Of a DNA stretch of 64,000 nucleotides, positions 1 to 64,000 are shown piece by piece (within the stretch, counting starts at the first letter, position 1; each line of letters begins with the position of its first letter). The stretch is taken from contig NZ_CP139979.1 in the NCBI RefSeq assembly GCF_034424525.1, positions 558,001-622,000 on the forward strand, written 5' to 3'. The stretch comes from Sphingobium yanoikuyae. Lineage in GTDB: Bacteria; Pseudomonadota; Alphaproteobacteria; Sphingomonadales; Sphingomonadaceae. The position numbers and the translations under genes are program-made. A model generated the notes under the pieces. It did no database searches. It saw only the letters and a list, made by a program, of their open reading frames with translations, and was not told the DNA's origin.

Positions 1-177
1 GGACGGGACGGGATGTTATCGATCCGCCGACGGTTGGCAGCCTGGCTGTGCTACAAGGGACAGGCTGAGGCAGGAGTCTTCGATCGGTCGCAATTCTCCC
101 TAAAAAACAATGATTCATGTTGCATCGGCGAAGCGATTGACCAAAGGCGATGGGCTTGCGGACCCAGGGAGTGTCAG

Positions 178-2016
178 TTGGTCGGATCATTGTCCCATCG
201 GATTGTGGTGCTGTGCGGCATATTGTGCGTGGTGATGGTGCTGCTCGCCGGGCTGCTGCTCGATGGGTCGGCGCAGATGCGCGGCAGCCTGGGCTGGGTG
301 ACCCATTCCTCGCAGGTGCTCAAGACCGCGAACCGGACGCTGGGCCATCTGCAGGAAGCGGAGTCGGGACAGCGCGGCTATGTGCTGACCCGCAATCCCG
401 AATTTGCCGAGACCGTTGCCGCCGAAATCGCCGCCGCCAAGCATGATGCGGCCGCGCTGGTCAAGCTGACGGCCGACAATCCGCCGCAGAATGAACGGGC
501 GCAGCAGGTGCGTGCGCTGGTGACGGAACGGGCCGCGAGCCTGGAGAAGTCGGCGGCCATGACCCGCGCGGGCGACTTTGCCGGGGCGCAGGCGTCGACC
601 GCGACCGGACGCGGCCGTTATCTGATGTTGATGGTCGAGGCGCGTGTCGGCGACCTGCTGGCCGAGGAGCGTTCGCTGTCGGTCGAGCGCATGGGCGCGG
701 TGGAACGGCGGCTCAACTATATTCGCTGGCTGGTGCTGCTGGGCACGCCGCTGACGGTGGCGATCATCGTCATCATGGGCGTTGCGCTGATCCGCGGCAT
801 CCGCCGTCCGGTCGAGGCTATGATGACGGTGATGGGCAAGCTGGGCGCGGGCGATCGCAGCGCGCGCATCGATGTCGAGATGCGGTCGAGCGAGTTTGAG
901 CGGCTGGCCGGCGGCTATAATGAAATGGCGCGCGAGTTGGAGGCGGCGGTCGCCGACCAGGTGGACAGCGAGGGGCGGTTGAAGATCGCCAACCAGGAAC
1001 TGAGCGCCAATGCGCAGGTGCTGCGCGAACGGGGCGAGGTGATCGAACTGCTGGGCGGCATGGCCCACCGGATGCAGGCGGCCCGCACCGACGAGGAACT
1101 GGCGTCGATCATCCGGGTGTTCGTGCCGCGCGTGCTGCCCGATATTCCCGGCGCCCTCTATGCCCATAATAATTCCCGCAACCTGCTGGTGCCGATCGCG
1201 GCCTGGGGTGGGCTGGAGGTCGAGCAGGCGGGTTTTGCGCCCGACCAGTGCTGGGCGCTGCGGCGCGGACAGAGCCATTATGTGACCGAGCAGGGATCGG
1301 ACATCGTCTGTGCCCATGTCGGTGCCGAGGCGGACCATTATCATTGCGAGCCGCTGCTGGCCGGGGGCGAGGTGATCGGCGTGCTGTATCTGCGCGGCGT
1401 AGTGGGGGCCGAGAACCGGTTCCGCCTGACCGTGCTGACCGAGAATATCGCGTCGGCCCTGGTCAACCATCGCCTGCAGCGCGGCCTGCGCGAACAGACG
1501 ATCCGCGATCCGCTGACCAGCCTGTTCAACCGCCGCTACATGGAAGAGACGCTGGCGCTGGAGATCGCGCGGGCGACGCGCACCGGCAGCCCGCTGAGCC
1601 TGGTGATGTGCGACGTCGACCATTTCAAGCGCTTCAACGACGAGTTCGGCCATGAGGCGGGCGACGCGGTGTTGCAGGCGGTCGCGACGGAAATGCGCAG
1701 CCGCTTCCGCGACGGCGACGTCGTTTGCCGCTTTGGCGGCGAGGAGTTCACCATCATCGCGCCGGGCACGTCGGCCGTGGTGCTGGCCGATCGGGTGGAG
1801 ATCGTCCGCCAGGCGATCAGCGAGTTGATGGTCAATCAGGGTGGCCGCACGCTGGGGTCGACGACCATGTCCTTCGGCGTCGCCACTTGGGAAGAGAGCA
1901 TGGAGCGCGACGGCTCGACGCTGATCAAGGCGGCCGATGCCGCGCTCTATCGCGCCAAGCGCGAGGGGCGGAATCGGGTGGTGCTGGACGCGCGTGCGGA
2001 AGCGCTGTCAGCCTGA
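178..2016 (+). CDS. membrane diguanylate cyclase, CHASE3-HAMP-GAF-GGDEF
   Basis: The product is predicted to make c-di-GMP from two GTP at the inner membrane. An N-terminal membrane segment (about residues 8-29) is followed by a CHASE3-type periplasmic helical domain containing ESGQRGYVLT, a second membrane segment near residue 181, HAMP, a GAF-like region and a GGDEF domain from about residue 444. The active-site motif GGEEF is intact at about 520. The inhibitory I-site RDGD lies exactly five residues before it, so product inhibition is expected. The frame is open to base 13, but I chose TTG at 178 because AGGGAG lies six bases upstream and the added N terminus looks unlike coding sequence. 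The start is uncertain; the family call is firm. Confidence 0.9.
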   Translation: MVGSLSHRIVVLCGILCVVMVLLAGLLLDGSAQMRGSLGWVTHSSQVLKTANRTLGHLQEAESGQRGYVLTRNPEFAETVAAEIAAAKHDAAALVKLTADNPPQNERAQQVRALVTERAASLEKSAAMTRAGDFAGAQASTATGRGRYLMLMVEARVGDLLAEERSLSVERMGAVERRLNYIRWLVLLGTPLTVAIIVIMGVALIRGIRRPVEAMMTVMGKLGAGDRSARIDVEMRSSEFERLAGGYNEMARELEAAVADQVDSEGRLKIANQELSANAQVLRERGEVIELLGGMAHRMQAARTDEELASIIRVFVPRVLPDIPGALYAHNNSRNLLVPIAAWGGLEVEQAGFAPDQCWALRRGQSHYVTEQGSDIVCAHVGAEADHYHCEPLLAGGEVIGVLYLRGVVGAENRFRLTVLTENIASALVNHRLQRGLREQTIRDPLTSLFNRRYMEETLALEIARATRTGSPLSLVMCDVDHFKRFNDEFGHEAGDAVLQAVATEMRSRFRDGDVVCRFGGEEFTIIAPGTSAVVLADRVEIVRQAISELMVNQGGRTLGSTTMSFGVATWEESMERDGSTLIKAADAALYRAKREGRNRVVLDARAEALSA

Positions 2017-2200
2017 CCTAGGTGGCCTGAAAGGGGCGGCGGAAATAGGAAAGTCGCCGCTTAACTTCGCATATTTCCTGCACATTTCGACATTTTATGT
2101 CGATGGTTGGAAATTTCCTTACGTCGTCCCGCCTGCCTGAGTTGAGAAAGAGCCGGGCGCGATCATGGCAGTTCGGCGCGCTGTAGGACAGCGGGCCGTT

Positions 2201-3076
2201 TCATGCGGGCTGGAGGCTGTCGGCGATCGCGCGCAGATGGGTGAGCGCCGGATTGCGGGCGTCGGGGCGGACCATCAACAGTTGCTCGACCATCGGCGCG
2301 TCGATCAGCGGCACGAAGCGCACACTGGTCATGGCGAGCCGCCGCAGCGATTCCGGCACGATCGCGACGCCCAGCCCTTCGCCGACCAGGCTGACGATCG
2401 TCTGCTGCAACTGGGTTTCGAGCAATATGGCGGGCGGCGCGGCCAGCCAGCCCAGGATCGCGCGGCGCAGCGTGGGCGTCACATCCGCGGGCGAGAGGAT
2501 GAAGCGTTCGCCGGCCAACTGGTCGGGGGTGAGGGCGCTGGCGCTGGCGAGATGATGGTCCGACGGGACGACGGCGGCGAGCGGCTCGCGATAGAGCGGG
2601 CTGGTGGCAAGGCCGCGCCGGGTGCCGGGATCGAAACCGATGGCAGCGTCGAAGCGCCCCTCCATCACGCCGTCGGCAAGCATCATCGGCAGTGTTTCGC
2701 GCAGGTGCAGCGTCACGTCGGGATGGGCGGTGGCAAAGCGGCGGGTGAGCAGAGGCACGCTGCTATAGGCGGCATGCATCATGAAACCGATCGTCAGTTC
2801 GCCAAGGTCGCCGGACTGCCAGGCGCGCGCATCGCGACAGGCGCGGTCGAGCGCGGCGATGATCTGCCGGGCATCCTCCAGGAAGCGGGCGCCGGCCGGG
2901 GTCAGCACGGCGCGGCGGGAATGGCGCTCGATCAGGCGGACGCCCAGTTCCTGTTCCAGTGCAGCGACCTGACGACTGAGCGGTGGCTGGGTGACGTGCA
3001 GCCGTTCGGCCGCGCGGCCAAAATGCAGCGTTTCGGCGACGGCGACGAAATAGCGGAGCTGGCGAATATCGATCAT
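2201..3076 (-). CDS. LysR-family transcriptional regulator
   Basis: This 291-residue protein has the usual LysR length. The N-terminal winged helix-turn-helix is clear (LRYFVAVAETLHFGRAAERL, then VTQPPLSRQVAALE), followed by a periplasmic-binding-protein-like effector domain. The sequence looks closest to the BenM/CatM/CbbR-like branch, but I cannot name the ligand. The gene is divergent from the AEC-family transporter that starts at 3174, with a 97-base shared upstream region. LysR proteins commonly control a divergent neighbour, so the transporter is the likely target; that is inference. Confidence 0.92.
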   Translation of the reverse strand: MIDIRQLRYFVAVAETLHFGRAAERLHVTQPPLSRQVAALEQELGVRLIERHSRRAVLTPAGARFLEDARQIIAALDRACRDARAWQSGDLGELTIGFMMHAAYSSVPLLTRRFATAHPDVTLHLRETLPMMLADGVMEGRFDAAIGFDPGTRRGLATSPLYREPLAAVVPSDHHLASASALTPDQLAGERFILSPADVTPTLRRAILGWLAAPPAILLETQLQQTIVSLVGEGLGVAIVPESLRRLAMTSVRFVPLIDAPMVEQLLMVRPDARNPALTHLRAIADSLQPA

Positions 3077-3173
3077 ACGGAAACAGTATCAATCATTCCA
3101 TGCAATGGCATTGGTATGCATCGATCCGGCGGCGTAGGCGAGCGCTGTTTCCGCTGTCCCGAAAGTCCGTTCG
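3077..3173. promoter_or_regulatory. divergent promoter region of lysR and AEC transporter
   Basis: This 97-base gap separates the start codons of two divergent genes and must hold both promoters. LysR operators have a T-N11-A core with dyad symmetry. The segment near 3085-3120 is AT-rich compared with its surroundings and is the best place to look, but I do not claim a specific operator. Confidence 0.4.
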
Positions 3174-4103
3174 ATGTTGTCCGTGCTGCTGATCGTCCTG
3201 CCCATCTTCGCGCTGATCGGGGCGGGATGGATCGCCCGCAGGAGCGGCGTGCTGGGGCCGCATGCGACCGGGGAGATCAACCGCTTCGTGGTGTGGCTGG
3301 CGCTGCCGGCGCTGCTGTTCGACATCGTTGCCAAGGCGCGGTGGAGCGATATCTGGCAGCCCGGCTTCATCGCCGTCTTCGGCATCGGCGCGGGGCTGAG
3401 CTTTGCCGCGACGCTATTGCTGCAGCGACGCGGCGGGCGGCATCTGGCGGATGCGACGGTCGATGGGCTCAACGCCGGCTATGCCAATACCGGCTTCATC
3501 GGCTTTCCGCTGGCAGCGACGATATTGGGGCCGGCATCGCTGGCGCCGACTTTGGTGGCGACCATCATTACCGTCTGCCTGCTGTTTGCGGTGGCGTTGA
3601 TCCTGATCGAGATCGGGATGCAGAGCGAGCGGCGGCCGGGGCACATGATGGCCAAGGTCGCACGGTCGCTGGCGACCAATCCGCTGCTGGTCGCGCCGCT
3701 GGTCGGTGGGCTGTTCCTGGCCTTTGCCATTCCGCTGCCGGCGCCGCTGGACAAGTTCCTGTCGCTGCTGGGCGGTGCGGCATCGCCCTGTGCGCTGGTC
3801 GCGCTGGGCCTGTTCATCGCCGAGAAGCGGGAGGGCGCGCCGCTGCCGGCGGGAGCGGTTGGCTTTCTGGTGGGCATGAAGCTGCTGGCGCAGCCGCTGC
3901 TGACCGGGGCGCTGGCGCTGGTCTTCCGCCTGCCGCCGGCGCTGGCGGCGACGGCGGTGCTGATGGCGGCGCTGCCGACCGGCACCGGTCCGTTCATGGT
4001 CGCCGAATTCTATGGCCGGGAAGCGGGTATTACCGCGCGGGTGGTGCTGGTCTCCACCATCGCCTCGCTGGTGACCATTACCCTCTATCTGAGCCTGCGC
4101 TGA
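3174..4103 (+). CDS. AEC-family (auxin efflux carrier type) transporter
   Basis: This 309-residue integral membrane protein has about ten hydrophobic segments in the two-bundle arrangement of the AEC family (PF03547). The N terminus LLIVLPIFALIGAGWIARR and the motif NRFVVWLALPALLF are typical, and NAGYANTGFIGFPLA matches the conserved N-G-F-G-like crossover segment. Bacterial members export or import small carboxylates such as malate or malonate. The substrate cannot be read from the sequence. The divergent LysR gene at 2201-3076 is the probable regulator. Confidence 0.88.
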   Translation: MLSVLLIVLPIFALIGAGWIARRSGVLGPHATGEINRFVVWLALPALLFDIVAKARWSDIWQPGFIAVFGIGAGLSFAATLLLQRRGGRHLADATVDGLNAGYANTGFIGFPLAATILGPASLAPTLVATIITVCLLFAVALILIEIGMQSERRPGHMMAKVARSLATNPLLVAPLVGGLFLAFAIPLPAPLDKFLSLLGGAASPCALVALGLFIAEKREGAPLPAGAVGFLVGMKLLAQPLLTGALALVFRLPPALAATAVLMAALPTGTGPFMVAEFYGREAGITARVVLVSTIASLVTITLYLSLR

Positions 4104-4232
4104 GCATTAGGGCGACAGGGCGTTGGGCTTTCACGCGCAAGGACAGGCCGTTAACAAAATAAATACTCGTCTTTGCTCTGCTGAGGGCGCAGGTTTTGCT
4201 GCTCCGATGGCGAATGAAGATGGGGGCCGGAC

Positions 4233-5810
4233 TTGCGGCGACGGATCATTATCTTTCTGGCCCTGATATTGGCGATATTGGCGATCGTCATTCCACTGGC
4301 ACTGACCATCCATTTTTCGCGCGAGCGGGCGATCGCCGCCGAGCGCGCGCATATGCAGGAATATGCCAACTGGACGCTGCTGCGCGCCGAACAGGTGCTG
4401 ACCGACGCCAAGGATGTGCTGGCGCAGGTCGGCGAGGGCGATTGTTCCGTCGGCCATATCGAGCGGATGCGCCAGTTGGCGATCGACAGCGGGGCAGTGG
4501 AGGAAGTAGGCCATTATGATGGCGATCGGCTGGCCTGCACCGGTTGGGGCAAGGTGCCGGCGGATGTCGTCATCGGGCGCGGGACGCCTTCGGCGACGCT
4601 GGCGGGCGGTTATGCGCTGCATCTGCATGTGAAGCCGCGCATCAGCCATGCCCGCGAGGTGATGGTGCTGGGCTATCGTGACCATAATGTGCTGATCCTG
4701 CCGCAGCGGCTGGTCGATGTCTTGTCCGACAGCCACATGATCCTGGGCATCGCGACGCGGCAGGGGACGCTGATCGCCATTACCGGGCGGGCCAATGACG
4801 GGCTGGTGGGACAATTGAGCCGGCAGGCGATGACCGGGATGGACGATACGGACATCTATGCGTCGGTGCAGCGCGGCGACCTGACCGCCTTTGCCATTGC
4901 CGACCGCAGCGCCATCGATGCGAAGCTGGGCAGCGAGATGCGCCTGTTATTGCCGATCGGGCTGGTGGCGTCCGCGATCCTGATGCTGCTGATCCTGTGG
5001 GTGTCACGCCAGCGCCTGTCGCCGGAAAAGGAACTGAAGCTGGCCATCCGCAAGCGCGAGTTCCAGGTTCATTATCAGCCGCTGATCGAGCTGGCGACTG
5101 GCTATTGCGTGGGCGCCGAGGCGCTGGTGCGGTGGCGGCGGCCCGATGGCCGGTGGATAGCGCCCGACCTGTTCATCCCGCTGGCCGAGCAGAGCGGGCT
5201 GATCCTGGACATTACCGACCATGTGATCGAGCAGGTGGTGGCGGACCTGCACGCCATGCTGCTGGCCGAACAGCAGGTGCATGTGGCGATCAACATTTCC
5301 GCGCGCGACCTGGAAAGCGGCCGCTTCCTGGACGTGCTGGAGCGCGAGATAGCCAAGGCCGGCATCGCGCCGGGCCAGATCTGGCTGGAGGTGACCGAGC
5401 GCAGCCTGATCAACCCGGACACGGCCCGCGCGACCATCGCCCGCGCGCGCGATGCCGGGCATCTGATGGCGATCGACGATTTCGGCACCGGCTATTCCAG
5501 CCTGTCGCTGCTGGAGACATTGCCGCTCGACGCGCTCAAGATCGACAAATGCTTCATCGATGCGATCGGCCGGGATGCGGCGGCCAGCGTGGTCACGCCC
5601 CATATCATCGGGATGGGGCGGGCGCTGAAGCTGAACCTGATCGCAGAAGGGGTGGAGACCCGCGAACAGGATGCCTATGTCCGCAAGGCCGGCGTCCAGT
5701 TCGCGCAGGGCTGGTATTATGCCAAGGCGTTGCCGGCGGACGAGTTCATGGCCTTCTACCGCGACTATAATCGGGGCAAGCGATCCCGCTTCCTGAGCGT
5801 CGCGGCCTGA
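4233..5810 (+). CDS. c-di-GMP phosphodiesterase, CSS-motif sensor plus EAL domain
   Basis: The product is predicted to linearise c-di-GMP. It has 525 residues: an N-terminal membrane segment (about 5-25), a periplasmic domain with a Cys-Ser pair near residue 70 and a second Cys in LACTGWG (CSS-motif family, PF12792), a second membrane segment near 235-255, and a cytoplasmic EAL domain. The catalytic EAL triad is at about 296-298 and DDFGTGYSSL at about 415, so activity is expected. CSS-EAL proteins of enterobacteria are controlled by a periplasmic disulfide. The start is TTG with a GGGGG stretch upstream; no in-frame ATG lies nearby. Start position is moderately certain. Confidence 0.88.
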   Translation: MRRRIIIFLALILAILAIVIPLALTIHFSRERAIAAERAHMQEYANWTLLRAEQVLTDAKDVLAQVGEGDCSVGHIERMRQLAIDSGAVEEVGHYDGDRLACTGWGKVPADVVIGRGTPSATLAGGYALHLHVKPRISHAREVMVLGYRDHNVLILPQRLVDVLSDSHMILGIATRQGTLIAITGRANDGLVGQLSRQAMTGMDDTDIYASVQRGDLTAFAIADRSAIDAKLGSEMRLLLPIGLVASAILMLLILWVSRQRLSPEKELKLAIRKREFQVHYQPLIELATGYCVGAEALVRWRRPDGRWIAPDLFIPLAEQSGLILDITDHVIEQVVADLHAMLLAEQQVHVAINISARDLESGRFLDVLEREIAKAGIAPGQIWLEVTERSLINPDTARATIARARDAGHLMAIDDFGTGYSSLSLLETLPLDALKIDKCFIDAIGRDAAASVVTPHIIGMGRALKLNLIAEGVETREQDAYVRKAGVQFAQGWYYAKALPADEFMAFYRDYNRGKRSRFLSVAA

Positions 5811-5813
5811 GGA

Positions 5814-6674
5814 TCAGTCCTTGCCCTTCAAGGCGGCGGCCAGCGAGACGGTGGCGCTGCCGCGGCGGGCGGGAGCGGCCTGGCTGGCGTCGGGTTTCCA
5901 GCCGGAGAGATAGATCAGCGCCATCTGTTCGGCGGTGCGGCCGTCGGGATCGGCGGCATCGGCGAAATGGGCGGCGGCGCGCATCAGTACGTCGCGCGAC
6001 AGGGTTGGCGGGCGGGTGGCGAGCGCATTGCCCGCGCCCATGCCGCGCAGATCGTGCATCAGCCGGACCACGTCGCCATAGCGGATATTGAGCGTCTCGC
6101 CATCGGCCACCGGCATGGCGAAGCCGGCGCGGCTGAGCAGGTCGCCGGCCGAGCGGACATCGACCTGGGGATGGACATGCTGACCGGGGCGGTCGCCTTC
6201 GGCCGCGAGCAGGGCGGACTTGAGGCGCGGCAGGCTGCCTGCGCCGGCAAAGGCGGCGAGCATCAGCCCGTCGGGCCGCAGCACGCGGCGCATCAGGATC
6301 AGCGCGCCGGGCAGATCATTGACGCTGTCGAGTGTGCCGCAGGCGATGACCAGGTCGAAACTATTGTCGGCAAAGGGCAGGGCATCCTCGTCCGCCTGCA
6401 CGCCGCCGGCCCGCTGCGCGGCGAGAAAGCCGGGATCGGCGCAGGCGACGCGCTTGCCCATGGCTTCGAGCGCGGCCTTCGCGCTGCCGTCCGGGCAGCC
6501 GACCAGCAACACTTCGGGCAGCTCGCGCTGCACATCGGCCAGCCGTTCGAGCAGTTCGTCCAGCATCGCGCGGTGGAGGAAGTCATGATCGGCAAAGGTG
6601 CCGAGCATCCGGTCGCGGTGGCGGGCGCGCAGAGCGCGGTCGAAAATGTCGGGGCGGGTTTCGGGGGCAGTCAT
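5814..6674 (-). CDS. class I SAM-dependent methyltransferase (BioC/NDUFAF5-like)
   Basis: This 286-residue methyltransferase has a SAM-binding motif I region (EVLLVGCPDGSAKAALE), an acidic motif II (VACADPGFL) and the FDLVIACGTLDSVNDLPGAL motif IV/post region seen in BioC and NDUFAF5-like proteins. The C-terminal third (LSRAGFAMPVADGETLNIRY) is also typical of that group. The start at 6674 is preceded by AAGG; an upstream ATG at 6710 would add 12 low-complexity residues. It is divergent from comF, with under 45 bases between starts. The substrate is unknown. Confidence 0.8.
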   Translation of the reverse strand: MTAPETRPDIFDRALRARHRDRMLGTFADHDFLHRAMLDELLERLADVQRELPEVLLVGCPDGSAKAALEAMGKRVACADPGFLAAQRAGGVQADEDALPFADNSFDLVIACGTLDSVNDLPGALILMRRVLRPDGLMLAAFAGAGSLPRLKSALLAAEGDRPGQHVHPQVDVRSAGDLLSRAGFAMPVADGETLNIRYGDVVRLMHDLRGMGAGNALATRPPTLSRDVLMRAAAHFADAADPDGRTAEQMALIYLSGWKPDASQAAPARRGSATVSLAAALKGKD

Positions 6675-6715
6675 GGCGGGCCTTGTGCATCGGGGACGAA
6701 GCGGGGACAAGGCAG

Positions 6716-7462
6716 ATGATGTCGCTGGTCCCGCTTCTCAAGACCGTGATGCGTCCGGTCATGGATTATGCCCTTCCGCCACGCTGCCCCGGATGCGGCG
6801 CGATCGTCGGTGCGGACCATGGTTTCTGCCTCGATTGCTGGAGCGGGATGCGGTTTCTGGGGCCACCCTGCTGCGCGCGCTGCGGCCTGCCGTTCGAGCA
6901 TGAGATGGGCGAGGGCGCGGCCTGTGGCGCCTGCCTGGCACAGCCGCCGCCGTTCGACAGCGCGCGGGCGGTGCTGGCCTATGGCGATGTCGCGCGGACG
7001 GTGGCGCTGCGCCTCAAATATGGGCGGCGGATCGGCCTGGCCCGGCTGGTGGCGGGGCAGATGCTGCGCCATGTGCCGGCGGAGATGGAGGGCGCGCTGA
7101 TCGTGCCGGTGCCGTTGCATCGCTGGCGGCTATGGGGGCGCGGCTTCAACCAGTCGGCGCTGATCGCCGATCATCTGGGGCGGCTGACGGGGCTGGCGGT
7201 GGACAAGCATGGCTTGCGCCGGGTGAAGCGGACGCAGCCGCTGCGGGGCATGAACCCCAAGCAGCGGGCGCAGGCGGTGCGCGGCGCCTTTGCGTTGGCG
7301 CAGGGGCACGGGCTGGCGGGACGGGTGATATGGCTGGTCGACGATGTCCATACCAGCGGGGCGACGGCGGCGGCCTGCGCGAAGCTGCTGAAGGGCGGCG
7401 GCGCGCGCGAGGTGCATCTGCTGTGCTGGGCGCGGGCGTTACCCAGAACCGGTGACGATTGA
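6716..7462 (+). CDS. comF: ComF-family phosphoribosyltransferase-like protein
   Basis: The 248-residue protein has the ComF layout. An N-terminal zinc-ribbon region with four CxxC-like pairs (CPGCGAIVG, CLDC, CCARCG, CGAC) precedes a phosphoribosyltransferase fold with the PRPP loop VIWLVDDVHTSGAT near residue 210. ComF proteins act in DNA uptake or natural competence in several bacteria; in sphingomonads the role is unproven. I chose ATG 6716 because AAGGCAG precedes it; the frame stays open to a TTG at 6683. Glutaredoxin follows 50 bases downstream and may be co-transcribed. Confidence 0.88.
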   Translation: MMSLVPLLKTVMRPVMDYALPPRCPGCGAIVGADHGFCLDCWSGMRFLGPPCCARCGLPFEHEMGEGAACGACLAQPPPFDSARAVLAYGDVARTVALRLKYGRRIGLARLVAGQMLRHVPAEMEGALIVPVPLHRWRLWGRGFNQSALIADHLGRLTGLAVDKHGLRRVKRTQPLRGMNPKQRAQAVRGAFALAQGHGLAGRVIWLVDDVHTSGATAAACAKLLKGGGAREVHLLCWARALPRTGDD

Positions 7463-7512
7463 CAAAGTGCGCATTCCCCCCAATTTCGGGGCAAAGGAGT
7501 TTTACCGAGATA

Positions 7513-7770
7513 ATGGCAAAGGTCGAAATCTATACCAAGGACTGGTGCGGCTATTGCGCGCGGGCCAAGGCGCTGCTGGAGGGCAAGGGTGTTGCCTTCG
7601 AGGAATATGATATTTCGCTGGGCGGTCCCAAGCGCGAGGAAATGCTGGAGCGGGCGCCGGGGCGCACCACCGTGCCGCAGATCTTCATCGACGGCCAGCA
7701 TATCGGCGGCAGCGACGACCTCGCCGCGCTGAACCGAGAGGGCAAGCTCGACCGGCTGCTGGGGCTGTAA
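7513..7770 (+). CDS. grxC: glutaredoxin 3 (GrxC)
   Basis: An 85-residue dithiol glutaredoxin, the normal GrxC length. The active site WCGYC (Cys12, Cys15) is followed by the cis-proline motif TVPQIFIDG and by the glutathione-binding GGSDDL. It reduces disulfides and glutathione mixed disulfides in the cytoplasm using GSH. The AAAGGAG site at 7493-7499 supports ATG 7513, although the 13-base spacing is long. It sits between comF and the nitrilase gene on the same strand, an arrangement I believe is common in sphingomonads. Confidence 0.95.
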   Translation: MAKVEIYTKDWCGYCARAKALLEGKGVAFEEYDISLGGPKREEMLERAPGRTTVPQIFIDGQHIGGSDDLAALNREGKLDRLLGL

Positions 7771-7775
7771 GCCCG

Positions 7776-8606
7776 ATGCGCGCCGCGATCTTTCAGATGA
7801 CGACCGGGATCGCCCCGGCCGCCAATGCCGCCGCGATCGTGGATGCAGCGGGGCGCGCCAAGGGGGAGGGAGCGGACATGCTCTTCACCCCGGAAATGGC
7901 GGGCTATCTGGACCGTGATCGCAAGCGCGCGGCGGAAACGCTGCGCGGCGAGGCGGACGACATCGTGCTGGCGGCGGTGCGCGAGGCGGCGGCGCGCGAG
8001 GGGCTGTGGGTTCATATCGGATCGCTGCCGCTGAAAGATGCGCGCAGCGACGGGCGCTGGGCCAATCGCAGCTTCATGATCGACGATCAGGGCGAAATAC
8101 GGGCGCGCTACGACAAGATCCATCTGTTCGACGTCGACCTGGCATCGGGCGAAAGCTGGCGCGAATCCTCGGTCTATGGGCCGGGGGAAAGCGTGGTGGC
8201 GGTCGATACGCCCTGGGCGCGGATGGGCTTTTCCATCTGCTACGACATGCGCTTTCCCGATCTCTATCGGGCGCTGACCAATGCGGGGGCGACCGTGCTG
8301 CTGGCGCCGGCGGCCTTCACTGTGCCGACCGGGCAGGCGCATTGGCATGTGCTGTTGCGCGCCCGCGCGATCGAGGCGGGCTGTTTCCTGATCGCCGCCG
8401 CGCAGGCCGGCGAGCATCAGGACGGGCGCACCACCTATGGTCATAGCCTGGTGGTCGATCCATGGGGCGATGTGCTGCTGGACATGGGCGAGGGGGCGGG
8501 GCTGGCCCTTGCCGATCTCGACCTGACCCGCGTAGAGGCGGTGCGCGGGCGGGTGCCCGCCATCGCCAATCGGCGCGTGATACCGCAGGATGTTGAGATC
8601 AGGTGA
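7776..8606 (+). CDS. carbon-nitrogen hydrolase (Nit1/deaminated-glutathione amidase-like)
   Basis: This 276-residue nitrilase-superfamily protein keeps the full catalytic triad: Glu40 (FTPEM), Lys114 (RYDKIHLF) and Cys155 (FSICYDMRFPDLYR). The Nit1/NitFhit branch removes the amide from deaminated glutathione or related omega-amides. The glutaredoxin gene five bases upstream fits a glutathione-related repair role, which is inference. The stop codon overlaps the GTG start of the DUF1178 gene by four bases. Confidence 0.9.
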   Translation: MRAAIFQMTTGIAPAANAAAIVDAAGRAKGEGADMLFTPEMAGYLDRDRKRAAETLRGEADDIVLAAVREAAAREGLWVHIGSLPLKDARSDGRWANRSFMIDDQGEIRARYDKIHLFDVDLASGESWRESSVYGPGESVVAVDTPWARMGFSICYDMRFPDLYRALTNAGATVLLAPAAFTVPTGQAHWHVLLRARAIEAGCFLIAAAQAGEHQDGRTTYGHSLVVDPWGDVLLDMGEGAGLALADLDLTRVEAVRGRVPAIANRRVIPQDVEIR

Positions 8607-9100
8607 TCGTTTTCGACCTTAAATGCGAGGGCCAGGGCCATGTGTTCGAGGCCTGGTTCGGTTCCAGCGCAGACTATGCGGACCAGAAGGAACGCGGCCT
8701 GCTGGCCTGTCCGCTATGCGGCGACACGCGGGTCGGCAAGGCGCTGATGGCGCCGGCGGTGGCGGCCAAGGGCAACCAGCGGCGCGAGATCGTGCCGTCG
8801 CAGCAGCAGCAGCAGCCGGCGGCCGCAGCGGAGACGGCGCCGGTGGCGGCCGGGCCGGACGAGGCGAAGATGCGCGCGCTGGTCGAGGCGCTGGCGGACG
8901 CACAGAAGAAGTTGCTGGAAGGCTCCACCTGGGTCGGACGCGGCTTTGCCGAGCAGGCGCGGGCCATGCATTATGGCGAGCAGGACAAGGGCAGCATTCA
9001 TGGCGAGGTCGCCCCGGCCGAGGCCAAGGCGCTGGCCGAGGAAGGCATCAATGTCGCGCAACTGCCCTTTCCGGTGATTCCGCCCGAAGCGAAGAATTGA
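8603..9100 (+). CDS. DUF1178 family protein
   Basis: A 165-residue cytoplasmic protein of the DUF1178 family. It opens with IVFDLKCEGQGHVFEAWFGS and has a CPLCGD zinc-like pair at about residues 36-39, then a Gln/Ala-rich linker (about 65-90) and a conserved C-terminal helix region with VGRGFAEQARAMHYGE. The GTG start is inside the stop codon of the amidase gene (GTGA), so translation is coupled. The function is unknown. Confidence 0.9.
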   Translation: MIVFDLKCEGQGHVFEAWFGSSADYADQKERGLLACPLCGDTRVGKALMAPAVAAKGNQRREIVPSQQQQQPAAAAETAPVAAGPDEAKMRALVEALADAQKKLLEGSTWVGRGFAEQARAMHYGEQDKGSIHGEVAPAEAKALAEEGINVAQLPFPVIPPEAKN

Positions 9101-9136
9101 CCGCGCGCGCCGCGCATAATAGAGCCGGCGCTGCGT

Positions 9137-9213
9137 GCACCCGTAGCTCAGCAGGATAGAGCATCAGATTCCTAATCTGAGGGCCATGGGTTCGAATCCC
9201 GTCGGGTGCACCA
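9137..9213 (+). tRNA. tRNA-Arg (anticodon CCT)
   Basis: The 77-base cloverleaf has acceptor arms GCACCCG and CGGGTGC, a D arm with AGCTCAG, an anticodon stem TCAGA/TCTGA around the loop TTCCTAA (anticodon CCT, reading AGG), and a T arm containing GGTTCGAATCC. The 3' CCA at 9211-9213 is encoded. tRNA genes are frequent integration targets, but I see no integrase next to it. Confidence 0.97.
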
Positions 9214-9432
9214 TTTTCCTGAAATTATAATGACTTACGCGCTCATCGGTGGGGCGCGAGCGTGACATTTTGTTGCGCGTGACGCTGTTGCATGACGGTC
9301 ACATGTTTCACGAAAATTTCAATGTGTGACAAGGATATTACAATATCGCTTGTCTTGCGTCCCAGTTGGGGCACCCTGTGCGCAGCGGCGCGGGAGAGGG
9401 CCCGCGTCCTTCTGAACAGGGACCGAAGCTTC

Positions 9433-12400
9433 GTGAAAAAATATAGCTTTCTGACATTTACTGCCCTGGCGGGCAGTTTCGCCTTTGCAACGGGAGCCAT
9501 GGCGCAGGGGAGCAGCGCCACGCCGCAGACGACCGAAGCCGATCGCAATCCGGAAGCGACTGGGGAGGTCGCGTCGTCGATCGTCGTGACCGGTTCGCGC
9601 ATTCGTCGTCCGAATCTGGAAGCCAATGCGCCGATCACCACCATTTCGGGCGAGCAGTTCTTCGAGACGGGCCAGCTGTCGGTCGGTGATACGCTGAACG
9701 AGCTGCCGCAGCTGCGCAGCACCTTCAGCCAGCAGAACTCGACCCGCTTCCTGGGCACGCGCGGCCTCAACCTGCTCGACCTCTACGGCCTGGGCACGCA
9801 GCGCACGCTGGTGCTGGTCAATGGTCGCCGCCATGTCGGTTCCGACGTCCTGTCGAACGGCGTGTCGCCCGACACCAACACCTTCCCGACCGACCTGATC
9901 GAACGCGTCGACGTGATGACCGGTGGCGCATCGTCGGTCTATGGTTCGGACGCGATCGCCGGTGTGGTCAACTTCGTGCTGAAGCAGGACTATGAAGGCG
10001 TCCAGGTGCGCGGCCAGAATGGCGCGAGCAAATATGGCGACGCCGGCAACCGCTATGCTTCGATCCTGGCGGGCAAGAATTTCGCCGATGGCCGCGGCAA
10101 TATCGCGATCAACGTCGAATATGCCCAGTCGGACGATTTCTACGGTTCCAACCGTCCGACCATGCGCCAGAACAATGCGTTCATCGTCGTCGACACCGAT
10201 CCGGCCGGCACCGCCAACGGTTCGGACGGCGTGTTCGACCGCCAGTTCTTCCGCGACGTGCGTTCGGCCACCATCTCGCTGGGCGGCCAGACCGGCATCT
10301 TCCAGAGCGCCGGCAACGCGGCCTGCGGTCGTGATGCGGTAGGCGCGGCTTTCGTCTGCAACATGCTGTTCCAGCCCGACGGCACGCTGGTGCCGCAGAC
10401 CGGTGAACGCATCGGCCTGGGCCCCAACGGCAATTATGTCGGCGGCAACGGCACGAGCAGCCGCGAAGGCAAGCTACTGGCGCTGAGCCCCAATCTGGAA
10501 CGCATTTCGGTCAACCTTATGGGCCATTATGAGTTCAGCCCGTCCTTCGTGCCCTTCTGGGAAGCGAAATATGTCCGGGCCGATGCCTATGGCTCGCAGA
10601 GCGGTCCCTTCTTCTCGCAGGGCACGACGCTGGGCGATCCGGGCGGCCGCGAACGCATCCGTCTCGACAATCCGTTCCTGTCGGACCAGGCCCGCACGCT
10701 CCTGACCCAGCAGTTGCTGGCGACGACCGTCAACGCCAATACCGGCGCAGCCCTGACGGCGGCGCAGCTCGACGCGCAGCGCGCCGCGATCAACGCCGGC
10801 ACGTTCCGGTTCAACCTGCGTCGCAACTGGGTCGATTTCGGCATTCGTGACGAAGCCATCCGTCGTGAAACCTATCGCGCCGTCGTCGGTGTCCGCGGCG
10901 ACTTCAACGACGACTGGAACTACGAACTGTCCGTCAACTATGGCGAGCATCGCGAGAAGAATGTCGTCAAGGGCAATGTCAACGTACAGCGCTACCTGCT
11001 GGGTATCGACACCACCCGCGACGCCGCCGGCAACATCGTCTGCCGTTCGAAGCTGAATCCGACCGGTACGGTCGACTATGGCGCGGATGCGGCCATCCTG
11101 GCCGCCGACATTGCGGCATGCGTTCCGATCAATCCCTTCGGCCAGGGCTCGGTCTCGCAGGCTGCGCGCAACTATGTGCTGATGGACACGGTCGCGACAG
11201 GCAAGATCAAGCAGTTCGTGGCGTCCGGCTTCGTGGCGGGCGATACCAGCGCCTGGTTCGAACTGCCCGGCGGCCCGGTCGGCTTCTCGGTCGGTGGCGA
11301 ATATCGCCGCGAGAAGGTCTATTATGACCTGGATGAGCTGACCCAGCAGGGCTACGCCTTCTACAACGCGATCCCGACCTTCCGCGCCCCGGCGTTCGAA
11401 GTGAAGGAGCTGTACGGCGAAATCAGCGTGCCGATCCTGAAGGATGTTCCCTTCTTCAAGGAACTGACCGCCAATGCCTCGGGCCGCGTGTCCGACTATA
11501 AGGGCGCGACCGGCACCGTCTACACCTGGGGCACGGAACTGACCTGGACCCCGGTTCAGGACATCCGCTTCCGCGGCACCTACAACAAGGCGATCCGTGC
11601 GCCCAACGTGGTCGATCTCTATTCGGAGCAGAGCCAGAATTTCGCGCCTGCGCCGAACGATCCCTGCTCGCTGCGCAACATCGGCACCGGTTCCTCCTAT
11701 CGCGAGGCCAATTGCCGTGCGGCCGGCGTGCCGACCAACTATGACTTCGTCTACACCTCGTCGATCGAGCTGATTTCGGGCGGCAACCCCAATCTGCGGG
11801 AAGAAACCTCGACCAGCTGGACTGTCGGTGGCGTTCTGCAGCCCCGCTGGATTCCGGGCCTGTCGCTGTCGGTCGACTATTTCAACATCAAGGTGGACGA
11901 CGTCATCACCGCGCCGTCGGCACAGCAGATCCTGAACGCCTGCTATGACGCACCCAATCTGGACAATCCGTTCTGCGGCCTGTTCACGCGTAACGGCGCG
12001 ACCGAAGGTCCGTCGGGTGAAGCGGCCTATCAGGTGCTTCAGGGTTCGTTGCAGCAGACCACGCTCAACTATGCGAAGCTGACCGCCGAAGGCATCAACG
12101 CCGAACTCAACTATCGTCATGATTTCAGCTGGGGTTCGGCTGGTTTCAAGACGGTCTACACGCGCATGATCAAGCGGAACGAATATCTCAATCCGGCTGA
12201 TCCGAGCTTCCGCAACCAGATCCTGGAAGAACTGGGCGATCCCAAGAACCAGGTCAACTTCAACGGCGACGTGAAGTTCGGCAAGCTGACGATCGGCTAT
12301 CAGATGCGCTGGATCGACAAGATGTACCTCAACACCTATGAGGACTATAACTCGGTCAACGGGCTGCCGCCGCAGAATGCGGACTATGCCTCGCTCAAGA

Positions 12401-12591
12401 AATATCCCGACGTCTTCTATCACGACGCACGTATGGGCTATGACGTGACCGAAAAGTTCAACATCTATGTCGGTGTCGACAATATCGGCAACCGCGCACC
12501 GCCCTTCGGCCTGACCGGCGTGGGTGCGGGTTCGGGCATCTACGACGTCCGCGGCCGCTATGGCTATATCGGCGCCGTCGCCAAGTTCTGA
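9433..12591 (+). CDS. TonB-dependent receptor
   Basis: A 1052-residue outer-membrane receptor. A signal peptide with core FLTFTALAGSFAFATG ends at about residue 25 (AMAQ). The N-terminal plug carries SIVVTGSRIRRPN, the form typical of sphingomonad and xanthomonad receptors, then GTRGLNLLDLYGLG and RTLVLVNGRRHV. The rest is a 22-strand barrel ending in the aromatic residue Phe. The GTG start at 9433 follows AGGGA by about ten bases; the frame is open to 9292 but the added residues do not resemble a signal sequence. The ligand is unknown. A 2OG oxygenase gene follows after a terminator. Confidence 0.93.
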   Translation: MKKYSFLTFTALAGSFAFATGAMAQGSSATPQTTEADRNPEATGEVASSIVVTGSRIRRPNLEANAPITTISGEQFFETGQLSVGDTLNELPQLRSTFSQQNSTRFLGTRGLNLLDLYGLGTQRTLVLVNGRRHVGSDVLSNGVSPDTNTFPTDLIERVDVMTGGASSVYGSDAIAGVVNFVLKQDYEGVQVRGQNGASKYGDAGNRYASILAGKNFADGRGNIAINVEYAQSDDFYGSNRPTMRQNNAFIVVDTDPAGTANGSDGVFDRQFFRDVRSATISLGGQTGIFQSAGNAACGRDAVGAAFVCNMLFQPDGTLVPQTGERIGLGPNGNYVGGNGTSSREGKLLALSPNLERISVNLMGHYEFSPSFVPFWEAKYVRADAYGSQSGPFFSQGTTLGDPGGRERIRLDNPFLSDQARTLLTQQLLATTVNANTGAALTAAQLDAQRAAINAGTFRFNLRRNWVDFGIRDEAIRRETYRAVVGVRGDFNDDWNYELSVNYGEHREKNVVKGNVNVQRYLLGIDTTRDAAGNIVCRSKLNPTGTVDYGADAAILAADIAACVPINPFGQGSVSQAARNYVLMDTVATGKIKQFVASGFVAGDTSAWFELPGGPVGFSVGGEYRREKVYYDLDELTQQGYAFYNAIPTFRAPAFEVKELYGEISVPILKDVPFFKELTANASGRVSDYKGATGTVYTWGTELTWTPVQDIRFRGTYNKAIRAPNVVDLYSEQSQNFAPAPNDPCSLRNIGTGSSYREANCRAAGVPTNYDFVYTSSIELISGGNPNLREETSTSWTVGGVLQPRWIPGLSLSVDYFNIKVDDVITAPSAQQILNACYDAPNLDNPFCGLFTRNGATEGPSGEAAYQVLQGSLQQTTLNYAKLTAEGINAELNYRHDFSWGSAGFKTVYTRMIKRNEYLNPADPSFRNQILEELGDPKNQVNFNGDVKFGKLTIGYQMRWIDKMYLNTYEDYNSVNGLPPQNADYASLKKYPDVFYHDARMGYDVTEKFNIYVGVDNIGNRAPPFGLTGVGAGSGIYDVRGRYGYIGAVAKF

Positions 12592-12616
12592 TCGCAGCGA
12601 CATGCTGTAAGGGAGA

Positions 12617-12648
12617 GGGCCGGATTGACTTCCGGCCCTTTTCGTTTT
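12617..12648 (+). terminator. intrinsic terminator after TonB receptor
   Basis: A perfect GGGCCGG/CCGGCCC stem with an eight-base loop is followed by TTTTCGTTTT, a standard Rho-independent layout. It ends the receptor transcript just before the oxygenase gene. Confidence 0.85.
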
Positions 12649-12658
12649 CTGCTTGGCC

Positions 12659-13627
12659 ATGACTTCCCCCACCGTTTCCCATGCCCGGCAACTGGCCGCA
12701 TCCGGCCAAGTGGCGCAGGCTGTCACCCGGCTGGAACAGGCATCGTCGCAGGGCGATGTCGATGCGCTCTTCTGCCTCGCCACCTGGCATCTGGCGGGCC
12801 ATGGCGTGGCGCGCGATCTGGAGCGGGCGAGGGGCCTGCTGCGCCGCGCGGTCGAGATCGGCCATGTCGATGCGGCGCTGATGGAAATCGCGCTGACCGC
12901 CAATGGCAGCGGCGGGCCGGTCGACTGGACGGAGGCGCTGGCCCGGTTGAAGATCGCGGCGCAGGGTGATCCGGTTGCGCAGCAGCAACTGGCGCTGATC
13001 GAACGCATGGCATTGGCCCCGGACGGTGCGCCTGTGGCCGTGCCCGCGGGCGAAGCGCTGGCCGGCGGCTGGGATGTCCGGCTGTTCCGTCAGTTCCTGA
13101 CGGGCGACGAATGCCATCATGTCATCAGCGAAGGCCAGGCGCTGCTGGAACCGGCGATGGTGATCGATCCGCGCAGTGGCCGGCCCATGCCGCATCCGAT
13201 CCGCACGTCGGATGGCGGGATTTTCGGCCCGGCGCGCGAGGATCTGGTGATCCAGGCGATCAACCGGCGGATTGCGGCGGCAAGCGGGACGATGCTGTCG
13301 GGCGGCGAGCCGCTGACATTGCTGCGCTATGCCGTCGGCCAGCAATATCGGCAGCATCATGATTGCCTGCCCCATGTCCGCAACCAGCGGGCATGGACGA
13401 TGCTGATCTATCTCAACGAAGGCTATGCCGGCGGGGAAACGATCTTCCCGCGGCTGGGCCTGTCGGTGAAGGGGCGGAAGGGCAATGCCTTGCTGTTCCG
13501 CAACACCGATGCGCAGGGGCAGGCGGCGGAAGCCGCCGTGCATCTGGGCGCGCCGGTCATGGCGGGACAGAAATGGCTATGCACCCGCTGGATCAGGCAT
13601 GATCGTCACGATCCCTGGAACCCGTGA
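12659..13627 (+). CDS. Sel1-repeat / 2OG-Fe(II) prolyl-4-hydroxylase-like oxygenase
   Basis: This 322-residue protein has two parts. Residues 1-120 are Sel1/TPR-like helical repeats (ALFCLATWHLAGHGVARDLERA and a second copy). Residues 135-320 are a prolyl 4-hydroxylase-type 2-oxoglutarate dioxygenase domain with HxD at His233/Asp235, a distal His in AVHLGAPV, and the 2OG-binding lysine or arginine in QKWLCTRW. It probably hydroxylates a peptide or protein. It lies directly after the TonB receptor, but a terminator separates them and I see no good ribosome binding site, so its expression signal is unclear. Confidence 0.85.
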   Translation: MTSPTVSHARQLAASGQVAQAVTRLEQASSQGDVDALFCLATWHLAGHGVARDLERARGLLRRAVEIGHVDAALMEIALTANGSGGPVDWTEALARLKIAAQGDPVAQQQLALIERMALAPDGAPVAVPAGEALAGGWDVRLFRQFLTGDECHHVISEGQALLEPAMVIDPRSGRPMPHPIRTSDGGIFGPAREDLVIQAINRRIAAASGTMLSGGEPLTLLRYAVGQQYRQHHDCLPHVRNQRAWTMLIYLNEGYAGGETIFPRLGLSVKGRKGNALLFRNTDAQGQAAEAAVHLGAPVMAGQKWLCTRWIRHDRHDPWNP

Positions 13628-13637
13628 GCATGCGAGG

Positions 13638-13665
13638 CGCAGGCCCGATCCTTGCCGGGCCTGCG
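13638..13665. terminator. bidirectional terminator between convergent genes
   Basis: A perfect 10-bp stem (CGCAGGCCCG with CGGGCCTGCG, eight-base loop) sits between the convergent oxygenase and beta-barrel genes. The T tract is weak on both sides. Confidence 0.55.
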
Positions 13666-13695
13666 TCCGACCGGACATTCTTCGCAGTTCCATTG

Positions 13696-14595
13696 TCAGT
13701 GGAAGCGGATGCCGATGCGACCGACGAAGCCGCTATAGTCGCGGGTGGGGACGTTGGAATCATTGCTGGCATAGCCGGCCTCGCCGAACAGGTTGATCCG
13801 CCGGGTCAGCGCCTGTTCGACGCCGCCGGTCAGGCGCAATTGCGTATCCTCCCGCTTGAAAGGGTAAGCGTTGGAAAAGGCCGCCTTGTAGTTGCGATGG
13901 ACCAGATAGAGCCGGCCATAGACTTCCAGCCCCTCGCGCAGCGGCGTGCGGGCGATCAGCATCGTGCCATAGCCATTATAGCTGAAGCGGTTGGCCTGCG
14001 CATTGGCGTGCAGGCCCAATAGCGACCCCATGATGCGGGTCTGCCCGCCGCCTGGCCGCCAGAGATGGCGCAATTCGCCCAGCCACTCGCTCTGGTCATA
14101 GCCCTGGAAGCGCTGTTCGCTCTGGTTGCGATAGCCGTAACGCAGGCGCACCGTGCTGGTGTGGGCAGGATTGTGGCGGTGGATGAGCTGCACATCCATG
14201 CGCGCGCGATCGAACACCCGCCCATCATCGCCCAGCACATATTCATAGCTGGGCTGGAAGCGCAGCCTGGTCTGCCCCTTGGCCGCCAGTGGCCAGTCGA
14301 TCTGCGCGCCGACGGTCAGCGGATAGCGATTATAATCGGCTTCGGAGGGATAGATGTGGGCGCCCGCGGACGCGCGCAGGATCGCCGGGCCGGCATCATA
14401 GGCCAGGCCCACTTCGCCGGTGAACAGCGACTTGATCCGATCCTGATCGGGACTGTTGTCGACCACGTCGGGTGGCACCACGTCGAGCCCGTAGGAGAGT
14501 TCACCCTCAACCGACAGGTCGCCCGGCTTGGCCCAGCCGGCCTGGGGCATGGCGGCAAGACCCAGCAGGGCGGCGGGAATGACGATCTGTTTCAT
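13696..14595 (-). CDS. outer-membrane beta-barrel protein of the polysaccharide operon
   Basis: A 299-residue protein with a signal peptide (LLGLAAMPQAGWA, cleavage near residue 22), then alternating amphipathic strands with many aromatic and charged residues, ending in GRIGIRFH. About 12 strands can be traced, as in small outer-membrane porins or surface-assembly barrels. It is the last gene of the four-gene operon. Its ATG overlaps the stop of the GT2 gene by four bases. By position it could be the outer-membrane pore for the polymer, but it has no TPR domain like BcsC and its sequence does not reveal a named family to me. Confidence 0.75.
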   Translation of the reverse strand: MKQIVIPAALLGLAAMPQAGWAKPGDLSVEGELSYGLDVVPPDVVDNSPDQDRIKSLFTGEVGLAYDAGPAILRASAGAHIYPSEADYNRYPLTVGAQIDWPLAAKGQTRLRFQPSYEYVLGDDGRVFDRARMDVQLIHRHNPAHTSTVRLRYGYRNQSEQRFQGYDQSEWLGELRHLWRPGGGQTRIMGSLLGLHANAQANRFSYNGYGTMLIARTPLREGLEVYGRLYLVHRNYKAAFSNAYPFKREDTQLRLTGGVEQALTRRINLFGEAGYASNDSNVPTRDYSGFVGRIGIRFH

Positions 14596-16463
14596 GAGAC
14601 CTCCGGCGATGAAGGGGGGGATGGCGGGGGAAGCGGATCGGGCGGCGGGCTTTGCGGCCAGGGGTCGCGCCCGATCTGGATGCGTGTGGACATCGAGGTG
14701 ATCGGGATGGTGAGCGCGGATTCGAGCGTGTACCAGGCGCGCAGCGCGCGGAAGAAGATATAGGGGGGCAGCGCCAGCAGGGCGCGGGGTCGATTATTCG
14801 CCAGGATCGCGATCGCCGCGGCAACCATGGGTGATCCGACCAGCACGGCAACGATCGCCTGCCAATGGGGCAAAGCGATCGATCTCGATGTGATGAGCAG
14901 TTCAAGCAGGCCGAAGATGACGAGCGGGATCATCATCGCCCGGCGCGCGGTGTTCATCAGCATATAGGGCAGGACCAGCTTGCCGCGGATGCTGAAGTCC
15001 GGGGCGCTGATGAGCGAATGGGCGCGCGCGCTGACATGATAGACCGACCGGAACCAGCGCAGCCGCTGTTCGCGCAGATGGGCGAAGCTGGTCGGCACTT
15101 CGGACACATAGCTGACCCGATGATCGACCAGCGTGCGATAGCCCAGTTCGGCGATGCGCAGCGAGATGTCGGTATCCTCGCCATTCATGCCGGAGGCGAA
15201 CTGGCCGACCCGCCGCAGCGCGTCTGCCCGATAGATGACGAACATGCCGGGAATGCCGACCAGCCCGGCCATGACGCTGAGCGCGGGCGAATAATAGCCA
15301 TGCTTGACGATCACCTCGACCAGGCGCCCCGCATCGAAGATCGCGCCGCCTGGCGGCAAGGGCACGCCGCCGACCGCGCCGGCATTGGGATCGGCGAAAT
15401 TCTGCATTGCCAGCGTCAGATTGTCCTCGCCCACCAGCGTGTCGGCGTCGATCCGCACGATGAACGGATAGCGCGCATGCAGCACGCCTTCGTTCAGGGC
15501 ATGGGCCTTGCCGGGCGTCGCGACATGCACGACCCGCCCCTTGAGCGCGGAGCAGGCGTCGATCACGGCGCGGGCGATGTCCGCCGTGCCATCGACCGAG
15601 CCATTGTCCATCACGATCAGTTCGACCTCCGCACCATAATGGGCGGCGGCGCGGTCGATATGCTGGATCGTCTGGCCGATCACATATTGTTCGTTGAAGG
15701 CGGGCACGATGACGCTGACCGGGGCGGCGAAGTCGGGGCGCGACAGGCGATAGCGCTCGGTGACGGCAACGATATAGAGCTGGGCAAAGGTCAGCAGCAC
15801 GAACAGGATGACGCCCGGACCGATGCCGCCGAGCAGGCTGATGTCGCGCATCTCCTCGAACAGCAGGATCGGTTGCTGTGCCGCCCAGATGGCGATGATC
15901 GCCGCGATCGTGCCGGCAATGGCGAGGCGGTAGAGGGCGCGCCCCTTGGGCTGGGGGCCGCGCAGCACCGGCACCGGGGCAGGCATGGTGCCGCGCCGGA
16001 TGATGACGAAGGCGAAGACCGCCATGCCCATTAGCCCGGCCATGACCTGGATCGCGGCCAGCGAAAAGGGGGTGCCGACATAGGCGAACAGCGCCACGCT
16101 GCCGAGGTCAAGGATGGTGCAGAGCGCCATGTAGCGCAGGCATAGGTCGAGGCAGAGCAGGATGCGCGCCCGCACCGATCCCGCCGCATAGAGCGAGAAG
16201 GAGATGAAATAGGAATAGATGAAGGTCCGGATCGAGATCGCGCTGAAGCCCAGATAGGGGCCGAACACATAATCATGGGTGCGGAAGAAGCGGTCGAGAT
16301 AGCCCAGTTCGAACAGCCATAGCTGGAACAGGGCGATGGTCGTGAAGGTCAGCAGCAGAGCGGGTGCGCGCAACATCGATACCGGACGGGCCAGTCCGCC
16401 GGCGACACTGTCCGTCGACTGGAAATTGGCCTGGGTCCGGTCATAATCCGGGGGCGGCGGCAT
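14592..16463 (-). CDS. processive-type GT2 glycosyltransferase (cellulose-synthase-like)
   Basis: A 623-residue membrane glycosyltransferase. About six hydrophobic segments precede the catalytic domain (residues 30-235), the GT2 domain covers about 247-480, and further membrane segments follow at about 490-580. The processive GT2 signature is complete: Asp286 (VMDNGS), DAD at 339-341, GEDTD at 428-432 and QRLRW at 466-470. This is the BcsA/hyaluronan-synthase type. The C terminus is a Pro/Ser-rich tail and no PilZ domain is present, unlike BcsA. ATG 16463 shares one base with the upstream stop codon (TGATG). The donor sugar is not known; the operon suggests UDP-sulfoquinovose or a mixed polymer. 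Confidence 0.88.
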   Translation of the reverse strand: MPPPPDYDRTQANFQSTDSVAGGLARPVSMLRAPALLLTFTTIALFQLWLFELGYLDRFFRTHDYVFGPYLGFSAISIRTFIYSYFISFSLYAAGSVRARILLCLDLCLRYMALCTILDLGSVALFAYVGTPFSLAAIQVMAGLMGMAVFAFVIIRRGTMPAPVPVLRGPQPKGRALYRLAIAGTIAAIIAIWAAQQPILLFEEMRDISLLGGIGPGVILFVLLTFAQLYIVAVTERYRLSRPDFAAPVSVIVPAFNEQYVIGQTIQHIDRAAAHYGAEVELIVMDNGSVDGTADIARAVIDACSALKGRVVHVATPGKAHALNEGVLHARYPFIVRIDADTLVGEDNLTLAMQNFADPNAGAVGGVPLPPGGAIFDAGRLVEVIVKHGYYSPALSVMAGLVGIPGMFVIYRADALRRVGQFASGMNGEDTDISLRIAELGYRTLVDHRVSYVSEVPTSFAHLREQRLRWFRSVYHVSARAHSLISAPDFSIRGKLVLPYMLMNTARRAMMIPLVIFGLLELLITSRSIALPHWQAIVAVLVGSPMVAAAIAILANNRPRALLALPPYIFFRALRAWYTLESALTIPITSMSTRIQIGRDPWPQSPPPDPLPPPSPPSSPEVS

Positions 16464-18052
16464 CAGGGGGCAGGGGCTGTTGCGCGCAGCGGGGTGGTCG
16501 CCGGCGTGGCGGGCGGCGGGACGGGAACCGGGCGATGGACCGTCACCAGCAGAGCCACGGCCGCCCAAGCCGCCGATGCATCACGCGCGAAGGGTTCCAC
16601 CATGACGCCTTCGCGCCGGTCATCGGGGAAGTGGACCAGCCATTGCCGTCCGGCGGGGCGGACCCGTGCCAGCGCGCCGGCAATGTCGCCCGTCAGCACC
16701 TCGATCGTGGTGCCCGGCCTTTGGGTGCCGAAGGCAAGGGCGCTGGGCCGCATCTGACCCAGCAACTGGGCTGTGGCCTGTCCCTGCGGTGCGGTCAGTG
16801 CGCCGGCCTTCAAGGCGACCGGGCGATTGGCCGCAAGCAGGCCCCGCAACTGGACGATCGCCGGCACAAGCCGTTCGCCGCCGCCCCGCAAGATGGTTTC
16901 CGGCAGCATTTCCGCGGCGATCAGACGGCGCGCGCCGCACCGCATTTCTTCCCGCTCATGTGCGGTCAGGGTGATTTCCAACTGGTTGCGATCCAGATGA
17001 TCGGCGGTCGGCAGCGCGATCGAATGGCTGAAGCGCTGATCCTCATCGGTCAGCGTGCGGGTGAAGAGCAGATGATCGTTGAGCGTCACGAACAGCGCGG
17101 TGCGGGTTTCGGCGATCGGCCCGAGCAGCAGGCGCAGGTCGAGCGCGGACGGCAGTTCGCCATTGGGCAATTGCCCAACATCATAGCGATAGCGCCAAGT
17201 GGTTTCCCGATCGAAGCGGCGTGCGCCGCCATTCTCGATCGCGCTGACCAGGCTGACCGGATAGCGCAGCGCCTGAGTCCGGTCGGGACGGATGGCTGCG
17301 CCCTTGTCGATGTCGGTCAGCGCCTGGGCGGCATAGCCGCTTTCGCCGAAATAGATGCCATAGCCTTTCTCGCTCAGCCGCGCGGCGGCGAGCAGGGTGG
17401 CGAGATCCGCCACCTTGTCATCCTCGTCCCATTTGACCGGGATCAGGTCGCCCCACAAGGCGAGCCGGTCGCGGGTGGTGGACGGCGCCTTGTCCAGTTT
17501 GAGGTGCAGGCCGCTTTCCGGCAGGATCGTGACGACGGCGGCCAGCGCTTCATTGGGGGTGCATTCGGCCATCGGACCACGCCCGACAAGCGCCAGTTTG
17601 ACCTCCAGCTGGCCCGAGGCCAGTTCGGCGGGGGTCAGTTCGATCTTGGCACGCCGTTTGAAGCGCCCCTGGTTCAGCACGACGTCGGCGCGCTTGACCC
17701 CGTTGATGCTGATCCGCAGCGCACCCTCGGCATCGGGCACGGCGTCGGTCGCGAAGGCGATATTATAGGTGCCGCTGAGCGGCCGGCTGTCGGTCGGCAG
17801 GCGGAAGACCTTGCTAGCATAGGCCGGAAAGCCGGACAGGATCAGGGGATTGTCCGGGTGCGACTGCGCCACGAACACATCGCGTCCATCGACATCGATG
17901 AAGGGGATGGAGCCGCGCTGATAATCCTCGAACAGAGGGTCGCCCATCCGGACGTTGCGGCCCATGATCGTGTCGAACAGGCCGCTCTGGCCGATCGCGA
18001 TGAGCAGGCCGATGAACAACAGCGCCTGAAGGCAGATGACCCATAATCTCAT
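16463..18052 (-). CDS. BcsB-like periplasmic polysaccharide-synthase subunit
   Basis: A 529-residue protein with an N-terminal membrane segment or uncleaved signal (about residues 4-22) and a large beta-rich periplasmic region. Two repeated jelly-roll-like halves, each with a phrase like LRISINGVK or LFVTLNDHLLF and then a Cys-containing segment (AECTPNE, MRCGARR), resemble the carbohydrate-binding domains of BcsB. A short hydrophobic stretch near residue 500 may be a weak C-terminal anchor before a Pro/Ala tail. It overlaps the neighbouring genes by four bases (ATGA) and one base. BcsB guides nascent cellulose through the periplasm; the same role here is inferred from similarity and from the adjacent GT2. 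Confidence 0.72.
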   Translation of the reverse strand: MRLWVICLQALLFIGLLIAIGQSGLFDTIMGRNVRMGDPLFEDYQRGSIPFIDVDGRDVFVAQSHPDNPLILSGFPAYASKVFRLPTDSRPLSGTYNIAFATDAVPDAEGALRISINGVKRADVVLNQGRFKRRAKIELTPAELASGQLEVKLALVGRGPMAECTPNEALAAVVTILPESGLHLKLDKAPSTTRDRLALWGDLIPVKWDEDDKVADLATLLAAARLSEKGYGIYFGESGYAAQALTDIDKGAAIRPDRTQALRYPVSLVSAIENGGARRFDRETTWRYRYDVGQLPNGELPSALDLRLLLGPIAETRTALFVTLNDHLLFTRTLTDEDQRFSHSIALPTADHLDRNQLEITLTAHEREEMRCGARRLIAAEMLPETILRGGGERLVPAIVQLRGLLAANRPVALKAGALTAPQGQATAQLLGQMRPSALAFGTQRPGTTIEVLTGDIAGALARVRPAGRQWLVHFPDDRREGVMVEPFARDASAAWAAVALLVTVHRPVPVPPPATPATTPLRATAPAP

Positions 18053-19299
18053 CGGCCCGCTCCCGCCACGCCGGGCAGGACGGGGCGGATCGTCTCGATC
18101 GGCCCCGCCTGGTCGAGCGCCGCCTGCTGCTCCCGCGTCCAGGCCGTGCGCGCCGGGATGTGGCGCTGGTCGACGCGGTCGGCATAACGGGCGGAAATTT
18201 CCAGCGTCTCGGCCAGCAGGCCGTCGGTCAGCAGGATCGGGTCGAGGCCCAGCGCGCGGAAGGTGGCGTTGCTGACGTCGAGATCATTTTCTGCCGCTTC
18301 CTTGCGGGGGTTGGGCAGATATTCGATCGCCGCCCCGGTCAGGTCGGATACCAGACGGGCTAGGTCGCGCACGCGCAGGCTTTCGGCGATCTGGTTGATG
18401 ATCTTGACCCGGTCGCCGCGCTCCGGCGGATGGGCAACGGCGAGCGCAATGCAGCGCACCGTGTCCTGGATATTGAGGAAGGCGCGGGTCTGGCCGCCGG
18501 TGCCATGGACGGTCAGCGGATGGCCAAGCGCCGCCTGCACCAGAAAGCGGTTGAGCACGGTGCCATATTCGCCCTCATAATCGAACCGGTTGATGAGCGC
18601 GGGGTGGCGCCGGGTCTCCGCCGTTTGGGTGCCCCAGACGATGCCCTGGTGCAGGTCGGTGATGCGCAGCCGGTCATTCTGGGCATAGAATTGGAACAGC
18701 AGCTGATCGATCGACTTGGTCATGTGATAGACGCTGCCCGGCCGGGTCGGATACAGGATTTCCCAGTCATGCGGGGCACCGGCATCGTCGTGGATCTGGA
18801 CGGTCAGATAGCCTTCGGGGATTTCGAAGCCGGCACCGCCATAGCCATAGACGCCCATGGTGCCGAGATGGACGAGATGCGCGTCGAGGTCGCAGGCGAC
18901 CAGCGCGGTCAGGACATTGTGGGTGCCGCCGACATTGTTGTTGACGGTATAGCGCTTCTCGGTCGGTCCGCGCATCGAATAGGGGGCGGCGCGCTGTTCG
19001 GCGAAATGGACGATCACTTCGGGGCGCTCCTCCGCCAGCAGGGCAAGGAGGCGGGCATAATCCTGGGCGACGTCGAGATAATGGAAGCGGATGGTCCGCC
19101 CGCTTACCTGGTGCCAGGCATCCAGCCGCTGGTCGACCATGGCGATCGGCGTCAGGCTGTGGACGCCCAGTTCCGCGTCGATCCGGCGACGCGAAAGATT
19201 GTCGATGATGACGACCTCATGGCCCAGTTCGGACAGATGCAACGCTGTCGGCCAGCCGCAAAAGCCGTCGCCGCCGAGCACGAAAATCTTTTTCGCCAC
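18049..19299 (-). CDS. UDP-sulfoquinovose synthase homologue (SQD1/SqdB family)
   Basis: A 416-residue extended short-chain dehydrogenase/epimerase. The Rossmann motif GGDGFCGW at 9-16, HFAEQRAAPYSM at 98-109, catalytic Thr147, Tyr191 and Lys195 (YHMTK), DLHQGIVWG and the long block FLVQAALGHPLTVHGTGGQT correspond closely to plant SQD1 as I recall it. SQD1 converts UDP-glucose and sulfite to UDP-sulfoquinovose using bound NAD. The gene starts with GTG behind AGGAG and is first in the operon. Sulfolipid genes (sqdX, sqdC, sqdD) are absent here; downstream genes encode polymer synthesis and export instead. Confidence 0.88.
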   Translation of the reverse strand: MAKKIFVLGGDGFCGWPTALHLSELGHEVVIIDNLSRRRIDAELGVHSLTPIAMVDQRLDAWHQVSGRTIRFHYLDVAQDYARLLALLAEERPEVIVHFAEQRAAPYSMRGPTEKRYTVNNNVGGTHNVLTALVACDLDAHLVHLGTMGVYGYGGAGFEIPEGYLTVQIHDDAGAPHDWEILYPTRPGSVYHMTKSIDQLLFQFYAQNDRLRITDLHQGIVWGTQTAETRRHPALINRFDYEGEYGTVLNRFLVQAALGHPLTVHGTGGQTRAFLNIQDTVRCIALAVAHPPERGDRVKIINQIAESLRVRDLARLVSDLTGAAIEYLPNPRKEAAENDLDVSNATFRALGLDPILLTDGLLAETLEISARYADRVDQRHIPARTAWTREQQAALDQAGPIETIRPVLPGVAGAGR

Positions 19300-19471
19300 A
19301 CGATCTCCTGTCCCTGGCGTGCCCCGGACCGGAAATGTGCGGGGCGGCCGGCAATCGAGAAGAAGGGAGGTCGAATGATCCCGCTTCGTCGGCCCAAGAG
19401 CTATCGGGGTAAATACCGAGTTCCGGGGGAAAACGGCAGCAGATCAATGCAATGCAAGGATATGAGGGGCG

Positions 19472-19822
19472 CTAGGCCCATTCGTGGAAAGGGCGGATCT
19501 CGATTTCGCTGGGGCCGGGCATGGGATTGGGGCAGCGTTTCACCCAGGCGACGGCTTCGTCCATGTCGGCTACCTCCCATAGCCAGAAGCCCGCGACCAG
19601 TTCGCCGACCTGGGGAAAGGGGCCATCGATGACGCGGCGATCGGCGCCGTCGAAGGCGATACGCTTGCCATGAGAGGAGGGGAGCAGGCCGTCGGCCATG
19701 CGCAATATGCCGGCTGCTTCCAGTTCGTCGTTGAAGCGGCCCATCGCCGCCATCATCTCCGGGTCGGGCGGGCCGCCCGCCTCGCTGTCCTGCGTTGCCT
19801 TCACCAGCACCATCACGCGCAT
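19472..19822 (-). CDS. YciI-like / DGPF-domain protein
   Basis: A 116-residue protein of the dimeric alpha-beta barrel YCII superfamily. It has MRVMVLVKAT at the start and the conserved DGPFPQVGELVAGFWLWEV segment that gives the DGPF family its name, then AVAWVKRCPNP. Such proteins often sit beside ECF sigma factors, but none is seen here. Start 19822 is supported by GGGAGG about eight bases upstream; the frame extends further without a better start. The function is unknown. Confidence 0.88.
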   Translation of the reverse strand: MRVMVLVKATQDSEAGGPPDPEMMAAMGRFNDELEAAGILRMADGLLPSSHGKRIAFDGADRRVIDGPFPQVGELVAGFWLWEVADMDEAVAWVKRCPNPMPGPSEIEIRPFHEWA

Positions 19823-20070
19823 CGATCGCCTCCCTGTCCGGACCGCAGGAGGATAAGCGAAAATGGCCGATTGCGGTAGGCGCAGCGACATCGCCGGCCG
19901 GCTCCCGGCGCAGCTTCAGGCGCCTGGCAAGAGAATTGACGACTTTCAAGCAGTTGCCGCACGCGCGCACGGTAAAGCGAAGCCGTACTTTCGCGGCTGG
20001 AAGGAGGGATCTTAACCTTTTGGAAAGGCACGACCTGCGAAATGAAAGCGGGGACTACGGGGCCGTATAA

Positions 20071-21357
20071 ATGCTGAAAAAAATCCGCACCCAGGACGTG
20101 AAACTGGGGATGTTCTTGCACAAGCTGGACGGGTCGTGGTTTTCTCACCCCTTCTGGAAGCGCAAGATGCTGCTCGACGATCCCGAGCAATTGGCGGACC
20201 TGCATGCCAGCAAGGTCGAGTGGGTGACGATCGACGTGTCGCGCGGTGCGGATGTGGCCCCGGCCCAGCCGGTGCCATCCCGCGTGATGCCGATAGCCGA
20301 GCCGCGCGAACGGGTGTTCGGCCGTGCCGGGCCAACGATCGTGCGCCGCGCCGCGCCCCAGCCGGTCGACCGTCCCTTCGATCCGCTGTCCAAGGACAAG
20401 CTGCCGATCCGCGCCGAGATGGTCCATGCCCAGCGGCTGGCGCGCAAATCGGGTCGCACCATGCGCAAGCTCTATGAGGATGTGCGGCTGGGCAAGGCGG
20501 TGAAGGCGGCCAAGCTGGAAACCATGGTCGACGAGATTTCCAGCTCCGTGCAGCGCAACCCGCACGCCTTCATGGCGATCACGCGGATGAAGAATAGCGG
20601 CGAATATCTGTATCAGCATGCGCTGTCGGTCTGCGCGCTGATGATCGGCCTTGCCCAGCAGATGCACCTGTCGCCCGACGATATCCGCAAGGCCGGCCTT
20701 GCCGGCCTGCTGATGGACATGGGCATGGCCCATGTGCCGCAGGAAGTGTGGGACAAGGATGCGCCGCTGACGCCGGAGGAGTGGGACGTGGTCAAGAGCC
20801 ACACCACGCTGGCGCATGAATTCCTGACCCTGGGCGGCGAAATGCCGGCAGAAGTGCTGGATGTGTGCCTCAACCATCATGAGCGGCTGGACGGCAGCGG
20901 CTATCCCAATGGCCTGGCCGGCGAGCAGATCGGCATGTTCGCGCGCATGGCCGCGATCTGCGACAGCTATGACGCCATGACGTCAAATCGCTTGCACCGC
21001 AGTGGCGAAGATCCGTCGCGCGCCTTGCTGAAGATCGACGAGGATGGCGGCGCGCTGTTCGACGCGGAAATCTTCCAGGCGTTCCAGCGCGCGGTCGGCA
21101 TCTATCCGATCGGGTCGCTGGTGCGGCTGCGATCGCACCGGCTGGCGATCGTGGTCGAGCAGAATCCCGACGACCTGACCCTGCCCAAGGTCCGCCCCTT
21201 CTATTCGCTCTCCGATCGGGCGTTCGAGAAGAGTGAGGATATTGACCTCGGCAATTGCTTCGGTGCGGACCAGATCATCACCCGCGAGACGCCCGAAGGA
21301 TGGGATATGAGCGAATGGCCGGCGATGAGCGCCAAGCTGCTGGCAGTCGCAGGCTGA
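20071..21357 (+). CDS. HD-GYP domain protein with DUF3391 and altered HD motif
   Basis: A 428-residue cytoplasmic protein. An N-terminal DUF3391 region (residues 1-130) precedes an HD-GYP domain (about 165-370). The GYP signature DGSGYP is intact (274-279), as are His183, His244, His269-His270 and Asp298. The central HD motif, normally HDxGK, reads MDMGM at 215-219, so one metal-binding His and the Lys are replaced. HD-GYP proteins degrade c-di-GMP with two or three metals; this one may be inactive or serve as a binding protein. The gene stands alone between minus-strand genes. Confidence 0.88.
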   Translation: MLKKIRTQDVKLGMFLHKLDGSWFSHPFWKRKMLLDDPEQLADLHASKVEWVTIDVSRGADVAPAQPVPSRVMPIAEPRERVFGRAGPTIVRRAAPQPVDRPFDPLSKDKLPIRAEMVHAQRLARKSGRTMRKLYEDVRLGKAVKAAKLETMVDEISSSVQRNPHAFMAITRMKNSGEYLYQHALSVCALMIGLAQQMHLSPDDIRKAGLAGLLMDMGMAHVPQEVWDKDAPLTPEEWDVVKSHTTLAHEFLTLGGEMPAEVLDVCLNHHERLDGSGYPNGLAGEQIGMFARMAAICDSYDAMTSNRLHRSGEDPSRALLKIDEDGGALFDAEIFQAFQRAVGIYPIGSLVRLRSHRLAIVVEQNPDDLTLPKVRPFYSLSDRAFEKSEDIDLGNCFGADQIITRETPEGWDMSEWPAMSAKLLAVAG

Positions 21358-21375
21358 AACAGGGCAGGCGGCCGG

Positions 21376-21711
21376 TCAGATCCGCGTCGCCTGTAACTGT
21401 TCCGTCCATTGGAGCAGGCGCTCCTTCAACCGGCGGTCGCGGCCGGCGCCGAGATCATCCGCTTTCAGTCGTTCGAGAATCTCGAAGTCGAAGCCGTCCT
21501 CGCCATGGGCATTCCAGGCATGCTGCAGGCCAGGGTGCTGATCATGGCCCAGTCGCAGGGTGAACCAGAGCCGGTTGCGGATCGTGGCGAGATTGAGCGC
21601 GCTGCCGACCCAGCGCTGGCCAGAGGGCAGGCAGGATAGGGCATAGATGCCGCTTTCGACTTTCTGCTCCCTGTAGGCGGCGATCGCGGCCCGCTTTTCC
21701 TCTTCGGTCAT
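21376..21711 (-). CDS. GIY-YIG nuclease superfamily protein
   Basis: A 111-residue protein. SGIYALSC and QRWVGSALNLATIRNRLWF match the GIY and YIG strands and the conserved Arg of the fold, and FEILERL gives the Glu-containing strand. The sequence most resembles the LuxR-like GIY-YIG subgroup found as small stand-alone proteins in alphaproteobacteria. The second motif is WVGSA rather than YIG. Nuclease activity is unproven. It converges with the HD-GYP gene. Confidence 0.75.
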   Translation of the reverse strand: MTEEEKRAAIAAYREQKVESGIYALSCLPSGQRWVGSALNLATIRNRLWFTLRLGHDQHPGLQHAWNAHGEDGFDFEILERLKADDLGAGRDRRLKERLLQWTEQLQATRI

Positions 21712-21978
21712 GAGGCGCCTTTAATATTACCCGGATATATTGGCAAATGATATTTATCCGGGTCAAATGGGCCGGCTTGATTTTGCGGTCATGGGAATAA
21801 TGGTCTGCCCCCGTTTTCCCTGGCGGATCGGGAGTTTTGCCTAAGGGAAAACCCATATGGCGCATTATTGGAACAGCCTGTCGGAGGCTTAACCAAATCC
21901 CGCAACCGGGTGAAGACATTGTCTAACTAGGCTAGCTAAGGGCCCGCCTCCTTTTGGGTCTGACAGGGTAGGCAATTC

Positions 21979-23154
21979 ATGAAGAAGATGGGGGGCGGCG
22001 TTGCCGCCGCTGTGGTTGCGCTGGCCGCGACGGGTGTTCTTGCGGCCGTTACACTATCGGGGGGCGAGGCGGATGCGCCGGACGCACGGGTGATCACCAT
22101 CCCGTCATCGGCCAGTACCGCGCCAGCCGCCAGCACGGGCACCAGCGCGACGGTGCCGACCACGACGGCGGCGCAGGCCTATGCTGCGGCGGCAGCAGCC
22201 GCCGTGCCGGCGGCTACGGCGACCAGCACGTCCAAGATTCTACCGGGCATCAATATTTCCGGTGGCGAATTTGGCGGCACCGGCGGCAAGCTGGGCACAA
22301 ACTATATCTATCCCAGCACGGCGGAAATGCGCAGCTATGCGGCGCAGGGCTTCAAGCTGCTGCGCGTGCCGTTTCGCTGGGAAAGGTTGCAGCCCAATCT
22401 CTATGGCCCCTTGTCGGAGGTCGATCGCAAGGCGCTGAAGTCCGTCGTGACCCAGGCCAATGCGCTGGGCCTGACGGTGATCCTGGACATGCATAATTAT
22501 GGTGCGCGCCAGGTGAACGGCTCTGCGGCCCTGGTCGGCAGCGGCACGCTGGCGACGACGGCGCTGACCAATGCCTGGGTCAAGATCATGGAGGATTATC
22601 GGTCCAACCCCAAGGTCTGGATCGGCCTGATGAACGAGCCAAACCGGCAGACGGCGGCGCAATGGTGGGCCATTGCCGGGCAGGTGACCAAGGATATCCG
22701 CGCCCAGAAGATCAGCAACAAGCTGCTGATCCCCGGCACGGCCTGGACCGGGGCGCATAATTGGGTGAGTTCGGGCAATGCGGCGCAGGCGGTGAAGTTC
22801 GTCGATCCCGGCAAGAATTACGCGTTTGAAGTGCATCAATATCTGGATGCCTGGTCGACCGGCACCACCGACAAGTGCGAGGTCAAGGCCGGCCAGCGCG
22901 TGAATGCGGCGCTGACCTGGGCCGAGAAATACAAGGTGAAGCTGTTCTTCGGCGAGATTGCCGCGTCGGGCCAGCCGCAATGCGCGAAGGAATATCCCGA
23001 CATGCTGCGCCGTCTGAAGACGTCGTCGGCGGTGTTGGGCTGGACCGCCTGGGGCGGCGGCGCCTGGTGGGCCTATGACTATATGTTCCGTCTCCAGTCG
23101 CGCACGACCACGCCGACGGCACATATGAAGCTGCTGCTCGCCAACATGCCCTGA
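21979..23154 (+). CDS. secreted GH5 endoglucanase-like glycoside hydrolase
   Basis: A 391-residue protein with an N-terminal hydrophobic segment (VAAAVVALAATGVLAAVTL), an Ala/Ser/Thr-rich linker (about residues 35-80), and a GH5 catalytic domain. The RVPFRWERLQP block, VILDMHNYGA, the acid-base Glu in WIGLMNEPN and the nucleophile Glu in KLFFGEIAASG are all present. GH5 enzymes of this type cut beta-1,4-glucans. The protein may be secreted or anchored at the membrane by its N terminus. It lies 2.7 kb from the polysaccharide operon and could trim the polymer, as BcsZ does for cellulose; that link is only positional. Confidence 0.88.
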   Translation: MKKMGGGVAAAVVALAATGVLAAVTLSGGEADAPDARVITIPSSASTAPAASTGTSATVPTTTAAQAYAAAAAAAVPAATATSTSKILPGINISGGEFGGTGGKLGTNYIYPSTAEMRSYAAQGFKLLRVPFRWERLQPNLYGPLSEVDRKALKSVVTQANALGLTVILDMHNYGARQVNGSAALVGSGTLATTALTNAWVKIMEDYRSNPKVWIGLMNEPNRQTAAQWWAIAGQVTKDIRAQKISNKLLIPGTAWTGAHNWVSSGNAAQAVKFVDPGKNYAFEVHQYLDAWSTGTTDKCEVKAGQRVNAALTWAEKYKVKLFFGEIAASGQPQCAKEYPDMLRRLKTSSAVLGWTAWGGGAWWAYDYMFRLQSRTTTPTAHMKLLLANMP

Positions 23155-23162
23155 GGCTGGGG

Positions 23163-24152
23163 TTACTCCAGCGCCAGCAGGGCGAAGCTGGCCAGCCAAT
23201 GTTCCCCCATATAGTCACCGGCTATATGGGGGAGCGCGGCGTCGAGATGGGCGATGGCCGCCTGCTCGGCAATCGGTGCGATCGGGGCGTCGGCGCCCAG
23301 CGCGGCGGCGATGCCGCGCCAGCACCAGGCACGGCTGAGGTTGAGGCCGTCGAGATGGGCGATCTTGCCGTCGCTGCGGTCCGATACGGTGGCCGGGGTG
23401 AACAGGGTGGCCGGCTGACCGGTCAGAAGATCGGGCAGGAATGCGCCGAACCAGTCGGCAAATTCATCGCGCGAGAGCAGCCGGCTCATCAGCAGCGCTT
23501 CGGTGAGCGCCGAGGAGAGAAACTCGTCGCCGCCCGGTTCCCAGGCCTGGCAGGCGCGGTCCTGGCCGAACCAGGCAAGGGCGCGCTCGCGGATCAGGGC
23601 CTGGAGCGCGGGATCGCGGTCCTTGGCCCAGCCATGGGCGTGGATCAGCGCGAAGCTGCTGTTGAAATGGGTGCCGACGCGCAGCGGATAGGTCATTTTC
23701 GGCAGGAAGGCGTGGAAGCGCGCGGCGAAATCGAGCGCCAGCGGTTCGATCGCGGCGGCCCAGGGGCCGTCCTGCCGGGCGAGTTCGGCATGGAGCGCGA
23801 GCAGCCAGGCCCAGCCATAGGGGCGCTCGAACCCGCCGGCGGTCGGGCGGGTGAGGAAGGCGCGCTCGCCCGCGACCTTGTCCGGCACCAGCATCATGTC
23901 GGCGCGAGCGCGGATCGCATCGGCCTGGGCCATGGCGGGATAGAGGCGGCGCAGGCGCATCACCTGCCACCAGCCATGGACGCAGCTATGCCAGTCATAG
24001 CTGCCATGGAAGATCGGATGATGCTCCGCCGGGATGCGCGCATCCTCCGGTCCCTGATAGGTCAGGTCCATCTTGTAGGGATATTGGCGCCCCAGATGGG
24101 ACAGGGTCAGCGCAGCGAAGCGATCGGCAATATCTTGGGAAAGTCGGGTCAT
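23163..24152 (-). CDS. DUF2891 family protein
   Basis: A 329-residue protein. The conserved DUF2891 phrase HPIFHGSYDWHSCVHGWWQ appears near residue 45, followed by RPYGWAWLLALHAEL, RVGTHFNSSFA and EPGGDEFLSSALTEA. The alternating helix pattern suggests an alpha/alpha toroid like that of sugar isomerases and hydrolases. ATG 24152 overlaps the stop of the DUF979 gene by four bases, so it is the last gene of a coupled three-gene operon. It has no signal peptide. The function is unknown. Confidence 0.88.
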   Translation of the reverse strand: MTRLSQDIADRFAALTLSHLGRQYPYKMDLTYQGPEDARIPAEHHPIFHGSYDWHSCVHGWWQVMRLRRLYPAMAQADAIRARADMMLVPDKVAGERAFLTRPTAGGFERPYGWAWLLALHAELARQDGPWAAAIEPLALDFAARFHAFLPKMTYPLRVGTHFNSSFALIHAHGWAKDRDPALQALIRERALAWFGQDRACQAWEPGGDEFLSSALTEALLMSRLLSRDEFADWFGAFLPDLLTGQPATLFTPATVSDRSDGKIAHLDGLNLSRAWCWRGIAAALGADAPIAPIAEQAAIAHLDAALPHIAGDYMGEHWLASFALLALE

Positions 24153-25087
24153 CGGAAGGCCAGCCAATAGATCAGGAGGATGTTGACGCAGAGCAGGGGG
24201 AGGGCGGTGCCGACCTGGCGGCGGATCACGCCATATTCATCCTTGAGCTGCAGCAGCGCGGCGGGGAGGAGGTTGAAATTGGCGGCCATCGGGGTCAGCA
24301 ATGTGCCGCAGAAGCCCGCCAGCATGCCGATTGCGCAGATGATCGCCGGATCGCCATGATAATGGTGGATCAGCAGCGGGATGCCGATCGCGGCGGTCAT
24401 CACCGGGAAGGCGGCAAAGGCATTGCCCATGACGATGGTGAAAAGCGCCATGCCCAGGCCATAAGCGATCACCGCGCCGAGCAGGCTGCCATCGGGAATG
24501 GCGAGGCGGACGATGCCGCCGACGACATCGCCAACGCCGGCAAGCGCGAACACCGCGCCGAGGCTGGCCAGCATCTGCGGCAATATGCCCACCCAGCCGA
24601 CCGAGTCCATCAATTGCCGCCCCTGTTGCAGGGCGACGATCGGCCGGGCGCGCAGCCAGGTGCAGCCGATGGCGAGCGCGATCAGGACGCCCAGCGCCAG
24701 CGAGATGAGGGTGGTCTGCTTGGGATCGATCCAGGCGGGGAACGCCTTGAACAGGAAGGTGCCGGCGAGCGCGGTGACGGGGATGACCAGGGCGATGGCG
24801 AACAGGCCATTGCCATGGCGGTCGGCCCGCGCCTGCCGCTCCGCCAGCGGCACGCCGCCGCTGCCGCGCCCCAGCCCCTTGAAGCCGGCAATGGCGACGA
24901 GGCCGAGGACCAGGGCGCCATTGCCGATGTCGCCGAGCCGGTCGCCTGCCCACATGCTGAGCGCGAGCAGTGCCCAGAAGGCGGCGGTGGTGAAGCGGCG
25001 CGGATTGCTGCGATCGGCGGCGCCGAGCAGGGCATAGCCGGCGAACACCGCGCCCATCAGCGCATAGACCCAGTGGAGGGTGATCAT
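24149..25087 (-). CDS. DUF979 family membrane protein, probable permease subunit
   Basis: A 312-residue protein with about nine hydrophobic segments, for example LHWVYALMGAVFAGYALLGA at the N terminus, and the conserved MGNAFAAFPVMTAAIGIPLL. It is followed by MLAGFCGTLLTPMAANFN, a phrase like those of short-chain carboxylate permeases. It overlaps the genes on both sides by four bases. DUF969 and DUF979 nearly always occur as a pair and are taken to form one transporter; I recall proposals linking them to 5-oxoproline, but nothing here proves that. Confidence 0.88.
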   Translation of the reverse strand: MITLHWVYALMGAVFAGYALLGAADRSNPRRFTTAAFWALLALSMWAGDRLGDIGNGALVLGLVAIAGFKGLGRGSGGVPLAERQARADRHGNGLFAIALVIPVTALAGTFLFKAFPAWIDPKQTTLISLALGVLIALAIGCTWLRARPIVALQQGRQLMDSVGWVGILPQMLASLGAVFALAGVGDVVGGIVRLAIPDGSLLGAVIAYGLGMALFTIVMGNAFAAFPVMTAAIGIPLLIHHYHGDPAIICAIGMLAGFCGTLLTPMAANFNLLPAALLQLKDEYGVIRRQVGTALPLLCVNILLIYWLAFR

Positions 25088-25770
25088 GCCGTGTGCTCCG
25101 CTTCCTTGGCACCCTGCGCGTTCAGCCGGCGGTCGAGCCGCCACAGGCGAAAGCCATGGATAAGCAGCGCGGTGATCGCGGTCGGGATCGCCCAGACCGA
25201 GAGCTGGAGCGGTTCAAGGAGGATGCCATATTGCTCCAGCAGCCCCTTGATCAGCAGGATCGAGCCGATGGCGAGGAAAATATCCTCGCCAAAGAAGACG
25301 CCGACATTGTCGGTCGCGGCGGCCCAGGCCTTGATCTCGTCGCGCTGCTCCTCATCGAGCGCGCCGGCCTGTTTCTCGGCCGCGGCTTCGGCGATCGGCG
25401 CGACCAGCGGGCGCACGGTCTGGGCATGGCCGGCAACCGAGATCAGGCCCATGGCGGCCGAAATCTGGCGGGCGACAAGATAGAAGAGAAGGAAACGGCC
25501 GGTGGTGGCGCCGCGCATCCGGTCGATGAGGCCGCGTGCCCGTTCCTGAAGCCCATGCGCTTCGAGCAGGCCGATCACCGGCAGTACCACCCAGACGACC
25601 GAGACATAGCGCGAGTCGTTGAACGCCTTGCCGAAGGCGGCGAGGATGGTGATCGGATCGAGCCCGGCGGCAAGGCCGGTGGCGATGGCCGAGGCCAGGA
25701 TCACCAGCAGCGGATTGAAGCGCAGCACGAAGCCCGCGACGATCAGGGCGATGCCCAGCAACACCCACAT
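25084..25770 (-). CDS. DUF969 family membrane protein, probable permease subunit
   Basis: A 228-residue membrane protein, first in the DUF969-DUF979-DUF2891 operon. It starts WVLLGIALIVAGFVLRFNPLLV and has the conserved VVWVVLPVIGLLEAHGLQERA segment, typical of DUF969. About six membrane segments are visible. The reading frame stays open 594 bases upstream, but ATG 25770 begins a good membrane segment and upstream residues look random. It probably forms a transporter with DUF979; the substrate is unknown. Confidence 0.88.
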   Translation of the reverse strand: MWVLLGIALIVAGFVLRFNPLLVILASAIATGLAAGLDPITILAAFGKAFNDSRYVSVVWVVLPVIGLLEAHGLQERARGLIDRMRGATTGRFLLFYLVARQISAAMGLISVAGHAQTVRPLVAPIAEAAAEKQAGALDEEQRDEIKAWAAATDNVGVFFGEDIFLAIGSILLIKGLLEQYGILLEPLQLSVWAIPTAITALLIHGFRLWRLDRRLNAQGAKEAEHTA

Positions 25771-26022
25771 TAGTCGTTCGCGTCCCGCAGTCGTCCGTCC
25801 GTCATCGCCATGGGGTAGCGGCAATGCAGGCCGCTGGCCATAGGCGGTTGAAATCCGGTGCGATGGTCGCACCGGTCGCACCGGACCGTCGGTTCGCATC
25901 TTTTCCGAAAATCCTGATGGCCAATGACATCGGCCTGACATAGTTGGAGGAGACAGGGGCGTATCAGACGTGGACGGCCAGACCCAAAATGGGGCGGACG
26001 TGGAATTATTCGGAGAGAGCCT

Positions 26023-26556
26023 TTGACCATCATGGCGATCGATTTCGAGGCGTCGTGCCTGCCCAGGCACGGACGATCCTTCCCGATCGAAGTGGGCATA
26101 GCAGGCGGCGGCATTGCCCGCAGCTGGATCATTCGACCGCATGCAGCCTGGACCGGCTGGGACTGGACCGCCGAAGCCGAGGCGCTGCACGGCCTGTCGC
26201 GCGCCCGGATCGAGGCGGAGGGCGAGCCGGCGGACGTGGTGCTGGCGCAACTGGCGGCGGCGGTCGCCGGCTGCCGCGTGGTCGCGGACAGCGTGATCGA
26301 CCAATATTGGCTGCAGACGCTGGCCGATACGCAGGCCGTGGTGGCGCCGTTCGCGATCGATCATGTCTCATTGTTGCTGGATGAGTGGGGTGCGGACGAG
26401 CCGCGGATCGCGGCGGCCATGGCCCATGCCGATGCGCTGCATAGCGCGCGGCACCGCGCCGTGGCCGATGCGCTGTGGCTTTCCGGGCTGATCGAGGCCC
26501 TGTCGGGGGCGGCGCGGCCGCGTCAGGCCGGTCCGGTGATCGCAAGGGTCGCTTGA
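26023..26556 (+). CDS. DEDD-type 3'-5' exonuclease-like protein
   Basis: A 177-residue protein of the ribonuclease-H-like exonuclease fold. AIDFEAS at the N terminus supplies the DxE pair, RVVADSVIDQYWL the second Asp, and HSARHRAVADALWL the final His and Asp of a DEDDh site. It is short and lacks other domains. The likely start is TTG 26023 behind GGAGAG; ATG 26032 is the alternative with a longer spacing. Its substrate and process are unknown. Confidence 0.78.
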   Translation: MTIMAIDFEASCLPRHGRSFPIEVGIAGGGIARSWIIRPHAAWTGWDWTAEAEALHGLSRARIEAEGEPADVVLAQLAAAVAGCRVVADSVIDQYWLQTLADTQAVVAPFAIDHVSLLLDEWGADEPRIAAAMAHADALHSARHRAVADALWLSGLIEALSGAARPRQAGPVIARVA

Positions 26557-26682
26557 CGGCATGCTGCGGCACAGCAATAATTTGTAACGTTCGGCATATT
26601 GGGGAGACATTCTCCCTGCCTAAACCCGTCGGAAGGATCCCGCTTATTGCTGGATATTGTCTGTTTCGAAGGGAAGCCACCC

Positions 26683-27120
26683 ATGTTGCCGATCCTTGCC
26701 AGTGTCGCGGCGCTCGCCGCTTCCTCCACCCCGATCCATAGCGCCGAACTGACCCACGGCGCTCAGGCCTATACGGCCAGCTATCACACCGCATCGTCGG
26801 TGCGCTTCACCCAGGTCGAGCCGCGCTTCGGCAATCGCAACGCCATCCCGGTCTGCCGCTGGCAGGCCGATGTGCGCGTCGACCGCGCCGTCGCGGCCCA
26901 GGGCCAGTCGGTGCCGGCCTTCGGCAAGGCGGTCCATCGCTTCGCCCCGCTGTCGGGCAGCTATGCCGGCACCTGCGCCGCTGCCCGCAGCCAGGTGGAC
27001 GCAGAGGTCGCCCGCTATGCCAGCGCCCGCAATGCCGAGGCCGTGTCGGTCGCGCAGCAGGACCGTGCCGTGCTGGTGAATGAACTGGACAGCGTACGCG
27101 CGCTGACCGTGAAGGGCTGA
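26683..27120 (+). CDS. small secreted protein of unknown function
   Basis: A 145-residue protein I do not recognise. It begins with a signal peptide (LPILASVAALAASSTPIHSA) and then has no membrane segment. Two Cys residues (PVCRWQADV and GTCAAARSQ) could form a disulfide in the periplasm. AAGGGA precedes the ATG. Its stop codon shares one base with the ATG of the response-regulator gene (TGATG), so the two are translated together. That pairing is the only clue to its role. Confidence 0.7.
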   Translation: MLPILASVAALAASSTPIHSAELTHGAQAYTASYHTASSVRFTQVEPRFGNRNAIPVCRWQADVRVDRAVAAQGQSVPAFGKAVHRFAPLSGSYAGTCAAARSQVDAEVARYASARNAEAVSVAQQDRAVLVNELDSVRALTVKG

Positions 27121-27830
27121 TGAGTCCACCGCTGATACTGGTCGCCGAGACGCAGCAGGATTTGCGGCACAAGGTGCGCGAATTCCTGGAGCAGAGCGGG
27201 TTTCGCGCTCTGCCTGCGGCCTCGTCGAGCGATATATTCAGTGCCATGGACCGGATGCCGGTCGGCGCGGTCGTGCTGGATGCAGGACTGCGCGGGCCGG
27301 ACGGCATGGACCTGTGCCGCGACGTGCGTGAGCGTAGCGATGTGCCGATCATCCTGGTCGGCGCCGACAGCAGCGAGGTCGACCGGGTGGTCGGCCTGGA
27401 ACTGGGCGCCGACGATTACATGGCCAAACCCTATTCGACCCGCGAACTGGCGGCGCGTCTGCGCGCCGTGCTGCGGCGCGGGCGCAGCGAACGGGCGCTG
27501 GGTCTGCGTCGCCAGACCCAGGCGCGCTTCGACGACTGGGTGGTCGATTTCGCCCGGCGCGAAGTGACCGACCCGGCCGGCGCGCTGGTCGAATTGACGG
27601 CAGCGGAATTTTCGCTGCTCGCCGTGTTGCTGGATCATGCCCAGGCGGTGATTGCCCGTGCGCGGCTGATGGAACTGGCGGGTGTGCGCGACGCGCCCTC
27701 GTCCGATCGCAGTGTCGACGTGCTGATCAGCCGGTTGCGGCGCAAGCTGTCCCATGAAGGACGGCCCGCCGCGATCGTGACTGTTCGTGGCGTCGGATAC
27801 ATGTTCAGCGCGGTCGTCGACCGGCGCTGA
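27120..27830 (+). CDS. OmpR-family response regulator with atypical receiver
   Basis: A 236-residue protein with a receiver domain (1-120) and an OmpR/PhoB winged-helix DNA-binding domain (about 135-230, ending TVRGVGYMFS). The phospho-acceptor Asp (VVLDAGLRGPDG) and the conserved Lys (MAKPYS) are present. The acidic pocket, normally ED, reads ET, and the switch Thr/Ser is Gly (IILVGAD). No histidine kinase gene adjoins it. Phosphorylation may be weak or unnecessary. It is a paralogue of the intact regulator at 31541, with the same ELGADDY and RSVDVLISRLRRKLS blocks. Confidence 0.88.
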   Translation: MSPPLILVAETQQDLRHKVREFLEQSGFRALPAASSSDIFSAMDRMPVGAVVLDAGLRGPDGMDLCRDVRERSDVPIILVGADSSEVDRVVGLELGADDYMAKPYSTRELAARLRAVLRRGRSERALGLRRQTQARFDDWVVDFARREVTDPAGALVELTAAEFSLLAVLLDHAQAVIARARLMELAGVRDAPSSDRSVDVLISRLRRKLSHEGRPAAIVTVRGVGYMFSAVVDRR

Positions 27831-27841
27831 CCCTCCCGAAA

Positions 27842-27880
27842 AGGCGCGCTGATGGCGGTTTTCCGCCATTTGGCGCGCCT
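27842..27880. terminator. long two-part hairpin after the response regulator
   Basis: An outer stem AGGCGCGC/GCGCGCCT encloses an inner stem ATGGCGG/CCGCCAT with a TTTT loop. It lies 11 bases after the response-regulator stop and upstream of the carbonic anhydrase. The following T tract is poor, so it may be a terminator or a processed RNA structure. Confidence 0.5.
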
Positions 27881-27928
27881 GTCGGGCGCTTTGCATCCCA
27901 GACATGATTTTTAACAATTCCGCTGCGC

Positions 27929-27947
27929 CGCAGCAAAATCTGCTGCG
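27929..27947. promoter_or_regulatory. perfect inverted repeat upstream of carbonic anhydrase
   Basis: CGCAGCA and TGCTGCG are perfect 7-base inverted arms around AAATC. The site is about 67 bases before the carbonic anhydrase start, in an AT-richer promoter-like stretch with TTAACAATTC nearby. The size fits a dimeric regulator operator. No regulator is identified. Confidence 0.45.
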
Positions 27948-28013
27948 TATTTTGCAAGCTAGGCCGGTCCGCCCCCTGACCGGCAACGCAATAGCAATAA
28001 GAGGATGAAAGCC

Positions 28014-28712
28014 ATGAACGAGCTTATCGGTCGTGTATTCAGTTTCGAGACCAAGGTCTTCCCGAACGAAAGCACGCTCTACAATCAGTTGGCCAGCCAT
28101 GGTCAGAGCCCCAAGGCGCTGATGATCTCCTGCGCCGACTCGCGCATCGTTCCCGAGCACATCATGCAGGCCCAGCCGGGCGACCTGTTCGTCTGCCGCA
28201 ATGCCGGCAACATCGTGCCGCCGCATGACAGCCAGCTGGGCGGCGTGACCGCCACGGTCGAATATGCCGTCATGGTGCTGGGCGTGCGCGACATCATCGT
28301 GTGCGGTCACAGCGACTGCGGCGCGATGAAGGCGCTGGCCACCGACGCCGACCTGACCGGCATGCCCAATGTCGCCGCCTGGCTGCGCCACAGCCATGCC
28401 GCGCAGAAGCTGTGCCGCGAATCCTATCCTGCCGACCTGGATGCCGCCGAAAAGCTGCGCAACATGGCGCTGGAAAATGTCGTCGTGCAGCTGTCGCACC
28501 TGCGCACCCATCCGTCGGTCGCGTCGGGCATCGCCCGCGGCGAGATCGCCCTGCATGGCTGGTATGTCGACATCCATGCCGGCCAGGTCCTGGGCCTGGA
28601 CGGCGAAACCGGTCGTTTCTCGGTGCTGCGCGAAGGGCAGAAGCTGCCCGTGGCGCTGCCGCATGGGCGTCGCCTGGCCGGCGAATCGCTCATCGCACAA
28701 GCTGCGGAGTAA
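28014..28712 (+). CDS. beta-class carbonic anhydrase
   Basis: A 232-residue beta-carbonic anhydrase converting CO2 and water to bicarbonate. Zinc ligands Cys40, His99 and Cys102 and the Asp42-Arg44 dyad (CADSR) are all present. MNELIGR at 28014 is preferred because GAGG lies nine bases upstream; an ATG at 28005 directly abuts that site. The gene is followed after three bases by a SulP-type transporter, so they form one operon, a common pairing for bicarbonate uptake or supply. Confidence 0.94.
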   Translation: MNELIGRVFSFETKVFPNESTLYNQLASHGQSPKALMISCADSRIVPEHIMQAQPGDLFVCRNAGNIVPPHDSQLGGVTATVEYAVMVLGVRDIIVCGHSDCGAMKALATDADLTGMPNVAAWLRHSHAAQKLCRESYPADLDAAEKLRNMALENVVVQLSHLRTHPSVASGIARGEIALHGWYVDIHAGQVLGLDGETGRFSVLREGQKLPVALPHGRRLAGESLIAQAAE

Positions 28713-28715
28713 ATC

Positions 28716-30212
28716 ATGTTGAAGGCCTTTTCCGGCGGCACGTTCAGCCGCGACTTCACGGCGTCGATCGTCGTGTTCCTGGTGGCCATGCCGCTGTGCA
28801 TGGGCATCGCCATTGCCTCCGGCGTGCCGCCGGAAAAAGGCCTGATCACCGGCATCATCGGCGGCCTGGTCGTCGGCCTGCTGGCGGGTTCGCCGCTGCA
28901 GGTCAGCGGTCCGGCGGCCGGTCTTGCGGTCATCGTCTTCGAAATCGTGCGGGAACAGGGGCTGTCGGCCCTTGGCCCCATCCTGATCCTGGCAGGCGCG
29001 ATCCAGATCGTCGCCGGCCTGCTGAAGGTCGGCGGCTGGTTCCGCGCCATTTCGCCGGCCGTCGTGCATGGCATGCTGGCGGGCATCGGCGTGCTGATCG
29101 TCGTCGGCCAGTTCCATGTGCTGTTCGATGACAAGCCGCTGTCGAGCGGCCTGCACAATCTGATCGCGATGCCGGGCCAGATATTGGGCCTCACCAATCA
29201 GGACGCGGCCACCGCCTTCGCGGTCGGCCTGGTCACCATCGGCGCGATGCTGGGCTGGGAGAAGTTCCGCCCCGCATCGATGAAGCTGGTGCCGGGCGCG
29301 CTGGTCGGCGTTGTCGCCGCGACGCTGGTGGCCTTCGCGCTCGGCCTGCCGGTCGCCCGTGTTGTCGTGCCGGAATCGATCCTGTCCGCCATCAGCCTGC
29401 CCGAACAGGGCCTGCTGGCGCAGCTGATGAGCCCGACCATCATCACCACCGCAATTGCCATCGCCTTCATCGCCAGTGCCGAGACTCTGCTGTCGGCCGC
29501 GGCGGTCGACCGCATGCATGATGGCGTGCGCACCAATTACAACCGCGAACTGAGCGCGCAGGGCGTGGGCAACCTGCTCTGCGGCGTTGCTGGCGCGCTG
29601 CCGATGACAGGCGTCATCGTCCGCTCGTCCGCCAACGTCCAGGCCGGCGCCAAGACCCGCCTGTCGGCGATCCTGCATGGCGCGTGGATCCTGGGCTTCG
29701 TCGCCCTGCTGCCCTGGCTGCTGCGCGAAGTGCCGATGGCGGCGCTGGCCGGCATCCTGGTCGTGACCGGTTTCCGCCTCGTCAGCCTGTCGCACGTCAA
29801 GCATCTGTTCCACCTCTATGGTCCGCTGCCGGCGATCGTGTGGGCCGCGACGCTGATCTGCGTTGTCGCGACCGACCTGCTGACCGGCGTGCTGGTGGGC
29901 ATCGGCCTGTCGCTGATCGAACTGATCCCCCATGCCAGCCGCCTGCGTCTTGGCGTCGAGGAAGCCAGCCGCGGCGATGCGCATGAAGTGGCGCTGCACG
30001 GCACGGCGAGCTTCCTGAGCCTGCCCAAGCTGTCGGCCAAGCTGGAATCGGTGCCGGCGGGACAACTGGTCATCCTCAATGTCGAGCGCCTGACCCATAT
30101 CGACCATACCTGCGCCGAAATGGTGCGCGAATGGGCCGATCGCCGCACCGGCGCGGGCGCCAAGGTGGAGCTGTTCGGCGCGACCGGACGGATGCGCCAG
30201 CTCGTCGCCTGA
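28716..30212 (+). CDS. SulP-family anion (probably bicarbonate) transporter
   Basis: A 498-residue protein with about 11 hydrophobic segments of the SulP/SLC26 family and a C-terminal STAS-like region (about 420-498, QLVILNVERLTHIDHTC). The N terminus FSRDFTASIVVFLVAMPLCM and the phrase GVPPEKGLITGIIGG are typical. Placement behind a carbonic anhydrase suggests bicarbonate rather than sulfate as substrate, as in BicA-like systems; this is inference from context. Confidence 0.9.
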   Translation: MLKAFSGGTFSRDFTASIVVFLVAMPLCMGIAIASGVPPEKGLITGIIGGLVVGLLAGSPLQVSGPAAGLAVIVFEIVREQGLSALGPILILAGAIQIVAGLLKVGGWFRAISPAVVHGMLAGIGVLIVVGQFHVLFDDKPLSSGLHNLIAMPGQILGLTNQDAATAFAVGLVTIGAMLGWEKFRPASMKLVPGALVGVVAATLVAFALGLPVARVVVPESILSAISLPEQGLLAQLMSPTIITTAIAIAFIASAETLLSAAAVDRMHDGVRTNYNRELSAQGVGNLLCGVAGALPMTGVIVRSSANVQAGAKTRLSAILHGAWILGFVALLPWLLREVPMAALAGILVVTGFRLVSLSHVKHLFHLYGPLPAIVWAATLICVVATDLLTGVLVGIGLSLIELIPHASRLRLGVEEASRGDAHEVALHGTASFLSLPKLSAKLESVPAGQLVILNVERLTHIDHTCAEMVREWADRRTGAGAKVELFGATGRMRQLVA

Positions 30213-30230
30213 CACGAGCCTGCATGACAG

Positions 30231-30265
30231 AAAAGCCGCCGCATCCCCGGATGCGGCGGCTTTTT
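30231..30265 (+). terminator. intrinsic terminator of the carbonic anhydrase-SulP operon
   Basis: AGCCGCCGCATCC pairs with GGATGCGGCGGCT (13 bp) and is followed by TTTTT, a strong Rho-independent terminator 18 bases after the SulP stop codon. Confidence 0.9.
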
Positions 30266-30503
30266 CATGTTCAGACGCAATTTGGACATCAAATAGAAAC
30301 AATATGAACGGTCTTTGGAAAAGAACCGTGATCGCTATATCACAGCGCCCCTCTTCCCTTGTGCAGATGCGAAGATAGAGGTTTGCGCCGAGGTCTGGCG
30401 AGAATAGTCGAGTAGTCATCCGCCGGTACGGAAGACGATATTCCAACAGATCTTCGGGCCGCGGATGCAGGACGGAACATTCTTTCGTAAAAGGGGAATG
30501 TTC

Positions 30504-31346
30504 ATGAAGTATCAAATCGCTTGTGCCGCTCTGGCTCTGATGTCGAGTGCGCCGGCCTTCGCCCAGGAAGAACCCGCAGGCCCGGTCACCGTGACCGGCA
30601 GCGTCGGCCTGGTTTCCGATTATCGCTTCCGTGGTGTTTCGCAGTCCGATCGCGGCATGGCGATCCAGGGCGGCCTGACCGCAACCCATGAAAGCGGTGT
30701 CTATGTCGGCACCTGGGGTTCCAACCTGTCGGGCTGGGGCACCTTTGGCGGCGCCAACATGGAACTGGACCTGTTCGCAGGCTATGCCATTCCTCTGGGT
30801 GACAGCGGCGCGACGCTGGACCTCGGCCTGACCTGGTACATGTACCCGTCGGGCGCCGACAAGACCGACTTCGCCGAACCCTATGTGAAGCTGTCGAGCC
30901 AGGTCGGCCCGGTCAAGGGTCTGCTCGGCGTGGCCTATGCCCCCAAGCAGGAAGCGCTGGGCAAGTGGTGCAGCGACGCCGATTGCACCATCTACAAGCC
31001 GGGTGACAAGGAAGATAATTTCTACATCTGGGGCGATGTCAGCGGTGCGATCCCGAACACCCCGGTCAGCCTGAAGGCGCATCTGGGCTGGTCGAACGGC
31101 AATAGCGGCCTGGGCCCGAACGGCACGTCGGTCGCGCCGACCGGCAAATATCTCGACTGGCTGGTCGGTGCCGACCTGGCCGTGCCGGGCACGCCGCTGA
31201 CGCTGAGCATCGCCTATGTCGACACCGACATCGCCCGCGTCGAGGAAAATTATCTGCGTCCCAACTTCCAGGTCGCGGACGGCGACAATTTCGGCAAGTC
31301 GATCGCACGCAGCACGGTCGTCTTCTCGATCTCGGCCGCTTTCTGA
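30504..31346 (+). CDS. TorF-family putative porin
   Basis: A 280-residue outer-membrane protein. Signal peptide MKYQIACAALALMSSAPAFA ends at residue 20. The TorF family signature appears as VTGSVGLVSDYRFRGVSQSD near residues 30-50, followed by GYVGTWGS-like strands and TLDLGLTWYMYPS. The C-terminal Phe fits barrel insertion. ATG 30504 has AAGGGG upstream; an in-frame start at 30465 would add non-signal residues. TorF proteins are common in this class of bacteria and are probably small-solute pores. The two-component system just downstream may regulate it. Confidence 0.9.
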   Translation: MKYQIACAALALMSSAPAFAQEEPAGPVTVTGSVGLVSDYRFRGVSQSDRGMAIQGGLTATHESGVYVGTWGSNLSGWGTFGGANMELDLFAGYAIPLGDSGATLDLGLTWYMYPSGADKTDFAEPYVKLSSQVGPVKGLLGVAYAPKQEALGKWCSDADCTIYKPGDKEDNFYIWGDVSGAIPNTPVSLKAHLGWSNGNSGLGPNGTSVAPTGKYLDWLVGADLAVPGTPLTLSIAYVDTDIARVEENYLRPNFQVADGDNFGKSIARSTVVFSISAAF

Positions 31347-31354
31347 TCTTTACG

Positions 31355-31382
31355 GATCGGGCCCGTTCGCGCGGGCCCGATC
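31355..31382. terminator. hairpin after TorF porin gene
   Basis: GATCGGGCCCG and CGGGCCCGATC form a perfect 11-bp stem with a six-base loop, nine bases after the porin stop. No T tract follows, so it is a possible terminator only. Confidence 0.55.
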
Positions 31383-31540
31383 TGCTGTATTTCCGGGCCT
31401 TATCTTGTGCCGAGCTGTCGCCGGCGTGACAAATTGTTGCTGTGGCCCCCGTCAACTGTTTCGGCAGCAAGCTGCGGTTGACCCTCCACCGGTCGCTGCT
31501 TATCTCCCAACATCATGAACAGCCTGATGTTGCTCCGCGC

Positions 31541-32251
31541 ATGACCGCCCCCTCGATCATCCTTGTCGAAGACGATCCGCCGCTCCGCACGCTGACGGCG
31601 CGCGCGTTGCAGGAACATGGCTATCAGGTCCGTCCGGCCTCGTCCGGTCCGGAAATGTGGGTGGCCTTCGATGCCGGCCCGGTCGACCTGGTCGTGCTGG
31701 ACGTCATGCTGCCCGGCACCAACGGCATCGACCTGTGCCGCCAGATCCGTCGCAAGAGCGACGTTCCCATCATCTTCATCAGCGCCAAGGGCAGCGAGAC
31801 CGACCGTATCGTCGGGCTGGAACTGGGCGCCGACGATTATCTGCCAAAGCCGTTCGGCACGCGCGAACTGATCGCCCGTATCCGCGCCATCCTGCGCCGC
31901 GTCGGCGTGGAGCGTGGCCCTGACGAGCAGCGCGAGAATGAAGCGCGCTTCGACGGCTGGATCGTCAACTTCCCGCGCCGTGAACTGCGGTCGCCGACCG
32001 GCGCGATTGTCGACCTGACCGGCGCCGAGTTCGACCTGCTGGGCAGCTTCCTCAGCCATCCGCAGCGGGTGATCGCGCGCGAGCGGCTGATCGAATTGTC
32101 GCGAACCCGCATGGGTGATAGCAGCGACCGCAGCATCGACGTGCTGGTCAGCCGCCTGCGCCGCAAGCTGTCGACCGAGGACCGGCCCGCGCCGATCACC
32201 ACGGTGCGCGGCGTCGGCTACATGTTCAACGCGGAAGTCGCGCGCGCTTGA
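31541..32251 (+). CDS. OmpR-family response regulator
   Basis: A 236-residue regulator with a complete receiver domain: acidic pair EDD, phospho-Asp in VVLDVMLPG, Ser in IIFISAKG and Lys in LPKPF. The winged-helix output domain ends TVRGVGYMFN. The start at 31541 begins the first beta strand correctly; the frame is open to 31442. The stop overlaps the TTG start of the histidine kinase gene, so the two form one translational unit. The regulated genes are unknown; the upstream porin is a candidate. Confidence 0.93.
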   Translation: MTAPSIILVEDDPPLRTLTARALQEHGYQVRPASSGPEMWVAFDAGPVDLVVLDVMLPGTNGIDLCRQIRRKSDVPIIFISAKGSETDRIVGLELGADDYLPKPFGTRELIARIRAILRRVGVERGPDEQRENEARFDGWIVNFPRRELRSPTGAIVDLTGAEFDLLGSFLSHPQRVIARERLIELSRTRMGDSSDRSIDVLVSRLRRKLSTEDRPAPITTVRGVGYMFNAEVARA

Positions 32252-33582
32252 GACGACAGCGGTTCAGCCGGTCGCTCGGGCTGGTCGGCCGCATCTTTGG
32301 CATATTGCTGCTGACCGTTCTGCTGGAATTCGTGGTCGGCACGCTCATCTATGAGCGCGCCAGCCATTTGTCGCTGCAGGATGACGAGGCGCGCCGCCTG
32401 GCCGAGCATCTGGTGATCGCGCGCAAGCTGGTCGCCAAGGCGCCGGTCAGCCAGCGCGGCGGGGTCAGCGCGCAGCTGACCACCGACCGCTATGATATCC
32501 ACTGGACGCTGGCTGCGCCGCCGCCGCCGCCGCTGTCGCCCGAACTGGCGCGGATGCGGCAGCAGATCGTAGACTGGGAACCCAGCCTGCATGAATCGCG
32601 GCTGTGGCTGCGGCTGAATTCGCCCGGACGCTCCTCGCAGATCAATGGCGGGCTGCAGCTGGCGGACGGCAGCTGGCTCTATTTCGGCATGCACCATAGC
32701 GGCGGCAAATGGGCCTTCACCTTCGGCCGCTTCGGCCTGGCGCTGATCCCGGTGCTGGCGCTGCTGATTGCGGGCGGCGTGCTGATCCGGCGGACCCTGG
32801 CGCCGCTGCGCGACCTCACTCATGCCACCAAGCGGATCGGTCTGGCGCAGCAGGTGGCGGTGGCGGAAGCGGGTACCAATGATGTGCGCAACCTGATCCG
32901 CGCCTTCAATGCGATGCAGACCCGCATCCATCGCCTGATCAACGAGCGGACCGAGACGCTGGCGGCGGTCGGTCATGACATGCGCACGCCGCTCGCCCGG
33001 CTGCAATTGCGGCTGGAAGCGGTGGACGACCCCGAAATTCGCGAGGCGATGGGCGAGGATCTGGCCGAGATGGGCGAGATGATCGAGTCCGTGCTGGCCT
33101 TTCTGGGCGGCGAGAAGAATCCCGAACCGGCGGTGCGGATCGACGTGGCGGTCACGATCGCGACGGTGGTCGACGCCTTCCAGGATCATGGCGACGATGT
33201 GATCTATGACGGGCCGGGTCATCTGGAGATGGAGGTTCGCCCGCTGTCGCTGCGCCGCGCGGTGCGCAACCTGATCGAGAATGCGCTCCATTATGGGGTA
33301 CGTGCGCGGGTCAGCGTGGCGCGGCACGACAATGAGGTGTTGATCCGCGTCGATGATGATGGCCCCGGCATTCCGCGCGACCGGCTGGAGGAGGTGCTGA
33401 AGCCCTTCCACCGGCTCGATACGGCGCGTCAGCGCAACACGCGCGGCATGGGGCTGGGCCTGGCCATCGTCGCCAAGACGGTGGAGCAGGAGGGCGGTCG
33501 CCTGACGCTGGCCAACCGACCCGAGGGCGGGCTGCGCGTCGAAATCTGCCTCTATCTGAACAGGCCGGAAGCCAAGGTCTGA
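32248..33582 (+). CDS. sensor histidine kinase
   Basis: A 444-residue membrane kinase of the EnvZ/OmpR-partner type. A membrane segment lies at about 15-35, a periplasmic domain at about 36-155, and a second membrane segment near 160-180. A HAMP region, then a HisKA domain with VGHDMRTPLAR (phospho-His), and an ATPase domain with RNLIENALHY, DDGPGIP and GMGLGLAIV follow. A Pro-rich stretch (PPPPPL) is in the periplasmic part. The TTG start overlaps the response-regulator stop by four bases (TTGA). Confidence 0.92.
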   Translation: MRRQRFSRSLGLVGRIFGILLLTVLLEFVVGTLIYERASHLSLQDDEARRLAEHLVIARKLVAKAPVSQRGGVSAQLTTDRYDIHWTLAAPPPPPLSPELARMRQQIVDWEPSLHESRLWLRLNSPGRSSQINGGLQLADGSWLYFGMHHSGGKWAFTFGRFGLALIPVLALLIAGGVLIRRTLAPLRDLTHATKRIGLAQQVAVAEAGTNDVRNLIRAFNAMQTRIHRLINERTETLAAVGHDMRTPLARLQLRLEAVDDPEIREAMGEDLAEMGEMIESVLAFLGGEKNPEPAVRIDVAVTIATVVDAFQDHGDDVIYDGPGHLEMEVRPLSLRRAVRNLIENALHYGVRARVSVARHDNEVLIRVDDDGPGIPRDRLEEVLKPFHRLDTARQRNTRGMGLGLAIVAKTVEQEGGRLTLANRPEGGLRVEICLYLNRPEAKV

Positions 33583-33697
33583 TCGGCCTCCCGGCGCGTT
33601 CGGCAAAGAGAATCTCGCTACCCCCAAGCAAAACTCGTTTATCCTGTCGCGCAGACGCGGGTTATTCCGGTTGCCCATCGGATAAGAGGCGCAGGGA

Positions 33698-34699
33698 ATG
33701 GCGGACGGCGATATGCAGGGTGAAGGCGTGGGCTATTGGGATCTGGACCGGCTGGTCACGGACCTGGCCGCAGCGCGCAGTCGCTGGCGGCAGGAACAGC
33801 AGCATCATGCCGAATATGGCGCCGAAGGATTCCCCTCGCGCGCCAATCTGGTGAAGATCACCGGCGCGCTGTGCGGCGCATTGTTCCCGCTGCGGCTGGG
33901 GCCGAGCTTCGTGCGACTGCATAATGAGGACGCCTATGTCGCCGAGACGCTGCAGACCGTGCTCAGCCGCCTCTATGGCCAGATCCGGCTCGAACTCATC
34001 TATGCGATGAAGGATGACCCGATTGCCGCAGTCGACGCGGCGGCGGCGCGGATCATCGGCGAGTTCGCGCACAGCCTGCCGGCGCTGCGCACATTGCTCG
34101 ACAGCGATGTCGAGGCGGCCTTCCTGGGCGATCCGGCCGCGCGCAGCGTGGACGAGGTGCTGATCTGCTACCCATCGATGCTGGCGATCATTCATCACCG
34201 ACTGGCGCACCGCCTCTATGAACTGGGCGCGCCGCTGGTGGCGCGGATCATATCCGAGATCGCCCATTCCCATACCGGCATCGACATCCATCCCGGCGCG
34301 CGCATCGGCCACGGCTTCTTCATCGACCATGGCACCGGCGTGGTCATCGGCGAGACGGCGATCGTCGGCGATCGGGTGCGGCTCTATCAGGGCGTGACGC
34401 TGGGCGCGCGCAGCTTCCCCTCGGACGAGAAGGGCGCGCTCGAAAAGGCGCAGCCGCGCCATCCGATCATCGAGGATGATGTCGTCATCTATGCCGGCGC
34501 GACGGTGCTGGGCCGGATCATCATCGGCAGCCGATCGGTCATCGGCGGCAATGTCTGGCTGACCGAAAGCGTGCCGGCCGACAGCAATGTGCGCCAGGCC
34601 AAGGCCCGGCACGAAGTGACCAGCCGGGTGGAAGTGTCAGCCCCGCACCGCGTCCATGCGCTGCTGGAAAGCACGGACGGGATCGGCGAGAATATCTGA
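33698..34699 (+). CDS. cysE: serine O-acetyltransferase
   Basis: A 333-residue serine acetyltransferase, which makes O-acetylserine for cysteine synthesis. The N-terminal helical domain (about 1-190) is followed by a left-handed beta helix of hexapeptide repeats. HSHTGIDIHPGARIG, FFIDHGTGVVIGE with the catalytic His, and YQGVTLGA are diagnostic. The C-terminal tail is longer than in E. coli CysE and lacks a clear terminal Ile, so feedback complex formation with CysK is doubtful. Length matches the EpsC-like form seen in many alphaproteobacteria. Confidence 0.9.
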   Translation: MADGDMQGEGVGYWDLDRLVTDLAAARSRWRQEQQHHAEYGAEGFPSRANLVKITGALCGALFPLRLGPSFVRLHNEDAYVAETLQTVLSRLYGQIRLELIYAMKDDPIAAVDAAAARIIGEFAHSLPALRTLLDSDVEAAFLGDPAARSVDEVLICYPSMLAIIHHRLAHRLYELGAPLVARIISEIAHSHTGIDIHPGARIGHGFFIDHGTGVVIGETAIVGDRVRLYQGVTLGARSFPSDEKGALEKAQPRHPIIEDDVVIYAGATVLGRIIIGSRSVIGGNVWLTESVPADSNVRQAKARHEVTSRVEVSAPHRVHALLESTDGIGENI

Positions 34700-34915
34700 C
34701 AAGTGGGCCGATCATGTCCGATTTGGCCAATTCCGATGCTATCCTGTCCTGTATCGGAAGAGAATGATCCGTAGTGGATCGGTGTAATTGAGCCGATTTT
34801 CGGAGTCCCCTATGACCTGAGTTATGGGGATTGGCTGATATCGAGCCACATCAGACAATCGAGATAAGATAATCGGTCGGTCGCCATTGAGTCCTTTCTT
34901 TTCGGGAGGCTGGGC

Positions 34916-36370
34916 ATGCGGTTATCTTGGGCCAGTAGTGGAAATATATTCGCGCGCCTGTTGTTGGGCGACGTCAACACCCCGTCGGTCGCGCCGAGCG
35001 AGAAACTGAACGAGGTGGTGGAGGCCTATGGCCAATGCATCGCCGTTCTGATCGCCTCGACCCGGACCTATTTGGATCATAAGCGCGAACGGGTGTCGGC
35101 GCGGCAGGCAGCGCAGTTGCGCGATCTGGCGGCATTGCGCGCGCAGTTGCAGGCTATGTCTTCGGATAATGGCGCCGAGCAGACGACGCGGCCGGACCTG
35201 GCCGAAAAGATCGGGCCCATGGAGGCGGCGGTCACTAACCTCGCGACGCAGGAAATCGAGATTACCAGCGCGCTCAAGAAAATTGCCAAGCTCGATCGCA
35301 AGTTCCGGTTTCATCTGGGCCAGGCGGTGGTTAAAGCAGACACGGCTTCCGGAACGGTTGAGGACGGTGCGTCGGACGCCGAGGACGGGGCGGCATGGGA
35401 AGAGGAAGCGGCGGGGCAGCGCAGCCGATTCGAATGTTTTGTCGAATTGGACGCCCAACTGATTGCCATCATTCCGGACGATTTCCTGGTAGCGCGCCGC
35501 TGGGTCTTGCTCGATCGGATGCGGCGGGTCGCGCCCCAGAAGGCGATGATCGAATATGAGGCGTCACGCCCCCCGTCGCTGCAGCAGGAAAGCTATGGCG
35601 ACGCCGCGGCGATCCGGGCCGATCTGTTGAGCCTGTCGGCCTATATGCAGCAGCTCTACATCCTCAACGCCCGGCGTGAGCAGACGCTTGCCTCGATCAA
35701 ATGGTGGCTGCTGTCGCGGGTGCTGGGCGTGGTCGTGGCGATTGCGCTGATCTTCTGGCTGGCAACGACGCCAACGCCGGGCTGGTTCCCCGGCGCACCA
35801 TGGCACCTGCCCTGGATGCCGGCGGCGCTGACCCTGGTCTTCCTGACCGGGATGGTCGGGGCGGTGGTCAGCATCAGTCGGAAATTTCATGATATTGGGG
35901 GGCAGAATATCCTGCTGGCTGACCCTTTCAATGAACTGGTGTCGCTCAACTTCAGTCGGGAAAGCGTAGCCGGGTCGATCGCGACCGGGGGCGTTTTCGC
36001 GCTGGTCCTCTATTTGATGGTCGTATCCGGCTCGACGGACGCACTGGGCCTAGATGTGCGCTTCTTTCCCAGCCTGACCGAGCGGCGGATGATCATCGAC
36101 CCGCCGGAAGGACGCAAATCACCGCCAGCCGATCCGAAAAAAACATCCTCCCAGGCTGGTGTGCGGCAGGCCGAATATGTCGTGCGCGCCAATGACGATG
36201 TACCGTCTGGCATCGCCAAATTGTCGAATGGGCTCGGCTTTTTCTACACCGGCGACATATTGCGGATGATGTTGCTGGCGTTCCTGGCGGGCTTTGCCGA
36301 GCGACTGGTGCCGGACTCGATCGACCGGCTGGTGCGCAAGGAGAAGGCGGTGAAGGATGCGGCCGTCTGA
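34916..36370 (+). CDS. membrane protein of unknown function with coiled-coil N terminus
   Basis: A 484-residue protein I do not recognise. Residues 25-135 are Ala/Glu/Lys/Arg-rich helices likely to form a coiled coil. Membrane segments follow at about 265-285 (VLGVVVAIALIFWLAT), 300-322 and 355-375, with another near 465 (LRMMLLAFLAGFAERL). VVSISRKFHDIGGQN and LSRESVAGS-like phrases connect them. No signal peptide or enzyme motif is visible. GGGAGG lies upstream of the ATG. It stands alone between cysE and phoK, with slightly lower GC in its 216-base upstream region. Confidence 0.75.
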   Translation: MRLSWASSGNIFARLLLGDVNTPSVAPSEKLNEVVEAYGQCIAVLIASTRTYLDHKRERVSARQAAQLRDLAALRAQLQAMSSDNGAEQTTRPDLAEKIGPMEAAVTNLATQEIEITSALKKIAKLDRKFRFHLGQAVVKADTASGTVEDGASDAEDGAAWEEEAAGQRSRFECFVELDAQLIAIIPDDFLVARRWVLLDRMRRVAPQKAMIEYEASRPPSLQQESYGDAAAIRADLLSLSAYMQQLYILNARREQTLASIKWWLLSRVLGVVVAIALIFWLATTPTPGWFPGAPWHLPWMPAALTLVFLTGMVGAVVSISRKFHDIGGQNILLADPFNELVSLNFSRESVAGSIATGGVFALVLYLMVVSGSTDALGLDVRFFPSLTERRMIIDPPEGRKSPPADPKKTSSQAGVRQAEYVVRANDDVPSGIAKLSNGLGFFYTGDILRMMLLAFLAGFAERLVPDSIDRLVRKEKAVKDAAV

Positions 36371-36395
36371 GCTGGCCGATACATGCCGCAAATGA

Positions 36396-36429
36396 CGACG
36401 CCTCCCGCCATCAAGAGGGGGAGGCGTCG
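36396..36429. terminator. bidirectional hairpin between convergent genes
   Basis: CGACGCCTCCC pairs with GGGAGGCGTCG around a short loop, between the end of the unknown membrane-protein gene and the end of phoK. T-rich tracts are weak. Confidence 0.55.
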
Positions 36430-36467
36430 AAATTGGATCGGGCGAGACGACCTCGCCGGCTGCTGGC

Positions 36468-38147
36468 TTACTGCCCGGCGCAACTGTCGTCCTTGCCGGC
36501 GACCAGGTCGAGGCAGCGGCCGTCAATCTGGTCCTTGGGCACGGGCAGCTTGATCAGCGCGGCGAGGCTGGGGAGGATGTCCACCGTCTCGACGCCCAGC
36601 GGCTGCTCGAAATGCTGCATGCCCTTGCGCCAGAACAGGATCGGCACGCGGCGATCGGTATCCCAGGGCGAGCCATGGGTGGCGACCGAGCCCATCACCG
36701 CCTGTTCGGGGATCGACATCACGCGCGGCTTGAGCAGCAGCAGCAGATCGCCCGAGCGGCTGGGGTAGAAGCTGGCGCGCGCTTCCTGGATCAGGCTCCA
36801 GCTTTCGGGCGGACCCGAGGGCGAGGGGGTGGCGGCGATTTCCGCCTTGGTGAAGACGGTCTGCACCTGCGGATGGGCGCGCAGATATTTGAGCGCTTCG
36901 GTTTCGACCCTGGCGCGCTGTGCGGCAGTCAGCCCCTTGTCATAATAGATGTCGCCCGACGGGCCGTCGCTCCAGATCACCTTCTTGCCGGGCAGGCCGG
37001 CCTTCTCGGCGATGGTGGCGTTGAGCGCCTTGGGCGTCAGCGCCATGTCGACCCGCTGTTCCATCGGCATCGCGTTCATGCGGTGGCGTTCGGGCAGGTC
37101 ATGACCGCCATGGTCGGCGGTCAGCACCACGACATAGTCGATGCCGTCCTTGTCGAGCTTGTCGAAGAAGGCGCCCAGTTCGGTGTCGAGACGATCGACC
37201 TGGATGCAGCTTTCGGTGCCTTCGGTGCCGAAGGTGTGGCCGACATAGTCGGTCGCCGACAGGCCGATCGAGATGATGTCGGTCTGTGCCTGCTTGCCCA
37301 GCTGCATGCTCTCGATCGCGGCGGCGGCGAAGGCGAGGGTCATCGCATCCTGTTCGGGCGAAATGCGGAACCCCTTATAGTCGCCCGCGTCACGCGCGAA
37401 GCGGCCAGTGCCCACGGTGCGGTTGCCGGCCTGGACCGGGAAATCCTTCGACACGCACTGGGTGGGTAGTTCGAAGCCGGGGTTGGGCTGGGCGAGGCGC
37501 TGGGCGAAGGCCTGGTTGACCTTGGTGACGAGCGGGGTGGGGGCGACACCCTTGTAGCTGACATAGCCCTGCGGCCCGCCGAGCCACCAGACCTGATCGG
37601 CGGTCGCGCCGCCCATCATGATCGCGGCGCGATCCTTGCCAGCGACCGACACGACGCGGGTGGCGGGATTGGCCGCCTTCATCCGGCCGCCCAGCGTCGG
37701 CACCTTGAGGTGCAGGGGCGAGGCTTCATATTTGTCGCTGCTGCTGCCCGGCTGACTCTCATCCTCGGCGCAATAGAGATTCTTGTCCTCGCGCTTGGCG
37801 TCGAGGTCGAACCAGTTATTGGCGATGATGCCGGTGCGCGACGGGCGACTGCCGGTCAGGATGGTCGAATGGCCGGGGCAGGTCTCGGTCGCGGCATGGC
37901 TCTGATAGCCGCGCGGGAAGACCGCGCCTTCGCTGGTCAGCCGCTTGAGGCCGCCGGTATAATATTGGCGATATTCGCTGAACAGGTCGGCCGAAAACTG
38001 GTCGACCGAGATGGCGACGATCAGCTTGGGCGGCGTCGCGGCAATGCTGCTGGCGGCTGGCGCAGGAGCGGCTGCAGGCGCGGGGCTCTGCGCCACGACG
38101 GGCATAGCGGTGGCAAGCAACAGGGCAGCGGCGACGTGTTTCAACAT
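36468..38147 (-). CDS. phoK: PhoK-type alkaline phosphatase
   Basis: A 559-residue secreted phosphatase, the same length as PhoK of Sphingomonas sp. BSAR-1 as I recall. A signal peptide (LLLATAMPVVAQ) ends at about residue 20, followed by an Ala/Pro-rich stretch. Metal-binding VAISVDQF precedes the nucleophile Thr89 in ATETCPGHS, and TADHGGHDLPERH supplies further metal ligands. It hydrolyses phosphomonoesters in the periplasm or outside the cell. The gene is divergent from dsbD. I saw no clear Pho box in the 76-base gap. Confidence 0.92.
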   Translation of the reverse strand: MLKHVAAALLLATAMPVVAQSPAPAAAPAPAASSIAATPPKLIVAISVDQFSADLFSEYRQYYTGGLKRLTSEGAVFPRGYQSHAATETCPGHSTILTGSRPSRTGIIANNWFDLDAKREDKNLYCAEDESQPGSSSDKYEASPLHLKVPTLGGRMKAANPATRVVSVAGKDRAAIMMGGATADQVWWLGGPQGYVSYKGVAPTPLVTKVNQAFAQRLAQPNPGFELPTQCVSKDFPVQAGNRTVGTGRFARDAGDYKGFRISPEQDAMTLAFAAAAIESMQLGKQAQTDIISIGLSATDYVGHTFGTEGTESCIQVDRLDTELGAFFDKLDKDGIDYVVVLTADHGGHDLPERHRMNAMPMEQRVDMALTPKALNATIAEKAGLPGKKVIWSDGPSGDIYYDKGLTAAQRARVETEALKYLRAHPQVQTVFTKAEIAATPSPSGPPESWSLIQEARASFYPSRSGDLLLLLKPRVMSIPEQAVMGSVATHGSPWDTDRRVPILFWRKGMQHFEQPLGVETVDILPSLAALIKLPVPKDQIDGRCLDLVAGKDDSCAGQ

Positions 38148-38223
38148 TATGGGTACCTTCTCATGCCTTGACGGCGGATAGGGAGCGACCTAGCCCCCTT
38201 GCATCCACCCGACCAGAGGCCCG

Positions 38224-40266
38224 ATGCGGATTTTTCAAGTCATATTCGTGACGCTCGCCATGCTGGCGGGGCTGTCGATCGCATCGCCGGCCGTGCAGGC
38301 CCAGGCGGCCTTTGGCGGCGGCCCGGCGCATATTGCCGCGCAGCTGATGGCCGAAAGTGCGGCGCCTGCGCCCGGCAAGGGTACGACCATTGCCTTTGCC
38401 ATGAAGCCGGAAAAGGGCTGGCACGGCTATTGGGAAAATCCGGGCGATGCGGGCCTGGGCATGACCGTGACCTGGACCCTGCCCAAGGGCGTGACGATCG
38501 GCGCGCTGCGCTATCCGGTGCCCGAGACGCTGCTGATTTCGGGCCTGATGAACCATGTCTATGAAGGCCCCTATGCAGTGCTCGCCAATTTGGGCGTGGC
38601 GCCGGATGTGGCGGCCGGCACCCGCCTGCCGATCCGGGTGAAGGCCGAATGGCTGGCCTGCACCGACAAGATCTGCGTGCCCGAAAGTGGCGAACTGGCG
38701 CTGGAACTGGTTGCGGGCGATGGCAAGGTGGTGCCGGCGATGCAGGCGCGCTTCGATGGCTGGCGCAGCCATCTGCCCCGGCCGCTGGGCAGCGAGGCAA
38801 CCTATCAGATCGTCGATGGCAAGCTGCGCCTGTCGGTGCCGTTCCCGGCCGATGCGCAGGCGCGCGACGTCCACCTCTTCCCGTTGAGCGACGGGCTGGC
38901 CCGCTTCGCCGCCGCGCAGAAGGTCAGCCGCGAGGGCGACCGGCTGCTGGTCGAGACCGAGGTGGGCGAGGGCTTCAAGGGCGGTGCTGCGCAGGCGGTG
39001 CTGCGTACTGGCGACCATGTCGGCTTCCTGTTGAGCGCCAAGCCCGGCGAGGTCGCGGCGATCGCGCCCAAGGGGCTGGCGGGCACGATCCTGCTGGCGC
39101 TGGGCGGGGCGATCCTGGGCGGGCTGCTGCTCAATGTCATGCCCTGCGTCTTCCCGATCCTGGGATTGAAGGCACTGAGCCTGGCCAAGGCGGGCGGCGA
39201 TGAACGGGCGGCGCGGCGTGAGGCGCTGGCTTACACCCTTGGCGTGATCGCCGCCTGTCTGGCTTTGGGTAGCCTGTTGCTGGGGCTGCGCACCGCAGGC
39301 AGCGCGGTCGGCTGGGCCTTCCAGTTGCAGGATCCGCGCATCATCCTGGCGCTGCTGCTGCTGGTCAGCGCGATAGCCTTCAACCTGGCTGGCCTGTTCG
39401 ATCTGCCGGCCTTTGGCGGCGGTGGCCAACTGGCAGGGAAGGGCGGTATGGTCGGTGCCTTCTGGACCGGCGCGCTGGTCGCCTTTGTCGCAACGCCCTG
39501 CACCGGTCCGTTCATGGGCGCGGCTATGGGCACGGCGCTGGTGCTGCCCCTGGGCGCGGCGCTGGCGATTTTTGCCGGCCTTGGCCTTGGCCTGGCGCTG
39601 CCCTTCCTGCTGCTGGCCTATCTGCCCGCGCTGCGCAATCGCCTGCCGCGTCCCGGCGCATGGATGGGCCGGTTGCAGCGCATCCTGGCGATCCCGATGT
39701 TCCTCACCGCGCTGGGCCTTGCATGGCTGCTGGGTCAGCAGCGCGGCGTCGGTGGCATGACCATCGGCCTTGGTGCGGCGCTGGTGTTGGTGCTGCTGCT
39801 CTGGTGGCTGGGTATGCGCCAGCGGGCCGGGCGCGGCGGCTGGTTGCAGGTCGGCGTCGGCGCAGCGATCCTGCTGGTTGGTGCCGCGATGCTGTTGCCA
39901 GCCCGCGCGCCGGCGGTTGCGGCAGCGGGAGAGGGGGCGGTCGTCGCCTTCGACGCGGAAAAACTCGACGGGCTGCGCGCCGCGAACAAGCCGGTCTTCC
40001 TCTATTTCACCGCCGACTGGTGCCTGACTTGCAAGGCCAATGAGGCCGCCGCGATCGAGCGGGCGGAGGTGCGTGCGGCATTCGAGAAGGCGGGCGTCAC
40101 TGTCATGATGGGCGACTGGACCAATGCCGATCCGGCGATTACCCGCTTCCTCGAAGCGCAGGGCCGTTCGGGCGTGCCGCTCTACCTTTGGTACGCACCG
40201 GGCAAGGAGGCCCAGACATTGCCGCAGCTACTGACCCCGTCGACCCTCACCGGACTGGTGCGCTGA
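38224..40266 (+). CDS. dsbD: protein-disulfide reductase, DsbD/ScsB family
   Basis: A 680-residue protein carrying electrons from the cytoplasm to the periplasm. A signal peptide is followed by an N-terminal sensor domain with a Cys pair (ACTDKICVP, about residue 143-148). The membrane domain holds the paired cysteines of NVMPCVFP and ATPCTGPFMG. The C-terminal thioredoxin domain has DWCLTCK near residue 600. All three cysteine pairs of the DsbD relay are present. The stop shares one base with the tlyA start, so the two are coupled. Confidence 0.9.
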   Translation: MRIFQVIFVTLAMLAGLSIASPAVQAQAAFGGGPAHIAAQLMAESAAPAPGKGTTIAFAMKPEKGWHGYWENPGDAGLGMTVTWTLPKGVTIGALRYPVPETLLISGLMNHVYEGPYAVLANLGVAPDVAAGTRLPIRVKAEWLACTDKICVPESGELALELVAGDGKVVPAMQARFDGWRSHLPRPLGSEATYQIVDGKLRLSVPFPADAQARDVHLFPLSDGLARFAAAQKVSREGDRLLVETEVGEGFKGGAAQAVLRTGDHVGFLLSAKPGEVAAIAPKGLAGTILLALGGAILGGLLLNVMPCVFPILGLKALSLAKAGGDERAARREALAYTLGVIAACLALGSLLLGLRTAGSAVGWAFQLQDPRIILALLLLVSAIAFNLAGLFDLPAFGGGGQLAGKGGMVGAFWTGALVAFVATPCTGPFMGAAMGTALVLPLGAALAIFAGLGLGLALPFLLLAYLPALRNRLPRPGAWMGRLQRILAIPMFLTALGLAWLLGQQRGVGGMTIGLGAALVLVLLLWWLGMRQRAGRGGWLQVGVGAAILLVGAAMLLPARAPAVAAAGEGAVVAFDAEKLDGLRAANKPVFLYFTADWCLTCKANEAAAIERAEVRAAFEKAGVTVMMGDWTNADPAITRFLEAQGRSGVPLYLWYAPGKEAQTLPQLLTPSTLTGLVR

Positions 40267-41003
40267 TGGCCAAGATTCGCGCTGACCAGTTGCTCGTCGA
40301 CAATGGCCTCGCCGAAAGCCGGGCGCGGGCGCAGGCGCTGATCCTCGCCGGCCTCGTCTATCTGGGCGACAAGAAGGTGGAGAAGGCGGGGCAGCAGGTG
40401 CCGGACGACGCCGAACTGGACGTGCGCGGCCGCGACCATCCCTGGGTCTCGCGCGGCGGCATTAAGCTGGCCCATGCGATCGACGAATATGGCATCGACG
40501 TCACCGGTTTCGTCGCGATCGACGTCGGCAGTTCGACCGGCGGCTTCACCGACGTGCTGCTGACCAAGGGCGCGGCAAAGGTCTACGCCGTCGACAGCGG
40601 CACCAACCAGCTCGCCTGGAAGCTGCGCTCCGACGATCGAGTCATCGTCCATGAACAGACCAGCGCCCGCATCCTGACCGATGCCCATATCCCTGAGCCG
40701 GTCGACATCATCGTGTGCGACGCCAGCTTCATCAGCCTGGCCAAGGTGCTGGAAAAGCCGATCGGCTTCGCCCGGCCCGGCGCGCAGCTGGTCGCTCTCA
40801 TCAAGCCGCAGTTCGAGGCAGGGCGCGAGGAAGTGGGCAAGGGCGGGGTGGTGCGCGATCCCGCCATTCACCAGCGCGTCTGCGACGAAGTGGCTGTCTG
40901 GGTCAGCGAGAAGGGCTGGGAAGTGCTTGGAATCACGACCAGTCCGATCACCGGACCGCAAGGCAATGTCGAATTTCTGATTCACGCGCGGCTTGGCGGA
41001 TAA
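40266..41003 (+). CDS. tlyA: TlyA-family rRNA methyltransferase / putative hemolysin
   Basis: A 245-residue protein with an N-terminal S4 RNA-binding domain (RADQLLVDNGLAESRARAQ) and a Rossmann-fold FtsJ-like methyltransferase domain, with the SAM motif DVGSSTGGFTDVLL near residue 87. Conserved blocks include HPWVSRGGIKL and LIKPQFEAG. TlyA proteins 2'-O-methylate rRNA. ATG 40266 overlaps the dsbD stop by one base; the upstream extension in frame would belong to the dsbD region and is not coding. Confidence 0.92.
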   Translation: MAKIRADQLLVDNGLAESRARAQALILAGLVYLGDKKVEKAGQQVPDDAELDVRGRDHPWVSRGGIKLAHAIDEYGIDVTGFVAIDVGSSTGGFTDVLLTKGAAKVYAVDSGTNQLAWKLRSDDRVIVHEQTSARILTDAHIPEPVDIIVCDASFISLAKVLEKPIGFARPGAQLVALIKPQFEAGREEVGKGGVVRDPAIHQRVCDEVAVWVSEKGWEVLGITTSPITGPQGNVEFLIHARLGG

Positions 41004-41091
41004 TCGCGCCAGCTTCGTTACCCGCCCTGCGATACATTTTGACACATTCCATGCGGTTGTGTCCGTCACAAAGGCCCGTTAGCCCCTCGTC

Positions 41092-42156
41092 ATGCGCTCG
41101 ACCCTGCCTGTCATTCTCGTTGCCCTTTGTCTTGCCGGTTGCGGCGGAGAGAAGGAAAAGAAAGCTCGCCCGCCGGCTCTGGTGGAGGCGGTGGCGATTG
41201 CGCCCACCCGCTTCACCGACAATGTCGAGGCGGTCGGCACCGCGCTCGCCAATGAGCAGGTGGTGCTGTCCGCGCCGGTGACCGAGCGGATCGACGTGCT
41301 GAACTTCACCGATGGCGGTTTCGTGTCCAAGGGGCAGGTGATCGCCCGCATGGCCGTGGGCCAGGAAAAGGCCGAGCTGGCTGCGGCCGAGGCAACCGCG
41401 CTACAGGCCGACCAGCAGTTGAAGCGCATCCAGGCGCTCAAATCGCGCGGCTTTGCCACCGGTGCCACGGTCGAGCAGCAGATCGCGCTCGCCAGCAGCG
41501 CCCGCGCCAATGCCGACCTCGCCCGCGCGGGCATCGGCGACCGCACCATCCGCGCGCCGTTCAGCGGCTGGGTCTCCCTGCGCACGGTCTCGCCCGGCGC
41601 GGTCATCACCGCCGGCACCGCGATCGCCACGGTGAGCGACATTTCGCGGATCAAGCTGGACTTCACCGTGCCCGAGACGCGGCTGTCGATGATCCGCGAG
41701 GGCATGCCGATCAAGGCGGTGTCCGCGGCCTGGCCCGACCGGCCGTTCAATGGCACGATCGCAACGATCGACCCGGTGATTGATCCCGCTACCCGCGCCG
41801 TGCGGGTCCGGGCGATCATGCCCAATCCCGACAAGGCGCTGAAGCCCGGCATGCTGCTGACGGTCAGCGTCTTCTCGCGCGAGCGCCAGTCTCTGGGCGT
41901 GCCCGAACTGGCCGTGATCGGCGATGGCGACGAACGCTTCGTCTTCGTGCTTGACGGTCGCACTGCCAAGCGGACCAAGGTCGAAACCGGCATCCGCCAA
42001 AATGGCCTGGTCGAGATTTTGGGCGGCGTGAAGGCCGGCCAGAAGATCGTGACCGAGGGCGTGGTGAAGCTGACCGACGGGGCACCGGTGCGCCTGGCCG
42101 GCGACAAGAAGGGTGATGACGACAAGGGCGGCAAGGCCGCCAAGGCCGCCGGCTAA
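41092..42156 (+). CDS. RND efflux periplasmic adaptor lipoprotein
   Basis: A 354-residue membrane-fusion protein with a lipoprotein signal (lipobox LAGC, Cys18). Barrel-sandwich and alpha-hairpin segments are seen around VLSAPVTERI, ALQADQQLKRIQALKSRGFATG and RTIRAPFSGWVSLR. The C-terminal Lys/Asp/Gly-rich tail (KKGDDDKGGKAAKAAG) is unusual. It works with the RND permease whose ATG starts four bases after the stop. Confidence 0.92.
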   Translation: MRSTLPVILVALCLAGCGGEKEKKARPPALVEAVAIAPTRFTDNVEAVGTALANEQVVLSAPVTERIDVLNFTDGGFVSKGQVIARMAVGQEKAELAAAEATALQADQQLKRIQALKSRGFATGATVEQQIALASSARANADLARAGIGDRTIRAPFSGWVSLRTVSPGAVITAGTAIATVSDISRIKLDFTVPETRLSMIREGMPIKAVSAAWPDRPFNGTIATIDPVIDPATRAVRVRAIMPNPDKALKPGMLLTVSVFSRERQSLGVPELAVIGDGDERFVFVLDGRTAKRTKVETGIRQNGLVEILGGVKAGQKIVTEGVVKLTDGAPVRLAGDKKGDDDKGGKAAKAAG

Positions 42157-42160
42157 GCCG

Positions 42161-45100
42161 ATGCAGCTCTCCGATCTCTCGGTCCGCCGGCCGGTCTTTT
42201 CGGCGGTGGTCGCGGTGCTGATGTGCATCGTCGGCCTGGTCGGCTATTTCAGCCTGTCGGTCCGCGAATATCCCGATACCGATCCGCCGATCGTCTCGGT
42301 CGAAACCACCTATACCGGCGCTGCCGCGTCGGTGGTGGAAACCCGCATCACCCAGCAGATCGAGGATGCGGTCGCGGGCGTGCAGGGCATCCAGACCATC
42401 ACCTCGACCTCGCAGGACGGCACGTCCAACATCAATATCGAGTTCGATCCCTCGCGCGACATCGACAGCGCCGCCAATGACGTGCGCGACCGTGTCGGCT
42501 CGGTGACCGAGGATCTGCCCGAGGATGCGCTGGCGCCCGAAATCCGCAAGGTCGATTCCGACGCGCGATCGATCCTGTTCCTCGCCTTCTCGCGCCCCGG
42601 CTGGTCGCCGATCCAGATCAGCGACTATCTCGACCGCAACATTGCCGATCGCTTCGCCGCGATCGACGGCGTCGCCCGCGTCACCATCGGCGGCGAGGCG
42701 CGTCCGTCGACCCGTATCTGGTTCAACGCGGAAAAGCTGGCCGCCTTCGGCCTGACCCCGGCCGATGTCGAGGGGGCGCTGCGCACCCAGAATGTCGAGC
42801 TGCCCGCCGGCCGCTTTGAATCGAAGGATCAGAACCAGACGCTGCGCGTCGAGCGGCCCTTCGCCACGCCGGACCAGTTCGCGCAACTGGTCGTGGGCCG
42901 GGGCGAGGATGGCTATCAGGTGAAGCTGGGCGATGTCGCCCGGATCGAGGAAGGGGCCGAAAACCCCTATAGCAGCTTCCGTTCCAACCAGGGCACGGCG
43001 ATCGGCATCGGCATCATCCGCCAGTCGGGCGCCAACACGCTGGAAGTGGCGCAGAAGGCCAAGGCGCTGATCAAGGAGCTGGAGCCGACCCTGCCCAAGG
43101 GCATGCGCGTCGCTATCGGCACCGACGAATCCCTGTTCATCGAACGCGCGATCGACAATGTCTATGACACGCTGATCGAGGCGGCTCTGCTCGTCATCCT
43201 CGTCATCTTCCTGTTCCTGGGATCGGTGCGCGCGACGATCGTGCCAGCGGTGACGGTGCCGATCTGCCTGCTCGCCACCTGCGCGGTGATGTGGCTGCTT
43301 GGCCTGTCGATCAACCTGCTGACCCTGCTCGCCTTCGTCCTCGCCATCGGCCTGGTGGTCGACGACGCGATCGTGGTGCTGGAAAATGTCTATCACCGCG
43401 TCGAGCAGGGCGACGATCCGCTGGTCGCCGCCTATCTCGGCACGCGGCAGGTGGGCTTTGCCATCATCTCGACCACCTTGGTCGTCTGCGCCGTGTTCGT
43501 GCCGGTCATGTTCCTCGCCGGCCAGACTGGCCTCTTGTTCCGTGAACTCGCCATTGCGATGATCGCGGCGATCGGCTTTTCGGGCTTCATCTCGCTCAGC
43601 CTTGCGCCGATGCTCTGCTCCAAGCTGCTGAAGAATGCCGAGCGCGGCCGGCTGGCGCGCTGGGTCGATGATCGCTTCCAGCGGATCGAGCATGGCTATG
43701 GCCGCTGGCTCGACTGGACGCTGAAGAAGCCGCTGATGCCGCTGCTGGGCGTCGCGATCTTCCTGGGCGTCGCCTTCTTCCTCTTCACCCGCCTGCCGGC
43801 CGAACTGGCCCCGGCCGAGGATACCGGCGTGGTCGAGGCCAATATCAACGCGCCCGAAGGCACCGGCTTCGACCGGATGATGGCCTATATGCAGAAGATC
43901 GAGAATGATCTCGCCTTCCTGCGTAAGGATGGCACGTTGCAGAATCTGGTGATCCGCACGCCCAGCGGTTTCGGTACCACCGACGATTACAATAACGGCA
44001 ATGTCATCGCCTTCCTGCGGCCGTGGGAAGACCGCACCATCACCACGGCGGAAGTCGCGACCATCATCAACAAGGTGATTGCCGATCAGCCCGGCGTGCG
44101 CGGCAATGCCGCGCCGCGATCGGGGCTGGGCCGTGGTCGTGGCCTGCCGGTCAATATCGTGCTGGCCGGTTCCACCTATGAGGGGCTGGTGGCGGCGCGC
44201 GACCGCATCATGCTGGCGGCCGCGAGCTATCCGGGCCTGATCAACCTCGACAGCGATTACAAGGAAACCAAGCCGCAGATGCGGATCGAAACCGATCTGC
44301 AGCGCGCCGGCGACCTGGGCGTGTCGGTGAACGATGTCAGCCAGGCGCTGCAGAGCCTGCTCGGTTCGCGCCGCGTCACCACCTATGTCGACCGCGGCGA
44401 GGAATATCGCGTGCTGGTGCAGGCGGAGCGTGACGGGCGCCAGACGCTGGCTGATCTCGAACGTATCCAGGTGCGCAGCCGCAGCGGCGTGCTGGTGCCG
44501 CTGTCGGCGGTTGTGACCGTGCGCGAAGTGGCCGGGCCGCGTCAGCTCAACCGCTATAACAAGCTGCGCGCCATCACCCTGACCGCCGCGCTGGCGCCGG
44601 GGACGTCGCTGGGGCAGGGGCTGGCCTTCCTGGAGGATCAGGCGCGCCAGTCGCCCGAGGTGCTGGCGATCGGCTATCGCGGCGAAAGCCAGTCGCTGCG
44701 TGAGACCGGCGGGTCGATCTGGATCGTCTTCGGCCTCACCATCCTGATCGTCTATCTGCTGCTCGCCGCCCAGTTCGAAAGCTTCATCCACCCCGGCGTC
44801 ATCATCGCGACGGTGCCGCTGGCGGTGGCGGGCGGCGCGCTGGGCCTGGCGATCACTGGCGGGTCGATCAACCTCTATAGCCAGATCGGCATCGTCATGC
44901 TGGTGGGCCTGGCCGCCAAGAACGGCATCCTGATCGTCGAGTTCGCCAACCAGTTGCGCGACGAGGGGATGGAGATTGCCGAGGCGATCCGCGAGGCGGC
45001 CAAGCGGCGTCTGCGCCCGATCCTGATGACGTCGATCGCGACCGTCATTGGCGCGGTGCCGCTGGTGCTGCGCGGCGGGGCCGGTGCGGCGGCGCGCCAT

Positions 45101-45265
45101 TCGATCGGCGTGGTGATCGTCTTCGGCGTCAGCCTGGCAACGCTCATCACCTTGTTCCTCATTCCCATTTTCTATTCGCGCGTTGCCAAGCGCACGGTTT
45201 CTCCGCAAACCGTTGGTCGCAAACTGGATTCGGCGCTCAAGGATTCGCCTGAACCCGCCGAATAG
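42161..45265 (+). CDS. RND efflux permease (HAE1-like)
   Basis: A 1034-residue trimeric inner-membrane transporter. It starts LSDLSVRRPVFSAVVAVLMCI and has the standard two porter loops and 12 membrane segments, with the proton-relay DD in LVVDDAIVVLENVYHR. AcrB/MexB blocks such as REYPDTDPPIVSVETTYTGA and SIVMLVGLAAKNGILIVE-like are visible. The adaptor gene precedes it by four bases. No TolC-type outer-membrane gene is present, so it probably uses one elsewhere. Substrate is unknown. Confidence 0.93.
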   Translation: MQLSDLSVRRPVFSAVVAVLMCIVGLVGYFSLSVREYPDTDPPIVSVETTYTGAAASVVETRITQQIEDAVAGVQGIQTITSTSQDGTSNINIEFDPSRDIDSAANDVRDRVGSVTEDLPEDALAPEIRKVDSDARSILFLAFSRPGWSPIQISDYLDRNIADRFAAIDGVARVTIGGEARPSTRIWFNAEKLAAFGLTPADVEGALRTQNVELPAGRFESKDQNQTLRVERPFATPDQFAQLVVGRGEDGYQVKLGDVARIEEGAENPYSSFRSNQGTAIGIGIIRQSGANTLEVAQKAKALIKELEPTLPKGMRVAIGTDESLFIERAIDNVYDTLIEAALLVILVIFLFLGSVRATIVPAVTVPICLLATCAVMWLLGLSINLLTLLAFVLAIGLVVDDAIVVLENVYHRVEQGDDPLVAAYLGTRQVGFAIISTTLVVCAVFVPVMFLAGQTGLLFRELAIAMIAAIGFSGFISLSLAPMLCSKLLKNAERGRLARWVDDRFQRIEHGYGRWLDWTLKKPLMPLLGVAIFLGVAFFLFTRLPAELAPAEDTGVVEANINAPEGTGFDRMMAYMQKIENDLAFLRKDGTLQNLVIRTPSGFGTTDDYNNGNVIAFLRPWEDRTITTAEVATIINKVIADQPGVRGNAAPRSGLGRGRGLPVNIVLAGSTYEGLVAARDRIMLAAASYPGLINLDSDYKETKPQMRIETDLQRAGDLGVSVNDVSQALQSLLGSRRVTTYVDRGEEYRVLVQAERDGRQTLADLERIQVRSRSGVLVPLSAVVTVREVAGPRQLNRYNKLRAITLTAALAPGTSLGQGLAFLEDQARQSPEVLAIGYRGESQSLRETGGSIWIVFGLTILIVYLLLAAQFESFIHPGVIIATVPLAVAGGALGLAITGGSINLYSQIGIVMLVGLAAKNGILIVEFANQLRDEGMEIAEAIREAAKRRLRPILMTSIATVIGAVPLVLRGGAGAAARHSIGVVIVFGVSLATLITLFLIPIFYSRVAKRTVSPQTVGRKLDSALKDSPEPAE

Positions 45266-45283
45266 CTTGGAGCTGCGTTGCCG

Positions 45284-45832
45284 ATGAACGAGATCGCGTC
45301 CCAGGGTCAGTTGCGTCTTGCCTATCTGCGCTGGGCGTTGGTCACGGTGCCCGCGATCGTCTTTCTCGGCTTCCTGTCGGGCAGGCTTGCCAATAGCGGT
45401 TTTGGCAATCGCTGGTTCGCCTCGCTCAACCTGCCGGCGCTGATGCCGCCGGGTTGGGCCTTCGCCGTCGCCTGGACGATCCTCTATATACTGATGGCGC
45501 TGGCCTTCGCGATCGTGCTGCATGCGCGCGGGGCCAGGGGGCGGGGGGCGGCGGTCGCGCTGTTCCTGGTGCAGCTGGCGCTCAACCTTGCCTGGTCGCC
45601 GCTCTTCTTTCGTGCGCATCAGGTGGGGGCGGCGCTGGGGCTGATCCTGGTGCTGGCGCTCTTGGTGGCGCTCACCACCACCTTGTTCTGGCGGATCCGT
45701 CCCTTTGCCGGTGCGTTGATGTTGCCCTATCTGGTCTGGCTGGTCTTTGCCTCCTACCTCAACTATGAGGTCGGCCGCCTGAACCCGGATGCGCACAGGC
45801 TTGTCGCGCCGGCACTCCAGACCCAGATATGA
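45284..45832 (+). CDS. tspO: TspO/MBR-family membrane protein
   Basis: A 182-residue protein with five membrane helices, the TspO layout. FLGFLSGRLAN, SLNLPALMPPGWAFAVAWTILYILMALA, NLAWSPLFF and the C-terminal SYLNYEVGRLNPD are family hallmarks. TspO binds tetrapyrroles and affects their turnover. GGAG lies 11 bases before ATG 45284; a TTG at 45278 is the alternative start. The gene follows the RND permease by 18 bases and may be in the same transcript. Confidence 0.88.
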   Translation: MNEIASQGQLRLAYLRWALVTVPAIVFLGFLSGRLANSGFGNRWFASLNLPALMPPGWAFAVAWTILYILMALAFAIVLHARGARGRGAAVALFLVQLALNLAWSPLFFRAHQVGAALGLILVLALLVALTTTLFWRIRPFAGALMLPYLVWLVFASYLNYEVGRLNPDAHRLVAPALQTQI

Positions 45833-45872
45833 TTTCGGCGCATCCACGCGCCTGATACGAGGATAGACGATC

Positions 45873-46184
45873 ATGCAGAGCGAGAACCGCTTTTTCGACG
45901 ACCTGGCCAAGCTGGTGAACGGCGCTGCCGGCACGGTCGCGGGCATGACCCGCGAGTTCGAATCCAACGCGCGCGAGCGCGCCAAGGAATGGATCGGCGG
46001 CGTCGACTTCGTCAGCCGCGAGGAATTTGACGCGGTCAAGGCGATGGCCGCCGCCGCGCGCGAGGAAGTCGAACTGCTCAAGGCCCGCCTCGACGCGCTG
46101 GAAGGCAAGGCGCCCGAACCGGTTACCAAGACCGTGCGCGCCGCCAAGACGAAAGCTGTGGATAAGGATGCGGGCGCCGAGTAA
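45873..46184 (+). CDS. ubiK: UbiK-type accessory factor (BMFP coiled-coil)
   Basis: A 103-residue protein with the short acidic and coiled-coil pattern of the UbiK/YqiC family: FDDLAKLVNGAAGTV at the N terminus, a VSREEFDAVKAMAAAAREE segment and a C-terminal coiled coil (VELLKARLDALEGK). UbiK helps the ubiquinone hydroxylation complex. The basic Ala/Lys tail is typical for alphaproteobacteria. Confidence 0.85.
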   Translation: MQSENRFFDDLAKLVNGAAGTVAGMTREFESNARERAKEWIGGVDFVSREEFDAVKAMAAAAREEVELLKARLDALEGKAPEPVTKTVRAAKTKAVDKDAGAE

Positions 46185-46226
46185 GCGCCCTGTCCTTTCG
46201 CCGCTTGCGGTGATAAAGGCGCGCCG

Positions 46227-46733
46227 ATGATGGATAGCGACGAATTTGAGAATGGCGGCCATGAGGCCGCGCCGATCGACATGCTGGCGGCCTTTTACGA
46301 GGCGCATGGCTGGAGCTATGAGCAGGTCGGCGAGGACGAGATCGTCGCGAGCACCCAGGGGTCGTGGGCGCAATATGAGCTGCGCGGCATCTGGCGCGAC
46401 GAGGATCAGGTGCTGCAGCTTCTCGCGCTGCCCGACATCCGCGTCAATGACGACAAGCGCGCCGTCATCTACGAGACGCTGGGCCTGATCAACGAACAGC
46501 TCTGGCTCGGCCATTTCGAGCTGTGGTCGTCGAGCGGCATCATCCTGTTCCGCCACGGCGCCTTGCTGGGGCAGGGCGGCACGCTGACGCTGGACCAGGC
46601 GCAGGTGCTGATCGAGACCGCGATCGACGAGTGCGAGCGTTTCTATCCGGTGTTCCAGTTCGTCCTGTGGGGCGGCAAGAGCCCGAGCGAGGCGATCAGC
46701 GCGAGCCTGATCGAAACCCGCGGCGAAGCCTGA
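46227..46733 (+). CDS. YbjN domain-containing protein
   Basis: A 168-residue cytoplasmic protein of the YbjN family (type III secretion chaperone-like fold). AAFYEAHGWSYEQVGEDEIVAS and NEQLWLGHFELWSSSGIILFRHGALL are characteristic, as is the C-terminal ECERFYPVFQFVLWGGKSPSEA. In alphaproteobacteria this gene usually sits just before proC, as here. Its biochemical role is not known. Confidence 0.9.
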   Translation: MMDSDEFENGGHEAAPIDMLAAFYEAHGWSYEQVGEDEIVASTQGSWAQYELRGIWRDEDQVLQLLALPDIRVNDDKRAVIYETLGLINEQLWLGHFELWSSSGIILFRHGALLGQGGTLTLDQAQVLIETAIDECERFYPVFQFVLWGGKSPSEAISASLIETRGEA

Positions 46734-46756
46734 CATTTCTGCCTGAAAGCCTGACC

Positions 46757-47572
46757 ATGACCATTGCCTGCTGGCCCGATCATCTTTTCCTTGTCGGCTG
46801 CGGCAATATGGCGGGGCAGATGCTGACCCGCTGGCTGGCGTGCGGCCTCGACCCCGCCCGCGTCACCGTGCTGCGGCCGAGCGGCAAGCCGGTGGCGCAC
46901 GGCGTGACCGTCGTCACCGCCTATCCCGCGGCGCTGCCGGCCGGCACGACCGTGCTGCTGGGCATGAAGCCCTACCAGATTGCCGATGTCGCGGCCGGGC
47001 TTGCGCCACTGCTGACGGCGGAGACGCGGCTGGTGTCGATCCTGGCGGGAACACCGATTGCAGACCTGCGCCGGCATTTCCCGGCGCCGCGCGATGTCGT
47101 CTGCGCCATGCCCAACCTGCCGGTCGGGCTGGGCGAGGGCGTGGTGGCGCTCTACACTGATGCGGCCACTGATGCGGCGGCCAAGGCCGACATTGCCGCG
47201 CTGATCGCGCCGCTGGGCCTAGCCGAATGGATGGGTGACGAAGCCCTGTTCAATCAGGTGACGGCCCTGTCGGGCTGCGGTCCGGCCTTCCTGTTCCGCT
47301 TCATCGATGCGTTGTCGCGCGCCGGCGAGGCGCTGGGCATTCCTGCCGATCAGGCCGCACGCATGGCGCTGGCCACGGTGCAGGGATCGGCGAACATGGC
47401 GGCGCGCGCCAGCGTCAGTCCGGCCACCCTGGCGGATCAGGTCGCCAGCCCCGGCGGCATGACGCGCCAGGGCCTCAATGTGCTGGACGCCGACAATCGC
47501 CTGCTCGACCTTTTGACCGACACGCTGGTCGCGGCGCGCGACCGGGGTGCGGCGATGGCGCGGGGCGAATAG
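46757..47572 (+). CDS. proC: pyrroline-5-carboxylate reductase
   Basis: A 271-residue enzyme performing the final step of proline synthesis. The NAD(P)-binding start is FLVGCGNMAGQM, the middle has AMPNLPVGLGEGVVALY, and the C-terminal signature LSGCGPAFLFRFIDAL with DQVASPGGMTRQGL completes the family pattern. The start at 46757 puts the Rossmann motif near the N terminus. It follows the ybjN-like gene by 23 bases. Confidence 0.95.
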   Translation: MTIACWPDHLFLVGCGNMAGQMLTRWLACGLDPARVTVLRPSGKPVAHGVTVVTAYPAALPAGTTVLLGMKPYQIADVAAGLAPLLTAETRLVSILAGTPIADLRRHFPAPRDVVCAMPNLPVGLGEGVVALYTDAATDAAAKADIAALIAPLGLAEWMGDEALFNQVTALSGCGPAFLFRFIDALSRAGEALGIPADQAARMALATVQGSANMAARASVSPATLADQVASPGGMTRQGLNVLDADNRLLDLLTDTLVAARDRGAAMARGE

Positions 47573-47634
47573 GGACGGTTCCGGTCCGCGCCATTATCCG
47601 TTAAGGGGGCGCGATCGATATACGGAGTCCGTTC

Positions 47635-48138
47635 ATGCTGTCCCCCGAAACCCCCATCCTGCTGCTCACCACCGGTGGCACGATCGACAAGGTCTATTTC
47701 GACGCCCTGTCCGACTATCAGGTCGGCGAGACGGTGATGGCCAAGCTGTTGCAGGTGGCACGGGTCAAGCGGCCCTTCCGCATCGAGGAAATCACCCGCA
47801 AGGACAGTCTGGAACTGGACGACACGGATCGTGCGCTGATCGCCGCCCGCGTTGCCGCTGCGCGCGAGAAGCATATCGTCATCACCCATGGCACCGATAC
47901 CATGACCGAGACGGCCAAGCTGTTGCAGGATATTCCCGGCAAGACCGTCGTGCTGGTCGGTGCGCTGGCCCCGGCGCGCTTTGGCGAGAGCGATGCGAGC
48001 TTCAACCTTGGCATGGCCTTTGCCACCGCGCAGGTCGCCGAGCCGGGCGTCTATATCACCATGAGCGGATCGGTGTTCCGCGCCGACAAGGTGGTCAAGG
48101 ACCGCGCCAAGGGCGCCTTTGTCCCGACCGGCGAGTAA
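47635..48138 (+). CDS. single-domain asparaginase-like protein
   Basis: A 167-residue protein equal to the N-terminal domain of L-asparaginases. The nucleophile Thr (TTGGTID), the second catalytic motif HGTDTM and the conserved Lys (GKTVVLVGAL) are in place. The sequence stops right after VYITMSGSVFRADKVVKDRAKGAF, the domain boundary, with no C-terminal domain and no remnant downstream. Short asparaginase-like proteins of this size are known in proteobacteria; activity is untested. It follows proC on the same strand. Confidence 0.85.
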   Translation: MLSPETPILLLTTGGTIDKVYFDALSDYQVGETVMAKLLQVARVKRPFRIEEITRKDSLELDDTDRALIAARVAAAREKHIVITHGTDTMTETAKLLQDIPGKTVVLVGALAPARFGESDASFNLGMAFATAQVAEPGVYITMSGSVFRADKVVKDRAKGAFVPTGE

Positions 48139-48219
48139 GGGGGGCCAGCGGGGCGGCTGAAACCTTTGCCCGCTCTCCGGCATTGTTGCCCCCACGGGGT
48201 GACAAAGAGGAGAGACTTT

Positions 48220-48465
48220 ATGGCAGATTATCAGGAACGCCCGGCGCCCACGACGACGATCATCGAAAAGCGCAGCGGCGGCGGTGGCACGACCATCGCG
48301 ATCCTGTTGCTGGTCGTGGTGGTGGCGGTTGCCGCCTTCTTCCTGATCAGCAGCCAGACCCGCAAGGATGATGCCGTGTCGAGCGCGGCGAGCCAGGTCG
48401 GTCAGGCCGCAAGCGATGTCGGCGACGCCGCCAAGGATGCCGCCGACAGCGTGAAGGGCAATTGA
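48220..48465 (+). CDS. small single-pass membrane protein
   Basis: An 81-residue protein with a short Pro/Thr-rich N terminus, one long membrane segment (AILLLVVVVAVAAFFLI) and an Ala/Asp/Lys-rich helical tail (SSAASQVGQAASDVGDAAKDA) that resembles CsbD/YtxH-like stress proteins. The AAAGAGGAG motif precedes the ATG. The function is unknown. Confidence 0.8.
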   Translation: MADYQERPAPTTTIIEKRSGGGGTTIAILLLVVVVAVAAFFLISSQTRKDDAVSSAASQVGQAASDVGDAAKDAADSVKGN

Positions 48466-48468
48466 TCC

Positions 48469-48504
48469 AAAGGGCCGGCTTCCACAGCGAAGCCGGTCCT
48501 TTTT
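48469..48504. terminator. bidirectional intrinsic terminator
   Basis: GGCCGGCTTC and GAAGCCGGTC form a long stem with AAA on one side and TTTTT on the other. It serves the convergent small membrane-protein and aminotransferase genes. Confidence 0.85.
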
Positions 48505-49661
48505 CAGACCATGATCTTGTCGAGCGCAGCGCAGAAGGCCTGCATGTCGGCCATGGAGCCGACGGTGACGCGCGACATGGTGGGCCAGGGCGCCCAGTTG
48601 CGGCCGATGCCGACACCCGCCGCCAGGAACTGGGCCTGCACGCCAGCGGCCGGCTTGCCCCAGTCGACCATGAACATGTTGGCGTCCGACGGGATGAACT
48701 TGACCCCGCGCTTGGTGAGATGGGCGAAGGTGAAGTCGCGCGCCGCAATCATCTCGGCCCGGCGCTGCTCGATCAGCGCCTTCTGCGTCAGCGCCACGGT
48801 GCCGCACACGACCGAGGGCAGGGGCAGGTTGGTCGACATGCGCTTGCCGTCATAGCGCATCATCCTGCCATGCAGGTCCGGTCGCGCGATGGTGGCGCCC
48901 AGCCGCATGCCGGCCATGCCGAACAGCTTGGAGAAGGTGCGCAGCACGATCACATCCTTGCCCTGCGCAACCAGCGGCGCGGCCGACTGGCCGTGCGAGA
49001 AATGGAGATAGGCTTCGTCCACCAGGACGATCGATCCGGCCGGCTTGTTGGCGACCAGCCATTCGATGTCGGCCACCGGCGTCAGCGTGCCGGTGGGGTT
49101 GTTGGGCGAGCAGATATAATAGAGGCCGGCGTCCGGATTGGCGGCCAGCATCGCCTTCACGTCGTGGCGATAATCGGGCGTCAGCGGCACCTTCGTCACC
49201 TTGGCGCCGGCCCATTCCGCCGTGCCCCAGGGTTGTTCATAGCTGACATCGGCGGTCACCAGCCCCTTTTGCGGCGAGCAGAAGGCGACGACGATGCGCG
49301 AGAGCGGGTCGCTGGACCCTGGCCAGGGCAGGACATGGTCGACCGGCACGCCCTCGATGGTCGCGAGCGTCTTCTTGAAGTCGGTGACTTCGGTGCCGGG
49401 GTGATAGAAATTGGCGTGTGAGACGATCTTCGCCGCGGCGGCCTGGGCGACGGGGAAGGGGCCGGTCCAGCATTCGTTGGAGCCGATCCGCACCTTGGGG
49501 AAATTGCCTTCTTCGGGGCCGTCATTGCGCTGCGCCCAGACCGGGGTGCCGGCGGTGGCGACCGCCACGCCCGCGCCCAGCACGCCCAATATGCGGGCGG
49601 CGTCGCGGCGCGAATAGCCGCGCTGGATCAAATCCTGTTGCGCGTCATCCTGGTCGTTCAT
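48504..49661 (-). CDS. Tat-signal PLP-dependent aminotransferase (HisC-like)
   Basis: A 385-residue class I/II aminotransferase close to histidinol-phosphate aminotransferase. The Schiff-base Lys is in TFSKLFGMAG, and SPNNPTGTL, DEAYLHF and RVTVGS are present. The N terminus is a twin-arginine-like signal, YSRRDAARILGVLGAGVAVATAG, ending near AQRNDG, so the protein is probably exported to the periplasm folded with its cofactor. This is unusual for the family. Start 49661 gives the proper signal; the frame extends upstream without one. Confidence 0.88.
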   Translation of the reverse strand: MNDQDDAQQDLIQRGYSRRDAARILGVLGAGVAVATAGTPVWAQRNDGPEEGNFPKVRIGSNECWTGPFPVAQAAAAKIVSHANFYHPGTEVTDFKKTLATIEGVPVDHVLPWPGSSDPLSRIVVAFCSPQKGLVTADVSYEQPWGTAEWAGAKVTKVPLTPDYRHDVKAMLAANPDAGLYYICSPNNPTGTLTPVADIEWLVANKPAGSIVLVDEAYLHFSHGQSAAPLVAQGKDVIVLRTFSKLFGMAGMRLGATIARPDLHGRMMRYDGKRMSTNLPLPSVVCGTVALTQKALIEQRRAEMIAARDFTFAHLTKRGVKFIPSDANMFMVDWGKPAAGVQAQFLAAGVGIGRNWAPWPTMSRVTVGSMADMQAFCAALDKIMV

Positions 49662-49750
49662 GGCTATTCCCCTATGCGTCCTGAAGAACGGTTCGGGGGA
49701 GTCAACGGACGAGGGCGGGATTCCCGCAATGGCCTTGCCGTAACGAAGAA

Positions 49751-49773
49751 GGGCGCCCCTTGGGAGGGCGCCC
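49751..49773 (-). terminator. terminator-like hairpin after carD
   Basis: Two copies of the self-complementary GGGCGCCC flank a seven-base loop. On the minus strand TTCTTCGTT follows, a moderate T tract, consistent with the end of the carD transcript. Confidence 0.6.
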
Positions 49774-49806
49774 ATCGTCATGTTTCAGCCTGTTCGGGCG
49801 AAGCGA

Positions 49807-50334
49807 TCAGCCTTCGACCTTGGCATATTTCGGCGCGGCCTCATTGAGGATGCGCAGGATCTTCTGCAGCGCAGTGGGCTCGTCGGTCTCTTCCATCGCG
49901 GCGAGTTCGCGGGCGAGGCGGCTGGAAGCGGCCTCGAAGATCTGGCGTTCGGAATAGCTCTGCTCGGGCTGGTCGTCGGCACGGAACAGGTCGCGGGTCA
50001 CTTCGGCGATCGACACCAGGTCGCCCGAATTGATCTTCGCTTCATATTCCTGGGCGCGGCGCGACCACATGGTGCGCTTGACCTTGGGCTTGCCCTTCAG
50101 GGTTTCCATCGACTCCTCCAGCGTCTTGTTGGAGGACAGCTTGCGCATGCCGACGCCTTCGGCCTTGTTGGTGGGAACGCGCAGCGTCATGCGCTCCTTT
50201 TCGAAACGGAGCACATACAGCTCCAGTTCCATGCCCGCGATCTGCTCCTTTTGGAGTTCGATCACACGGCCCACGCCGTGCTTGGGGTAAACGACATAAT
50301 CACCAACGTCAAAGGACAGCGCCTTGGCAGCCAT
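49807..50334 (-). CDS. carD: CarD-family transcriptional regulator
   Basis: A 175-residue protein with an N-terminal RNA-polymerase-interacting domain (FDVGDYVVYPKHGVGRV) and a helical C-terminal DNA-binding domain (MWSRRAQEYEAKINSGD, LIAEVTRDLFRADDQPEQSYSERQ). CarD stabilises the open promoter complex at rRNA and stress genes. Length and blocks match the alphaproteobacterial family. It lies alone on the minus strand, downstream of fdxA, with a terminator between. Confidence 0.95.
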   Translation of the reverse strand: MAAKALSFDVGDYVVYPKHGVGRVIELQKEQIAGMELELYVLRFEKERMTLRVPTNKAEGVGMRKLSSNKTLEESMETLKGKPKVKRTMWSRRAQEYEAKINSGDLVSIAEVTRDLFRADDQPEQSYSERQIFEAASSRLARELAAMEETDEPTALQKILRILNEAAPKYAKVEG

Positions 50335-50495
50335 TTGAAACCTTTCTATTCAACCGGGGAACGGGCCGTCGCGGGGCAGGTGCAGCAGGGGCACGAGTCG
50401 GGGAAAGTCCGCGGCGTCACCGTCAAGACATGATGCGAATACTCCAGGACGAACGCGACCATGTTCGTCCGCTGGGCGCTATTTAGCAGATTCGT

Positions 50496-50533
50496 AACAA
50501 AATTGCCACCCCCGGACACAAAGTCTGGGGGTG
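50496..50533 (-). terminator. intrinsic terminator of fdxA
   Basis: CACCCCCGGAC pairs with GTCTGGGGGTG (one G-T pair). On the minus strand the stem is followed by AATTTTGTTACG, fitting a Rho-independent terminator between fdxA and carD. Confidence 0.75.
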
Positions 50534-50580
50534 CGGCACAAAATGGGACGCTGCGCCTTGATGGCGCAGGATAATATCGA

Positions 50581-50919
50581 TCAGCTGCCCTCGCCGGGTT
50601 CGGGCGAGAAGAACTGTTCCAGCTTGTTCTCTACGCCGCTCATCGCGTCGGCGTCAGCCGGGGCCTCGCCCTTGACCGTGATGTTGGGCCATTCGGCCGA
50701 ATATTTGGTGTTGAGTTCCAGCCACTTCTCAAGGCCGTTCTCGGTGTCGGGCAGGATCGCCTCGGCCGGGCATTCCGGTTCGCACACGCCGCAGTCGATG
50801 CACTCATTGGGATTGATGACCAGCATGTTCTCGCCCTCGTAGAAACAGTCCACGGGGCAGACCTCGACGCAATCCATATATTTGCAGCGGATGCAGTTGT
50901 CGGTCACGACATAGGTCAT
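50581..50919 (-). CDS. fdxA: ferredoxin FdxA (7Fe-8S type)
   Basis: A 112-residue bacterial ferredoxin. Cys ligands of a [3Fe-4S] and a [4Fe-4S] cluster are in [18 protein letters not shown] and [12 protein letters not shown]. The C-terminal extension with [15 protein letters not shown] is typical of the alphaproteobacterial FdxA/FdII group. It carries electrons in the cytoplasm. Confidence 0.95.
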
Positions 50920-51046
50920 TGTCAGGGCACTCTTTGGGTTGCGACAGCGGCGGCCCTGCTATGCCCGGCGCGCGCGAAGGTCAATGAGGATAATGTTGAC
51001 GGGCGCGTAGGGGCGGTTTTGTGCTGTCGGCAGCGCAGATGGTCGG

Positions 51047-51072
51047 TCGGGCCGCCCGTTCGAGCGGCCCGA
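51047..51072 (-). terminator. hairpin near the end of the OmpA-type lipoprotein gene
   Basis: TCGGGCCGC pairs with GCGGCCCGA over an eight-base loop, directly after the lipoprotein stop on the minus strand. No T tract follows. Confidence 0.45.
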
Positions 51073-51079
51073 GCCATCG

Positions 51080-51760
51080 TCAACTGCGCACGTCGGATTC
51101 GGTGACGGGCGAGATCTTGATTTCGACGCGGCGGTTGGCGGCCTTGCCTTCCTCGGTCGCATTCGACGCGATCGGCTGGGTTTCGCCAAAGCCGCGGGTG
51201 GCGATGCGGGCCGACTGGACACCATGGCTGGTCAGATAGCCGGCGACCGACTGGGCGCGGCGTTCCGACAGCGTCTGATTATAGGCATCCGACCCGTCGC
51301 TGTCGGTGTGACCATATACGTCGATATAGGTCTTGGGATATTGCGACAGGATCGAGGATACCTCGTCCAGCGTGGGGCGGAACTGCGGCTGGACGCTGGC
51401 GTCGTTGAACGCGAAGGTGATGCCCGAGGGCATGCGCAGCAGCAGGTCGTCGCCCTGGCGGATCACGTCGACGCCGCTGCCGGCGGTCTGCTGGCGCAGC
51501 TTGCGTTCCTGTTCGTCCATATAGGAGCCGATGCCGGCGCCCGCGATCGCGCCGATGCCGGCGCCCAGGATCTTTTCGGTGCGGTCATGCCGGCCGCCGA
51601 CCAGATCGCCCAGCAGATAACCGCCCAGTGCGCCGCCGATGCCGCCGATCGCCGCCTTCGACATGCGCTTCTGCCCGGTTTCCGGGTCGGTGGTGCAGGC
51701 GGTGGTGGTCAGCATCGCGGCCAGGCCGGCCGCCATCATGATCCGGTGCGAAATCCTCAT
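51080..51760 (-). CDS. OmpA-family peptidoglycan-binding lipoprotein
   Basis: A 226-residue envelope protein. The lipoprotein signal ends TTTAC (Cys22). A Gly-rich region (GGIGGALGGYLLGDLVGG and GAGIGAIAGAGIGSYMD) forms a glycine-zipper segment, then an OmpA-like domain with DVYGHTDSDGSDAYNQTLSERRA binds peptidoglycan. This is the YiaD-like type. It is divergent from the CorC/HlyC gene. Confidence 0.9.
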   Translation of the reverse strand: MRISHRIMMAAGLAAMLTTTACTTDPETGQKRMSKAAIGGIGGALGGYLLGDLVGGRHDRTEKILGAGIGAIAGAGIGSYMDEQERKLRQQTAGSGVDVIRQGDDLLLRMPSGITFAFNDASVQPQFRPTLDEVSSILSQYPKTYIDVYGHTDSDGSDAYNQTLSERRAQSVAGYLTSHGVQSARIATRGFGETQPIASNATEEGKAANRRVEIKISPVTESDVRS

Positions 51761-51907
51761 TCTTCTATTCCCTTGTCCTTGGCATCCGCGTGGATGGATG
51801 CCTCCCTAATAAGCCAGGCGATGGATTGTTCCACAAGTGAACTGAACGGGCGATGATGGGATGGTTGTGAAAACGAAAGAATAAAGGTTATAGGGGAGGG
51901 GACCACC

Positions 51908-53224
51908 ATGGCCACGATCCCCCCTCCCGCTCCGACGCCCTTCCCCTGGGTAGACCTCATCATCATCCTGGCGCTGGTCGCGCTGAACGGCGTCTTCGCG
52001 ATGTCGGAGCTGGCCATCGTGTCCGCGCGCAAGCCACGGCTGCAGGCGATGGAGAAGGCGGGCAAGCGCGGTGCCAAGTCGGCTCTGCAACTGGCGGCGG
52101 ACCCCGGCAAGTTCCTGTCGACCGTCCAGATCGGCATCACCCTGATCGGCATCATCTCCGGCGCCTATTCGGGCGCCAGCCTGGGCGGGCCGACCGGCGA
52201 ACGGCTGGCGGCGCTGGGCCTGTCGCCCAATATGGCGGAAAATCTGGGCTTCGCGATCGTCATCGGCCTGACCACCTATGCCTCGCTGATCATCGGCGAA
52301 CTGGTACCCAAGCAATTCGCCCTGCGCCAGCCCGAACCGATCGCCGTGCTGGTGGCGACGCCGATGCTGTATCTGGCAAAGCTGACCGCGCCGGTGGTGT
52401 GGGTGCTCGACAAGTCGAGCGGCCTCATCTTCAAGCTGCTGGGGCTGGACCGCGAATCGGAACATCATGTCACGGTCGAGGAACTGCATCTGATCGTGGC
52501 CGAGGCCAGCCGTTCGGGCATCATCGAGGAAAGCGAGCGCGCGATCATCTCGGGCGTGGTCCGCCTGGCCGACCGGCCGGTGCGCGAGGTGATGACCCAG
52601 CGCATGGATGTCGACTGGATCGACATCAACGCCGATGAGGAAACGATCCGCCTGCGCCTGCTGGAAACGCCGCATACCCGCCTGCCGGTGGGCCGCGGGT
52701 CGGTGGAGGATATCATCGGCATCGTCCAGGCACGCGACATCATGACCGCATTGTTCCGGGGCGAGGCGCTGGATATCGAGACGCTGCTGCGCAAGGCGGA
52801 GGTCGTGCCCGATCAGGTCGATGCCATGGATGCGCTGGAAGTGCTGCGCAAATCCGATGTGCCGATGGTGATGGTGCATGACGAATATGGCCATTTCGAA
52901 GGGATCGTGACCCCGGCCGACCTGCTGTCCGCCATTGCCGGCCATTTCGCGTCGGACCGCGACGCCTATGACGAACCCGACATTGTCGAGCGCGAGGATG
53001 GCAGCCTGCTGGTATCGGGCCAGATGCCGATCGACCAGTTGGCCGAGAGGATCGACATCAACCTGTCCGAGGATCGCGATTATGCGACGGTCGCCGGCCA
53101 TGTCCTGTGGCTGCTCAAGCGGCTGCCGGAAATCGGCGACTATGCCGAAGATCAGGGCTGGCGCTTCGAGATTGTCGATATGGACGGGCGCAAGATCGAC
53201 AAGCTGCTGGTCGCCCGGCTCTAG
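51908..53224 (+). CDS. CNNM/CBS-domain transporter (CorC/HlyC family)
   Basis: A 438-residue protein with an N-terminal CNNM membrane domain of four helices (LIIILALVALNGVFAMSELAIVSAR), two CBS domains (MTQRMDVDWIDIN and VPMVMVHDEYGHFEG) and a C-terminal CorC/HlyC domain. Such proteins act in Mg2+ or Co2+ export or homeostasis; the old hemolysin name is not evidence of cytolysis. The next gene begins three bases after the stop. Confidence 0.9.
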   Translation: MATIPPPAPTPFPWVDLIIILALVALNGVFAMSELAIVSARKPRLQAMEKAGKRGAKSALQLAADPGKFLSTVQIGITLIGIISGAYSGASLGGPTGERLAALGLSPNMAENLGFAIVIGLTTYASLIIGELVPKQFALRQPEPIAVLVATPMLYLAKLTAPVVWVLDKSSGLIFKLLGLDRESEHHVTVEELHLIVAEASRSGIIEESERAIISGVVRLADRPVREVMTQRMDVDWIDINADEETIRLRLLETPHTRLPVGRGSVEDIIGIVQARDIMTALFRGEALDIETLLRKAEVVPDQVDAMDALEVLRKSDVPMVMVHDEYGHFEGIVTPADLLSAIAGHFASDRDAYDEPDIVEREDGSLLVSGQMPIDQLAERIDINLSEDRDYATVAGHVLWLLKRLPEIGDYAEDQGWRFEIVDMDGRKIDKLLVARL

Positions 53225-53226
53225 AC

Positions 53227-54033
53227 GTGACAGGCACGGCGCTCGATGCGGTCGATCGCCTGGCCCTACGCCTGCTGGACGACAAAGAAGGCCTTGTCAT
53301 CCTTGGCCTGTGCGGCGCCCAGGGCAGCGGCAAGAGCATGCTGGCCGGCGCGCTTGAGGCCCGGATGACCCGGCGCGGCATCGCCACCGCCATCCTGTCG
53401 ATCGACGACCTTTATCTGACCCGCGCCGAACGGGCGCTGCTGGCCCGGACGGTCCATCCGCTGCTGCGGACGCGCGGCGTGCCCGGCACCCATGACATCG
53501 CATTGGGCATGGCCGTGCTGGACGATCTGGCCGCAGGCCACCCGGCGCGCCTGCCCCGCTTCGACAAGGCGGTGGACGACCGCCTGCCCGAAGACGCATG
53601 GCCGATCGCGCCGGCGGGGCTGCGCCTGCTGATCCTGGAGGGCTGGTGCGTTGGCGCCCGGCCACAGCCGGCGGCGGCGCTGGATGCGCCGGTCAATGCG
53701 CTGGAGCGGGACGAGGATGGCGACGGGCGCTGGCGACACTTCGCCAATGTTGCGCTGGCGGGCGATTATCAGGCGCTGTTCGGGCGAATCGATGGTCTGG
53801 CCTTGCTCGCCGCCCCCGGCTTCGACGTGGTGCAGCGCTGGCGCACCCAGCAGGAAGGCGATCTGCGCGCCGATGGCAGCGCCGTGATGAACCCGGATCA
53901 GATCGCCCGCTTCATCCAGCATTATGAGCGGCTGACCCGCCATATCCTGCGCGAAATGCCGGCACGGGCCGATCTGGTCGTGCAACTGGATGCCCGGCGC
54001 GGCGTGACGGCGGTGCAGGCAAAAGCCGGATAG
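53227..54033 (+). CDS. P-loop kinase, D-glycerate 3-kinase-like
   Basis: A 268-residue protein with Walker A GAQGSGKS near residues 30-37, an SIDDLYLT strand and LLILEGWCVG near residue 145. The layout resembles plant/yeast D-glycerate 3-kinase (GLYK/Tda10) and, more distantly, uridine kinases. GTG 53227 is the start; the frame extends upstream into the CorC/HlyC gene without a better choice. Substrate is not certain. It is tightly coupled to the CBS-domain gene. Confidence 0.82.
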   Translation: MTGTALDAVDRLALRLLDDKEGLVILGLCGAQGSGKSMLAGALEARMTRRGIATAILSIDDLYLTRAERALLARTVHPLLRTRGVPGTHDIALGMAVLDDLAAGHPARLPRFDKAVDDRLPEDAWPIAPAGLRLLILEGWCVGARPQPAAALDAPVNALERDEDGDGRWRHFANVALAGDYQALFGRIDGLALLAAPGFDVVQRWRTQQEGDLRADGSAVMNPDQIARFIQHYERLTRHILREMPARADLVVQLDARRGVTAVQAKAG

Positions 54034-54034
54034 C

Positions 54035-54068
54035 AAAAGGGGCGCAGCCAACGGCCACGCCCCCTTTC
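54035..54068. terminator. bidirectional terminator
   Basis: AAAGGGGCG and CGCCCCCTTT pair across a 13-base loop between the convergent kinase and cytochrome genes. Confidence 0.7.
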
Positions 54069-54085
54069 CTCAAACCATCATATTC

Positions 54086-54715
54086 TTACTGGGCCGCGTT
54101 CTCGGCCGGGGCTTCCGCCGCATTGGCGGCATTGTCGCCCCCTTCGGCCGCGGCGCCATTGTCGGCGGCGGCAGCGGCCGGCGCGGCATCGGCGGCCGGC
54201 AGCGGCAAGTTGGATCCCTGCGTGTTCAGCCAGGCGATCAGGTTGGCGCGATCGGCCGGGTTGGAGAGGCCGGCAAAGGTCATCTTGGTGCCGGGGGCAA
54301 ATTCACGCGGGCTTTTCAGCCAATGGTCGAGATTGTCGAAGCTCCATTCGCCGCCCTTGCTCTTGAGCGCTTCGGAGAAGGCGAAGCCGCCCTTGCCCTG
54401 GCCGATGCCTTCGCCGACGGTGGCATAGAGATTGGGGCCGATGCCGTTGGCGCCGCCCTGGTTGACGGTGTGGCAGGCGGCGCATTTCGCGAACACTTTC
54501 TCGCCGGCCGCGACATCCGCGCTGGCGAGCAGGGTGTTGAGGCCGGGGCCGCTGTCGCCGCCACCTTCGCCTTCCACCTCGACGCCCTCGATCGCATAGC
54601 CCATCTTTTCGGGCCGTTCATCGTGGAAATATTTGGAACTGACGATCGCGCCACCCAGCGCGATGATGCCTGCAAACAACGCCCACCCTGCAACGGTGTT
54701 GAATCGATCGCCCAT
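54086..54715 (-). CDS. cycM: membrane-anchored cytochrome c (CycM-like)
   Basis: A 209-residue protein with one N-terminal membrane anchor (AGWALFAGIIALGGAIVSS), an acidic/Gly-rich linker and a class I cytochrome c domain. The heme-binding site is CAACH, and the axial Met is in TKMTFAGL. An Ala-rich tail follows (DNGAAAEGGDNAANAAEA). It carries electrons from the bc1 complex to the oxidase. It is divergent from the prephenate dehydratase gene, the usual arrangement in alphaproteobacteria. Confidence 0.9.
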   Translation of the reverse strand: MGDRFNTVAGWALFAGIIALGGAIVSSKYFHDERPEKMGYAIEGVEVEGEGGGDSGPGLNTLLASADVAAGEKVFAKCAACHTVNQGGANGIGPNLYATVGEGIGQGKGGFAFSEALKSKGGEWSFDNLDHWLKSPREFAPGTKMTFAGLSNPADRANLIAWLNTQGSNLPLPAADAAPAAAAADNGAAAEGGDNAANAAEAPAENAAQ

Positions 54716-54887
54716 CCGCAGATTTCCCTCGCATCTTTGTTATGGAGGCTGTCGTGCGCTCCCCCACTTAAGCACTTGCCATAATGGGGGATAGGCCGGG
54801 GTGCAACCCGCCGTGGCGCTTTTCGCGCCCCGCCGCCCCGCCGATGCTTGCGCGCGATCCCCCAACTGCCTAAGCGCGCAGGCACGC

Positions 54888-55778
54888 ATGGAAAATTATC
54901 CCGCCCCCGCTCGCGCGCTGGTCGCCGACATGTCGCAAAAGGCCGCTGCCGATCCGGCGCGCGCCGTCGCCTATCAGGGCGCGCCCGGTGCCAATTCGCA
55001 CCTGGCCGCGCTTGGCTACGCCCCCGATTGCGTGCCGCTGCCCAGCTTTGCGTTCGAGGATGCGATCGACGCTGTGCGCAATGGCCTTGCCGCCCGAGCG
55101 ATCATTCCGATCGAGAACAGCCTGCACGGCCGCGTCGCCGACATGCATTTCCTGCTGCCCGAATCCGGGCTGCACATCGTCGACGAATATTTCCTGCGCA
55201 TCCGCCACTGCCTGATGGCGCCCGACACGGTGCCGGTGAAGAGTGCGATCAGCCATCCGCAGGCGCTGGGCCAGTGCCGCCATTATCTGCGCGAGCGCGG
55301 CATCCAGCCGGTCGCCTATGCCGACACCGCCGGCGCCGCCGCGCTGGTGGCGGAAACGCGGGCGCCGGGCGAGGGGGCGATCGCCCCCTATCTGGCCGCC
55401 GAAATCTATGGCCTGCGCCTGATCGCCGAGAATATCGAGGATAGCGACGACAATATGACCCGCTTCCTGGTGCTGGCGCGCGAGCCCAAGGCGCCGGCGG
55501 CCGGCGTCGGCCCGGTCATGACCACCTTCCTGTTCGAGGTGAAGAATATCCCGGCCGCCCTCTACAAGGCGATGGGCGGCTTTGCGACCAATGGCGTCAA
55601 CATGACCAAGCTGGAAAGCTATCAGCGCGGCGCCAGCTTTGCCGCGACCGAATTCTATTGCGATATCGAAGGGATGCCGGGCGACCCGGCGGTCGACCGC
55701 GCGCTCGCCGAGCTGGAATTCCACACCAAATGGGTGCGCGTGCTGGGCAGCTACCGCCAGGCCCGCCCCCGCACCTGA
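54888..55778 (+). CDS. pheA: prephenate dehydratase
   Basis: A 296-residue monofunctional enzyme of phenylalanine synthesis. The prephenate dehydratase domain has YQGAPGANSHLAA, IIPIENSLHGRV and the catalytic Thr region in EDSDDNMTRFLVLA. The C-terminal ACT domain has NIPAALYKAMGGFATNGVNMTKLES for phenylalanine feedback. Start 54888 is preferred because earlier residues look non-coding; the frame opens at 54801. Downstream begins a region of different composition. Confidence 0.94.
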   Translation: MENYPAPARALVADMSQKAAADPARAVAYQGAPGANSHLAALGYAPDCVPLPSFAFEDAIDAVRNGLAARAIIPIENSLHGRVADMHFLLPESGLHIVDEYFLRIRHCLMAPDTVPVKSAISHPQALGQCRHYLRERGIQPVAYADTAGAAALVAETRAPGEGAIAPYLAAEIYGLRLIAENIEDSDDNMTRFLVLAREPKAPAAGVGPVMTTFLFEVKNIPAALYKAMGGFATNGVNMTKLESYQRGASFAATEFYCDIEGMPGDPAVDRALAELEFHTKWVRVLGSYRQARPRT

Positions 55779-56182
55779 ATGGTGCGCCCGATAAAGGGCG
55801 GTTTCAGGGTCACTCCTGGGTTTCTCCAGGGTCACATCGCGAAGTTCACAGTGTCGTGACGCGATGATATCGGCGTTTTGCGGCGTTTTCGCGCCTGAAA
55901 CGCGCCGCCGGCGCGCCTGTTCGATCACATCCGGGTCATGGCGACGCGCCATCAGGGTCACGGCTACGCGCCTGTTGGGTTGCGGGGGTGGCGGCGCATG
56001 AGTGCGCGCGGAGGGGCGAGGTGGCGGCTGCTTCATCGCGGAGGATAGATCAGATATTGGTGGAGTAGGAAAGTAGGGCTGGGTTTGGCCGCTAGGCGAC
56101 TATCCGGTTCGGAGCTGGGTTGCGTGGATAGCTGACGGTCGTGCGGAGTCGGCAGCCGACCAACTCAAGACGTTCAGCATCA

Positions 56183-56198
56183 CTGACGTAAGCGTCAG
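56183..56198. repeat. perfect inverted repeat
   Basis: Six-base arms CTGACG and CGTCAG flank TAAG, about 190 bases before the restriction gene. It could be an operator or a small hairpin. Confidence 0.45.
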
Positions 56199-56370
56199 CA
56201 TTTGCCGTAACCCGCCGTTCAGATCACGCAAACCGGCCGGTTGGCTGTGCGGCCTCATCTCCGTCGTTCCATGAGCCATAAGCGAGATGCGATAGCCGTC
56301 GACTGATCGCAAGCTGACTTGCCGCAGGCCCCATTTTGCTCGAATGTCAAAGATGATACAGAGACGCTGA

Positions 56371-56380
56371 GGGGGGGGGG
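56371..56380 (+). repeat. G10 homopolymer upstream of the restriction gene
   Basis: Ten consecutive G bases end nine bases before the ATG at 56390, beside the ribosome-binding region. Such tracts slip during replication, so spacing to the start codon could vary between cells. Confidence 0.75.
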
Positions 56381-56389
56381 CTGCCAGGG

Positions 56390-58099
56390 ATGAACGACAT
56401 CACACTGCATTCGCCAAACTTAGATAAGCTTGAGATCGGGCCACTAAGCGCCAAATTTAGCGCGCGTGGCGATCGTATCCTGCGATATTACATTGATATC
56501 CGGCACAAGACAATGAACCTGCACCGCGAACTCGGCGCTCCCGAGTTGTTCATCCTGCAGAGCAAGGTCGATGCGCTGCTCGCCGATTGGGACGCAAAGC
56601 TAGTTGCATTCGAAACCAAGCGGCTGTTTCAGACCGGGAAGGGCGCGGCCGACGAAATGACTGCCGACGCGATCCGCGCCCAAGAGGGTATCGGTCGGAT
56701 CCTTGCGCATACCCTAACGATCGACGACGCTATCGATTGGAACACACTTAAAGACCACAGGGCATATGCGATGCCCGCGAAGTTCCCCGAAGCGCGGCCC
56801 ACCACCGCCGCACGGCCGGAGCCAGCCTACGAGGCTCCGCAAATCGGCTTACTCGATAAGCTATTGGGAAAGCGCAGACATCTCGAAGACCAGGTTGCAA
56901 GGCGTAACGCTCGCGCGGGTGAGGAATGGCGGACTGCGGAGGCTGAGCGCGAGGCAGGTTACGCGGCGGACATCGCAGCGTGGACACTTCGCGAAGAAGC
57001 GTTCTGGACCGGGCACGAGGCCGCAAAGGCTGAGTTCCTTGCCGCGCAGGCCGCTTCACATGCCAAGATCGACGCTTTGCGCAACGCGATCGCCGACCGT
57101 GATCCAGACGCCGTAATCGAGCATGCCTCGCTCGTCCTAGAGAACTCTGAGTACAGCGGATTGTTCGAGAAATCGTACGACATGCAGTATCGGCCGGCTG
57201 ACCGGCTGCTCATGTTGGCGTACCGCCTGCCGGGACCCGATGACCTTCCACAGGTCAAGGCCGTCAAATACGTCAAGGCGACCGGCGAGCTAACCGAGAC
57301 GCGCATTTCCGACCGTGATCGCAAGGCGAATTTCGATAGCGCGAGTTATCAGATTTGCCTGCGCACCCTTCACGAACTTTTCGAAGCCGACGTCGATGGC
57401 AACCTCGATGCTATTCTGTTTAACGGCATGGTCGAATCGATCGATCCCGCCACCGGACTGGAGCGGCAGGGCTGCATCATGTCGATCCTCGCGAAACGTG
57501 ACGAATTTTGCCGCATCGACCTCTCCCGCGCCGATCCGAAGGCCTGCTTCAAGGCGCTGAAGGGCGTCTCCGCTGCAAACCTCGCCGCACTGGCGCCTGT
57601 CCCGCCGGTGATCGAGATGGATCGTGAAGATCGCCGTTTTATCGACGAACGCGAGGTAGTTGGCGGGATCGACGCCTCGACCAATCTCGCCTCGATTTCG
57701 TGGGACGATTTCGAGCACCTAGTGCGTGAGCTGTTCGAGAAGGAGTTCCTAAGCCGCGGCGGTGAGGTGAAGGTCACTCAGTCGTCAAGCGACGGAGGGG
57801 TCGACGCGATCGCCTTTGACCCCGATCCGATCAGCGGTGGCAAGATCGTTATTCAGGCGAAGCGTTACACGCGCACCGTCGGCGTTTCGGCGGTCCGCGA
57901 CCTCTTTGGCACGGTGATGAACGAGGGTGCCTCACGCGGCATTCTTGTGACGACCTCTGATTACGGGCCTGACGCCTACCGCTTCGCCAGCGATAAGCCT
58001 CTGGCGCTGCTCAATGGAGCCAACCTGCTCCACATGCTAGAGCGGCACGGCTACCAGGCGCGAATAGACGTCGCCGAGGCTCGAGCTGCCCGACCTTGA
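56390..58099 (+). CDS. Mrr-type restriction endonuclease with long N-terminal domain
   Basis: A 569-residue protein. The C-terminal 140 residues form an Mrr_cat nuclease domain: WDDFEHLVRELFEKEF near residue 440, the PD-(D/E)xK core with Asp in GGVDAIAFD near 472 and QAKRY near 490, and RGILVTTSDYGPDAY. Mrr enzymes cut modified DNA. Residues 1-430 are unfamiliar, with helical segments at 150-220 rich in Ala/Glu/Arg, probably coiled coil. Codon use differs from the neighbours (more TTA/CTA/ATA, lower GC), so the gene was probably acquired. It stands alone without methylase, as stand-alone modification-dependent enzymes do. Confidence 0.85.
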   Translation: MNDITLHSPNLDKLEIGPLSAKFSARGDRILRYYIDIRHKTMNLHRELGAPELFILQSKVDALLADWDAKLVAFETKRLFQTGKGAADEMTADAIRAQEGIGRILAHTLTIDDAIDWNTLKDHRAYAMPAKFPEARPTTAARPEPAYEAPQIGLLDKLLGKRRHLEDQVARRNARAGEEWRTAEAEREAGYAADIAAWTLREEAFWTGHEAAKAEFLAAQAASHAKIDALRNAIADRDPDAVIEHASLVLENSEYSGLFEKSYDMQYRPADRLLMLAYRLPGPDDLPQVKAVKYVKATGELTETRISDRDRKANFDSASYQICLRTLHELFEADVDGNLDAILFNGMVESIDPATGLERQGCIMSILAKRDEFCRIDLSRADPKACFKALKGVSAANLAALAPVPPVIEMDREDRRFIDEREVVGGIDASTNLASISWDDFEHLVRELFEKEFLSRGGEVKVTQSSSDGGVDAIAFDPDPISGGKIVIQAKRYTRTVGVSAVRDLFGTVMNEGASRGILVTTSDYGPDAYRFASDKPLALLNGANLLHMLERHGYQARIDVAEARAARP

Positions 58100-58439
58100 T
58101 GCGTCTCGCCATCTACCGGCATCAAGGCTTTGCTCGTTCGATGGATCACTGCAACGCGGAATTAAAAGGAGCGTTTTCCTGTTTTAACCGCCCGATCCTG
58201 CATATCCAATCATTCCGCTGTTGAGTTCTGGCAGATGCCGCATGACCGCTACTGGCCGGACCTGCCGTTCGCGAATTCGCGAGGGAACAGCAGCAATGTC
58301 CCAGGCCAAGTCAAATCTGGATGTCCGCTCTGGGGTGCAGGAAAATTGCCGTCGAACTGCAAGGATGGCGCTAACCAGCCATCAGCCCCTCCCACCCCCT
58401 CCGCTTCCGCTCCCCTGCAATCATCGCTATAGCCCCGCC
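58100..58439. other. 340-base gap between restriction gene and sterol desaturase
   Basis: I see no convincing gene. Composition returns from the lower-GC island to the usual level around 58390. The sterol desaturase frame runs open from 58221, but the residues before 58440 are Arg/Ser/Pro-rich and look non-coding. AATTAAAAGGAG at about 58160 resembles a ribosome binding site without a following good frame. Confidence 0.5.
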
Positions 58440-59180
58440 ATGGTCGCTGCGATCCTCTTGTCCGGGCTGGCGATGACGCTGATCGTCGGGGTGCGCTATC
58501 TGATTGCCAGTGGCGGTTTTGCGCTGGCGACAAGGCTGCGGCAGCCGGGCCTCTATCGCGGGCAGGGGCGACAGATCGGGCGGGAGATTGGCTGGTCGCT
58601 GGCGTCTGCGGCGATCTATGGCATTCCCGCCGGGGTCGTCGCCTGGGGCTGGCAGGCGCGGGGCTGGACGCGCATCTATGAGGATGTCGGCCGCTATCCG
58701 CTCTGGTATCTGCCGGTGTCGGTGCTGCTCTATCTCGCCGCGCATGACACATGGTTCTACTGGACGCACCGGTGGATGCACGCGCCCCGGCTGTTCCGCA
58801 TCGCCCATGCCGTCCATCATGCGAGCCGGCCACCGACCGCCTGGGCGGCGATGAGCTTTCATCCGTGGGAGGCGCTGACCGGGGCGGTGGTGATCCCGGC
58901 TTTGGTCTTCCTGATCCCGATCCATGTCGGCGCGCTGGGCGTGGTGCTGTCGATCATGACGATCATGGGCGTGTCCAACCATATGGGGTGGGAGATGTTT
59001 CCGCGCTGGATGGTGCGCGGGCCGATCGGCCGCTGGCTGATCACCGCCAGCCATCATCAGCGGCATCATGAGCAATATCGGTGCAATTATGGCCTCTATT
59101 TTCGCGTCTGGGACCGGCTGTGCGGCACCGACCGGGGGCTGGGGGATTTCGGGCGTGATTTGAGGAAGGAACAGGCGTGA
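58440..59180 (+). CDS. sterol desaturase / fatty-acid-hydroxylase family protein
   Basis: A 246-residue membrane di-iron protein. The eight-histidine pattern is complete in HDTWFYWTHRWMH, HAVHH and SHHQRHH, typical of the family, around four hydrophobic segments. Family members hydroxylate or desaturate lipids such as carotenoids, sterols or sphingoid bases. I chose ATG 58440 because it begins a good membrane segment; ATG 58365 would give 271 residues. The gene overlaps the DUF2141 gene by four bases. Confidence 0.88.
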   Translation: MVAAILLSGLAMTLIVGVRYLIASGGFALATRLRQPGLYRGQGRQIGREIGWSLASAAIYGIPAGVVAWGWQARGWTRIYEDVGRYPLWYLPVSVLLYLAAHDTWFYWTHRWMHAPRLFRIAHAVHHASRPPTAWAAMSFHPWEALTGAVVIPALVFLIPIHVGALGVVLSIMTIMGVSNHMGWEMFPRWMVRGPIGRWLITASHHQRHHEQYRCNYGLYFRVWDRLCGTDRGLGDFGRDLRKEQA

Positions 59181-59614
59181 TCGGTCGGGTGGTGTTTGCG
59201 GTGGTGGCGATGGCGGGACTGGCGGGGGCGGCGCCGGTGGACCTGGCCCAGCCGATCAGCATGACGGCCGAAGGGCTGCGGTCGGCCAAGGGGCGCATCC
59301 TGATCTGCGTGGCGCGATCGGCCGACTATTTTCCCGATTGCAGCAAGGATCCCGACAAGCGCCACCTGATCGTGGCGACGACGGGCAATGCCATCCCGCT
59401 CGGCAATCTGGCGCCGGGCGACTATGCGATCGCGATCATCCATGACGAAAATGGCAATGGCAAGCTGGACACTTTTGCCGGCATTCCGCGCGAAGGCGTG
59501 GGCTTTTCGCGCAATCCGGTGCTGCGCTTTGGCGCGCCCAGCTTCCGGTCGGCCGAGTTCGTCGTGAGCGGCGCGCCGGTGCGGCAGGCGATCCGGCTCA
59601 AATATTTCCTGTAA
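59177..59614 (+). CDS. DUF2141 domain secreted protein
   Basis: A 145-residue protein with a signal peptide (GRVVFAVVAMAGLAGAA) and a DUF2141 beta-sandwich (LRSAKGRILICVARSADYFPDCSK, YAIAIIHDENGNGKLDT). The GTG start overlaps the sterol desaturase stop (GTGA). Family members occur in the periplasm, often next to lipid-modifying genes. The function is unknown. Confidence 0.9.
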   Translation: MIGRVVFAVVAMAGLAGAAPVDLAQPISMTAEGLRSAKGRILICVARSADYFPDCSKDPDKRHLIVATTGNAIPLGNLAPGDYAIAIIHDENGNGKLDTFAGIPREGVGFSRNPVLRFGAPSFRSAEFVVSGAPVRQAIRLKYFL

Positions 59615-59710
59615 GGCGGCGCGCGCGCCCCGACTTGTCCAGCAGGGGTGACGCCCCACATAAGGCGCTGTATGACGGCGGCGACTAACCGCATTGCAGG
59701 AGAATGAAGC

Positions 59711-60622
59711 GTGGCGACCCTGGGACTGAGCGAGGCCGACAAGGCGGCCGTGGAGGCGTTTCGCCAGGATGTGGTGGAGCCTTCGCGCACGAGCCTGGTG
59801 ATCGTCGACTTCTGGGCCGAATGGTGCGGCCCGTGCAAGCAACTGGCGCCGGTGATCGAGAAGGTGTGCGCCGACTATGCCAGCAAGGGCGTCAAGCTGG
59901 TGAAGGTGAATGTCGATGAAAATGGCTTCATCGCCAGCCAGTTCCGCGTCCAGTCGATCCCGACCGTCTATGCCGTGTTCCAGGGCCAGCCGGTCGCGGA
60001 CCTGAGCCAGGCGCGGACCGAGGGGCAGTTGAAGCAATATCTCGACCAGTTGCTGAGCCAGTTGCCGATCGAATCGGACGAGAAGGCGCAGGCGGAAGAG
60101 ATTGCGCCGCTGATCGCGATGGGCGAGGAAATGCTGGCCGGCGGCGAGGCGGAGCGCGCTTTGTCGGTGTTCCAGCAGATTGCCGACATCGCGCCCGACA
60201 ATGCCGAAGTGCTGAGCGGCCTGCTGCGCGCGCTGGTGGCGCTGGGGCAACTGGACGAGGCCGATGCGCTGCTCGCCGAACTGCCCGCCGAGATGCAGAA
60301 GGACCAGGCGATCGAGCGCGCGAAGGCGGCGCTGGCGCTGGCCCGCAATGCCAGGCCCGTCGCCGACCTGTCGGGGGTCGAGGCGCGGCTGGCGGCCGAT
60401 GCCGACGATCATGAGGCGCGCTTCGAGCTGGCGACCGGACTGATGGGCAATGGCGACCGGGATGGCGCGGCCGAGCAGCTGCTGGAGATCGTGCGCCGCG
60501 ACCGGGCCTGGAATGACGGCGCCGCGCGCACCCAGCTTCTGACCCTGTTCGAGGCGGTCGGGCTGGAAGATCCGTGGGTGTCGGCGCAGCGCCGCAAGCT
60601 GTCGCAGATCCTGTTTTCGTAA
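59711..60622 (+). CDS. YbbN-like thioredoxin with TPR domain
   Basis: A 303-residue protein with an N-terminal thioredoxin domain (WAEWCGPCKQLAP) and a C-terminal tetratricopeptide region (about 135-300) containing ALSVFQQIADIAPDNAEV. It resembles YbbN/CnoX, a redox-linked holdase chaperone that hands clients to DnaK and GroEL. The GTG start follows AGGAGA. The active site is CGPC, so reduction activity is plausible. Confidence 0.9.
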   Translation: MATLGLSEADKAAVEAFRQDVVEPSRTSLVIVDFWAEWCGPCKQLAPVIEKVCADYASKGVKLVKVNVDENGFIASQFRVQSIPTVYAVFQGQPVADLSQARTEGQLKQYLDQLLSQLPIESDEKAQAEEIAPLIAMGEEMLAGGEAERALSVFQQIADIAPDNAEVLSGLLRALVALGQLDEADALLAELPAEMQKDQAIERAKAALALARNARPVADLSGVEARLAADADDHEARFELATGLMGNGDRDGAAEQLLEIVRRDRAWNDGAARTQLLTLFEAVGLEDPWVSAQRRKLSQILFS

Positions 60623-60637
60623 AGGATCGGTGAGCCG

Positions 60638-61249
60638 GTGAACCGCGCGCGCATCTCGATCTTTCCGCTGTCCGGCGCGCTGCTGCTGCCGGGCATGGAA
60701 CTGCCGCTGCATATCTTCGAGCCGCGTTATCGCGCGTTGGTGCAGGATGCGTCCGCGCGCGACCGGCGCATCGGCATGATCCAGCCGCGCAGCGAGGGGC
60801 AGAAGCCGCCGCTGTTCGATGTCGGCTGCCTGGGGCGGATCAGCCATATCGAGGCGCTGGACGATGGCCGGTTCAACATCATCCTGACCGGGCTGGCCCG
60901 GTTCCGGCTGGTGCGCGAGCTGGAGGTGTCGACGCTGTTCCGCCAGATCGAGGCGGAGGTCGAGCAGGCGCCGGAGGATGAGGTGCTGCATCTGGTCGAG
61001 CGGGCCGCGCTGGAGCAGGAATCGCGCCGCTTTGCCGATGCGCTGGGCTATGCGGTCGACTGGACGGCGGTGTCGCGGCTGGACGACATGGCGCTGGTCA
61101 ACGGCATCGCCCAGATCGCGCCGTTCAACCCGGCGGCCAAGCAGACGCTGCTGGAGGCCGACACGCTGAGCGAGCGGGCCGACCGGATCATCCAGCTGAT
61201 GCAGATCGTCGGCCGCGCCGAGCGCGACGGCGGCGCGACGATGCAATGA
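60638..61249 (+). CDS. Lon N-terminal-domain protein (LonN-type substrate binding)
   Basis: A 203-residue protein equal to the LAN/Lon substrate-binding domain alone: ISIFPLSGALLLPGMELPLHIFEPRYRALV, LFDVGCLGRI and SHIEALDDGRFNIILTGLARF. It has no ATPase or protease domain. The GTG start follows AAAGGATCGG. The stop overlaps the next gene's ATG by four bases. Such proteins are widespread but of unclear role. Confidence 0.9.
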   Translation: MNRARISIFPLSGALLLPGMELPLHIFEPRYRALVQDASARDRRIGMIQPRSEGQKPPLFDVGCLGRISHIEALDDGRFNIILTGLARFRLVRELEVSTLFRQIEAEVEQAPEDEVLHLVERAALEQESRRFADALGYAVDWTAVSRLDDMALVNGIAQIAPFNPAAKQTLLEADTLSERADRIIQLMQIVGRAERDGGATMQ

Positions 61250-61443
61250 GCGAGAGCATGAGCGAAGAGACAGCCCCGATCGATCCCTGGCTGCTGGCCA
61301 AGCTGGTCTGCCCGGCGACGCGCACGCCGCTGCGCTGGGACGGCGCGCGCCAGGCGCTGGTGTCGGACGCGGCGGGCCTCGCCTATCCGGTGCGCGACGG
61401 CGTGCCGGTGCTGGTGGTGCGGGAAGCGATCGCGCTTTCCTGA
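61246..61443 (+). CDS. Trm112-family zinc protein
   Basis: A 65-residue protein of the Trm112/UPF0434 family. It has LVCPATRTPLRWD, a half zinc motif, and the LAYPVRDGVPVLV signature. The ATG overlaps the Lon-N stop by four bases. The conserved Cys set is incomplete, so zinc may be absent. It may assist methyltransferases, as Trm112 does in other organisms. Confidence 0.85.
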   Translation: MSESMSEETAPIDPWLLAKLVCPATRTPLRWDGARQALVSDAAGLAYPVRDGVPVLVVREAIALS

Positions 61444-61464
61444 CCGGACACGGCCGGTGTCGGC

Positions 61465-62988
61465 CTAACCCTGTCCGCCGAGCAGCTGATATTTGAGGCC
61501 CATGGCCTGGGCGAGGTTGCGCAGGCGGCGTTCGACCGCTTCGCCGTAGAGATCGGCATCCTCGTCGCGCAGGTGGAGGTCGATGCGGTCGCCATGCCGT
61601 TCCAGATGGGAAATGGCGAGCGGGCCTTCGACGCCGCCCGACAGGCGCTGGGCCAGGCGGATGGCGAGGCCCCAGAGCGCGGCGCGGCGCAGCGCGTCGG
61701 GGCTGGCCATGCGGTCGAGGTTGGGCAGCGTGCCGACATCGCCGCCGAAATGGGTGTGCAGCGCCTGACCCAGCATCGCCCGCTCGGCAGCGGTGATGCC
61801 GACCCAGTTGCTGTGCAGGGCGATTTCGACGCCGCGTTCCGCGCGGAAATCGGGATTGGCGCGCCAGCTGACATCGGCCAGCAGGCAGGCGGCGCGGCGG
61901 ATGCGGCGGGCATCCTTGTCATCGTCGGGGAAGAGCGGCGCGATCCAGCGGTCGATACGGTCGCCATGGCCGCGGAAGCGGGCCTGTGCCTCTCCTTCCG
62001 CCTCGGCCGCGACCAGCAGCGGGTCATGAGCGCGGATATCGTCGGGCAGATTTTCGTAGAGCAGCCCTTCGCGCAGGCCATAGGCCGACACGATCATCCG
62101 GCTGGACTTGAGCTGGCGCACGACCACAGACAGCAGCGCGGCGGCATCCGGCAAGGTCGGCACGCGCGATCCGGTCATCGCCGGGATCTGCTTCAGCCGG
62201 CCCTTGTCGACATGGGAGATGATGCGGGTGAGCTGTTCGGCACGGGCCGCGCTCATCTCATATTGATGCACCACCGGCAGCGGGAAATGGGTGAGCTGCA
62301 TGTCGAAGCGGGCAAGCGAGCGCCAGGAGCCGCCGACAAGATAGAAGGGCAGGTCCGGTTCCGCCTGCCAGCCGGCCTTTTCCAGCATCTTGGCAACGCA
62401 GCGATCCAGCGCGCGCGGCCCCTTGGCCCGGATCTGCGGCAGGCGCAGCACGCCCAGCGGCAGCGAGATGGTCTGTTCGACCGCGCCCTTGCGCACGCGG
62501 GCCAGTTCCAGGCTGCCGCCACCCAGGTCGCCAACGATGCCGTCGGCATCGGGAATGCCCGACAGCACGCCCATGGCAGCGCCGATCGCCTCCTGCGCGC
62601 CCGACAGCAGTTCGACGGTCAGGCCCATAGCCTTGGCACGGGTGATGAACTCGGCGCCATTGGTGGCGTCGCGCACGGCGGCCGTCGCCACGCAGCGTAT
62701 GTCGGTGACGCGCATGTCGCGGCACAGATGGGCAAAGCGGCCGATGGCACGCAGGCCGCGCTCCATCGCTTCCGGTTCGATCGCACCGGTCTTGGCCAGC
62801 GAGGCACCCAGGCCCGCCATCACCTTTTCATTGAACAGGATGAAGGGGATGCGGCGCGGCCCGTCATAGACGACCAGGCGGACGCTGTTGGAGCCGATGT
62901 CGATGATCGCCGAGCGCGCCGTGGCGGGTTCGGGCGAGGTCGCCATGGTCTCCGCCATGGCGCGCACGCGGCTGAGCATCGAGTTCAT
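61465..62988 (-). CDS. ppx: exopolyphosphatase (Ppx/GppA family)
   Basis: A 507-residue Ppx/GppA-type phosphatase: SAIIDIGSNSVRLVVYDG at the N terminus, the second motif GDLGGGSLELAR near residue 165, and an HD-like helical C-terminal region. It removes phosphate from polyphosphate ends. The start is 62988; the frame is open to 63036, which would run into the ppk gene. It lies seven bases downstream of the ppk stop, so the two form one operon of polyphosphate synthesis and breakdown. Confidence 0.9.
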   Translation of the reverse strand: MNSMLSRVRAMAETMATSPEPATARSAIIDIGSNSVRLVVYDGPRRIPFILFNEKVMAGLGASLAKTGAIEPEAMERGLRAIGRFAHLCRDMRVTDIRCVATAAVRDATNGAEFITRAKAMGLTVELLSGAQEAIGAAMGVLSGIPDADGIVGDLGGGSLELARVRKGAVEQTISLPLGVLRLPQIRAKGPRALDRCVAKMLEKAGWQAEPDLPFYLVGGSWRSLARFDMQLTHFPLPVVHQYEMSAARAEQLTRIISHVDKGRLKQIPAMTGSRVPTLPDAAALLSVVVRQLKSSRMIVSAYGLREGLLYENLPDDIRAHDPLLVAAEAEGEAQARFRGHGDRIDRWIAPLFPDDDKDARRIRRAACLLADVSWRANPDFRAERGVEIALHSNWVGITAAERAMLGQALHTHFGGDVGTLPNLDRMASPDALRRAALWGLAIRLAQRLSGGVEGPLAISHLERHGDRIDLHLRDEDADLYGEAVERRLRNLAQAMGLKYQLLGGQG

Positions 62989-62995
62989 CGCGCGA

Positions 62996-64000
62996 TCAGG
63001 CCCGGCCACGCAGGCGCAGGGTCGGCACCGCACCATGCTCCTGCGCTGCGCCGCGCCCGGACAGCGACGGGTTGGTCATGAAATAACGGTGCAGGTTGAA
63101 CGGCCGGTCGCCCGGCTCCAGCCGGGTATAATGGCCGTCGCGATCCAGCACCCAGCTCTGTTCGGTGTCGATCAGATTGGCGACCATCACCTGGTCCAGA
63201 ATCTGGTCATGGACGGTCGGATTTTCGACCGGCGCGAGGAATTCGACGCGGCGGTCGAAGTTGCGCGGCATCCAGTCGGCCGAGCTGATATAGACCTTCG
63301 CGCCATTATTGGGCAGCGCCTTGCCATTGCCGAAGACGGTGATGCGGCTATGTTCCAGGAAACGGCCGACGACCGACTTCACCCGGATATTTTCCGACAT
63401 GCCCGGAACGCCCGGCCGCAGGCAGCAGATGCCGCGCACGATCAGGTCGATCTGCACCCCGGCATTGCTGGCGGCATAGAGTTTCTCGATGATCGCCGGG
63501 TCGACCAGGCTGTTCATCTTGGCCCAGATGGTGCCGGGGCGGCCGGCGCGGACATGGTCGATCTCCGCATCGATGCAGGCGCACAGCGTGTCGCGCAGGT
63601 CGCGGGGCGACATGACCAGCTTTTCCAGCCGCTGCGGCTCGACATAGCCGGTGATGTAGTTGAACAAAGCGGCGGCATCGCGGCTATAGGCCGGATCGGC
63701 GGTGAAGAAGCTGAGATCGGTATAGATGCGCGCGGTGATCGGGTGGTAGTTGCCGGTGCCGAAATGGCAGTAGCTGCGGAACTGGTCGCCTTCGCGCCGC
63801 ACCACCATCGACACCTTGGCATGCGTCTTCCAGTCGATGAAGCCATAGACGACCTGCACGCCCGCGCGTTCCAGCGCGTCGGCCCACATCAGATTCTGCT
63901 CTTCGTCGAAGCGCGCCTTCAGCTCGACCACCGCGGTCACCGACTTGCCGGCCTCGGCCGCGTCGATCAGGGCGCGGATGATCGCCGACTGCTTGCCCGC
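62996..64000 (-). CDS. ppk: polyphosphate kinase 1, C-terminal part, cut by window end
   Basis: At least 335 residues of the C-terminal half of PPK1; the N terminus lies beyond the window. The frame runs in phase to 64000 without a stop. [18 protein letters not shown], the signature with [20 protein letters not shown] that carries the conserved histidine, YTDLSFFT and the phospholipase-D-like C-terminal lobe are clear. It makes polyphosphate from ATP. It is followed after seven bases by ppx. Confidence 0.93.

Follow-up and report, generated by a model that had tools for sequence, protein, structure and literature searches.

What does a bacterium do with an activated sulfonated sugar when the gene for making it stands beside genes for building and exporting a polymer? 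Sulfoquinovose is the sulfonated sugar of photosynthetic membranes, and UDP-sulfoquinovose, the product of SQD1, is normally used for sulfolipid through SqdX, a GT4 glycosyltransferase, or SqdD, a GT8 glycosyltransferase. In the stretch of Sphingobium yanoikuyae DNA analysed here (64,000 nucleotides, called the window in what follows), a gene of the sqdB type begins a minus-strand operon of four tightly packed ORFs (13696-19299, ORF listing of the window), and the other three products point to a polymer synthase and its partners in the cell envelope.

Operon layout and families of the four products

The features of the operon, in the order of transcription, are as follows.

19305..19309, minus strand: AGGAG, likely ribosome-binding site of gene 1, 5 bases before its GTG
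18049..19299, minus strand: gene 1, predicted sqdB-type UDP-sulfoquinovose synthase with an SDR fold, 416 aa, GTG start
18049..18052, minus strand: ATGA overlap of the sqdB stop and the bcsB-like start, pointing from sequence to translational coupling
16463..18052, minus strand: gene 2, BcsB-like periplasmic protein, 529 aa, with an N-terminal hydrophobic segment
14592..16463, minus strand: gene 3, predicted membrane GT2, a processive-type polymer synthase, 623 aa from the ATG at 16463
14592-16568, minus strand: mechanical ORF of gene 3, 658 aa from a TTG
14592..14595, minus strand: ATGA overlap of the GT2 stop and the barrel start (sequence)
13696..14595, minus strand: gene 4, predicted 14-strand beta barrel of the outer membrane and a candidate exit pore, 299 aa

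The sequence-only reading of this DNA had described four minus-strand genes overlapping by 1-4 bases, and the ORFs and their junctions (4, 1 and 4 bases) bear this out: genes 1 and 2 and genes 3 and 4 each share the four bases ATGA, and the stop of gene 2 overlaps the GT2 ATG at 16463 by 1 base (TGATG). This ATG is most probably the start of the GT2, since the TTG would give an overlap of ~106 bases with gene 2 and since the GT2 relatives (n = 19), read from the start codon nearest 16463, are 601-627 aa long; the start is our choice, and GT2 residue numbers count from it. The idea of a recently acquired island with a foreign composition was rejected, the GC content of the operon (0.656) being close to that of the window (0.655). 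Because sqdB was found in 0 of 60 other genomes of the same genus (E <= 1e-30), the operon is regarded as an accessory item within its genus. Elsewhere in the window, a tRNA-Arg (CCT) gene (9137-9292) stands directly before a TonB-type receptor gene (9292-12591) and is a possible integration site. Encoded 2.7 kb upstream of the operon, and divergently from it, is a cellulase-like protein of GH5 (21979-23154, plus strand), the N terminus of which is signal-like; no counterpart was found at the other 27 operon loci.

The only Pfam match of the gene 1 product is Epimerase. Its best solved relatives are the Arabidopsis SQD1 entries (E 1e-95, the next family following at 2.6e-11 in the PDB ranking), and its identity to Arabidopsis SQD1 is 43.4%. 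Its top NCBIfam match is NF041015 (UDP-sulfoquinovose synthase) at 317 bits, which is under the cut-off of 575; a Synechococcus relative adjoining a GT4 gene (L077) likewise reaches only 318 bits, and the cut-off therefore seems to leave out the bacterial branch to which the window SqdB belongs. The protein is filed here as SqdB-like, with a function that we infer from sequence. The fingerprint of UDP-sulfoquinovose synthases, [ST]MG...Y-x3-K (PMC8987622), is present as T147-M148-G149 ... Y191-x3-K195, so that Thr147, Tyr191 and Lys195 are found at the positions at which they had been claimed for an SQD1/SqdB-type enzyme, and the residues H98, R103, T147, M148, G149, Y151, Y191, H192 and K195 are all there. 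Alanine mutants of the archaeal enzyme Agl3 at His95, Arg101, Met145, Tyr182 and Lys186 are inactive (PMC4388408); SQD1 residues H96, R101, M146, Y182 and K186 align with H98, R103, M148, Y191 and K195 of the window protein, the Agl3 residues having been matched through SQD1 and Agl3 Arg101 by number only. A sixth Agl3 residue, Glu147, whose alanine mutant is strongly impaired (PMC4388408), corresponds to SQD1 E148 and to Val150 in the window SqdB. Valine occupies this position in 97/97 bacterial rows of the alignment and glutamate in SQD1 and five SQD1-like rows, and Val150 is, among the rows compared, not special to the operon, since SqdBs linked to GT4 or GT8 have the same valine. An epimerase or dehydratase of the GalE/RmlB type was rejected, because the Asp-Glu/Asp-Lys pair after the catalytic Thr is absent from the window SqdB and SQD1 is far ahead of other solved relatives. 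Rather than with an unrelated epimerase family, as had been considered, the protein groups with UDP-sulfoquinovose synthases, an apartness that rests on the PDB ranking, the tree described below having held no epimerase rows. The sqdB homologues that had been proposed for a search elsewhere in the genome were looked for, and no second gene of the family was found.

The similarity of gene 2 to BcsB, which had been claimed for a periplasmic protein, is above the Pfam cut-off and weak (40 bits against 21, residues 61-192 only, ~130 residues). Among 20 gene 2 relatives, 15 match BcsB at E <= 0.01 and 5 show no match, and a phmmer search of gene 2 against solved structures returned nothing above chance. 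A canonical BcsB is encoded elsewhere in the genome (E 8e-203), and the same whole-genome BcsB search did not report gene 2. Full-length BcsB has an architecture with a C-terminal membrane anchor; by hydropathy, the BcsB-like sequences have an N-terminal hydrophobic segment in 20/20 cases, and their C-terminal maxima are only 0.91 to 1.54 (20 sequences).

The GT2 has the motifs that had been reported for a processive enzyme (DAD/GED/QRLRW), and D291, DAD 339-341, GED 428-430, Q466, R467, R469 and W470 are invariant in 20/20 sequences, which have 6 to 9 hydrophobic segments each by hydropathy count. Its fold is that of cellulose and hyaluronan synthases, and its processivity and its channel are predicted from this fold similarity only; its best structural and sequence match is the mannosyltransferase PcManGT. 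No PilZ domain was found among its Pfam hits at E <= 0.001, and on the CelA equivalog TIGR03030 it scores 17.7 bits against a cut-off of 699.1. It may work in the manner of BcsA, although we do not class it as a cellulose synthase, and an ordinary cellulose operon was rejected, since the canonical BcsB lies elsewhere in the genome and the GT2 stays below the cut-off of the CelA equivalog. Named relatives of the GT2 occur in Novosphingobium, Erythrobacter and Parasphingorhabdus. The operon is adjoined by a gene for a DUF3391 and HD-GYP protein (20071-21357, plus strand), likely a c-di-GMP phosphodiesterase.

Gene 4, which had been read as an outer-membrane barrel, is predicted to form a 14-strand beta barrel (mean pLDDT 88.1). 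Eight invariant Arg residues lie in the barrel and face the pore by prediction, in an assignment that uses hydropathy and on which the arginines themselves weigh. Alternation is weak on 3 of the 14 strands (187-199, 223-239 and 267-280), and R234, one of the eight, is on such a strand. The closest folds are those of CymA and OmpG, and OprP and OprO are among the Foldseek matches. The model suggests an arginine-lined barrel that would suit an anionic polymer.

Linkage of sqdB to the GT2 and BcsB-like genes

A contig scan of genomes, from which the best 80 of 575 confirmed SqdB relatives were kept, gave sequences 61-75% identical to the window SqdB from alphaproteobacteria, cyanobacteria, Bacillota, Actinomycetota, Trueperaceae and others; over the wide bacterial family as a whole the identity is 60-75%. 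Matches to both the BcsB-like protein and the GT2 were found at at least 14 of these best 80 named sqdB loci (some of which are short), in Sphingomonadaceae, Paracoccaceae, Roseobacteraceae, Devosiaceae, an Aurantimonadaceae MAG, unassigned alphaproteobacteria and the gammaproteobacterium Alloalcanivorax marinus.

Searches that started from the GT2 (E <= 1e-60) found carriers in 6/396 genomes of the order, 3/385 of the class and 8/198 of the family of one carrier, G468. There are 14 distinct GT2-carrier genomes (own included), and sqdB adjoins the GT2 gene in 14/14, on which a chance neighbourhood was rejected; the BcsB-like gene is also present in 13/14 and was not detectable in G468. At two loci (L141 and L142) sqdB has the inverse orientation and converges on the GT2 gene, still adjacent to it, so that the association outlived a rearrangement. 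The sqdB gene itself was found in 19/396 genomes of the order (E <= 1e-40), three of them with only a 36-40% match, and in 42/198 of the family of G468 (E <= 1e-100); all GT2 carriers are among the sqdB carriers, and the reverse does not hold. Among 30 sqdB loci taken from the search of that family (flanks of ~1.5 kb), 27 have a GT8 gene, 2 BcsB and 1 (G468) the GT2. The link between sqdB and the GT2 is, from these genomes, conserved and specific, and it joins the protein families and the coupling of the genes among the properties read from sequence. The co-occurrence of all four genes, a check that had been proposed, held for sqdB, the BcsB-like gene and the GT2, which stand in this order on one strand in 19/19 other loci; it did not hold for the barrel gene, detected at 9/19 and 1/8 other loci (10/27). 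In agreement with the sequence-only reading, which had seen neither SqdX nor SqdD, no gene like either is adjacent to the operon, and the GT8 type was not found in the genome, a search with no positive control there.

The relatives were labelled by their neighbours in a set of 103 rows (window, SQD1 and 101 loci), which gave BcsB/GT2 in 20, GT4 in 24, GT8 in 10, the PAPS-reductase family in 11 and other neighbours in 38; these counts rest on tblastn, the gene caller often having picked antisense frames, the GT4 and GT8 identities are from Pfam on five representatives, and L035, missed by the automatic labelling, was put in the BcsB/GT2 group by hand on its BcsB and GT2 matches. The order SQD-GT8-SDR in L044 resembles sqdBDC of Rhodobacter sphaeroides. 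A tree of the 103 rows (IQ-TREE quick), which carried a long-branch warning and in which the SQD1-like loci L015, L029-L031 and L033 served as outgroup only, places the 20 BcsB/GT2-linked SqdBs together in a branch with 21 members (SH-aLRT 91), the remaining one being L083, beside whose sqdB neither BcsB nor GT2 was found. This branch lies next to the GT8-linked branch (support of the joint branch 85), and the labels need two changes on the tree, against a mean of 18.5 when shuffled. A tree in which the 20 rows were held together scored higher and was not rejected (p-AU 0.585), which is no proof of one origin.

Between the 20 BcsB/GT2-linked and the 34 GT4/GT8-linked SqdBs, 139 positions are conserved in both and 1 shows a fixed difference (T365), while M148 is M in 18/20 and 32/34 rows, respectively. 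With so many shared positions and a single fixed difference, a changed SqdB chemistry in the BcsB/GT2-linked branch appears unlikely. What seems to have changed is the sink of UDP-sulfoquinovose, with polymer taking the place of lipid, given the shared positions, the place of the branch next to the GT8 branch and the two sqdB copies of genome G852, one beside GT8 (L151) and one beside BcsB/GT2 (L144).

Several other neighbourhoods came to light. The SQD1-like loci L015, L029, L030, L031 and L033 form a second set, with 44-50% identity to plant SQD1 and 35-41% to the window SqdB, and 4/5 are flanked by GalE/RmlB-like SDR genes. Pairs of sqdB and GT4 occur in Corynebacterium (L049, L064, L075, L076, L104 and L107), Bacillales (L038 and L046) and Brevibacterium (L050 and L066), which suggests sulfolipid in these Gram-positive, non-photosynthetic bacteria. 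A gene of the phosphoadenylyl-sulfate reductase family stands beside sqdB at L024, L032, L057, L058, L089, L102 and others; phosphoadenylyl-sulfate reductase, which adjoins sqdB at L024, yields sulfite, and such a neighbour is possibly a dedicated sulfite supply. In four roseobacters (L054, L065, L101 and L108) the genes directly upstream of the operon encode a small protein with a molybdopterin-oxidoreductase domain (sulfite-oxidase type), a hybrid histidine kinase and a LuxR regulator, a set that might sense sulfite.

Proposed route to a sulfonated polysaccharide

The reading that we favour, with a probability of about 0.72, is that the products of the operon build a polysaccharide containing sulfoquinovose and export it; the earlier proposal of a secreted polymer containing sulfoquinovose or a sulfonated sugar thus gains support from the family of gene 1, the conserved linkage and the lack of an adjacent SqdX or SqdD gene. 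SqdB would form UDP-sulfoquinovose from UDP-glucose and sulfite, a step strongly supported by its family. The GT2, the natural candidate for using this donor because it is the only glycosyltransferase in the operon, would extend a chain from UDP-sulfoquinovose, alone or with UDP-glucose, and thread it through its own transmembrane channel. The BcsB-like protein, held by its N-terminal membrane segment, would receive the chain in the periplasm and guide it to the barrel, through whose arginine-lined pore it would leave the cell. The donor used, the linkage formed, the order of export and the choice between homopolymer and copolymer are the inferred parts of this scheme. Several observations count against it: the NF041015 score of 317 (< 575), Val150, the ~130-residue BcsB match, L083, G468, the barrel at 10/27 loci, PcManGT as the best match of the GT2, and GH10 neighbours in three relatives.

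These last occur in three sphingomonads, in which a GH10 hydrolase (L120:10658-11770, L122:10017-11129 and L123:10045-11190, 57-67% identity among the three) is encoded divergently from the operon. GH10 is a family known from neutral xylans. By analogy with the hydrolase of cellulose operons, the enzyme would fit a beta-1,4 glycan.

A stronger form of the proposal, in which the GT2 makes a beta-linked sulfoquinovose homopolymer, a 6-sulfonated analogue of cellulose, through a dedicated machine from inner to outer membrane whose origin would lie in a sulfolipid SqdB acquiring a polymer synthase as its sink, is offered tentatively, as the less probable form. If true, it would represent a new class of secreted polyanion, the charge of which is carried on a hydrolysis-resistant C-S bond and not on a sulfate ester or uronic acid.

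Two other uses of the operon are each improbable. The GT2 could transfer one sulfoquinovose to lipid, the BcsB-like protein and the barrel doing something else; most of the nameable neighbours of SqdB relatives are of the sulfolipid type (GT4 24 and GT8 10 in the labelled set, GT8 at 27/30 loci of the family search), and the closest solved structure of the GT2 is that of PcManGT. With much the same low probability, the polymer could be unsulfonated, the SDR supplying another UDP-sugar (for example, a 5,6-ene or 4-keto sugar) or having drifted. The archaeal enzyme without sulfite gives UDP-glucose-5,6-ene (PMC4388408, PMC8987622), the glutamate of Agl3 is replaced by valine, and the operon is without a sulfite-supplying gene; however, the 139 positions common with the GT4/GT8-linked SqdBs, with their one fixed difference, speak for retained chemistry, and sulfite is probably available in the host cell because its genome has five matches to PAPS-reductase-family genes. 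Slightly less probable again is that the GT2 decorates another surface glycan (lipopolysaccharide or protein glycan). Sulfoquinovose is found in N-glycans of Sulfolobus (PMC4245038, PMC7064770) and, in Haloferax, in SQ-hexose repeats carried by the S-layer protein (PMC4343526). Against this reading, only one glycosyltransferase is encoded in the operon, a BcsB-like partner and a barrel come with it, and genes for a lipid carrier, a flippase or a ligase are absent.

Under the favoured reading of a sulfoquinovose-containing polymer, the secreted product is probably a sulfonated polysaccharide. Until now sulfoquinovose has been known from membrane lipids and from protein glycans of archaea. If the reading is true, it would in addition be a unit of a bacterial exopolysaccharide, which would feed further organic sulfonate into the sulfur cycle and provide a chemically robust sulfonated biopolymer and a natural polymer synthase that uses UDP-sulfoquinovose. 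Through a change of partners, one activated sugar would have passed from lipid to polymer synthesis, and this is directly testable because the carriers include cultured strains (e.g., Ruegeria atlantica), to which Thalassococcus-type relatives without the operon provide a contrast (best 80 of 575).

Comparison with known systems

A bacterial operon for a sulfoquinovose polymer was not found in the open-access literature searched, subscription papers being mostly outside it, which agrees with the earlier statement that no described system with this gene set was known. On the side of the first gene, the nearest described operons are the sulfolipid operons sqdBX of Synechococcus (PMC5638391) and sqdBDC of R. 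sphaeroides (PMC11346425). In these, as here, an SqdB of the same family is encoded upstream of a glycosyltransferase that uses its product, and the active site is conserved among the SqdB rows compared; the sink here, however, would be a membrane GT2, accompanied by a BcsB-like protein and one of the outer membrane, and not SqdX (GT4) or SqdD (GT8).

The synthase and its partners resemble BcsA-BcsB(-BcsC), with which they have in common a GT2 with DxD, ED and QxxRW motifs, the BcsA fold, a BcsB-like partner and an outer-membrane barrel. They differ in that a dedicated nucleotide-sugar synthase is part of the operon, the GT2 is without PilZ (Pfam), the BcsB-like protein is predicted to be anchored N-terminally, and a 14-strand barrel alone takes the place of BcsC. 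Hyaluronan synthases (viral and vertebrate) differ from the present GT2, which has BcsB-like and outer-membrane partners and a donor that would come from SqdB. AlgE is the Arg-lined outer-membrane channel for alginate, and the inward arginines predicted here in a monomer barrel resemble those of AlgE and of OprP (phosphate), whereas the barrel here has 14 strands and its closest folds are CymA and OmpG.

In the Agl3 pathway of Sulfolobus and in Haloferax, UDP-sulfoquinovose is directed into glycan and not lipid (PMC4245038, PMC4343526), as proposed here, but the archaeal products are protein-linked oligosaccharides, while the product here would be a secreted, synthase-dependent polymer of a bacterium. 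The operon probably belongs to a known kind of system, synthase-dependent exopolysaccharide secretion, with a product that is probably new.
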